Of a DNA stretch of 34,753 nt, positions 1 through 34,753 are shown one piece after another. Source of the DNA: a virus. The position numbers and the translations under genes are program-made. The DNA lies in IMG/VR virus record IMGVR_UViG_3300042887_000887, positions 1 to 34,753 of that record; one strand, written 5' to 3'. The notes beneath the pieces are model-generated. The model saw nothing but the letters and a program-made list of their open reading frames with translations. It made no database searches and was not told the DNA's origin. Position 1 is the stretch's first letter. Each line of letters starts with the position of its first letter.

Positions 1-290
1 TCAGGGTGAAATACATCACGACCTGCCTCTGTGCCCATTAGCTGGAGTGCTAATCTTGGTGAGAATTCACGACCGAGTTTTTCCGACCACCACTTATCTG
101 GTTGCTCGCGCCATGCTCTTGACTCAGGCGTATTACCTTCAAGCATTTCACGATTCCAACCAAAAATAATGGAACAAGCATCTTTTAAACTATTCGCATA
201 ACTCTCTTTGAAGAAACCATGACGATCTACCAAGAGATCTGCGACTGTACCTTTACCTGCTCCAATAAAGCCAACTAAACCTACGATCAT
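1..290 (-). CDS. 1: Deoxynucleoside monophosphate kinase, T4 gp1-like (partial, C-terminus outside window)
   Basis: The 96 visible codons start at ATG 288-290 and run open off the left edge. The N-terminus carries a P-loop, GFIGAGKGTVADLL (residues 7-20), with the G-x-G-K-G-T form found in T4 gp1-type dNMP kinases. It is followed by FKESYANSLKDA and by an EQPDKWWSEKLGREFSPRLALQ segment with the start of MGTEAGRD, a stretch I associate with phage and bacterial deoxynucleotide monophosphate kinases. T4 gp1 phosphorylates dTMP, dGMP and hydroxymethyl-dCMP in the cytoplasm, feeding the phage dNTP pool. The gene begins 6 nt after the stop of the GT-A gene and so is the ninth gene of the base-modification operon, which would suit a kinase that accepts an unusual nucleotide; that link is inference. 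Only about 40% of the usual length is visible, so the LID and C-terminal parts cannot be checked. Confidence 0.85.
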   Translation of the reverse strand, partial: MIVGLVGFIGAGKGTVADLLVDRHGFFKESYANSLKDACSIIFGWNREMLEGNTPESRAWREQPDKWWSEKLGREFSPRLALQLMGTEAGRDVFHP

Positions 291-296
291 AAAATC

Positions 297-1094
297 TCAA
301 AGAGATCCGACGTAGTTGGCAACTGCGCCCATATCACCAGTGAACGGATATGTTCCAATATGATGAGTTTTCATCCATGGGCAAAGCCAAATTTTACCAC
401 CAATTTTACGCCACCACTGGCAGAACATATAATCTTCAGACAAGTAACGATCGCTCTTTCCGTGATCAATTACCGTGTCGAAGTATGCGTGAATATATCG
501 CGAACCATCGAAGTTTGCTTGACCGACATGATCTGGCTTATAGTTGAATTCAGGATAGGCTTCTTTGAATTTACCAAAGACTTCTCGTTGCACCATCATG
601 AATCCAGTTCCAATTTCTAGAACTTCTAATGGTTCGCCAACATTGAATTGCCCTGTACCTTGAACGGCATTAAACACATAATCGCCTGTAACTTTTTCAA
701 GTTCTTGTGGTGAAATGTCAGGTTTACGTTTTACTGCGTCAATAACAGCGTTCCACTTAATTGACTTCTTTGGATATGGTCCACCAATGACTTCTTTATC
801 CAAAGCAAGCATCGCGATAACATCTTTTGGATCGAAATGAATGTCTGAGTCGATGAAAAGCAGATGCGTAAATCCAGAACGGAGAAATTCATCTACAAGA
901 TAGTTACGTGCACGAGTGATAAGTGACTCGTTAAAAATATATGAGAATCGAGTTTCAATTCCATAATTCGCACAAACTGCTTGCAAGTCTAAACTAGACT
1001 TAACATACATACCATGAGCCATGCCACCATACATAGGGGTGGCTACGAATAGTTTCTTCTTACGAAGTTGTTCAACAGAGATTTCAAGTTGCAT
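297..1094 (-). CDS. GT-A fold glycosyltransferase-like protein
   Basis: This is a 265-residue protein with a nucleotide-sugar transferase layout. A beta strand KKLFVATPMYGG near residue 13 is followed by SLITRARNYLVDEFL and FTHLLFIDSDIHFDP (about residues 75-90). The DSD there is the metal-binding DxD of GT-A enzymes. Later it has IGGPYPKK, GTGFMMVQREVF and a SEDYMFCQWWRKIGG segment typical of the acceptor half, ending in a conserved-looking HHIGTYPF. Relatives occur in many T4-like aquatic phages. Its ATG lies 11 nt inside the end of the P-loop kinase gene, so translation is coupled. Families of this fold have been predicted to add sugars to hydroxymethylated or otherwise modified DNA bases; here that is inferred from the operon. 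Transfer to a phage surface protein or host glycan is the alternative. Donor sugar unknown. Confidence 0.75.
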   Translation of the reverse strand: MQLEISVEQLRKKKLFVATPMYGGMAHGMYVKSSLDLQAVCANYGIETRFSYIFNESLITRARNYLVDEFLRSGFTHLLFIDSDIHFDPKDVIAMLALDKEVIGGPYPKKSIKWNAVIDAVKRKPDISPQELEKVTGDYVFNAVQGTGQFNVGEPLEVLEIGTGFMMVQREVFGKFKEAYPEFNYKPDHVGQANFDGSRYIHAYFDTVIDHGKSDRYLSEDYMFCQWWRKIGGKIWLCPWMKTHHIGTYPFTGDMGAVANYVGSL

Positions 1095-1677
1095 TATTAT
1101 TCACTCCACTAAAAAAAGATTTAACATTATCAAGAATCTTTTGTTGGTCGTCGAGATTCTCATTTACCATCACTTCTATATAGTCCATCAAAGTTAGCGA
1201 ACTGCGGATATTTGATATTTTAGTCTTACGAGAATTTTTAAATTTCTCGTCTTGATCGTCTTTACGGTCGATATGACGTTGATCTAACGTCGAGTTCTTG
1301 ACTGTAAGAATTAAGATTTTAAAATTCTCAGGAAACTTTTCTGAAAGGAAGTCTAACATCTTAGCGTTAAACAATCGATCGCCTTCGAAGATTACATTAA
1401 TGTTGTGTCCGCCTTCGTTTGAGTCTTTATCGAGACCAATGAAGAACTTTTCAGCGTCTGGTTGAACTGCCATTGACAAACGATCTGTGCCCTGAAAGGC
1501 ATTACCATCATTTTCATATTTTCCAAGAATATAGAAATTGAGTTTCTCAGAATACATCGCATCAAGAAGTTTCTCTGGCTTACAAATCTTCCAATCATCA
1601 GCCATCGAAATCAACTTGAACATCAGAGTGGTCTTACCAGTTGCTGGTTCACCACCCATCGCAATCACTTTTACCAT
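1084..1677 (-). CDS. P-loop kinase, candidate 5-hydroxymethyl-pyrimidine DNA kinase
   Basis: The 197-residue protein opens with a Walker A motif GEPATGKTT (residues 9-17). It then has a QGTDRLSMAVQPDA block near residue 63 and NVIFEGDRLFN near 94, where the acidic residue of the second motif sits; a basic LDQRHIDRKDDQDEKF lid-like stretch follows. The layout and the neighbour (an aGPT-Pplase-type gene overlapping by 7 nt) match the P-loop kinases that accompany thymine hypermodification genes. In those phages such a kinase phosphorylates the hydroxymethyl of 5-hydroxymethyluracil in DNA, giving a leaving group for the amino-acid transferase. Known examples often carry a fused helical domain; this one does not. 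The substrate is an inference: it could equally act on hydroxymethylcytosine or a nucleotide. It overlaps the GT-A gene by 11 nt. Confidence 0.7.
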   Translation of the reverse strand: MVKVIAMGGEPATGKTTLMFKLISMADDWKICKPEKLLDAMYSEKLNFYILGKYENDGNAFQGTDRLSMAVQPDAEKFFIGLDKDSNEGGHNINVIFEGDRLFNAKMLDFLSEKFPENFKILILTVKNSTLDQRHIDRKDDQDEKFKNSRKTKISNIRSSLTLMDYIEVMVNENLDDQQKILDNVKSFFSGVNNNAT

Positions 1678-2678
1678 AATGCCTCCAAACCTTCCTTTAC
1701 AGGTTGTTCGTCTTCAAACATCCAATCAAGTCGTTCTATTTTACCTGTTCTCAAATAGTAAGTAAACTTTTCTTTGTTAATTTTATTTCTTGGAGCAAGT
1801 CTTAGATCAAGCGTTTCGTGGCGTGCTTGCCACAACACATTCCACTCAATACCTGTCCAACCATCACCTTCTGTTTGAGTAATTTCTTCAGACTGACGAT
1901 CCAGATAATACCCAAGATAACGCCCATGATGCTCACGAAAGATTTTCTTGAATGAACATAAACAGGTTTCCATCGTGAAGAAATCTATTTGGCTACTCAG
2001 TTGAGGGAATCGAGATCTGGTTTCCTCAAGTATTTCCTTGGCATGACTTTCAAGGTCTGCGCATTCCCCAGCAGTGAGTTTAACATCGTATTTGTCGTCT
2101 TGCCCGAGGGCGAGATGCAAACCATTACGATGAGAACGAGAGCCTGCAAAATCGTCAAGCATGAGGCTGTCAGGTACACAGTTAATGCCAGCAGTATGAG
2201 TGAGGTGCTGAAGATAAAACCAAGTGGAATAGCGACCAAATTTATAAAGAGAAGTTTTAAGATTATTCCAAAGGTTGTTAAAAGTTTGTTTTTCGTTGTC
2301 TCCATAATATTTCTCTAAAACCTCACGTTGAATTTTCTTGCCAATAAACTTCTGGTAAGACTCGAACATGACTGGCAAGTGACCTTTGTTCCATTTTGTA
2401 TCTGTCTGATAACGCAATCGCTGATAGTTTTGACTATTCCACCATTCAATACGATCAACGGTAGCAAGTTCATAATCTGGGAATTCATTCTTTAAAACCC
2501 ATGCAGTCGGTAACTGATATGTGTTGCCGTACAACCAAGCAAACCAAAGTCGTTCTTCACTGTTGTGTTCATATCTCTTATGAAGATAGTTTGTCATCCA
2601 CACCGCTGGATCGCAATCGCCAAATTGCATTGACCAAGCATACCAGCGAATGAATTCTTCACGGCGTTGAAGGTTCAT
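1671..2678 (-). CDS. aGPT-Pplase (alpha-glutamyl/putrescinyl thymine pyrophosphorylase)-like protein, candidate amino acid:DNA transferase
   Basis: This is a 335-residue, largely helical, Trp/Tyr-rich protein. The N-terminal part has RREEFIRWYAWS, DPAVWMTNYLHKRYE and EERLWFAWLYGNTYQ, followed by PTAWVLKNEFPDYE and a QTDTKWNKGHLP segment near residue 92. I recognise this pattern from the clade 2-type alpha-glutamyl/putrescinyl thymine pyrophosphorylase family. Members in thymine-hypermodifying phages displace the phosphorylated hydroxymethyl of the base with an amino acid or amine. No search was run, so the clade assignment is from memory. I chose ATG 2676-2678 over an upstream in-frame TTG at 2687 because ATG is the normal start here and TTGGA precedes it. 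The gene overlaps the phosphatase by 20 nt and the P-loop kinase by 7 nt; adjacency to the kinase supports the call. Confidence 0.65.
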   Translation of the reverse strand: MNLQRREEFIRWYAWSMQFGDCDPAVWMTNYLHKRYEHNSEERLWFAWLYGNTYQLPTAWVLKNEFPDYELATVDRIEWWNSQNYQRLRYQTDTKWNKGHLPVMFESYQKFIGKKIQREVLEKYYGDNEKQTFNNLWNNLKTSLYKFGRYSTWFYLQHLTHTAGINCVPDSLMLDDFAGSRSHRNGLHLALGQDDKYDVKLTAGECADLESHAKEILEETRSRFPQLSSQIDFFTMETCLCSFKKIFREHHGRYLGYYLDRQSEEITQTEGDGWTGIEWNVLWQARHETLDLRLAPRNKINKEKFTYYLRTGKIERLDWMFEDEQPVKEGLEALW

Positions 2679-3105
2679 GTTTTCCAATAAAGACTTTTAG
2701 TGCCTCTTCCAACATAACAATTACTTGCTTATGTAATTCAGTTCCTTGAGCGAAGTTAGGATCTGGGATTTTAGGAACATTAATCAACGAACTAATTCGT
2801 GTGGCTTTCTTAAAAACTTCCTCACCGAATTTCTCACGAAGTTTATTCTCGTTACTATTGTCCATGTAGAATACAACATCAGCCCAATCAATCAGATCTT
2901 TTGATACAGGAGTTGAGCGAATACCTGTACCATCATATCCAGATTCACTCAATGCGGTGCGCATCTTCTTTGCAGTGATTTCGTTACCCTTTGTATCTTT
3001 AAGAGCAGCTGATTTTACATTCCAATCTGGACGCATTTTCTTTAAAATGATTTCACCTGCAGCAGAGCGGTTGATATTGCCATGACATACAAATAAAACA
3101 TTCAT
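2659..3105 (-). CDS. Low-molecular-weight protein-tyrosine-phosphatase family enzyme
   Basis: The 148-residue protein has the complete LMW-PTP signature. The phosphate-binding loop CHGNINRS lies at residues 7-14 (nucleophile Cys7, Arg13). The segment DWADVVFYMDNSNENKL resembles the family's mid-domain motif, and IPDPNF near residue 113 supplies the general-acid Asp in the usual DP context. The length is normal (about 140-160). The fold covers protein tyrosine phosphatases and thioredoxin-linked arsenate reductases; the extra cysteines an arsenate reductase needs are not seen, so a phosphatase is likelier. It sits between the amidoligase (4-nt overlap) and the aGPT-Pplase-like gene (20-nt overlap). 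An LMW-PTP in a base-modification operon is unexpected. It might remove phosphate from a base or nucleotide intermediate, or act on a host phosphoprotein; neither is shown. Confidence 0.85.
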   Translation of the reverse strand: MNVLFVCHGNINRSAAGEIILKKMRPDWNVKSAALKDTKGNEITAKKMRTALSESGYDGTGIRSTPVSKDLIDWADVVFYMDNSNENKLREKFGEEVFKKATRISSLINVPKIPDPNFAQGTELHKQVIVMLEEALKVFIGKHEPSTP

Positions 3106-4067
3106 AGACCTTGCTCTCGTAGTTGTACCATATGCGGATAAATGTCCTTTGAGTTTATACTACCAACAGCATCAATGTCAATCTTTTCTCGCAATGCGTT
3201 TAATCTTTTTTCAACAACCTTTCGACTATGCGCATCAAAGTTAGTCCATTGATAAATCTGTTCAGTTTCAAATTCATAAGGTTGGAATTTAGGAAACTTA
3301 TATGACGTTTCCCAGAAAATATCTGTGGGGGTCTTTTCTGTATTTAATGCAGCGTCTAGAAATTCTCGACACCAACTAATACACGATTGCATTTCGGTCA
3401 TATCCAAAGTTCCAGGAAAATGACGGAATTCAATCGTATTTGTTTCTTCCCACATTTGACGAAGATTGATTCCTGCTCTTGGAGAGAAGAACCACATACG
3501 CCCCTTTTCCGTCAAGGGCGCATGTTCTTCATAAAACTCTTGAGTTGTTTTTGCGTTTAACATTGCATTGACGCGAGACGCAGGTAACTTGTATTGGTGT
3601 GACTTATGTCGCCGTTTCATTCGTTTTAGTTCCCATTCATATACTTCTGGCGCAAGCATACTCTTACTTGGAACGGGAATTGTTTCCACAATATCAAATG
3701 CTAATTGTTGAAACTCATCAATATATCTTAATAGTTTTTTACAACTTTCAAGATCATCTTTCAAACCAGGAACGCGAACGTGAATGTGCAGATTGCTCCT
3801 ATAGTTTACAATAGGAGTAGGTTTGAGCATCGCATTTATTTCAGCAATATGATCTATTTGTTCTTGAATTGTATTCGTAGGTTTTGTGTTTATCTCACCA
3901 CCATACTTGTACAAAAGACCTAGCGGATCGTTCGCAATGCCTGTAGTACTGACGCACGTATTGTCTTTGTCGTTCCACTTTGCTCCAATTGGGAGTTCAT
4001 TGAATCGATAAGAATCGCCATATTCAAGTTCAACACCGTATGTGAAACTTGTTTTATCATAATGCAT
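3102..4067 (-). CDS. Amidoligase (COOH-NH2 ligase, glutamine-synthetase-like fold)
   Basis: The 321-residue protein shows the ordered motifs of the putative amidoligase family: YGVELEYG (acidic Glu13 and Glu15), GGEINTKP (Glu58), LHIHVRVPG (His94, His96) and RAGINLRQMWEETNTIEFRHF (residues 197-217), with NTIEFR as the hallmark C-terminal motif. Members are distant relatives of glutamine synthetase and gamma-glutamylcysteine synthetase and use ATP to join a carboxylate to an amine. Predicted roles include peptide tags and modification of lipids or nucleic acids in phage clusters. Here it is flanked by glycosyltransferase (11-nt overlap) and phosphatase (4-nt overlap) genes, in an operon that also codes for a glutamine amidotransferase. 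A role in amidating an amino acid attached to DNA is plausible but inferred. Confidence 0.85.
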   Translation of the reverse strand: MHYDKTSFTYGVELEYGDSYRFNELPIGAKWNDKDNTCVSTTGIANDPLGLLYKYGGEINTKPTNTIQEQIDHIAEINAMLKPTPIVNYRSNLHIHVRVPGLKDDLESCKKLLRYIDEFQQLAFDIVETIPVPSKSMLAPEVYEWELKRMKRRHKSHQYKLPASRVNAMLNAKTTQEFYEEHAPLTEKGRMWFFSPRAGINLRQMWEETNTIEFRHFPGTLDMTEMQSCISWCREFLDAALNTEKTPTDIFWETSYKFPKFQPYEFETEQIYQWTNFDAHSRKVVEKRLNALREKIDIDAVGSINSKDIYPHMVQLREQGL

Positions 4068-5142
4068 ATTTTGCCTTTACGTCGTTAATCAGACGAAGTT
4101 GATTAATTAAAAACTGTTTTCTATTATACCTGACGAAAGCATATTTCGCTATTTTTTTCCGATCTTCCATAGTGTATTTTTGGAACCGTTCAATAGCAAC
4201 TTTATATTGTTCTGATGTTGGTATATTAGTATTTCGGTCAAGAAGTGCCATTGAAAAAGGATGCATGTGTTCCTGTTCTGCAACATAGTCGCTACCAAGA
4301 ACAATATATGGAACACCAAACGTCGCACCTTCCATAGATACAATTCCAGTAGATTCTTTACCACTACCCAGAATGTATGTAGCCTCGCGCATACAATTCA
4401 TAATTTCTTCGCGAGGTGCGTCAAAGTGAAACTTGATATTCTTATATCTCTTCAACGCTGCAATATTGTTTTCATCTTCTTTCTTGATGTAGCAATGCTT
4501 GAGTGTCGTAAAAACATGAAGAATAAAGTCTTTTGGTGCATGCTTACCATGCATGCGCATCATAACTTGTGGCTTCTTACCACTATCCCAACGACCGACA
4601 AACACAGCATAGGGTTTTGGTTCAACTGGCTGTTCTTCTTTTTCAACTAAATGAACGGAGGTAGTGCCATCAAACAAACCACCAAAACGTTCATGTTGCC
4701 ATTTAGAAACGCCGCACCAATAAACCTTTCTGCGATCAAAACGACTTTTAATTTCAGAAGTCAGTGGCATAGATGGACGATGGTAGTGATCGAAGACCAC
4801 CCCATTCTTATAGTGCTTGTAGATGCTCGTCAGATGCTTACAAGAATTATCCATCACGATGTCTGGTTTTATTTCTTTGATGACTTTTACAATTTCATCA
4901 GAAATCTTTTTAGTCAACTTACGCTTTTCTATCACAGATAGATTAACGTCATGAATGCAATTGAGTATGATCTGATTCGGGAACTGAAGATCAGATCCCT
5001 TCATGGTTAAATAGTAGACGTCATAATATTCAGAAAGCACATCACGCTGCGCTTTGCTGAATTTCTGAACTCCATTTAAGATTCGATCTTTTTTAGATGG
5101 AGCAAAGACGTTATCAATAAGTAAAATCTTTTCTTTAAACAT
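4057..5142 (-). CDS. GT-B fold glycosyltransferase (GT4-like)
   Basis: I take ATG 5140-5142 as the start (361 residues, MFKEKILLIDNVF). A longer reading to 5202 lies wholly inside the preceding gene. The C-terminal half has the GT-B pattern: PYAVFVGRWDSGKKP, then KNIKFHFDAPREEIMNCMREATYILGSG, and KESTGIVSMEGATFGVPYIVLGSDYVAEQ, in which the acidic residue before the MEGATFG stretch is where GT4 enzymes contact the nucleotide sugar. The N-terminal half (NGVQKFSKAQRDVLSEYYDVY, KPDIVMDNS) fits the acceptor domain. It overlaps the amidotransferase by 8 nt and the amidoligase by 11 nt. With the GT-A gene it makes two transferases in one operon, so either two sugars are added in sequence or the two have different targets. 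Acceptor unknown. Confidence 0.8.
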   Translation of the reverse strand: MFKEKILLIDNVFAPSKKDRILNGVQKFSKAQRDVLSEYYDVYYLTMKGSDLQFPNQIILNCIHDVNLSVIEKRKLTKKISDEIVKVIKEIKPDIVMDNSCKHLTSIYKHYKNGVVFDHYHRPSMPLTSEIKSRFDRRKVYWCGVSKWQHERFGGLFDGTTSVHLVEKEEQPVEPKPYAVFVGRWDSGKKPQVMMRMHGKHAPKDFILHVFTTLKHCYIKKEDENNIAALKRYKNIKFHFDAPREEIMNCMREATYILGSGKESTGIVSMEGATFGVPYIVLGSDYVAEQEHMHPFSMALLDRNTNIPTSEQYKVAIERFQKYTMEDRKKIAKYAFVRYNRKQFLINQLRLINDVKAKYAL

Positions 5143-5833
5143 TCTGTAAATCAGGATTTGACTTGCGAACGCGCAACATATTGACTGTAAGATCTGCACC
5201 AACGGTCATATATGTGTTCATAGGCATTTGTACAGGTTTGATCTTGGCGCGAAACCCAATATCCTGGGTTGAAGATATTGTATACCCATTCGGCATGTAA
5301 GTAAAGTATATTGGTCGCTTTCCATTTCTATAAAAACGTAATTTTTTATCTCTATGTAATTCAGCGACAGCCATTGAAGAATCTGGAAATTCTTCAAGAG
5401 GAGATTTACCTGCACTAATACATCTTAAAATAAGTTCACTATCGTTTTTTGTTACACAATCATAACCATAAAGTTCTTTCCATCTTCCTGGCATTTCTTG
5501 CGTAATTACTCCATTGTGTGCAACAGAATAATCGTTATTGTAAATTGGTTGATTGTATTCAAGATCAGAAGTTGAATAACGGCAGTGACCAATCAAATAA
5601 AGATTACCATCAGCATTAACAAATTCTTTTACAGATTTGTTCAGATGTATATGAACAAACTTCTCAGCCGCAACAGGTTCTATAAGAGTAACTATTCCAT
5701 CATTCCAGTGAGGAAGAAAAGAAACTCCTGTTGCGTGCAATCCCCTGATGCCTGATTCAAGGATAATCTTTTTAACGATATCCCAATCTGATTCTGATGG
5801 ATTACGAAGAACAGCACCGATAATCGCACACAT
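5135..5833 (-). CDS. Stand-alone class II glutamine amidotransferase (Ntn hydrolase)
   Basis: The protein (232 residues) starts MCAIIGA, so that after Met removal Cys2 is the N-terminal nucleophile, which fixes the start. Other family motifs are present in order: GHCRYSTS (residues 82-89, with Arg85; a Cys replaces the common Thr), AHNGVI (105-110, oxyanion Asn107 and Gly108) and NDSELI (130-135, Asp131 for glutamine binding). It covers only the glutaminase domain, about 230 residues, with no synthetase or isomerase domain attached, so the ammonia must go to a separate partner. The amidoligase two genes downstream is the obvious candidate, but this is inference. Its start overlaps the dioxygenase stop by one base (TAATG) and its end overlaps the GT-B start by 8 nt. 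A self-contained glutaminase with a regulatory role is the alternative. Confidence 0.85.
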   Translation of the reverse strand: MCAIIGAVLRNPSESDWDIVKKIILESGIRGLHATGVSFLPHWNDGIVTLIEPVAAEKFVHIHLNKSVKEFVNADGNLYLIGHCRYSTSDLEYNQPIYNNDYSVAHNGVITQEMPGRWKELYGYDCVTKNDSELILRCISAGKSPLEEFPDSSMAVAELHRDKKLRFYRNGKRPIYFTYMPNGYTISSTQDIGFRAKIKPVQMPMNTYMTVGADLTVNMLRVRKSNPDLQNV

Positions 5834-7191
5834 TATGCAAACAATCCTTCAAGGCTTGAACCCTTGTTCTTATTGATCTGATTCAAGTGATATTTATCAA
5901 GCATTTCTTGACCACCGTGTTCTCTCAAATAGTCATACCACTCTTCTTCAGTCCACATACCTTCTGAAATACCATTCCATAATGGTTTCCAAAGTCTATG
6001 TTCTCTGTTTTTACGACGACTTTCAACATATTGATAACGAGTGTTTTCATATTCGTATGAACCAAGTTCAAGCATCTTCTCACGGAAGTAGCAAACAAGA
6101 CTGATACGTTCTGCATCTTCATCTTCCAATTCAATTGGAGTATTGCCATGCATACATTCATGATTGTTAATCAACAGCAAGTCTCCTGGACGGACATTTA
6201 CTGCTACGCGATACTCTGGCAGTACAAGATAACCGCCTTTATATCTACCGCCATTTGATACAACAAGAAGGTTACTCAACCCTGCATTTAGATCACCAGC
6301 ATCATAGTGTGCTGCTGTTCTGAAGTTACTATTTACAGTCACTGTGGTGAATACTGTTCCTGGAACCAAGAACCGCGAATCAATTTTATCTGCTGCAGCC
6401 TTTTGATTACTCCAACGCCACGGAAGTAGTTCGCGGAAACCGCGATCAAGTGATTGAAGAAATGGAAAAGCCATTTTGAATTTATCGAAATTGTCGCGAG
6501 TGTAAGAAGTAGCGCGACCATATGGAATGCGAGGATAACGATCAAACCAACCAGCCACACCAGAAAGAACTGCGTTTGCATAGGTTGTATCGGAGATAAA
6601 CGTCTCAAGAACCCACTTGGCTTCTTTTTTAATTTCAACAGTTGGTTTCTTTATAACTGCTTTCAACCATTCTTCATAATTGAATTCATGCTTCTCAACT
6701 TCAGAGGAAAGCCAAACCAATCCTCTTGTATCTTCTTTTTTCTCAGCAAGACCACGAATTGTATTCAAAGAGGATTCAAGATCATCTGAAATACTATTTT
6801 CGCTCAACTCACAAAGATAAGTCAAAGTATCAATCTGTTCAACAGTAGCCCAATCACGACCACCAAGTTTTGCACCTTTTGGTCCTGCAGCCATACCGCG
6901 ATTTTGAGTGGCTGTTGCAGCACCACGCAAACCAATATATGCTTGCTCTTGTTCTTCTTTTGTAAACCAATTCTTTCGGAAGATGAAACCAATTCTTTTT
7001 TCATCTTTGATATTTTCAGAGTCAGAAAAATCTGTCTCGGTAGAAGAAGCGCGACTTGTAATATCGCAATCTGCTGGAAGATAGCAATCTGTATCTTCTT
7101 CAACTAGAACATCATAATGGGATTCATCAACGAATTTACCCATCAAATCTGAACAATCAATCTTAGTTTTTGCAACAATAACTTTTGCCAT
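5833..7191 (-). CDS. TET/JBP-like 2-oxoglutarate/Fe(II) dioxygenase (candidate base hydroxylase)
   Basis: This is a 452-residue protein whose C-terminal half is a double-stranded beta-helix dioxygenase. FTTVTVNSNFRTAAHYDAGDL contains the iron ligands His295 and Asp297. GGYLVLPEYRVAVNVRPGDLLLI leads to the distal His348 (CMHGN), and ERISLVCYFRE gives the 2-oxoglutarate-binding Arg362. The VNxNFRTAxHxDAGDL pattern is what I associate with phage and fungal TET/JBP enzymes, which oxidise the methyl of thymine or 5-methylcytosine in DNA. About 270 N-terminal residues are not assigned; they include ATATQNRGMAAGPKGAKLGG at 92-111, possibly a substrate or DNA module. It is the first gene of the operon, 33 nt from a good promoter. 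A small-molecule or protein hydroxylase is the alternative, but the neighbours favour a base. No methyltransferase or hydroxymethylase lies in the window. Confidence 0.75.
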   Translation of the reverse strand: MAKVIVAKTKIDCSDLMGKFVDESHYDVLVEEDTDCYLPADCDITSRASSTETDFSDSENIKDEKRIGFIFRKNWFTKEEQEQAYIGLRGAATATQNRGMAAGPKGAKLGGRDWATVEQIDTLTYLCELSENSISDDLESSLNTIRGLAEKKEDTRGLVWLSSEVEKHEFNYEEWLKAVIKKPTVEIKKEAKWVLETFISDTTYANAVLSGVAGWFDRYPRIPYGRATSYTRDNFDKFKMAFPFLQSLDRGFRELLPWRWSNQKAAADKIDSRFLVPGTVFTTVTVNSNFRTAAHYDAGDLNAGLSNLLVVSNGGRYKGGYLVLPEYRVAVNVRPGDLLLINNHECMHGNTPIELEDEDAERISLVCYFREKMLELGSYEYENTRYQYVESRRKNREHRLWKPLWNGISEGMWTEEEWYDYLREHGGQEMLDKYHLNQINKNKGSSLEGLFA

Positions 7192-7224
7192 GATGATCTT
7201 CTCTTTTGTTAACAGAGTATCGAT

Positions 7225-7253
7225 ATTGTACCTTAATACTTATGCAAAAGCAA
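7225..7253 (-). promoter_or_regulatory. Sigma-70-type promoter of the base-modification operon
   Basis: Read on the minus strand, TTGCTT (7253-7248), a 17-bp spacer and TACAAT (7230-7225) lie 33 nt before the dioxygenase ATG and just after a terminator. The AAGG before the -10 is shared with the element at 12541. This fits an early host-polymerase promoter. Confidence 0.65.
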
Positions 7254-7265
7254 ATCTTAATCCTT

Positions 7266-7300
7266 ATAAAAACTGTGGGGGGCTGAACGCCCCCCAACAG
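7266..7300 (-). terminator. Rho-independent terminator after the HTH gene
   Basis: On the minus strand a 7-bp G/C stem, GGGGGGC and GCCCCCC (7295-7289 and 7283-7277), surrounds a 5-nt loop. Three further pairs form across a bulge, and TTTTTATA follows. It closes the helix-turn-helix transcription unit and separates it from the operon to the left. Confidence 0.9.
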
Positions 7301-7332
7301 AACCAGAACGGTTTTATTGCTTGCTTACAGAA

Positions 7333-7626
7333 TTAAGCAGCCATTGAAACGCCGATAGCGTTACGATAAAGAGTCTTGCGAGCGCGACCAACTTGACCGC
7401 GATCAAAATACTTCTCGAACTGCTCGCTCGGAGTACCAAGACGATAGGCGATGGTCGACTCGCCACGGCTGTTGGTTACACGGTTGGTGTAAACAGCAAC
7501 GCCGTTGTTGCGGAGACGATACACGAGATCAGCGACATTCTCGACCTTGAAAAGCGAGCGAGCCTGACGCGTGGTCACAGTGTTACCATCAGCAAGGTAG
7601 TTGTACATAGAATAAATAGCAGACAT
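7333..7626 (-). CDS. Small helix-turn-helix protein (HTH_39-like), putative regulator
   Basis: ATG 7624-7626 is preceded by AAAGGTGATAAT, a good ribosome-binding site, so the product is 97 residues beginning MSAIYSMYNYL. Residues about 10-55 (GNTVTTRQARSLFKVENVADLVYRLRNNGVAVYTNRVTN) form a compact helix-turn-helix with a beta wing. This resembles a small family common in aquatic phages in which the protein ends shortly after a YRLGTPS motif, as here. The basic C-terminus (RGQVGRARKTLYRN) could add DNA contacts. The gene is alone between its own promoter (7697-7725) and terminator (7266-7300), and its leader holds a perfect 9-bp inverted repeat. It may therefore be an abundantly made early DNA-binding protein that controls its own transcript. 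Its target is unknown. Confidence 0.8.
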   Translation of the reverse strand: MSAIYSMYNYLADGNTVTTRQARSLFKVENVADLVYRLRNNGVAVYTNRVTNSRGESTIAYRLGTPSEQFEKYFDRGQVGRARKTLYRNAIGVSMAA

Positions 7627-7658
7627 ATTATCACCTTTACAAAACACCCCTTCACAAG

Positions 7659-7690
7659 ATGTTGTAGCGTCGGGGCTTTCACTACAACAT
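7659..7690 (-). promoter_or_regulatory. 5' leader stem-loop / possible operator
   Basis: ATGTTGTAG and CTACAACAT form a perfect 9-bp inverted repeat around a 14-nt loop. It begins about 7 nt after the -10 box, so the transcript would start at or beside the stem. The loop contains GCCCC, and GGGGT follows the stem about 10 nt later (7650-7646), allowing a pseudoknot. It may protect the RNA 5' end, serve as an operator for the HTH protein, or act as a leader switch. Confidence 0.6.
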
Positions 7691-7696
7691 ACACCT

Positions 7697-7725
7697 ATTA
7701 TAACCTAACAAGTGTACAAAGTAAA
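7697..7725 (-). promoter_or_regulatory. Strong sigma-70-type promoter of the HTH gene
   Basis: On the minus strand the -35 TTTACT (7725-7720), an exact 17-bp spacer and a perfect -10 TATAAT (7702-7697) precede a 71-nt leader. It sits in the gap to the left of the gene that ends at 7737. This is one of the best promoters in the window and is expected to be used early by host RNA polymerase. Confidence 0.8.
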
Positions 7726-7736
7726 ATAATTACATC

Positions 7737-8204
7737 TTACCAACTAGACTGATAGTAAAAATTCCAATCCTTCTCAGAAAGCAAAAGTGTATCGTTGACA
7801 ATTTCAACAGTCAACTCAAGGTCGCTGAAATACCAATCATCATACTCAGTGCCTCCAAAAAAGAACCCACTGGTCGACGGCAAGAGTTCTGCAGCAAGAG
7901 AACGATTCGCCAAGACCTGTTCGCAGAGATTCTTCAACTCCTCAAGTTTTTCTCTGCTGACATAATATTCTTTGCAATCATCTTCGCCTTCTTGCACTTC
8001 TTGCACAAACCAACCATGGATTGCATTTGCCTTTCGCCAATAGCCAACGCTAGCAGTAATCTCTTTAATAGGATGACCGTTTTCCTGTGTCAGATAAACA
8101 GCCAACTCGGGAAAGAGATTCATCATCTCTCTCTTCTTTGCGAGGTCGGCTTCGTTGTAATCCGAAAGATACCGCTTCGCGTACAAATACATATCAAGAC
8201 CCAT
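7737..8204 (-). CDS. Conserved phage protein of unknown function (MGLDMYLYAKRY family)
   Basis: The 155-residue protein has a pattern I recognise from many phage and bacterial hypotheticals: start MGLDMYLYAKRYL, middle VGYWRKANAIHGWFVQEVQEGEDDC, then LPSTSGFFFGGTEYDDWYFSDLELTVEIV. The family has no established function that I know. No transmembrane segment, signal peptide or nucleotide-binding motif is visible. It is soluble, acidic and rich in aromatic residues. It follows the 57-residue gene by 2 nt and is the last gene of the run with the AAA+ ATPase, so it may be co-expressed with it. Confidence 0.85.
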   Translation of the reverse strand: MGLDMYLYAKRYLSDYNEADLAKKREMMNLFPELAVYLTQENGHPIKEITASVGYWRKANAIHGWFVQEVQEGEDDCKEYYVSREKLEELKNLCEQVLANRSLAAELLPSTSGFFFGGTEYDDWYFSDLELTVEIVNDTLLLSEKDWNFYYQSSW

Positions 8205-8206
8205 AA

Positions 8207-8380
8207 TTATTGCTTGTGCCTCTCAGCAAAAGTTTCCATCCAATTTATCACAAGATCTTTAGCCTCATTCCTGCTGACACCAAAAGCATCAGAGACATAC
8301 GGCGCAGCACCAAACATATTGATTGCACCAGACTCACGAAGTCTATCCAAGAACACATTCACCTTTTCTTGCAGTTCCAT
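8207..8380 (-). CDS. Small hypothetical protein, helical
   Basis: ATG 8378-8380 has a strong ribosome-binding site, AAGGAG 7 nt upstream, overlapping the end of the ATPase gene. The start gives 57 residues beginning MELQEKVNVFL; a longer in-frame reading to 8482 lies inside the ATPase and is rejected. The product is mostly helical and ends SRNEAKDLVINWMETFAERHKQ. SDAFGVSRNEAKDLV could be a small helix-turn-helix, but it is too short to be sure. Its position between the ATPase and the MGLDMYLY-type gene suggests co-translation. Confidence 0.7.
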   Translation of the reverse strand: MELQEKVNVFLDRLRESGAINMFGAAPYVSDAFGVSRNEAKDLVINWMETFAERHKQ

Positions 8381-8384
8381 TACT

Positions 8385-9728
8385 TCACTCCTTCGCCGCA
8401 ACAATGATGCTAAGAGTATCAAGAACTCGTGCCCTGATGGCTTCCTCTGTGAGACCCTGCTTATAGAACTCATGAATCTCATCTACTGAGAATTCCACAG
8501 ACTCACCCTTGTATGAGAATCGTTCGGACAAAGTCAATTGGTTTTTCTCAATCGTTATATCATTCCAATTCACAACAGCAGGAGCAGGAGCAGGAGTTGC
8601 TTCCACGTCAACCTTCGTGTACAGATCCAAGAACGCATTCTTGGTATCACCATCGAATCGATTCAAGCACATCTCAATTGCCTTCAGACGATTATTGAAG
8701 ATAGAGAATGCTTTGGTGATATGCACAAGACGACGAGTCGAGATGACCTCATCAACCGCACCATCAGAGAAACTCTTGCGAATAACTTCAGCCCACGTGA
8801 TAAGACGATCAATGAACGTCTTATCTGTAATACCAAGAACAGCGAAATTCTTCTCAAGAATCTTGCGCTCGGTGCTGGCTGGCGGATACTCTTGCTCAAC
8901 AGTGATCGCGAAACGTTCCAGGAATGCTTCGTTGAGTAAATTGGTCCCGATGAATCGACCATCGTCGCTGCCCTTGCCCTTCGTGTTTGCAGTTGCAATC
9001 ACGTTGAATCCAGCAGCAGGATGGACAACTTCGCCAGTCTTTTTGTCAAAGTATGGCTTGCCTTCAAGAATCGGCTGCAAGCACAGAATGTCTTCCGTGC
9101 CGAGATCGCACTCGTCAAGAAGCAGCACAGCACCACGACGCATCGCAGTGATCACTGGTCCTTCACGACGCACAGTATTGCCATCGACCAACTCATAGGA
9201 ACCAATCAGATCAGACTCATCGGTGCGCTTCGTGATATTGACGCGGATCAACTCACGCTTCAACGCAGCGCAAACCTGCTCAATCATCATCGTCTTGCCG
9301 TTACCAGAAAGACCAGTGACATAGATGGGATAGAAGATGCGAGACTTAATGATGTCGCGCAAGTCATTATAGAAGCCAAACGGAACATATGTCTCGTTGT
9401 GCTCGGGAACAAATGATTCAGTTACATTTGTCGCACGACGAGAAGCAATATTTACAACTTGCGCAACCATCGCGGCAGCGGCAACAGGCTCAGATTGAAC
9501 CTGCTTCGGAGCAGTGGGAGTGACGCGACCAACATGCTTCGGAACGATGCTGAATTGACCGCGACCAACTTTGCGCTCTTTAGTGATGAAATACGGAAAA
9601 GGAATTTTCTTGAGTTTCACGTATGCGTGAAGTTCCTTTGCCGAAATTACATCTTTGTCGAAATGAGCAGTCATATTTTCAAGAAGAGTGCTCTTATCGG
9701 ACAAATTTGAATATGTAGACTTTTTCAT
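8385..9728 (-). CDS. AAA+ ATPase, CobS/MoxR-type
   Basis: From ATG 9726-9728 (an in-frame GTG at 9743 is the alternative) the protein has 447 residues. Numbered from that ATG: residues 1-70 form a basic N-terminal domain; a Pro/Ala/Val linker follows to about 95; then the AAA+ core. Motifs are Walker A GLSGNGKT (139-146), Walker B VLLLDE (201-206), sensor-1 VIATANT (243-249) with the CobS-like continuation KGKGSDDGRFIGTNLLNEAFLERF, which includes a candidate arginine finger (Arg272). A C-terminal domain of about 80 residues (340s to end) may bind a partner. CobS-like ATPases are widespread in aquatic T4-like phages, but there is no sign of cobalamin synthesis here. As in MoxR systems it is encoded near a VWA protein (10261-12534), so an ATP-driven remodelling pair is likely. 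Substrate unknown. Confidence 0.85.
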   Translation of the reverse strand: MKKSTYSNLSDKSTLLENMTAHFDKDVISAKELHAYVKLKKIPFPYFITKERKVGRGQFSIVPKHVGRVTPTAPKQVQSEPVAAAAMVAQVVNIASRRATNVTESFVPEHNETYVPFGFYNDLRDIIKSRIFYPIYVTGLSGNGKTMMIEQVCAALKRELIRVNITKRTDESDLIGSYELVDGNTVRREGPVITAMRRGAVLLLDECDLGTEDILCLQPILEGKPYFDKKTGEVVHPAAGFNVIATANTKGKGSDDGRFIGTNLLNEAFLERFAITVEQEYPPASTERKILEKNFAVLGITDKTFIDRLITWAEVIRKSFSDGAVDEVISTRRLVHITKAFSIFNNRLKAIEMCLNRFDGDTKNAFLDLYTKVDVEATPAPAPAVVNWNDITIEKNQLTLSERFSYKGESVEFSVDEIHEFYKQGLTEEAIRARVLDTLSIIVAAKE

Positions 9729-9749
9729 ATCAAAATCACTCACTGTAAA

Positions 9750-9959
9750 TTATTTAAGAACAAAACCCATATCATCAACAACACGATGAGGCGCAGCGGC
9801 AGTTACATAGCCTTCATCACCATCATCACACCGAACATAGATAACGTTCAAGTCGCCTTTTTCAAGTTTGAACGTGTCAAATTCCAACACACGCGCATTA
9901 CAGGCGGGAGTACCCAAAGACTCGCACGCTTCAACTTTTATGGAGTCATTTATTTTCAT
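9750..9959 (-). CDS. Small hypothetical protein
   Basis: The 69-residue protein begins MKINDSIKVEACESLGTPACN and is mostly beta in character (RVLEFDTFKLEKGDLNVIYVRCDDGDEGYVTAA), like a small barrel. I do not recognise the family. It starts one base after the stop of the preceding gene and ends 21 nt before the ATPase ATG, inside the VWA-ATPase block. Three cysteines are present but not in a zinc-ribbon spacing. Coding is supported by tight packing and codon use like its neighbours. Confidence 0.65.
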   Translation of the reverse strand: MKINDSIKVEACESLGTPACNARVLEFDTFKLEKGDLNVIYVRCDDGDEGYVTAAAPHRVVDDMGFVLK

Positions 9960-9960
9960 A

Positions 9961-10197
9961 TTACCAACCTTTCACCCAAGTAAGATTAGAAGGACCATCA
10001 CGACTAGGTTCAAGTTCAGGATACAAACGTTCATATTCAGCCATGTACGATTTACACAGTTCATACATAACTTCAGCCGAGATTTTATCATTATCAGACA
10101 AGTTCAATTCAGCGCGATTAGACACAGAATTAAAATCACGAACGATTATTTCAAGACGATTATAAGTTTCAGGAATAAAAGAGTTTTCACATTTCAT
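9961..10197 (-). CDS. Small hypothetical protein
   Basis: ATG 10195-10197 gives 78 residues beginning MKCENSFIPETYNRLE; a longer GTG start at 10221 would run back into the intergenic cassette. The product looks helical, with DNDKISAEVMYELCKSYMAEYERLYPEL in the middle and SRDGPSNLTWVKGW at the end. I do not recognise it. Its start lies in a 73-bp sequence that also occurs, diverged, at the start of the VWA gene, so the two genes may share a promoter type. Confidence 0.65.
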   Translation of the reverse strand: MKCENSFIPETYNRLEIIVRDFNSVSNRAELNLSDNDKISAEVMYELCKSYMAEYERLYPELEPSRDGPSNLTWVKGW

Positions 10198-10265
10198 AAG
10201 ACTATTATCGCTTAAAAACACAGGGAAAACAATAGAAAAAACCCTAATAGAATCAATAACTTACG
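10193..10265 (-). repeat. Intergenic cassette copy 1 (partner of 12530-12604)
   Basis: This 73-bp sequence begins ttcataagactatt and ends agaatcaataacttacg on the plus strand. Both ends are identical to those of the 75-bp sequence at 12530-12604, while the middle has diverged. It spans the end of the VWA gene, the gap and the start of the next gene. Minus-strand TTGTTT, an 18-bp spacer and GATAAT may act as a promoter; no convincing terminator stem is seen in this copy. Confidence 0.8.
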
Positions 10266-12534
10266 CCACCGCCAGTTCTTCGGCGAGTTTCGTGAGGAGG
10301 AGACGATTGCTCTTCTTGCTACCGACGTTCTTGGAGAACTCACGAGCCATCTTGTTCTTATTCATATCGCTGGTGATCGCAAGTTTGTCGTCAACGATGT
10401 TACTGTTCGGAAGAGCAACATAGAAATACTTGTCATAACCAAGACGATCAACAACAAAGTAATTGTGCTCGCGGAAAGTTTTCTTGGCAACATCTTGCTC
10501 AATAGCAGATTTGTCACTAACAAGATACTTCACATCACGCTGAATGGATTTTTTGTTACCAACATAGAAACCGATATGTTTGCAGCCAGTAATGTCAGCA
10601 ACCAACTGAGTGATTGCAGGTTGCATCGTATGGTAATTTGACAACTTGATTTTCTTTTTGGTCTTTTTGTCGATAAAATACACAACTGACTTGCGACGAT
10701 CGTCATAGAAACCAGAGTCGCTGCTCATCAGAGGATACGAAAGATTGCTGCCACCATCACCGTCAGTCAGATAGACAACGTTGCAAACATCCAACTGATG
10801 CTTATTCTGGAAAGCAGTAATGATTCCGCGAGAAGCAAGCAGAGTTTCGAGAAAAGGAGTGCTGTTCAAACCAAAGCCAGAAGTGTCCCAATCATATCGC
10901 CAGCCACCATGATCGTTTTCCTTGCAAGTGTAGTCATATGCACGACCATACTCATTCGCAACAACGCACATTGCATTGAACGCGCGACGATACTGGACAG
11001 GCGACAACGAAGAACCAATCAGATGCTTGAGATGAAACCAACTGCTGCTCATCGTCATGTCAACAGCACGATTAGACACGAAACGATCTTTGTTCACCAT
11101 CTCGCGCAACTTCTTGTTACCGTAAGCATCGTCGCTGAAGCCATAAACTTCAAACGGGACTTTGGCAAGTTTGCAGAAAGAAGCAAGCACAAGCATCTGA
11201 TCGATCGTGTTGCGAAGAATATCGCCCATCGAACCAGACATATCAACGAACATGATAAATCCATGGTTCTTGCCTTTCGGCACGACAGTGATCTTTTTGA
11301 ACAGATCGTTGCTGAATTTATACTTGTGCAGCACGTTCATGTTCAATTCGCCAGTGCGAGCAGTCTGTGTTCGAGCATACTCACTGGCTTTCTTGCGCAT
11401 CTCAAATTCTTTCAGGATATGCATGATGACTTTTTTGTTGTTCGTGTTGAACTTGCGAACACACTTCTGAACAACAGTGTCGTATGCAATACCGTGACGA
11501 CCATAGTTGCGATTCGGATCAGCAACTTGCTCGCGGAAGAATCGTTCAAGATCAGTCACAACTTCTGTGTTCGGAAGAATGATGTTCTCAAGAACAGCAT
11601 CAGGCAACTCATACATGAAGATTTTGCCAGTCTCGTTGACCAATTCCTGCTCGCGCTGGCGGAAATTGCGATCAGTTACAGACTGCGGTTCACCATCATC
11701 TTCTTGCTCTTCTTGATCTCCGCCACCAGAACTGTACTGATTTTCGTCAGTATCTTCATCATCAGACTCAGTTTGATCCTGCGAATCTTCAGCATCACTG
11801 CCGTCTGATTCTTCATCTAGGTCAGAGTCATCGTTACCATCGATGTCGTCTTCATAATCAGAATCATCGTCAGCATCATCGTACTCACCAGAATCTTGTT
11901 GATCCTGTTGACGCTCTTCTTGCATCTGTTCTTGAAGGTCTTGTTTATTTTGAATCTTGTCTTGCTCATTTTGTTTGGTGTAGTCGTACACACGTCGAGC
12001 AATGTCAACAACTTGACCCCAAGTTTCAGCAGCCTCAACTTCGCGAACGATGTCGCGTTCAAAGTCATTGAATTCAACAACGACATGCGAACCCATCTTG
12101 AATCGCAAGTTGATACGATCAACCAAAGTCAACTTGCTGAGGTCTCGCAGTTTCTTGATACCGAAGAAGTCACGCTCATATAATGACGCATATGCTCGAG
12201 CGAAAGACTTTGATAGCCCAGGAAACTTGCGTTTGATCAACTTTTCAATGCGCGCATCTTCGATAACATTCAAGAAGTCCTTGAACTTTTTATCTGTTTC
12301 GGTGACTTCATTGTGCCAACCTTGCGCTGGCGTGTTAAGAGCATGACCCACCTCATGACCTGTAAGCAAGTCATATAAGTCGCCGTCCATGTCCTTCCAT
12401 ACAGGAAGAACCATCGTGCGATTCTTGAGGTCGAAATATGCCGTCTTGACGTTTTGGTGTGAGACGGTGATGTTCTCGCTCGCCAAGAGTTTGGCAAGGA
12501 GCGATTTAGAATTTTGTAAATTAACGTGATTCAT
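10261..12534 (-). CDS. CobT-like protein: zinc-metallopeptidase motif plus von Willebrand A (VWA) domain
   Basis: The 757-residue protein has four parts. Residues 1-150 include HEVGHAL (60-66) and, downstream, NVIEDARIE (89-97), the pair of motifs of a gluzincin-type zinc peptidase with a Glu third ligand. Residues about 190-285 are a disordered, highly acidic linker of Asp, Glu, Ser and Gln. Residues about 290-410 are helical and basic. A VWA domain starts at HGFIMFVDMSGSMGD (424-438) with a complete MIDAS DxSxS (Asp431, Ser433, Ser435). Its length and layout resemble CobT-like VWA proteins that work with a CobS/MoxR-type AAA+ ATPase, and such an ATPase lies three genes on. Neither the peptidase activity nor any cobalt chelation role is shown. 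The gene has its own terminator-promoter region upstream and is bracketed by repeat cassettes. Confidence 0.85.
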   Translation of the reverse strand: MNHVNLQNSKSLLAKLLASENITVSHQNVKTAYFDLKNRTMVLPVWKDMDGDLYDLLTGHEVGHALNTPAQGWHNEVTETDKKFKDFLNVIEDARIEKLIKRKFPGLSKSFARAYASLYERDFFGIKKLRDLSKLTLVDRINLRFKMGSHVVVEFNDFERDIVREVEAAETWGQVVDIARRVYDYTKQNEQDKIQNKQDLQEQMQEERQQDQQDSGEYDDADDDSDYEDDIDGNDDSDLDEESDGSDAEDSQDQTESDDEDTDENQYSSGGGDQEEQEDDGEPQSVTDRNFRQREQELVNETGKIFMYELPDAVLENIILPNTEVVTDLERFFREQVADPNRNYGRHGIAYDTVVQKCVRKFNTNNKKVIMHILKEFEMRKKASEYARTQTARTGELNMNVLHKYKFSNDLFKKITVVPKGKNHGFIMFVDMSGSMGDILRNTIDQMLVLASFCKLAKVPFEVYGFSDDAYGNKKLREMVNKDRFVSNRAVDMTMSSSWFHLKHLIGSSLSPVQYRRAFNAMCVVANEYGRAYDYTCKENDHGGWRYDWDTSGFGLNSTPFLETLLASRGIITAFQNKHQLDVCNVVYLTDGDGGSNLSYPLMSSDSGFYDDRRKSVVYFIDKKTKKKIKLSNYHTMQPAITQLVADITGCKHIGFYVGNKKSIQRDVKYLVSDKSAIEQDVAKKTFREHNYFVVDRLGYDKYFYVALPNSNIVDDKLAITSDMNKNKMAREFSKNVGSKKSNRLLLTKLAEELAVA

Positions 12535-12540
12535 AAGACT

Positions 12541-12570
12541 ATTCTACCTTATAACATCACGAAAAAGCAA
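12541..12570 (-). promoter_or_regulatory. Possible promoter or ribosome-binding element of the VWA gene
   Basis: On the minus strand TTGCTT (12570-12565), an 18-bp spacer and TAGAAT (12546-12541) resemble the operon promoter at 7225-7253. Its start site would fall at the ATG, giving a leaderless transcript. The same bases contain TAAGG 12 nt before the ATG, which can pair with 16S rRNA, so part of this may be a ribosome-binding site instead. Confidence 0.4.
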
Positions 12571-12586
12571 GGGGTAAAACCCCCTT
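12562..12586 (-). terminator. Rho-independent terminator after peptide deformylase
   Basis: On the minus strand AAGGGG and CCCCTT form a 6-bp stem around a 6-nt loop and are followed by GCTTTTT. It lies directly after the deformylase stop and should end the gp47-gp46-deformylase transcript. Confidence 0.75.
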
Positions 12587-12591
12587 AAGAA

Positions 12592-13152
12592 TCAATAACT
12601 TACGACATCCCCCATTTTCTTGAGGTTCTTTTTCACTTTCTGCTTGGCTATATCTAGGGCAGCAGGACCAACCAAGGATGTGAATTTTACACCATTCAGG
12701 TGATCTAACTCATGTTGAAAGATGCGCGCAGTCAATCCATCAAACATGACATCTTTTGTGTTGCCATTCATTTCAGTGTATCGTACTTTAATTTTAAATG
12801 GTCGTTTTACTTTTAAATACAATCCAGGAAAACTCAAACAACCTTCGTGTACTGTTTCTTCACCTTCCGTTTCTAAGATCTCAGGATTGAAGCAAGCAAA
12901 GGCGACGTTTTGTGCACCCATAACAAAAACGCGATAAGGTAAACCAACCTGATTCGCCGCCAAACCAATACCTCGATTCTGTACCATAGTTTCAATTAAC
13001 GACACTGCCAAGTATCGTGGTGGTACTGGTGGGTTGTTGAAATCAAATGGTTCAGTTTTTTGAGCAAGAACATCAGAGTATGAATCTACAAAGTTGTAAA
13101 TTTCATATTCATACATTTGACCATCGACGAATTTAATTTTCTTATCAGACAT
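12592..13152 (-). CDS. def: Peptide deformylase
   Basis: ATG 13150-13152 with GAGGA upstream gives 186 residues (MSDKKIKFV); a longer reading to 13197 overlaps gp46 and is rejected. All three deformylase motifs are present: GIGLAANQ (motif 1), EGCLS (motif 2, with the metal-binding Cys) and QHELDH (motif 3, HExDH). The enzyme removes the formyl group from nascent protein N-termini in the cytoplasm and binds Fe or Zn. Phage versions, common in aquatic myoviruses, usually lack the C-terminal helix of host enzymes; here about 25 residues follow HELDH-NGVKFTSLVG, ending in a short basic tail. It may speed maturation of phage or host proteins during infection. The gene follows gp46 by 10 nt and ends at a terminator. 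Confidence 0.95.
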   Translation of the reverse strand: MSDKKIKFVDGQMYEYEIYNFVDSYSDVLAQKTEPFDFNNPPVPPRYLAVSLIETMVQNRGIGLAANQVGLPYRVFVMGAQNVAFACFNPEILETEGEETVHEGCLSFPGLYLKVKRPFKIKVRYTEMNGNTKDVMFDGLTARIFQHELDHLNGVKFTSLVGPAALDIAKQKVKKNLKKMGDVVSY

Positions 13153-13162
13153 AATTTTATCC

Positions 13163-14866
13163 TCAAGCAAGAACAGAGAAGCCCTTGCGCTTTTCAAATT
13201 TCAAGATATTCTTAAACTTATCGTGTAAACTATCTTTGTGCGATATAACAAAGATATTTGTATTATCTGGTAACGTATTTAAAATCTGCAGTAATGACTC
13301 TGTACCGTTTGCGTCCAAACTTGAATCGAACACTTCGTCTAGCAATAAGATATTTGTGTTGATACTGTTCTTCATTTTAGCGATTGCACGCCAAGTAAAG
13401 AGCAAGGACAAGTCGATCTTCTGCTTCTCACCTTCAGAGAAGTTTTCATAACTAAAATCATCTCGGTGACGCGACTTGATACTTTCTTTAAATTCTTCAT
13501 CAATCTCAAAATTAACAAAGAAGTTCATAGAAGCCAGATACTTGTTTACCAACTTGTTGATGATAGGAAGGTATTGTTTTACAATCTTCGCCTTGATACC
13601 GCTATCCTTCAACAAGAAAGCGGCAACTTCGATATATTTCTTACGATCAATCAAAACGCCTTTGTCAGCTTGCAGCTTCGTTAGTGCATCATATAGTTCT
13701 TGAGAGATATTCATCATATCGTCACTCAAGACCTTCTTGTTCTTTAGATCTTCTATTTCTTTTTCAAGTTTCTTAACATACTTTTTAATTTGTGTATGAG
13801 ACGCATTAATCCTTGTAATCTCTGACTGATGCGCAAGAATGTTCTTGTTGATGGTTTCAATGTTATTGATTCTCTGTAAAACGGCATCTTGTTGTTCCTT
13901 GAGTTTAGTCATGCCGTCTTGAAGATCAATCATTTTTGTGTTGTACTGGCTGATCTTTTCTTCTTTATTATTGATCTGTTGATCGCAAGTAGGGCATGTA
14001 TCGTTATTATTAAAGAAGTCGATATCTTTTTGTAACTTGGTTATGTTGTTATCAATCTTGGCTTCGAACTGAGAAAGTTTCTTGTTCTTATCTTTTACAG
14101 TTTTTTCGTCAGCGACTGTGTTAAGTAATGCGTCGACGTGCTTCTGAATCAATTCAGAATCTTTTTCAAGTTTCTCTAATTGATCTTGATTCTCTTTCAA
14201 CTCTTGTTCTTTCAGTTCAATTTGATCTTGATTGTTCTTTTTCGCTTCTTCGATATACTTCTTTTGCATATCAATTTGCGCAACGGTCGATTCAATATCG
14301 GCTTTGAGTTTAACTGCGCTTGTCTTCAATGTGTTGTTTCTTTCTTTTACGATTTGATTCATCGCAGAGAAAATTTGAATATCGAGCAAGTCTTCGATAA
14401 TTGCGCGACGATCGGCAGCCGATAACTGCATGAACGGAACAAACGATGAACTACCCAGAATGACAATCTGAGTGAACGCTTTATAGTTAAATTTCAGAAT
14501 GTGCTTTTCGAGGAAGTCTTGATAATCTTTAGACTTTGCGTCTTGATCTAGTAACTCACCATCACAATAGATTTCAAAGATGTTTGGTTTCAGACCACGA
14601 ATAATCTTATAGTCTTTCGAGTAGCATTTGAATTCAACTTCGACAACGCAGTCGCGACCGTTGACTGAGTTGATAATCTGTGGTTTGTTAATGTTGCGGA
14701 ATGGTTTACCAAATAACGCAAACGTGATGGCGTCAAGAATAGTGGATTTACCTGCACCGTTCTCGCCAATGATTAGAGTTTGCTCTTCTTTCTGTAAAGA
14801 AATTTCGGTAAAGATATTACCAGCAGAAAGAAAGTTTTTATAACGAATCAGTTTAAATGTTGTCAT
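13163..14866 (-). CDS. 46: Recombination endonuclease subunit gp46 (SbcC/Rad50-like)
   Basis: The 567-residue SMC-like ATPase has Walker A GENGAGKST (34-42), a long coiled coil (about 170-400), and a zinc hook CPTC near residue 290 at the coil apex. The ABC signature FSEGEKQKIDLSLLF and Walker B NILLLDEVFDSSLD lie near the C-terminus. It pairs with gp47 to resect DNA ends for recombination-dependent replication and to help degrade host DNA. The ATG overlaps the gp47 stop by 4 nt (ATGA), so the two subunits are translationally coupled. Length is close to T4 gp46 (560). Confidence 0.97.
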   Translation of the reverse strand: MTTFKLIRYKNFLSAGNIFTEISLQKEEQTLIIGENGAGKSTILDAITFALFGKPFRNINKPQIINSVNGRDCVVEVEFKCYSKDYKIIRGLKPNIFEIYCDGELLDQDAKSKDYQDFLEKHILKFNYKAFTQIVILGSSSFVPFMQLSAADRRAIIEDLLDIQIFSAMNQIVKERNNTLKTSAVKLKADIESTVAQIDMQKKYIEEAKKNNQDQIELKEQELKENQDQLEKLEKDSELIQKHVDALLNTVADEKTVKDKNKKLSQFEAKIDNNITKLQKDIDFFNNNDTCPTCDQQINNKEEKISQYNTKMIDLQDGMTKLKEQQDAVLQRINNIETINKNILAHQSEITRINASHTQIKKYVKKLEKEIEDLKNKKVLSDDMMNISQELYDALTKLQADKGVLIDRKKYIEVAAFLLKDSGIKAKIVKQYLPIINKLVNKYLASMNFFVNFEIDEEFKESIKSRHRDDFSYENFSEGEKQKIDLSLLFTWRAIAKMKNSINTNILLLDEVFDSSLDANGTESLLQILNTLPDNTNIFVISHKDSLHDKFKNILKFEKRKGFSVLA

Positions 14867-15936
14867 GCATTAGTCGTTTCTAACGATTGAGCCTCATAGT
14901 ATATCTCTTTCATGAGTTGTTTCAAAATATTTTTATCAACATCAAGTTCAAGACTTTCGATATACTTGTCTAGAATAGTAGAAGTATCATCCGCTTGATC
15001 AATAACGTCTTCATCAGAGATCTCAGAATAATCTGTAAAATCTTCAACGACTGTAACGTCTAACGGTAATGCTTGATACAAAGCATCTAAAAACATATCA
15101 TACAAAAGATGATTCGTTTTGTTCAGGACTACGACTTTTACAATACGATTAGTGTATTGTGCATAGTCTTTAGTCTTTACGCTTTCCAAATCTTCTTTAG
15201 TTTCGTCATAAAGAATCTTATAGAACATTCTGTACGGATTTTCGATAAACTCCAACTCTCGTGTTTCAGTATCGAAAATATGAAAGCCGCGAGGATCATT
15301 ATAGTCAGCCCAAGTCATTTCGCCAGGAGTGCCAACGTAAGTGACATGCCCATCGCTGCTCTTGTGATGAAAGTGACCCGATAAAACAATTTCATAATTT
15401 GAAAGGACGTCGCGATCAATACCTTCATGGCATACATTACCGCGATCCATTTCAAACCCTTGAATCTCAAAGTGACCGAAACAAATCTGCGACTTTGTAT
15501 TCTTGAAATACTCAGAGATCTCTGCTTCGTTTTCTTTACAAATCCAAGGAATTAGATCAATAGGAATGCCGTCAACTTCAACTGTTGTCGGTTCGGTATG
15601 AACTTTAATCTTGGTGTAACCTTCGAGCAACAATGCCGAAGAGTTCACTTCAAGAGTGTTCTTATAAGAGATATCGTGATTGCCTAGAATCGTATGAAAT
15701 TCTAGATTGTTCTTTTCGACATGATCGAAAAAGTATTTCTTAGAAAGATGTAGTGTGGTGAAATTGATATATTTGCGACGATCAAACAAATCGCCCAACT
15801 GAAACAAATGAGTAATGTTATGCTCTTTCAAATACGGAAAGAACACCTTCTCATAAAACTCCTGATACAGTTGATGAAACTGTATGGAATCACCACGCAT
15901 ACCAAAATGCGTATCGCCAAGAATCGCTATTTTCAT
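14863..15936 (-). CDS. 47: Recombination endonuclease subunit gp47 (SbcD/Mre11-like)
   Basis: The 357-residue calcineurin-type phosphoesterase has all core motifs in order: GDTHFG (residues 8-13), FQLGDLFDRR (45-54), LGNHD (around 94), CFGHFEIQG and LSGHFHHKS. These coordinate the two Mn ions of the nuclease. The C-terminal third, which is acidic, would carry the gp46-binding and capping region. T4 gp47 is 339 residues. The complex makes 3' single-stranded ends that UvsX/UvsY use; uvsY and uvsW lie upstream in the same block. Its ATG overlaps the preceding stop by one base. Confidence 0.97.
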   Translation of the reverse strand: MKIAILGDTHFGMRGDSIQFHQLYQEFYEKVFFPYLKEHNITHLFQLGDLFDRRKYINFTTLHLSKKYFFDHVEKNNLEFHTILGNHDISYKNTLEVNSSALLLEGYTKIKVHTEPTTVEVDGIPIDLIPWICKENEAEISEYFKNTKSQICFGHFEIQGFEMDRGNVCHEGIDRDVLSNYEIVLSGHFHHKSSDGHVTYVGTPGEMTWADYNDPRGFHIFDTETRELEFIENPYRMFYKILYDETKEDLESVKTKDYAQYTNRIVKVVVLNKTNHLLYDMFLDALYQALPLDVTVVEDFTDYSEISDEDVIDQADDTSTILDKYIESLELDVDKNILKQLMKEIYYEAQSLETTNA

Positions 15937-16214
15937 TAGTCTCGTGTAATCTTGAGTAGTTTCTGAATTTGCCGATCAACAACTTCGGCTCTATTTGGCC
16001 ATTTAATCATAACCTTTTGTGGGTCTTTAGTCAAGTTTGTTAGGAACGGAAGAATAAGATCTTCAACCTGTTTCAAACGATCTTTATACGACAGTTCAAC
16101 TTGCAATGATGCTTCTTCAGCGGCACCTTCGGCGACTCGTTTTATTTCAGCATCTATTTCAGATTCATCAATGAAAGTGAAGCCAAAATCTTCTTCTTGA
16201 TGTTTCGTAGCCAT
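15936..16214 (-). CDS. Conserved small T4-like phage protein, unknown function
   Basis: ATG 16212-16214 with GAGGA 6 nt upstream gives 92 residues (MATKHQEEDFGF); a GTG at 16226 inside gp55 is the less likely start. The N-terminus DFGFTFIDESEIDAEI is followed by an alpha-helical stretch and LILPFLTNLTKDP and IKWPNRAEVVDRQIQKLLKI. I recall similar proteins beside gp47 in T4-like aquatic phages, but know of no function. The link between gp55 (1-nt gap) and gp47 (1-nt overlap) suggests a role in transcription or recombination. It does not look like T4 gp33. Confidence 0.75.
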   Translation of the reverse strand: MATKHQEEDFGFTFIDESEIDAEIKRVAEGAAEEASLQVELSYKDRLKQVEDLILPFLTNLTKDPQKVMIKWPNRAEVVDRQIQKLLKITRD

Positions 16215-16215
16215 T

Positions 16216-16761
16216 TTAATCCTCACTGATGAAGTTTTCTAGTGACTTCTTTTTCTTGCGTTTGTTTTTCTTATTCAACTTGGATTCTTCGAAGTTTACA
16301 ATGAACTCCGAAATGTTATCATACATTTCAAATTGTTTGGTCATGCCACCATTTTCATCTGAATCAAACTGATCATATTCATCTAGTACACCAATTTGTT
16401 CAGTAGACTTATACTTCACATACAACTGCTTCTTTTCTTTATGAATGCGACGAATGAAAGCGAAGTAAATGATCTGTGTGAAGTATGCAAATGGATTCTT
16501 TGATTTTTTCGGATCAAAGTTATCGAAATACATGATGCAGTTTTCGATCGCGTCACCAATCATTTCATCTCTAAACGAGTATGACAGAAAGTTTGGTTTG
16601 TGTGAAAGATTTTCAGCAATGAGCATCAAACACTTTCCAATATAGTCTGGAATGTTTGGTTTGGGTAGACCCTCGCGTTTTGCCTTGCGACAAGCCTTTT
16701 TGTATTCAGTTAATGCCTTCAGAAAGTCGGCATTGTTTACATAATGATTTTTCTTTGCCAT
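16216..16761 (-). CDS. 55: Late-transcription sigma factor gp55
   Basis: The 181-residue protein resembles T4 gp55 (185 residues), a minimal sigma factor that directs host RNA polymerase to TATAAATA late promoters together with the sliding clamp. Sigma region 2-like features are visible: FRDEMIGDAIENCIMYFDNFDP, then NPFAYFTQIIYFAFIRRIHKEKKQ, which matches the core-binding and -10-melting helices. The C-terminal part (residues about 150-181) is very basic then acidic, KKNKRKKKKSLENFISED. Perfect TATAAATA octamers in this window (22702, 24401, 31823) give it targets. A 71-nt gap precedes it; I see no clear promoter there. Confidence 0.92.
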   Translation of the reverse strand: MAKKNHYVNNADFLKALTEYKKACRKAKREGLPKPNIPDYIGKCLMLIAENLSHKPNFLSYSFRDEMIGDAIENCIMYFDNFDPKKSKNPFAYFTQIIYFAFIRRIHKEKKQLYVKYKSTEQIGVLDEYDQFDSDENGGMTKQFEMYDNISEFIVNFEESKLNKKNKRKKKKSLENFISED

Positions 16762-16832
16762 GCTGCTTGACCTGTAAAAAGTTGAAGTTTATAATAAGTA
16801 TGTGGTCGGTTGAATGCTATATTAGATATTCT

Positions 16833-17258
16833 TTAGTGTATTGGTCTATTCTTCTTAATTCTATCTATCAACTTAGAGAAATCTAATACGTTATCTGTTT
16901 CGAGTGACTCTGAAGTCACTATTTTTTTCTTCTTTCTTTTCTGTTTCTTCTTAATCATTTCGCTCATCTCGACTTCCGAGACCATATTGATGTAGTATTC
17001 ACGAACATCATCTAGCACTTCTGTTGTTAAAAAAATAACGTTTGAAGGTAAATTTATACTGTTAACTTGCACAACGCCTGAAGGAAGCCATGGGTGTAAA
17101 AATATAATTTGTTTACTTGTTTCTAAATCTGTGTCTACGATGATCTTCATCGGATTTTTAAAGACGAACTGCGATTCGTTTGAATCTTCAATCTCAGCGA
17201 TCAAATCTTCACCATTATTAAGTTTGATGAACTTAACGTTTCGTTTTTGTTTATCCAT
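16833..17258 (-). CDS. Hypothetical protein with small beta-barrel (LSm-like) N-terminus
   Basis: The 141-residue protein begins with KFIKLNNGEDLIAEIEDSNESQFVFKNPMKIIV, a pattern like LSm/Sm-type small barrels, followed by a strand-rich part to residue 90. The region after residue 100 is very basic (MIKKKQKRKKKKIV), so RNA or DNA binding is plausible. I recall similar proteins in aquatic T4-like phages near uvsW and gp55. No function is established. Its ATG overlaps the UvsW stop by 8 nt, and TATAAGGTAGAAT precedes the start, as it does for the VWA gene. Confidence 0.65.
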   Translation of the reverse strand: MDKQKRNVKFIKLNNGEDLIAEIEDSNESQFVFKNPMKIIVDTDLETSKQIIFLHPWLPSGVVQVNSINLPSNVIFLTTEVLDDVREYYINMVSEVEMSEMIKKKQKRKKKKIVTSESLETDNVLDFSKLIDRIKKNRPIH

Positions 17259-18759
17259 TTTTTAATTCTACCTTATAGGTTGAGATTTTGAATTTCTCTT
17301 CATGATATATCTTGAGTCGTTCAGCGAAATGCTTCAATGTGAAATTGACATATTTCTTATACCGAAGATCGTCAGAGATATCGTAAAGAGTGGCTTTTTC
17401 TTTATCGTCTCCTAATCGTAAGCCGCGACCTATGGATTGAAGATTGCGAATCTTAGATTTGCTTGGTGAAGCGAATATAATATTATGTAGGTTACGAATA
17501 TTAACGCCAGTAGAGTATACTCCATACGAAGCAACAATGATAGCGTCTTTCTCTGTTTCTACAATTTTACGAATTTCTTCGCGATCTATGACGTCAGTGC
17601 CACCAAAAACAAAAAATACTTTTCGGTCGCCACGTTTTTCGGAGATCATATCGTATAATGCTTTACCATGCTTTTCAACGTATTGAAACAATACTAGTGT
17701 ATTATTATTTAATGATAAAGCCAAGTTTCTTATGAAAATATTTCGTGAGTTGTTCGTTACGAGAAAGTCCATCTCTTGCTGATAATCAAACTTGCTCACC
17801 ATCGCGCAAGTTTCTTCAGAGTATTTGAGAGTTAAACATTTAATCTCGAAGTCAGATAACTGACCGCGATCAATTAATTCTTTTGTTGTAATAATCTTAG
17901 TGATTGCCCCGAAGTAACCTTCTAGCGACAGTTTATGCACTTTGGTATCTTTAACTGTACCAGTTGTACCAATACGATATTTTGCATTGACCAAACGTGT
18001 CATAATTTTAGACAACGATTTGGCTTCGAAACCGTGGGCTTCATCACCAATCACAAAGTCAAATTGCTCAAAAAACTTTTTAGGCATATCCATAATAGAT
18101 TGCCATGTAGAGATGACTAGATTGCGAGTGATAAGTTTATCTTGTCCCTGATAAATCTTTTGACAGTTATTGCTCACGTTCCAACCATTACCTGTTGAAT
18201 AATCAGCAAAGTCGCTATACATTTGCTCAACTAGCGAAACAGTTGGTACGATTAATAATCCTCGTTTGCATTTATCAGCAAACAATTTACGCATAATCAA
18301 ATAAATGATTAATGATTTACCCGATGCTGTAGGCGAAAGCATCAACATCTTTTGATAGCGAATTGCTTTTGCGAATCCTGCTAACTGATAATCACGAACT
18401 TCAATAGGTTTATCGCGCGATTGTAGATTGAGAGAGTCAGCAAACTGTTTGGCTTCTTCTAATGAGTATTCGTTGAATACATCAATTGAATCGTCATAAT
18501 CAATCGCATAATCTTTTTCTTTAGCAAACTCGTTTAGATAACGTACTAGTCCTGCAAATAGCAAAGACTTTTTGCGGTTGAAAAGATATATTTTCCCGTT
18601 CCAAATTTTCTTTTTATATAACGGGCTGAACTGATAATTAGGTGCAAAAAACGAAAAATATTCAGCCAACTCTGCCTTGATATTTTCTTCGCATTCTAAA
18701 CGAAGATACACTTCGTTTATTTTTTTAACAGTGATGTGAATATTTGTATAGATTATCAT
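17251..18759 (-). CDS. uvsW: UvsW-type superfamily 2 DNA/RNA helicase
   Basis: The 502-residue protein has all SF2 helicase motifs: SPTASGKSLI (motif I), VPTVSLVEQM (Ia), GDEAHGFEAKS (II), GTTGTV (III), and VASYGVYSTGVNIRNLHNIIFASPSKSKIRNLQSIGRGLR (V-VI). The N-terminal 100 residues with FFAPNYQFSPLYKKKIWNGKIYLFN match the UvsW substrate-recognition domain (T4 UvsW about 500 residues). In T4 the enzyme drives branch migration, fork regression and R-loop removal, and so switches replication from origin- to recombination-dependent mode. The 4-nt overlap with the preceding gene suggests co-translation with uvsY. Confidence 0.96.
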   Translation of the reverse strand: MIIYTNIHITVKKINEVYLRLECEENIKAELAEYFSFFAPNYQFSPLYKKKIWNGKIYLFNRKKSLLFAGLVRYLNEFAKEKDYAIDYDDSIDVFNEYSLEEAKQFADSLNLQSRDKPIEVRDYQLAGFAKAIRYQKMLMLSPTASGKSLIIYLIMRKLFADKCKRGLLIVPTVSLVEQMYSDFADYSTGNGWNVSNNCQKIYQGQDKLITRNLVISTWQSIMDMPKKFFEQFDFVIGDEAHGFEAKSLSKIMTRLVNAKYRIGTTGTVKDTKVHKLSLEGYFGAITKIITTKELIDRGQLSDFEIKCLTLKYSEETCAMVSKFDYQQEMDFLVTNNSRNIFIRNLALSLNNNTLVLFQYVEKHGKALYDMISEKRGDRKVFFVFGGTDVIDREEIRKIVETEKDAIIVASYGVYSTGVNIRNLHNIIFASPSKSKIRNLQSIGRGLRLGDDKEKATLYDISDDLRYKKYVNFTLKHFAERLKIYHEEKFKISTYKVELKNG

Positions 18760-18959
18760 ACCAAAACATTTTTCAAATTAGCAATGACATTATTGTCAAT
18801 TACTATAAATGTATTTATCCTCTCTAATTCTTTGAGTCCAGCTGCAGCTGCTTCTTTAAGCGCCAGATAGTTTTCTTCTGGTACAAACTTCATATAAATT
18901 TCTGGCGGAAACCCATTGAGCGCATCATGTGCCGCTTGATCATTTTTATTCGTTTTCAT
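18756..18959 (-). CDS. Small hypothetical protein
   Basis: ATG 18957-18959 gives 67 residues (MKTNKNDQAAHDALNGF); the start is one base after the uvsY stop. A longer reading to 19025 would overlap uvsY and is rejected. The sequence FVPEENYLALKEAAAAGLKELERINTFIVIDNNVIANL is helical then strand-like. No family is recognised. Lying between uvsY and uvsW with 1-nt and 4-nt joints, it is likely co-translated and may be involved in recombination. Confidence 0.65.
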   Translation of the reverse strand: MKTNKNDQAAHDALNGFPPEIYMKFVPEENYLALKEAAAAGLKELERINTFIVIDNNVIANLKNVLV

Positions 18960-18960
18960 A

Positions 18961-19404
18961 TTAATGTCCACCTTGAATGAATTTTTCCCAATCCATAAAT
19001 GCACGCAATTGATATGTGCGCGCATTCAATTCTTTCAACACAGAAGAACAGAAAGTGATTGATTCTTCATGTAATGCGAGTTTTGCTGTAATCTTTACGA
19101 GGTCTTGATCGGCGTCGAGATATGTGCCGATGTCTGACTTCAGTAAAAATCTGAATGGTTCCCACCCATACTTCTTCAACTCATCGGCGTCAAGTTTACC
19201 GTTATAATACTCATACTTAACTTTCTTCATTCTCGCATATTCAATATGACATTGCTTTGATGCAAGAGAGTGTGCTGAAAGAATACGAGCATACTTTGCG
19301 TGAAGAGTTGGAATCTTAATAATTTCTTTACCAGGCTCAGTTTGATCTACTTCTGAGTCTTTTTCCCACATCTCAATGATCTGAGTGAGCGGAATCGCAT
19401 TCAT
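18961..19404 (-). CDS. uvsY: UvsY-type recombination mediator
   Basis: The 147-residue helical protein matches UvsY in length (T4 137) and pattern. A conserved LHAKYARILSAHSLASKQCHIEYARMKKVKYEYYNGKLDADEL is followed by FLLKSDIGTYLDADQDLVKITAKLALHEESITFCSSVLKELNARTYQLRAFMDWEKFIQGG. The family forms a heptameric ring that removes gp32 from single-stranded DNA and loads the UvsX recombinase. It has its own sigma-70-type promoter (19442-19470), which starts a recombination operon uvsY-unknown-uvsW. This is consistent with early expression, separate from the late head genes. Confidence 0.93.
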   Translation of the reverse strand: MNAIPLTQIIEMWEKDSEVDQTEPGKEIIKIPTLHAKYARILSAHSLASKQCHIEYARMKKVKYEYYNGKLDADELKKYGWEPFRFLLKSDIGTYLDADQDLVKITAKLALHEESITFCSSVLKELNARTYQLRAFMDWEKFIQGGH

Positions 19405-19441
19405 ATATTCACCTGCAAATAATACAACTGGTTGTTATACT

Positions 19442-19470
19442 ATTATACTATAGTTTTTCAAATTCGTAAA
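19442..19470 (-). promoter_or_regulatory. Sigma-70-type promoter of uvsY
   Basis: On the minus strand -35 TTTACG (19470-19465), a 17-bp spacer and perfect -10 TATAAT (19447-19442) straddle the stop codon of the tail-tube-like gene. The start site would be about 30 nt before the uvsY ATG. Confidence 0.7.
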
Positions 19471-19987
19471 GAGAATATCTGAAAGAAGCTGAACATGTAA
19501 CTGGAGTTTCTGCTGACTTTTCAACATCATACTCAATTGAACCTAATGCAACTGGAAAACAATCTTTGAATTTAACGCGAACGTTTGGATTGTTTTTATT
19601 TGTGTAAAGAGTTAATGCGGCGTCACTATATTGATTACCACGTGATTTGGGTGTTGGCACTAATGTTGTTCTTTGTTGATTTAGTAGATTTTGATACTGA
19701 GTGAAGTCTTTAGGGAAGGTTAATCCTGTAATCCAATTATACACTTCTTTCCAAGTTTGATAATTAACGTCAACTAGAAATGTAACGTCTAGAGTACCAA
19801 AGTCGGTTTTATCGCCAGGGACCATAAAGGCTGAAAATGGAGTTTCAACGCGCACTTCATTATTAATGATACCAGGAAGATTTACAGTTTTACAGAAAAA
19901 AGTTACAGCAGGAACACGATCAAAAATAAGTTTAAATTTACTATATTGCGCTATGTCGCGTTCTTCTGGTACATATGACACTGACAT
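19448..19987 (-). CDS. Tail-tube (gp19-fold) paralog, candidate tail completion protein gp3
   Basis: The 179-residue protein has the gp19 tail-tube pattern: FKLIFDRVPAVTFFCKTVNLPGI with the following PFSAFMVPGDKTDFGTLDVTFLVDVNYQTWKEVYNWITGL, then a beta-rich C-terminus ending SFRYSLYEF. It shares this layout with the real gp19 here (26058-26600), which has FLCKSAQLPG and WMNAL at matching places, so the two are distant paralogs. In cyanophage genomes a gene at this place, between gp23 and uvsY, is often called gp3, the tail terminator and sheath stabiliser; gp54-type initiator is another option. It follows a terminator after gp23 and has a late-promoter-like CCTAAATA 27 nt upstream. Confidence 0.75.
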   Translation of the reverse strand: MSVSYVPEERDIAQYSKFKLIFDRVPAVTFFCKTVNLPGIINNEVRVETPFSAFMVPGDKTDFGTLDVTFLVDVNYQTWKEVYNWITGLTFPKDFTQYQNLLNQQRTTLVPTPKSRGNQYSDAALTLYTNKNNPNVRVKFKDCFPVALGSIEYDVEKSAETPVTCSASFRYSLYEFEKL

Positions 19988-20013
19988 TAGTATCGCTCCG
20001 TGTGACTACAAAT

Positions 20014-20021
20014 TATTTAGG
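20014..20021 (-). promoter_or_regulatory. Late-promoter-like octamer CCTAAATA
   Basis: It differs from TATAAATA at the first two positions and lies 27 nt before the tail-tube-like gene, a distance similar to the other late promoters here. It directly follows the gp23 terminator, which makes some promoter necessary. Weak on sequence alone. Confidence 0.4.
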
Positions 20022-20022
20022 G

Positions 20023-20052
20023 TAATAAAAAAGGGGGGCATTTCTGCCCCCC
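20023..20052 (-). terminator. Rho-independent terminator after gp23
   Basis: On the minus strand GGGGGGCA and TGCCCCCC form a perfect 8-bp stem closed by a GAAA tetraloop and followed by TTTTTTATTA. It ends the head-gene transcript about 60 nt after the capsid stop. Confidence 0.95.
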
Positions 20053-20110
20053 TCAGTCGTGTTTGCCTTATTATTAGAATAAAGTCGGCAAAAACTTTTC
20101 TCAACTATTA

Positions 20111-21463
20111 TTACTTGAGGTTCGTGATTACGAACTTGCGATAGTATAGGTTTGAGTTGTTTGATAGTCTGCCAAGACCAATCGTGTTGCCTTCAGCATA
20201 TGGGTTAGCAACTAGACCATAACGGGTCTTGAAGCCAATTTTTGGCTGGAAGGTATCTGGATTGATTGCGCGGACCATTTGTAGTGGGACGTATGGGCAG
20301 TAGAATAGACCAGCGTCATATGCTACTGTACCCTTGTAACCAACTACTGCGTAGTCTGCTGTTTGGACAGAATATGGGTCAACATAAACCTTGATACGAC
20401 CGAATAGTGTACCAGCGAATGTGTTGCCTGTGTCGTCAACAGTTAGGCTAACTTGGCTTGCGAGTGCTGAGTTGTAGTCTAGAAGACCTGACATTGCGAG
20501 AGCAGATGCGACGTCTGATGAGCAGACGACGATATTGCCCTTGCCACGACGGGTGTCTTTAGCGATCTTGTTTGCTTCTCTTTCGATTGCATAGATCAAA
20601 CCCTTGTACTTCTCAACCTGCCAGCGACCGTCGGTGTCACCACCTGAAGTTGCTAGGTTGAATGTGCCTGGTGTACCAGCAAATGAAACGCCTGGAGTTG
20701 CTGTACGATAAATCGTACGAACGACTTCACGGTTGATTTCAGCAAGAATTTCTGTTGAAAGAATATTTGCTAGTTCTGTCTCAGCGTCTAGACCATGCAC
20801 TGCCTTGAGATCTTGTGCAAGTTCTAGTGTGTACTCTGCTTTCAATGCGCGAGTATTTGCTGTTACAGTTACCTTCTCAATTGAGAAACCCATTGCGCCC
20901 ATGTCTGTGGCACCACCAAGATCTTCACCAGTGGCTGTTACAACGCCACGACCAGTGTTTGCTGCTCCGAAGATTGAAGTGTTGCTTTTACCTGGGTTCA
21001 CTGTTCCGTCAAATGCTGTGTGAGTGCCAGTACCTGAGAAGTCTGTGTCAGCTTCGTCGTACAATGCTTCACCAGCGTTGTTACCTAGACCAACGTCACC
21101 AAGAAGTGCAGTGTTGTTGGCGAACTTTGAACGCATTGCGAAGATCAAACCTGTTGGACCTGTCATTGGCTGAACGCCGCAGATGTCATAAGCCATTAGG
21201 TTTGGCAATGAACGACGAACAAGGCTTACTAGGATTGGATCATAACCAGCGGTTGCGCCGCCAGCTGATGATGCAGTTGTATAGCCTGTGATGTTGGCTG
21301 GTGATACTTCGTTAAGAAGACGTGATTCTTCAGCCATTGCGCGTTCTTGGTTTTCAAGAACGACTGCCGTAACAGCACGGCGGTATGGGTCATCAATCTT
21401 TGGTAGATCTGGGTGATCTAGGACTGGTGACCACTTCGTTTGTAGTTGTTCAGATAGAAACAT
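20111..21463 (-). CDS. 23: Major capsid protein gp23
   Basis: The 450-residue protein matches T4-like gp23 in the N-terminal LSEQLQTKWSPVLDHPDLPKI and the DPYRRAVTAVVLENQERAM stretch, the following AGYDPILVSLVRRSLPNLMAYDICGVQPMTGPTGLIFAMRS, and the C-terminal VVGYKGTVAYDAGLFYCPYVPLQMVRAINPDTFQPKIGFKTRYGLVANP. T4-like gp23 is made as a precursor and trimmed by the gp21 protease after an L-x-E site; LNE at residues 50-52 is the likely site here. A good AGGAG ribosome-binding site precedes the ATG. The transcript ends at the strong terminator 20023-20052. The length is shorter than T4 gp23 (521), as in aquatic relatives. Confidence 0.98.
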   Translation of the reverse strand: MFLSEQLQTKWSPVLDHPDLPKIDDPYRRAVTAVVLENQERAMAEESRLLNEVSPANITGYTTASSAGGATAGYDPILVSLVRRSLPNLMAYDICGVQPMTGPTGLIFAMRSKFANNTALLGDVGLGNNAGEALYDEADTDFSGTGTHTAFDGTVNPGKSNTSIFGAANTGRGVVTATGEDLGGATDMGAMGFSIEKVTVTANTRALKAEYTLELAQDLKAVHGLDAETELANILSTEILAEINREVVRTIYRTATPGVSFAGTPGTFNLATSGGDTDGRWQVEKYKGLIYAIEREANKIAKDTRRGKGNIVVCSSDVASALAMSGLLDYNSALASQVSLTVDDTGNTFAGTLFGRIKVYVDPYSVQTADYAVVGYKGTVAYDAGLFYCPYVPLQMVRAINPDTFQPKIGFKTRYGLVANPYAEGNTIGLGRLSNNSNLYYRKFVITNLK

Positions 21464-21483
21464 TTTTTATTTACTCCTAAAAA

Positions 21484-22674
21484 TTAACGAGGTAGAGTTT
21501 TACCAATTGAACGTACATAACGCTCCATTAATGGGCTAACCGTTGCCGATTCGTCCGATGCTGGAGCAGGATCAACGCTTTCTACGACAGGCGTAGGAGC
21601 TGTTGTTTTCACCTTACTTGAGAAGTATTGTTCACGAATGATCTTTAACTTCTCTGAGTATTCACGCTCTGTGGTGAACTCTACACCCTCTGCGAGTGTC
21701 TTTACTTTTTCAGCTTGCGTTGCGGTGAGCCCTTCGCAAACTTTAGTAACGATTTCATTCTTCTTTGATTCATTGACTTCTTTCTTAAGTTCAATGTTGC
21801 TATGAAGAACGTCATTTAACTTCTTCTTCAACTCTTCGTTTTCGGAAACCATTGCTTCCATAACGTCAAGTTGTTCTTCTGGTAGGTTGATGTTGTGTGC
21901 TTCGAATACATTCTTGATATCAGCCATGAATTCTTCAGCAATTTCCATCTTCAAGCCAGATGTAACGGCGAGCTTGTTCTCTTCCATCCACTGCTCAATC
22001 ATATAGTTGAGGTAGCTGTCGACTTGCTCTTCGATCTGTGCTTTGGCTTCTTCAATAGTTTGAGCGGCTGCAGAAAGGATTTCTTTTTCCATTTCTTCAA
22101 CAACGTTTACTGCGCGAGCAATAACGGCTGCTTCAAATACTGTGCCTACCTTTGTCTTGAATTCTTCTGAAAGATCTTCGCCGCTGAAAATAGCGTCGAT
22201 ATCTTCCTTGACGCCGAGCTGCTTCATCTTATCGCGCATCATGGCGACTTTAGCATGCTTGGCTTCTTCGATTTCTTCTGGAGTCAATTCTTCTTCTTCA
22301 GCAATCTCTTCAACGGCTTCTTCTGAAGATGCGTCAATTTCGACGGTTTCATCGGCTGATGCTTCAACTTCTGTTACAACATCTTCTTCCGAAACTTCTT
22401 CTTCTTCAGCCATTGCTGTAGGATTTGACTTGCCACCACCAAGACCTTGTGATGCCTTATCGCCAGCAACTGCTGCACCCTTACCTGGGGCAGGAGCCTG
22501 AGTTAGGACGGCGGCGGCTTTCTTGCCGATCTCGTCGCCTTCTGGCTTGTCAAGCGTTGAACCGCCGAGGTCTACTACCTCTGCGCCACTTGCTAATTTC
22601 TTCATTGGTTCTGCTGGTGAATCTGATTTCGTTTTCATCAAAATTTCAGCGGCAGCTTCTGCTAATGTTTTCAT
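21484..22674 (-). CDS. 22: Prohead core scaffold protein gp22
   Basis: This is a 396-residue acidic, helical, coiled-coil protein. It starts MKTLAEAAAEILMKTK and has a Glu-rich low-complexity region (about 95-145, SEEAVEEIAEEEELTPEEIEEAKHAK). The middle (DIDAIFSGEDLSEEFKTKVGTVFEAAVIARAV) is a stretch common to gp22 of T4-like phages. The C-terminus has a Pro/Ala linker and a final LMERYVRSIGKTLPR. Scaffold protein fills the prohead, and gp21 cuts it to peptides. T4 gp22 is 269 residues; aquatic relatives are longer. A perfect late promoter TATAAATA lies 28 nt upstream. Confidence 0.93.
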   Translation of the reverse strand: MKTLAEAAAEILMKTKSDSPAEPMKKLASGAEVVDLGGSTLDKPEGDEIGKKAAAVLTQAPAPGKGAAVAGDKASQGLGGGKSNPTAMAEEEEVSEEDVVTEVEASADETVEIDASSEEAVEEIAEEEELTPEEIEEAKHAKVAMMRDKMKQLGVKEDIDAIFSGEDLSEEFKTKVGTVFEAAVIARAVNVVEEMEKEILSAAAQTIEEAKAQIEEQVDSYLNYMIEQWMEENKLAVTSGLKMEIAEEFMADIKNVFEAHNINLPEEQLDVMEAMVSENEELKKKLNDVLHSNIELKKEVNESKKNEIVTKVCEGLTATQAEKVKTLAEGVEFTTEREYSEKLKIIREQYFSSKVKTTAPTPVVESVDPAPASDESATVSPLMERYVRSIGKTLPR

Positions 22675-22701
22675 GAGAAATAACTCCTATAGTTATGAAT
22701 T

Positions 22702-22709
22702 TATTTATA
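22702..22709 (-). promoter_or_regulatory. T4-type late promoter TATAAATA before gp22
   Basis: A perfect minus-strand octamer lies just upstream of gp22, in the 38-nt gap after gp21. It should drive gp22-gp23 when gp55 and the sliding clamp are present. Confidence 0.75.
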
Positions 22710-22712
22710 AAA

Positions 22713-23357
22713 TTACAGTTTTGAGAGGAAACTCTCAAATTGACGTAGTTTGATTTCTTCAAGCTGTTTGTGTTTTGCTCTTTCAATTTTTTGGCGCATT
22801 TTGTCTATGGTGGCTTCTTCAATTTTGCCATTATTCCATACCCATTCTTTGCCTTCCATAATGCCGCGAACAAACGCATCAGGTGCTGAAGGATCAGCTA
22901 CTATATCTGCCGCTGTGGCTAGATAATAATCGTTCTGTACTTGGTTAACACCATTTACAGACTTTAGCGTACCCATTCCTCGAGAAGAAACGCCTAATTT
23001 GCATTCTTCGTCGATAAGATTTTTCACAATCTTTCCGAATGGAGTGTCTAAAATTTTTGCTTTGATAATGAAATTATCGCCCTCTTGACGAATCTCTTTA
23101 ATCATGTGTGATACGCGATCAAGATTAATTGAAGGACCGTCTGGATGACCCAACTCGCCAAATGCGCGATTCTCGTTAACATATTCTTTATTATAACGAT
23201 TTACTTCGCGCGCAAGAATATCTGTGCTATATTCGCGCAAGTTGCGGTTTACCTTATTACCTTGAAGACCAATTCCTTCGATGTAATATTGCTTTACACC
23301 GTTCTTTTCTTCAGTAAGGTACTTGACTGCTTCGACTGTTTCTACGATTAATTTCAT
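22713..23357 (-). CDS. 21: Prohead maturation protease gp21
   Basis: The 214-residue protein matches T4-like gp21. MKLIVETVEAVKYLTEEKNG opens; YIEGIGLQGNKVNRNLREY and ENRAFGELGHPDGPSINLDRVSHMI give the catalytic His in GELGHP; and CKLGVSSRGMGTL gives the catalytic Ser. This pattern is shared with herpesvirus-like proteases. A C-terminal helical tail (DKMRQKIERAKHKQLEEIKLRQFESFLSKL) resembles the part cut off during self-activation. It trims gp23, gp22, gp67 and other core proteins inside the prohead. Length is as in T4 (212). Confidence 0.95.
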   Translation of the reverse strand: MKLIVETVEAVKYLTEEKNGVKQYYIEGIGLQGNKVNRNLREYSTDILAREVNRYNKEYVNENRAFGELGHPDGPSINLDRVSHMIKEIRQEGDNFIIKAKILDTPFGKIVKNLIDEECKLGVSSRGMGTLKSVNGVNQVQNDYYLATAADIVADPSAPDAFVRGIMEGKEWVWNNGKIEEATIDKMRQKIERAKHKQLEEIKLRQFESFLSKL

Positions 23358-23369
23358 TTTGTTATACCT

Positions 23370-23717
23370 TTAGATTCCGAGCGCCTTTCTGCGTCTCATT
23401 GTGCGCATTCTCTTCATCTTTGCGCGAGCCATTTTTGCGCGACGTTTAACGGCAGCACGACGTTGTGCGCGTTTACGACGCATTCTTTCACCAGCACTCA
23501 TTCTAACTAATTTTCCACCACGAAGCGTGAAACCTTTTACTGCGGACTTCTTAACGCGACGTTGTGCTACAATCTTGCCGCCAACTGTACGGAAACGAAT
23601 TGGGATAAGTTTCATGCGACCAATTTTGCGCGTTTTAAATGCTGATGAGGCTTCGTCAAGTTGCTCTTCAACTTTTTGAATATCTTCTTCTGTTATGAAT
23701 GATTTAAATCGTTTCAT
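23370..23717 (-). CDS. Very basic prohead-associated protein, candidate gp68-like core protein
   Basis: This 115-residue protein begins with an acidic MKRFKSFITEEDIQKVEEQLDEA, followed by a segment very rich in Arg and Lys, especially from residue 75 on (RMRRKRAQRRAAVKRRAKMARAKMKRMRTMRRRKALG). Position between gp67 and gp21 is where T4-like phages code for prohead core protein gp68. I cannot confirm homology; the charge may also fit a DNA-condensing internal protein. It overlaps the preceding gene by 4 nt. Confidence 0.6.
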   Translation of the reverse strand: MKRFKSFITEEDIQKVEEQLDEASSAFKTRKIGRMKLIPIRFRTVGGKIVAQRRVKKSAVKGFTLRGGKLVRMSAGERMRRKRAQRRAAVKRRAKMARAKMKRMRTMRRRKALGI

Positions 23718-24187
23718 TTAGATGATTCTAATCTCTTAAGCCAGTGTGTTACTTTTTGCAAACCTGCAGGACCGACATTTACAAGACGCTCAAATTTATC
23801 TTTATTTGAATTGTCTAGTTTTGCATGCACGTCAACAATCTGTTGAGCGATTGCATGATGCACTTCTTCTGTCGTTCCGTTGTTAAATTTAATTTGTCCA
23901 GGTTGTTGTGACTGAGCGATGTTTTTAAGAGATCCGATAACGCCTTCTGAGATCGCAGCTGCTGGCAGTAAAGAGCCAATTTTAACTGGTTCACCTAAAC
24001 GACCATCTGGATCTAAAGAACTTTTAGTGAAAGGAACGCTGATGTTCAAATCAAGAGCAGCATTGTGATATAATGCAACTTGTTGTCCGTTTGGATAGTT
24101 ACGAATACCAACTCGTTTGAGCACCAACATTGCTGGTGCATCTTGATATGGTTTTCTTTTTGCTCTTAATTCTTTAAATGATGCCAT
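23714..24187 (-). CDS. Hypothetical protein in the head-core cluster
   Basis: The 157-residue protein starts MASFKELRAKRKPYQDAPAMLVLKRVGIRNYPNGQQVALYHNAALDLNIS and ends in a helical LVNVGPAGLQKVTHWLKRLESSK. I do not recognise a family. It is placed between gp67 (1-nt gap) and the very basic protein (4-nt overlap), so a role in prohead assembly is likely. No membrane segment or catalytic motif is visible. Confidence 0.75.
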   Translation of the reverse strand: MASFKELRAKRKPYQDAPAMLVLKRVGIRNYPNGQQVALYHNAALDLNISVPFTKSSLDPDGRLGEPVKIGSLLPAAAISEGVIGSLKNIAQSQQPGQIKFNNGTTEEVHHAIAQQIVDVHAKLDNSNKDKFERLVNVGPAGLQKVTHWLKRLESSK

Positions 24188-24188
24188 C

Positions 24189-24365
24189 TTATTGTGCGTC
24201 GCCTGTTTCTGCTTCTACAGCCTCTGGAGCATCAAAAAATGTCTGTGCAACTTCAAGTTTCTTTTGCGCTAATGCATCAGCAACTTTGGTTGCAATTGCA
24301 TTATCAAGTTTTTCCTTAAATGACATAACATCTTGTTGAATTGCAAAATCAGTAAAATTTGACAT
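24189..24365 (-). CDS. 67: Prohead core protein gp67
   Basis: This short gene (58 residues) starts at ATG 24363-24365. FKEKLDNAIATKVADALAQKKLEVAQTFF followed by an acidic tail (DAPEAVEAETGDAQ) aligns with T4 gp67, which has an ARKLFAEAMAARTIDLI-type helix, an IAIARNFL motif and a long acidic tail. The tail is much shorter than in T4 (80 residues). gp67 is a scaffold constituent cut by gp21. A perfect late promoter lies 36 nt upstream inside the end of gp20. Confidence 0.8.
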   Translation of the reverse strand: MSNFTDFAIQQDVMSFKEKLDNAIATKVADALAQKKLEVAQTFFDAPEAVEAETGDAQ

Positions 24366-24377
24366 AATATTTGCCTC

Positions 24378-26000
24378 TTAAAATAATTCTTTGACTTTTT
24401 TATTTATATCATCAGGGTCTTCTTCATCTTCTGTAGGATTTGTTGCCAATTGCGGCATTTCTCCTGGCGCAGCTGATGGAGCACCTTCTAAATCTGTTGA
24501 TACTTCTTCTTGATTGGCGGCTTCTTCAGCCATTTGCTCGTCCATAAGTTTAATATCATCTTCTGTTAGGTTCAATACGTTCTTACGAACCCATGCTTTA
24601 GAAAAGTAGTTGCCAACATATGGATCAACGACATTGAGTAGAGCCACTCTATTTTGCAATAGTTCAGCTTCTTTAAGTTCAGCAAAATTGTTATCTTTTA
24701 AGAAGTCGTAATGAACTGACTGTTTAAATTCTTGCCATTCTTCGAGGGTACAAACACCCTTCAACGAAAGTTGACGAGCCATAAGTTCGTCGAACATAAT
24801 TGAGAAACGAGCGCGCAACTTTTCGATAAAACGCATAAACTTGAGTTCATCGCGAGTAATCTCGTTCGAACGACCAAGTGTAAATCCTTGTTGTGCTTCT
24901 AAACGAGAAATTGGAACATTAAGTGATTTGTATAGTTTACGTTCAAAATAGTTTACGTCTGACAACTCACCAAGGTTTTGACCCGATGGTAATGTTGTGA
25001 TTTCAGTAGACTTGCCTTCGCCACGACGAGGCATCCAGAAATCTTCAAGCATTGACAACTGACGACGATCATCACGAATCTCGCCTGTCGTACTATCGTA
25101 TACAAGTTTGTTACGATACTTAACCATAAGATCGCGCAGATATTGTTCTGCTTTCATCTTAGGCATGTTACCAACGTCAACATAGAATACGCGACGTTCA
25201 GGAGCACGACTTAAACGATAGATAACAATTGCGTCTTCAACGAAGCGCAACTGATTCATAGGGCGAATTGCTTTATGCAAATAACTTAAAACAGTAGAGC
25301 GAGCAGGATCATACAAACCTGATGTTAAGTATACGACTGAATCGTTTGTGAGTTTTGTTCCACCTGAATAGTTACCAGTTAGAATTGGATTGCTTACTGT
25401 ATTGTTTAATGTTTTTTCGTTGTAAATAAAATACTCTTCAACGTTGTCGATAACTTCTGTTTGCGTTGCTTTGTCTTTTTTCTTTTTTACGTTTCTAACT
25501 TTGCGAATGCGTCTTGGATCAATATTGATTAAACTTTGTATGCCTGCTCGCGGATTATTTGGATCAATAATCACATTAAAGTATAAACGACCATCAACAT
25601 ACCAACGACGGAAAATATCACCGCCATTATTATTGAAGTCGAGCAACTTCATAACGTGTTTAAATTCTTCTGTAATTTTATCTTTAATTGATTGTGGCTG
25701 TTCTAAATCGTCAACCATAATCTTAACGGAGTTACCTTCTTCATCGTGCACAACTGATTCGTTAACGATATCTTCAATGGCTTGTTCAACTTCTGGTTGC
25801 ATAGCCATTGTGCGATATTTTGTCACGAGGTCTACTTCAGAACGATAAGAGCCATCAATATCAACGTAGATACCATAGTGGGATCCCGCTGAAATATTGA
25901 TGGCTCCATCTTCGATCTGTGGGCTTACAACTGTAGGCGTGACTGATGCGTCAAGAGTTTCCTCTTTTTTGCGTAAAATCTCAAAACCGAATATATTCAT
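24378..26000 (-). CDS. 20: Portal vertex protein gp20
   Basis: The 540-residue protein matches T4-like gp20. It has MNIFGFEILRKKEE, YRTMAMQPEVEQAIEDIVNESV, DIFRRWYVDGRLYFNVIIDPNNPRAGIQSLINIDPRRIRKVR and the highly conserved LYKSLNVPISRLEAQQGFTLGRSNEITRDELKFMRFIEKLRARFS. Twelve copies form the head's DNA gate and the start point for prohead assembly. The C-terminus is acidic (EEAANQEEVSTDLEG, PTEDEEDPDDINKK). T4 gp20 is 524 residues. The gene follows gp19 after a 57-nt gap. Confidence 0.98.
   Translation of the reverse strand: MNIFGFEILRKKEETLDASVTPTVVSPQIEDGAINISAGSHYGIYVDIDGSYRSEVDLVTKYRTMAMQPEVEQAIEDIVNESVVHDEEGNSVKIMVDDLEQPQSIKDKITEEFKHVMKLLDFNNNGGDIFRRWYVDGRLYFNVIIDPNNPRAGIQSLINIDPRRIRKVRNVKKKKDKATQTEVIDNVEEYFIYNEKTLNNTVSNPILTGNYSGGTKLTNDSVVYLTSGLYDPARSTVLSYLHKAIRPMNQLRFVEDAIVIYRLSRAPERRVFYVDVGNMPKMKAEQYLRDLMVKYRNKLVYDSTTGEIRDDRRQLSMLEDFWMPRRGEGKSTEITTLPSGQNLGELSDVNYFERKLYKSLNVPISRLEAQQGFTLGRSNEITRDELKFMRFIEKLRARFSIMFDELMARQLSLKGVCTLEEWQEFKQSVHYDFLKDNNFAELKEAELLQNRVALLNVVDPYVGNYFSKAWVRKNVLNLTEDDIKLMDEQMAEEAANQEEVSTDLEGAPSAAPGEMPQLATNPTEDEEDPDDINKKVKELF
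24401..24408 (-). promoter_or_regulatory. T4-type late promoter TATAAATA before gp67
   Basis: A perfect minus-strand octamer lies in the last codons of gp20, 36 nt before the gp67 ATG. It probably starts a gp67-unknown-core-gp21 transcript. Confidence 0.7.
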
Positions 26001-26029
26001 AATTTAAACCTGAGATGTCATCATGTGGA

Positions 26030-26054
26030 TTGACCTACTGAAAAAGTAAGTCAA
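26030..26054 (-). other. RNA hairpin between gp19 and gp20
   Basis: On the minus strand TTGACTTAC and GTAGGTCAA can form a 9-bp stem (one G-U pair) with a 7-nt loop, directly after the gp19 stop. No T-run follows, so it is not a clear terminator; it may be a processing or stability element. Confidence 0.45.
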
Positions 26055-26057
26055 GAA

Positions 26058-26600
26058 TCAAGTCGTTACGCCAGCAGCAGTCCAGTATTGATATGCGAAC
26101 GATACTGCGTACTCTTCGATCTGATCATTTGCGCCCCAATCGAGATCAATTTGCGTGACGTCAACTGGGAACATACCAACAAACTTGTAAGACTTAATAA
26201 TGTCGCCTGACTTACCATATTGATTTACAACTGCGTCAGCTGTATAACCGTTTGGTGTAGCGGCAACTGGGTTACGAAGGTTTGTTTGGTGACTGTTTAG
26301 AGCGTTCATCCATCTTTCGAAGGCATTTCTTACTCTAAAATCTTCGTCGTTAATGATCTGCACTGTCCAATCTTGGAAGGTTCTATTACCAGAAAATTTA
26401 ACCTCACGTCCAAAGTAGAATAATTGGATTGGTGATACAATCGATCCTGGTAACTGAGCAGATTTACATAAGAACGTCATTTGTCTACGAGCAGTGCTTT
26501 CGCCAAGAAATCCAGGGAAGTTAATATTTACTTCAAATAGATTAGGACGTGCACCGTCGAATTGCAATGATGATCTAAAATCGTATACGTTAAAAGCCAT
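26058..26600 (-). CDS. 19: Tail tube protein gp19
   Basis: The 180-residue protein resembles T4 gp19 (163 residues). It has NVYDFRSSLQFDGARPNLFEVNINFPGF, FLCKSAQLPGSIVSPIQLFYFGREVKFSGNRTFQDWTVQIINDEDFRVRNAFERWMNAL and a C-terminal YKFVGMFPVDVTQIDLDWGANDQIEEYAVSFAYQYW. It stacks into the rigid inner tube of the contractile tail, around which gp18 assembles. It sits in the usual order after gp18. An AATAAATA late-promoter-like octamer lies 27 nt upstream. Confidence 0.96.
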   Translation of the reverse strand: MAFNVYDFRSSLQFDGARPNLFEVNINFPGFLGESTARRQMTFLCKSAQLPGSIVSPIQLFYFGREVKFSGNRTFQDWTVQIINDEDFRVRNAFERWMNALNSHQTNLRNPVAATPNGYTADAVVNQYGKSGDIIKSYKFVGMFPVDVTQIDLDWGANDQIEEYAVSFAYQYWTAAGVTT

Positions 26601-26626
26601 TTTTGCTTTCTCCTAGCCGTTAATCC

Positions 26627-26634
26627 TATTTATT
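26627..26634 (-). promoter_or_regulatory. Late-promoter-like octamer AATAAATA before gp19
   Basis: It differs from TATAAATA only at the first base and overlaps the gp18 stop codon region. The spacing to the ATG (27 nt) matches the perfect octamer before gp22 (28 nt). Confidence 0.5.
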
Positions 26635-28318
26635 AGAAGCGTCCAACGATTTCATCGAAGGTCACACCACTACGAACAGCAACAAAGTTCAACTGAATGA
26701 AGTTGATTGATCTTGTTGGTTTGATGTAAATGTCTCCGACAAATTCATTTCGGTCAATAACTTCTGGTGTATTGTTTGTTGCGTCACAAACAACACGGAA
26801 GTCGAAAATACCACGACGACCTTGTACTTCTCTGAGGAATGGCTCAATTAGATTTACGAAGCTGGAGCGTGTAAATTCATCATTGAACTCAAAGAGGCTT
26901 GCGCGTGCTGCTCTCGAAATAGCCTTCTCAAGAACAATAAACAAGCGACGTACATTAATGCGATCAAACGAAGATGCTTTCGATTGAAGTGTTTTATCGC
27001 CGAATAGAACAGTACCTTCACCTGGGAACGAAGTCACAGGATTAACGCTGTTGCGATAAAGTTCGTCACGCTGCGTCTTGCTTGGGTTAAATGCAAGTTT
27101 AACGATGTTACGAATTTGACCGCGATTGAAACCAGCTGGTGAGAACCAAGGATCACGTTCTGTGTCAGTGCGTACGCAAAGACCAGCGATGTCACCATTG
27201 AGTGGAACCCAACGATAAACGTCGTTGTATTTGTCGTACATATACTTCCAACCGCTATCCATTACAGCATAACTTGTTGATTTGTTTAAAGTGCTTGTTT
27301 TATATGTAACAACATCAGAAACAGGATCGGAGCTTTGTGCTGCACTTAATGGTGGCGATACGAAAGCAACGCAGTCTCTGCGCGCAGCGGCAAGATCAAT
27401 TACATGACCTGCTACTGTTGCTTCTGCGTTTGATGTCATGAGTAGAGAAACATCAACTGTTTCTGACTGCTCAAAACGATCCCAACCGTATGTTAGATTG
27501 CCTGCTGTTGCACTTACAAGTGTACCGCCTTGTAGTGATTGAGTATTTGCTGTATTGTTGCGAGCAAAGTCTCTACCAAGTGCAGCTTCTGAACCCCAGT
27601 TTGTTACGTTAGCGCCAAGATTGGTATGACCCAACCAGTGTACATATTCTGATGTTCTGAAAATAACTTCTTTATAATAGTTTGAAGCGCCTGTGTCGTT
27701 CTTAGCATCCGATGCTTTTGATACGAAAGGATAAACTTCAATAACTGTATTTTGTGTTCCTGTGATCAAACCATCTTCGTCAATGACTGCGATATGCATT
27801 TCGTCATTCGTTGCACCACGACCTTGAGCAAAGAGTGAAGTACCTGGCTCATCGCTAAATGAATTTTTATATGCCCAGCTTGAATATGCCGTTGCTGAGT
27901 CGCAAACAGAAACTTTAAGTGAGTTACCAAGTGTTCCTGGATAACGAGCAGCCCATGGACCATAAGTTGCTTCGCCAGAAGCATAGTAACTTGCAGTGTA
28001 CTGTTCGTCGTTGAAAATCTTTAATCCTGTTGTATTTCTTGATGTTGCATTGTTTGAGTCCGTATTTGCGCGAACTAGGCGCAAGGAATTGCCGTATGCA
28101 AGAAAGTTTGCAGCAGTGAAAAAATCGTTTGCTGTTTCGTTATTTGGTTTGCCGAAAATTTCGACCAACTTGTTTTCTGAAGAAACAAGCGTAATTTGGT
28201 TCGCTGGACCCCATGCAAATGTTCCAACGAGTGCGCCAGTCGTGGTACCAACAGCAGGGACAACTGTTGTTAAATCGACTTCAGAAACATTTACACCTGG
28301 TGATAATTGAAAAGCCAT
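26633..28318 (-). CDS. 18: Tail sheath protein gp18
   Basis: The 561-residue protein matches T4-like gp18. The N-terminus is MAFQLSPGVNVSEVDLTTVVPAVGTTTGALVGTFAWGP. The C-terminal third contains GEGTVLFGDKTLQSKASSFDRINVRRLFIVLEKAISRAARASLFEFNDEFTRSSFVNLIEPFLREVQGRRGI and ends GDIYIKPTRSINFIQLNFVAVRSGVTFDEI. It forms the contractile sheath. T4 gp18 is 659 residues; the smaller size fits loss of surface domains, as in aquatic relatives. It follows gp17 after 51 nt. Confidence 0.98.
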   Translation of the reverse strand: MAFQLSPGVNVSEVDLTTVVPAVGTTTGALVGTFAWGPANQITLVSSENKLVEIFGKPNNETANDFFTAANFLAYGNSLRLVRANTDSNNATSRNTTGLKIFNDEQYTASYYASGEATYGPWAARYPGTLGNSLKVSVCDSATAYSSWAYKNSFSDEPGTSLFAQGRGATNDEMHIAVIDEDGLITGTQNTVIEVYPFVSKASDAKNDTGASNYYKEVIFRTSEYVHWLGHTNLGANVTNWGSEAALGRDFARNNTANTQSLQGGTLVSATAGNLTYGWDRFEQSETVDVSLLMTSNAEATVAGHVIDLAAARRDCVAFVSPPLSAAQSSDPVSDVVTYKTSTLNKSTSYAVMDSGWKYMYDKYNDVYRWVPLNGDIAGLCVRTDTERDPWFSPAGFNRGQIRNIVKLAFNPSKTQRDELYRNSVNPVTSFPGEGTVLFGDKTLQSKASSFDRINVRRLFIVLEKAISRAARASLFEFNDEFTRSSFVNLIEPFLREVQGRRGIFDFRVVCDATNNTPEVIDRNEFVGDIYIKPTRSINFIQLNFVAVRSGVTFDEIVGRF

Positions 28319-28363
28319 ATTTATTCTCCTAGGGTAGAGATCAATCTTGTAGGTTCTACGGGA

Positions 28364-28371
28364 TATTTATT
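28364..28371 (-). promoter_or_regulatory. Late-promoter-like octamer AATAAATA before gp18
   Basis: Differs from TATAAATA at the first base only; 46 nt before the gp18 ATG and overlapping the gp17 stop. The same variant occurs before gp19, which gives it some weight. Confidence 0.45.
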
Positions 28372-30019
28372 AAAAACCATATTTGTCAGATTCATCTCTT
28401 TCTACTACCGTCCATAAGTCACCACCCATTCGCATTCGCTGCATTTCTGCAACATCGTCCAAAATGATCGGTAAAGGTAGTGATTCTTCCTCGATAGCGT
28501 TCATTTGATCGGCATAAAGTTTACTTCGAAGGTTGATATTTGATAAATCTTTAAAAAACTCTTGATTTGAGAGCCATGCAAAGAGAACTAAACACATAAC
28601 GAGGTCATCATGACTACCGTCCTCAGCTTCAAAACTGGATCCTTTTGATACAAAGGTCGAAAGTTCGGAAATTATGTCAAAATCAGTGATATGTAATTTC
28701 GCGGCTTCAATTAAATTCTTTAAAATCGAACAGCCGAGTCTTTTTACCGATTTTGTGGTACGAATGCCTCGTTGGATATTTCGCCCATAACCGCCAGTTA
28801 CGAGAACCTTATTTCGTACTTGAACCGTCGATAATATATTCTCATATTCATAATCGTCAAATAAACTGTCGACGATCTGTTGTCCGTTATCGTTAATTTC
28901 GATAAGTGCATAAGACTGGTTATAATACTCACCAATTTTCTTAATAATCGAAGGATAAACCAATGGACTAATTTCATTATCTTTATAAACGCAAACTACC
29001 TCGTAAGGCATTTCCGTAATATCAATTGTGACTGCGGCTGAATAGTCTAACCCTTTACCGCGAGAAGTATCGACAATTGTGACGTAATTTCGACCGACCA
29101 CAGGTTGTTTGTATATTTTAATGCCTGTATCGGACAGATGCAATGGTTTTACAAATGCAAGAGATTTAAGAGCTGCAGCAGATAACAGAGTGCCAGCGGA
29201 ACCCATAAACTCGCATTCCATTTCCTGTAAATACTTTTCTTCACCAAGAACACGACGTTGTTCGTTTGCCCATTCTTGTGTACGACCTGGAATCTGACGC
29301 CAGTTAGCCTCAATCCAAGCAAAGCCATTTTGACCTTCGACTGCTTCCGTCCACATTCTATAATAGTGATTCATGCCGTTTGGAGTTGAAGAAATCAAAA
29401 CTTTAGAACTCGTACCAGAAGAAATCGTTGGATATACAGACGTGAAGAATTCGTCAGCAATGTTAGTTGGTACGAACGCAAACTCGTCGAGATATAGTAG
29501 CGAGATAGAGAAACCACGAATTGCACTAGAGGCGGTCGATTCTGCCATTACACGGCAGTTGTTTTCTAATTCAATGTCGCCTTTGTTCCATGTACGCACA
29601 CCTTGCTGCAACCACATTGGTAGTGATTCGTAAGCGAGTTTGACGCGATTGAGAATTTCACGAGAAGTCTTTGCTTTGTTTGCAAGAATGGCTACAAACT
29701 TATCTTCATTGAATAAAATATACCAAAGGATGTAACCTACAATCATGGTCGTTTTACCGATCTGACGACCAGCTTTTACAATCACCATGCGATTGTTGTT
29801 TATTTTATCAACAGCTTCTTTTTGAAATGGGTATAATGAAACGCTGACGAAACCTTTATCAAGTGTAACAATCTTAACGTAATTCTCGATAAAGTATACA
29901 GGAGATTCAGAACATTTGATGTACTCAGTAACTTCATGCTCGGTCATCTGCTGAATAATACCAACTCGCTTCAGCTTCGGATTGCCGAGATAATGTTTCA
30001 TCTTACTTGGTATCATCAT
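28370..30019 (-). CDS. 17: Terminase large subunit gp17
   Basis: The 549-residue packaging motor has an ATPase domain with Walker A GRQIGKTT (84-91), Walker B LLYLDE (174-179) and coupling motif STPNG. Its RNase H-fold nuclease domain begins near IVDTSRGKGLDYSAAVTID, with a later acidic pair in DGSHDDLVMCLVLFAW. It cuts concatemers and pumps DNA through gp20 into the prohead. T4 gp17 is 610 residues. It overlaps gp16 by 4 nt (ATGA), so large and small subunits are coupled. Confidence 0.98.
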   Translation of the reverse strand: MMIPSKMKHYLGNPKLKRVGIIQQMTEHEVTEYIKCSESPVYFIENYVKIVTLDKGFVSVSLYPFQKEAVDKINNNRMVIVKAGRQIGKTTMIVGYILWYILFNEDKFVAILANKAKTSREILNRVKLAYESLPMWLQQGVRTWNKGDIELENNCRVMAESTASSAIRGFSISLLYLDEFAFVPTNIADEFFTSVYPTISSGTSSKVLISSTPNGMNHYYRMWTEAVEGQNGFAWIEANWRQIPGRTQEWANEQRRVLGEEKYLQEMECEFMGSAGTLLSAAALKSLAFVKPLHLSDTGIKIYKQPVVGRNYVTIVDTSRGKGLDYSAAVTIDITEMPYEVVCVYKDNEISPLVYPSIIKKIGEYYNQSYALIEINDNGQQIVDSLFDDYEYENILSTVQVRNKVLVTGGYGRNIQRGIRTTKSVKRLGCSILKNLIEAAKLHITDFDIISELSTFVSKGSSFEAEDGSHDDLVMCLVLFAWLSNQEFFKDLSNINLRSKLYADQMNAIEEESLPLPIILDDVAEMQRMRMGGDLWTVVERDESDKYGF

Positions 30020-30429
30020 ACAGAGTTTTCGCTTTTAAGTTTTTTCAATAGGTCTGCAGTCGAACCAACGAATACCGCTTTGTCGACGTTAACATTTGTA
30101 ACTGTCTTTTCTTCTGGTCTTTCTAACTCTTTGCGTTGTTTTTGCAATGTCATCAGTTTCTCTGTCACTTCTGACATATTTTTAATCATATTTGCTGCTA
30201 CTTCATACGCTCTTGGATGTTGCGACGCCCTCGCCACTTCAAGAATGCCGTCCAAAGCCTCATTACCCTTTTCGATAAGATTGTAATAATTAGCGCGAGA
30301 ATAGTCAGCGTCAGGATTAACAGTTGATCCGTCTGGCTCATGAATAGTAACATTTTTCTTGTCCTCTACTACAACAGGAGCATAATCTATACCAAGAACA
30401 TCAGATAATTTTTGATTAACATCACTCAT
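30016..30429 (-). CDS. 16: Terminase small subunit gp16
   Basis: The 137-residue helical protein matches T4-like gp16 by DADYSRANYYNLIEKGNEALDGILEVARASQHPRAYEVAANMIKNMSEVTEKLMTLQKQRKELE, the central coiled coil that oligomerises. The N- and C-terminal arms regulate gp17 and bind DNA. T4 gp16 is 164 residues. It overlaps the LamG gene upstream by 4 nt and gp17 downstream by 4 nt, so it is translated between an adhesin-type protein and the motor. Confidence 0.95.
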   Translation of the reverse strand: MSDVNQKLSDVLGIDYAPVVVEDKKNVTIHEPDGSTVNPDADYSRANYYNLIEKGNEALDGILEVARASQHPRAYEVAANMIKNMSEVTEKLMTLQKQRKELERPEEKTVTNVNVDKAVFVGSTADLLKKLKSENSV

Positions 30430-31802
30430 AATCCATATATTCCTTTATCTGCGTTATAATTTTGTAGCACTTGTGCTGATGACAGTGCGGCACTGTACAA
30501 TCTAGTGATGCCTATACGACCGTTCATATATTGACTATATTCACCACCATTGTATGAGCCTATATACAAGTTTGCTGATGTATTGAGTATGCTTGAGAAA
30601 CTGTGTGACACACTATTTACGCTGACTCCGTTGATGTAGGCTTCTAGTGAGTTAGATGCTACATTTTTCCAGACATAAGTTACGTGTGTCCAAGTGTTCA
30701 ATGGTATTGTATAAGCGGGTGTGTCTACAACTGTACTACCGTTACCTATTTGAGCATAAATGGCATTACCGATAATTCGTATACTATATGACACATCTTG
30801 TGCCGCACCACCAGGGTCAAACTTACCTAATACAACTTTACTGCCACTGCTATTACTCAAATATACCCATGCTTCCATAGTCCAATCGCCAGTGCCTGGC
30901 TCTAGTAATGCGTTATCAGGTACATTGATCTGACTACTACTTCCATTATAACTAAAGTAAGGATCAGTATATGTGATATTGCTCATAGTACCATTTAGTG
31001 AAGTACTAGCAAGATTTGTTATAGTACTGCCACTGCCCGGATAACTGACACTATTGCTAGGATCGTACCATAATACAAGATTTGATGTTACAATTTCTGG
31101 TGTAGCAAATTTTGGTAATTGGTTATAATAATTTTGTAGTATTTGCTCTTGTGTGAGTTTGGTATTATACAGGAACATATTGGCCACATAGCCCCAGGGT
31201 TGACCCGCAGTATCGTTATTACCCCAACCCCAATGTGTGGTTCCTCCTGCCCCATATGCTATTGAATTTCCAACCTGTGAACCATTTATGTAAAATGTTT
31301 GAGATGAATTGTCACCGACTACAGCATATTGAACCCATACGCCAACCGAAGAAGCGAGGTCATATCCTGAACTTCTGAATGCGGTGTCCCAATATCCTAA
31401 TGTATTTGAGTTATTGGGAATTGTGATTGGAGTGTATTTAGGTGAATTTGTATAAAGCAATGTTCTAAATGATGCTGGATTGCCTGCTTCTAATCTAGCC
31501 CATGTGATATATGTATATCCTGTTGTTGGTAATGTAGGACCAGTACCATTTACAACAACTCTACGATTACCTGTGGTACAATCAAAACACTTTACCCCGT
31601 TCAACATAGTGTATGTGGCATCAGTCAATGTATGTGTATAAACATTACCTGATAGATCGTTTACTGTGGTACCTGTGCCCGAATAACTTGAGGCATTGTT
31701 AGCATCCAACCAGATCCGGAGATTGTTGGTGATAATACTAGCATCAGCTACACGGACGCCATTTTTTCCAAATTGAAATGAACTTGTAAAACTATTTAAC
31801 AT
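30426..31802 (-). CDS. Structural protein with two LamG/concanavalin-A-like domains
   Basis: The 458-residue protein has an N-terminal tag MLNSFTSSFQFGKNG, then two lectin-like units. Unit one (about 25-230) has NLRIWLDANNASSYSG, WVQYAVVGDNSSQTFYINGSQVG and ends LTQEQILQNYYNQLPKF. Unit two (about 240-455) has NLVLWYDPSNSVSYPG, WTMEAWVYLSN, WTHVTYVWKNVASNSLEAYINGVSV and ends LSSAQVLQNYNADKGI. Both are jelly-roll LamG/pentraxin-like folds of the kind that bind glycans. It probably decorates the tail or capsid and contacts the host surface; this is inferred. A perfect late promoter lies 21 nt upstream. Overlaps gp16 by 4 nt. Confidence 0.85.
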   Translation of the reverse strand: MLNSFTSSFQFGKNGVRVADASIITNNLRIWLDANNASSYSGTGTTVNDLSGNVYTHTLTDATYTMLNGVKCFDCTTGNRRVVVNGTGPTLPTTGYTYITWARLEAGNPASFRTLLYTNSPKYTPITIPNNSNTLGYWDTAFRSSGYDLASSVGVWVQYAVVGDNSSQTFYINGSQVGNSIAYGAGGTTHWGWGNNDTAGQPWGYVANMFLYNTKLTQEQILQNYYNQLPKFATPEIVTSNLVLWYDPSNSVSYPGSGSTITNLASTSLNGTMSNITYTDPYFSYNGSSSQINVPDNALLEPGTGDWTMEAWVYLSNSSGSKVVLGKFDPGGAAQDVSYSIRIIGNAIYAQIGNGSTVVDTPAYTIPLNTWTHVTYVWKNVASNSLEAYINGVSVNSVSHSFSSILNTSANLYIGSYNGGEYSQYMNGRIGITRLYSAALSSAQVLQNYNADKGIYGL

Positions 31803-31822
31803 AAATCAACCACATTTTTTAT

Positions 31823-31830
31823 TATTTATA
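31823..31830 (-). promoter_or_regulatory. T4-type late promoter TATAAATA before the LamG gene
   Basis: A perfect minus-strand octamer in the 43-nt gap between the two LamG genes, 21 nt before the ATG. It would drive LamG-gp16-gp17 as one transcript. Confidence 0.75.
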
Positions 31831-31845
31831 GTGTAATAAAAACAT

Positions 31846-32583
31846 TTAAATTTCGTAAGTATCTTTAACTGCATTGTAATTCTGGGTTATCTCAGCACCA
31901 GACAATGCTCTGTTATACGCCCGCATCTGATAAAAAACTGGATATAGTGCGGAATTTGAGTTGTTTAGTGTATCTCCTCCAAAACCTATACCGTTATTAT
32001 TATGCCTTGCCCCAAAATAAAAATCATTTGTCGCAAAGAGTGTTTGATTACCAATAGTATCAGTTGTTCCAACTTGTGAACCATTTAAAAATAGACTAAT
32101 TTGTGTGCCATTGATAACAAAAATCCAATGTCTTATAGCATTACTTTCGGTTATGGTTACTGGAACTTCACCATTTGGGCTACCATAATATAAATTTGTT
32201 GAATTATCCATATATGCTAGGTATCCACCGCTAGTATCATAAATTTCATTACCCCAAATAGCTCCCCAAAATGATGTTGGATTAAATGAAGCAACTACCT
32301 CAATTGTTACAGTATTTGAAGCAATATTATAAGGAACACTAATATAATCCGTACCATTTGAATTCTCATTGTTTAGTCTTATGCCACCACCATTGTTTGA
32401 TACATACGATGGAGAACCTAAAAGTGTTGCATTACGACCATTGCCACTAGAATCAGTCCATGTAGTTCCAGATATTGGTGCAGTTTCTAAATTGAATTGC
32501 AAACCTGAAGTTACGATACCTGCTGGCAATAGTGGGTTTCCACGACGACCAAAGGAAAATGAACCGCTAAATGAACTGAGCAT
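31846..32583 (-). CDS. Structural protein with one LamG/concanavalin-A-like domain
   Basis: This is a 245-residue protein with the same N-terminal tag as its neighbour ([16 protein letters not shown]). It has one LamG-like unit: GLQFNLETAPISGTTWTDSSGNGRNATL, TVTIEVVASFNPTS, HWIFVINGTQISLFLNGSQVGTTDT, and the closing YNRALSGAEITQNYNAVKDTY. The shared tag and ending show that the two genes are paralogs, likely by duplication. The tag may attach both to a common virion site. The ATG overlaps the fibre stop by one base (TAATG). Confidence 0.85.
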   Translation of the reverse strand: MLSSFSGSFSFGRRGNPLLPAGIVTSGLQFNLETAPISGTTWTDSSGNGRNATLLGSPSYVSNNGGGIRLNNENSNGTDYISVPYNIASNTVTIEVVASFNPTSFWGAIWGNEIYDTSGGYLAYMDNSTNLYYGSPNGEVPVTITESNAIRHWIFVINGTQISLFLNGSQVGTTDTIGNQTLFATNDFYFGARHNNNGIGFGGDTLNNSNSALYPVFYQMRAYNRALSGAEITQNYNAVKDTYEI

Positions 32584-34753
32584 TATCCAAATGTGGTCAA
32601 TTGACCAAGAGTGATAAATGTTCCATTATTGTTCACAACACTGAAAGAAATTACATCCTTCTTGTTTGCATTTCCTGCTGGTGCAGTTGTGCTTCCTTGC
32701 CAATTAACAGTTTGCGCTACGCCACCAATTTGCACAAGATTCGCAACATATGCGGTTGAACTCTGATTGATGACAAGAGTGAATGCAGTTGCAGTATTTG
32801 CAGGAATTGTTACGTCGGTGAAATTTGCAGTGAAGTTTGCACTCACGCTTGAGTGTACAAATATATGACCTAATGCACAATTATGTGTGACTGTTCCAGT
32901 TGCACTTGATAATGCATTCGTTGTTTCAATTACTTCTTTGACATTTAATATATTAACTGTAGGATTTGCAGTAAATGCTGTTGTTTGTGTAGTGCTATCT
33001 GGGAACACTAAAGAGCCATTGTCTTTGAAATCCCAAACTTTATTGTAACTTTGTAGTTTGACGGATCCACTAGCATCAATCAAAATTTCATCATTGTCGT
33101 CATTGTTGGCTTCAATGTGAAGTCTTGTTGATTCACCAATTACAGGATACCATTTTATACTTGCAATGTCTCCACTGCCACCACCTGGATCGCTAGGGAA
33201 TATGATACCATCGTTTGCTGTATTTCCTGATGTTGGATATACCGCTATTGGCCAAGAGATATTTGCTCCAGATGCACCTTGAACACCTTGAGCGCCTTGA
33301 GCGCCAGCAGTACCCTGAGCGCCTTGTGGACCAACATCACTGATGTTGATTGTTCCAGCCATTGATGAATGAAATTGACACACATAATACAATGTGCTTG
33401 GCGCATTATAAGGAACAGCGAATGTTATTGTTCCGACAGCAGCACCACCATTCGTTACACCAGAGCTGTATATACTTCCAGAGGAATAAGCACCAGAAAC
33501 TGTTTGAATCCAGAAAGGATGACCGGAAGCATTTACACTAAATTGATAAGTAAATCCACGCAGTAAATTAAGAGTTGGATTGCTAGAACCATCGATTGAA
33601 TATGCACCAGCACCAACATTCGTAACTGTGTATGTTCTTGCGCCTAATGCACCCTGTACACCTTGTGCTCCTTGCGCTCCTTGGGCACCGACGGCACCTT
33701 GAGCACCAGTTCCTGTTGCTCCTTGAACACCTTGAGCACCAGTTGTGCCTTGTGCTCCAACTTCTCCTTGGGCACCGACGGCACCTTGAGCACCAGTTCC
33801 TGTTGCTCCTTGAACACCTTGTGCGCCTACATCACCTTGTGGACCAGCTGCACCTTGAGCACCAGTTCCTGTTGCTCCTTGAACACCTTGTGCGCCTACA
33901 TCACCTTGTGGACCAGCTGCACCTTGAGCACCAGTTCCTGTTGCTCCTTGAACACCTTGTGCGCCTACATCACCTTGTGGACCAGCTGCACCTTGAGTGC
34001 CAGCTCCCGTTGCTCCTTGAACGCCTTGTGCTCCTTGTGCACCTTGTGCGCCAATTTCACCTTTGTCGCTAGTTAAACCTTGTGCGCCTTGAACCCCAAC
34101 TTCTCCTTTACTGCCAACAGCACCTTGTACACCTTGTGCTCCGACATCACCTTTTGTGCCTTTTTCTCCTTTATCGCCAATATCACCCGTGAATGCTGTA
34201 GTTTGAATTGTGTTATCTGGAAATTTTATAGCGCCATTAGCATTAAAATCCCATAGACTAGGACCAGCGTTACCACCATTTTGTCCTACTGCTATTCTAA
34301 CAATACCTGATCCTGAAGTAGGATTAACATATACTGCCGCTATGTTACTAGTGCCGACGTTGTCAATATCTTCTACCCAAAGACTTGATACACCACCATT
34401 GCTACCACTTGATATTGATAGTAATGGTAGATTAGGATTTGATTGTAATAATGCAACATTTGATCCAAATACATTTGTAAGACCATTGATTACTAGATTG
34501 CCTGGCAATGTTAGATTACCATCTGTGTCAAATGTCCACATAGCATTACTACTATTACCATCATTACTGTTGATAATAACATTACCTGTGTTTGCTAACT
34601 TAACATAGAAGTTATCACTACCTAAGAACAACTCGGTTGCATACAAGTTTCCACTTGTCATATGTATATGGTCACCGTCAGCCGCTGTTGGATATATTAA
34701 TAACTGTTGATTGGCAGTAGTTCCACCTATTGGTTTTAAAGCAATAGCACTAC
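32583..34753 (-). CDS. Collagen-like fibre protein with a cupredoxin-like insert (partial; N-terminus outside window)
   Basis: The frame stays open to the right edge of the window, so ATG 34661 is internal and the true start is outside. About 723 residues are visible. In order: a beta-rich part with [13 protein letters not shown] and [12 protein letters not shown]; a Gly-X-Y collagen-like run ([16 protein letters not shown] onward, about 180 residues) with exact 23-residue repeats; a cupredoxin-like domain (SGHPFWI ... [12 protein letters not shown]); a second short Gly-X-Y run; a beta part with [12 protein letters not shown]; and a C-terminal domain ending [21 protein letters not shown]. The make-up fits a trimeric fibre in the tail or neck. 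Similar modular fibres occur in aquatic T4-like phages. Host receptor unknown. Confidence 0.85.
33782..34027 (-). repeat. 69-bp tandem repeats in the collagen-like region
   Basis: Copies start at 33782, 33851 and 33920; a diverged partial copy starts at 33989. Each codes for 23 residues, [23 protein letters not shown] with small changes. A related unit begins at 33695, 87 bp away, so an 18-bp insertion separates it. Near identity of the copies indicates recent expansion. Confidence 0.9.

Follow-up and report, generated by a model that had tools for sequence, protein, structure and literature searches.

Dispersed candidate promoter cassettes with an IHF-consensus box and predicted leaderless starts at gene junctions of T4-like phages

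The Mu early promoter and lambda pL are IHF-assisted phage promoters, each of them single, lambda cI transcribed from PRM is a leaderless phage mRNA, and the H' site of lambda attP is an IHF site with an A-tract. The binding consensus of IHF is WATCARNNNNTTR, and an A-tract, on the same side as in copy A of the repeat described below, accompanies most of the strongest IHF sites (PMC8421141). The PeSLs of T4-type phages are summarized in PMC4503421 (citing Arbiol 2010; Comeau 2014) as composite elements, an early promoter plus a stem-loop terminator, that spread and shuffle genes. The two repeats on either side of a vwa gene that are analysed here share features with each of these systems, and probably belong to a family of self-contained promoter cassettes of the early type that are dispersed, IHF-assisted, leaderless and located at gene junctions. 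The features that appear to set the cassette apart are the IHF box and the predicted leaderless start; no earlier description of an IHF/leaderless promoter family of T4-like phages was found in the searchable literature.

The window, i.e. the whole stretch of DNA that was analysed, is a 34.8-kb (34,753 nt) fragment of a T4-like phage that encodes gp23, the portal protein gp20 and the terminase. The minus strand carries its main genes. The initial annotation reported a direct repeat on both sides of vwa, and this pair is indeed present, with the 14-mer TTCATAAGACTATT at 10193 and 12530 and the 17-mer AGAATCAATAACTTACG at 10249 and 12588 (Table 1). The repeat is not due to chance: allowing up to 2 mismatches, the 14-mer has a chance expectation of 0.57, and the 17-mer, allowing up to 3, one of 0.20. 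The 17-mer is the sole repeated 17-mer of the window outside the collagen-like repeats (33.3–34.1 kb), and a collinear pair of repeated 14-mers appeared in none of 200 Markov shuffles. The collagen-like tail-fibre gene itself (32583–34661) contains long in-register DNA repeats at 33277–33980. As also proposed, the shared 17-mer is read in different frames, its core providing the TAA stop of vwa (10261–10263, minus strand) and the TGA stop of def (12592–12594), whereas the 14-mer contains the ATG of vwa (12534) and that of the next gene (10197). The view of the repeat as a regulatory cassette conserved at the DNA level is likewise borne out, and the search for further copies found many in viral contigs.

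Table 1. Features of the two cassettes and of the adjacent genes in the window.
Feature	Position	Strand	Remarks
Cassette A	10193..10265	-	between vwa and orf78
IHF-consensus core A	10251..10263	-	sense TAAGTTATTGATT, + strand AATCAATAACTTA; its TAA is the vwa stop codon
T-tract, copy A (A-tract on + strand)	10236..10241	-	9 nt from core
-35-like TTGTTT, copy A	10227..10232	-	
-10-like GATAAT, copy A	10204..10209	-	spacer 17 nt; ATG 6 nt further
Cassette B	12530..12604	-	between def and vwa
IHF-consensus core B	12590..12602	-	includes def TGA stop (12592-12594)
-35-like TTGCTT, copy B	12565..12570	-	
-10-like TAGAAT, copy B	12541..12546	-	spacer 18 nt; ATG 6 nt further
Terminator-like hairpin in copy B	12568..12587	-	AAGGGG/CCCCTT then TTTTT; not a feature of the family
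orf69, small gene	9750..9959	-	variable among relatives
orf78, small gene	9961..10197	-	starts with cassette A ATG; in window and L015, absent from other relatives examined
vwa	10261..12534	-	PHROG 459, annotated peptidase; predicted leaderless start at 12534
def, peptide deformylase	12592..13197	-	upstream neighbour of cassette B
CobS-like AAA ATPase	8385..9743	-	directly behind cassette in most relatives

When read in the sense of the genes, copy A has the order CG-TAAGTTATTGATT-CTATTAGGG-TTTTTT-CTA-TTGTTT-N17-GATAAT-AGTCTT-ATG and copy B the order CG-TAAGTTATTGATT-CTTAAGGGGGTTTTACCCC-TTGCTT-N18-TAGAAT-AGTCTT-ATG, the T run of the latter being shorter (4 nt, 10 nt from the core). On this strand, the 14-mer consists of the end of a sigma70-type -10 element, six further bases and the ATG, and the diverged centres of the two copies correspond to the stretch before the -35 plus the promoter spacer. 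Judged by this layout, the two conserved ends of the repeat are the halves of a single putative promoter.

Altogether, 183 distinct cassettes of ~75 bases were collected, dispersed through a group of T4-like phages; the family counts are biased because the set was gathered with a regular expression for the core, and the 17-mer or a 28-mer served to retrieve many of the loci. A fairer set consists of the loci fetched by the vwa protein together with the relative G001, for which the motif played no part in fetching. Exact-pattern scans of viral contigs yielded over 100 stretches with the 17-mer and 13 stretches in which both ends occur together, every match being 68 bases long. The 28-nt family pattern is found in 117 stretches of viral contigs versus 3 in 257 Gb of prokaryote genomes; the same cassette was also sought in host genomes, and none of these 3 pattern matches then showed the promoter layout. 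Among cultured phages, none with the full cassette was found. The Achromobacter phages L274 and L273 carry an IHF core and T-tract that are near-identical to those of the cassette, without the promoter, and the ART record of these phages has a gene annotated as an integrase nearby.

The deployment of the cassettes can be gleaned from two large relatives, G001 (173 kb) with ~13 cassettes and G002 (197 kb) with ~14, all in the direction of the genes. The core occurs 10 and 11 times in relatives, compared with 0 for a control motif; in each of four records, its copies are confined to one strand (10/0, 11/0, 0/3 and 0/8), which in G001 and G002 is the main coding strand. In most cassettes, the -35 starts 31–32 nt and the -10 starts 53–55 nt from the start of the core, and the core includes the preceding gene's stop codon in 103 of 223 cassettes. 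The genes behind the cassettes of G001 and G002 mostly encode proteins of 60–125 aa, and vwa is among them in both genomes; in addition, one cassette of G001 (7314) is located immediately upstream of a tRNA cluster, and some cassettes in the two genomes contain tandem IHF boxes 28 bp apart. The -10 and the ATG make up part of the conserved sequence, so similar ends could in principle arise at two unrelated genes by convergence under promoter and start-codon constraints. This is hardly credible given that the 17-mer lies outside the -35 and -10 elements, that the core recurs across many contigs and ~13–14 times per genome in the two large relatives, and that the family pattern is nearly absent from bacterial genomes.

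Both cores in the window match the IHF consensus exactly over 13 bp. In copy A and in the family, an A-tract is found at ~8–9 nt on the left side of the core, the longest T run beginning 8–9 nt past the core in 142 of the 183 cassettes, as does the A-tract of strong sites. In the loci fetched by the vwa protein, 33 of 36 promoters carry the IHF consensus, 32 of them at the family offset, as do 9 of the 10 promoters of the cassette type in G001; the backwards control motif was found in none of the promoters of either set. Genome-wide, the consensus is not enriched in G001 (38 observed versus 42 expected), and the intergenic matches are all cassettes (9 in G001 and 10 in G002). The exact consensus with an A-tract ~9 nt away is the arrangement of IHF sites such as lambda attP H' (layout as in PMC8421141), but here, unlike in that attachment site, the box is embedded in a repeated sigma70 promoter cassette. 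Similarly, the placement of an IHF site upstream of a sigma70 early promoter is shared with the Mu early promoter and lambda pL, from which the cassettes differ in forming a repeated family (~13–14 per genome) and in the location of the core at about -59.

IHF binding at the cassette cores would account for this pattern; alternatively, another protein (a phage activator or a different host factor) could bind the core, or the T-tract at about -40 could serve as an UP element, the IHF match being incidental. That reading is on the whole unlikely, although the orientation of the core is fixed within the family and the four free core positions are mostly GTTA, i.e. conserved beyond the need of IHF, so that shared ancestry or a different binding protein may play a part. 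Against it stand the exact 13-bp consensus with a correctly placed A-tract and the clustering of substitutions at positions that IHF leaves free: across 47 sites, there are 2 changes at the nine fixed positions versus 15 at the four free ones. Moreover, sequences that differ from the family core yet fit the IHF consensus lie a short way upstream of strong sigma70 promoters in two distant relatives, G005 and G007, and occur in both orientations; in G007, they flank vwa. The two flanking 13-mers of G007 (127810 and 130102; L039 relative) are perfect reverse complements, and a 12/12 sigma70 promoter follows closely behind each.

The distance between the -10 and the start codon is nearly invariant. 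In 119 of the 183 cassettes, an ATG follows the -10 at 6 nt (103) or 7 nt (16), with none at 4, 5, 8 or 9 nt, and 100 of these 119 ATGs open a frame of at least 40 codons; among the remaining cassettes, many have ATA where the ATG stands (37/163). The position predicted as +1 is an A in 153 of the 183. Because the -10 is fixed 6–7 nt before the ATG, the rules for sigma70 promoters place the predicted +1 at the A of the ATG, and leaderless transcripts are predicted because an ATG so positioned is almost always without a Shine-Dalgarno sequence (8/119, versus 29/58 in the leadered cassettes, i.e. in half of these, where it lies further down). The genes behind the cassettes appear, by the position of the -10, to be leaderless, with the ATG no more than a few nt from the predicted +1 and no Shine-Dalgarno sequence before it. 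The homologues of vwa begin at the same place as vwa (12534), which supports this start of the gene. Lambda cI from PRM has the same arrangement, an ATG at the predicted +1 without a Shine-Dalgarno sequence; the difference is that here the leaderless state would be the usual one for a whole promoter family.

The initial annotation interpreted the repeats as PeSLs, and this holds for the dispersed promoter cassette at variable gene junctions but not for a conserved stem-loop; the exact IHF consensus and the constant distance from -10 to ATG had escaped it. An early-type promoter repeated at gene junctions is found here, as recognized from its sequence elements, and the adjacent genes are shuffled, at least as an association, in which respects the cassettes resemble PeSLs as these are described in the summary cited above. 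Relative to that description, the cassettes add an IHF-type box and an ATG at a fixed position of the leaderless type, and have no conserved stem-loop: only 18 of the 183 have even a 4-bp stem between the core and the -35, and the mean folding z is -0.8. Although variable small genes adjoin the dispersed cassettes and copy B contains a terminator-like hairpin, most cassettes are without a stem-loop; this part of the proposal is largely refuted, and it is improbable that the cassettes are T4-type PeSLs, composites of an early promoter and a stem-loop terminator that drive shuffling. As the defining stem-loop is missing, they are not classed as PeSLs.

A different role for RNA structure would be a switch in which the conserved ends form a stem in read-through mRNA, masking the start codon. 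Both copies in the window allow CGUAAG to pair with CUUAUG, but the CTTA that is needed is present in just 34 of the 183 cassettes, copy A folds barely better than its shuffles (z -0.75), the 3' arm varies freely while the 5' arm is constant across cassettes, and a leaderless transcript would be without the 5' arm. Such a switch is extremely improbable.

With regard to gene exchange, ~40 close relatives have vwa between def and cobS, and where the contig reaches far enough, nearly all have a cassette on each side of vwa; in L030 and L041, an insert separates vwa from the following cassette. In L030, a gene of ~430 aa at 8397–9698, between vwa and cobS, resembles the PAP2/vanadium haloperoxidase type by eye. 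The def–vwa interval of the relatives is either empty or holds a small gene, which has its own cassette or overlaps def, and the vwa–cobS interval contains nothing, orf69, orf78 plus orf69, another gene of 62 aa or larger inserts. In G001, homologous small genes (MKxYYEV) lie behind cassettes at two places. The suggestion that vwa itself was gained or can be lost between the copies found no support, every close relative with a contig covering the site keeping vwa between cassettes, albeit in a sample where genomes without vwa could be missed because the relatives were found through vwa. What remains of the proposed recombination around vwa is the exchange of alleles, a junction in one of the copies and the flux of small genes.

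For sbcC and cobS, the window groups with L015 as its sister (100/100), which does not hold for vwa; a clade of their vwa genes is rejected by the AU test (p 0.0019). In the spacer of cassette A, the window resembles L010/L017 and L015 resembles L012, whereas orf78 behind this cassette is 98.7% identical between the window and L015, which places one junction near the -10/ATG end of cassette A. From these comparisons, vwa alleles have recombined, with one apparent junction within the 3' cassette (A). A 5' breakpoint at cassette B was considered and rejected, as it falls inside vwa instead. The cassettes may promote recombination rather than merely tolerate it.

Under the cassette model, the unit fills the gap between two genes and would operate as follows. 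First comes the putative IHF site, consensus plus T-tract, which often would double as the stop codon of the upstream gene; next come the sigma70 -35 and -10, typically ending at an ATG 6–7 nt past the -10 that would also be the transcription start. Host IHF would bend the DNA at about -59 and thereby aid the firing of host RNA polymerase, and a leaderless mRNA would serve for translation of the downstream gene. Being short, conserved and placed where genes meet, the cassette could let recombination swap or insert small genes and leave the neighbours unbroken. A wider reading, whose prospects are slightly short of even, is that a lytic T4-like lineage placed a set of early genes under host IHF and leaderless mRNAs, with stop, switch and start fused into a single plug-in joint for exchange. 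If transcription starts at the first codon, neighbouring genes could be swapped, each retaining its own switch, which would provide T4-like phages with a well-defined joint for exchanging genes as modules, one that can be put to the test. The model predicts a host nucleoid protein gating a gene set in a lytic phage, as well as widespread leaderless translation of cassette-driven genes, and the cassette offers a DNA signature to recognize and annotate small genes, probably early ones, in contigs of uncultured viruses.

Betaproteobacteria possess IHF. The relative G001 (173 kb) encodes a permuted tmRNA of the betaproteobacterial type (L234:12763–13127; Rfam RF01850, 118 bits; ARAGORN tag ANDDSFTPMALAA), and this one tmRNA suggests a betaproteobacterial, IHF-bearing host. 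A cyanobacterial host, considered on account of some gp23 and terminase neighbours, was rejected: psbA is absent in eight records, and one has the beta-type tmRNA. A phage-encoded IHF/HU gene was found in none of seven related records.

The promoter activity and early timing of the cassettes are likely from their sequence elements. T4-type late promoter words (TATAAATA) occur in the window at 31830, 24408 and 22709 (minus strand), on the gene-sense strand only, and the cassettes, set beside these words, suggest a separate, earlier class. The window also contains a strong terminator-like hairpin, TGGGGGGCGTTCAGCCCCCCA, at 7276–7296, and near it a promoter-like TTTACT-17-TATAAT (7697–7725) without an IHF box.
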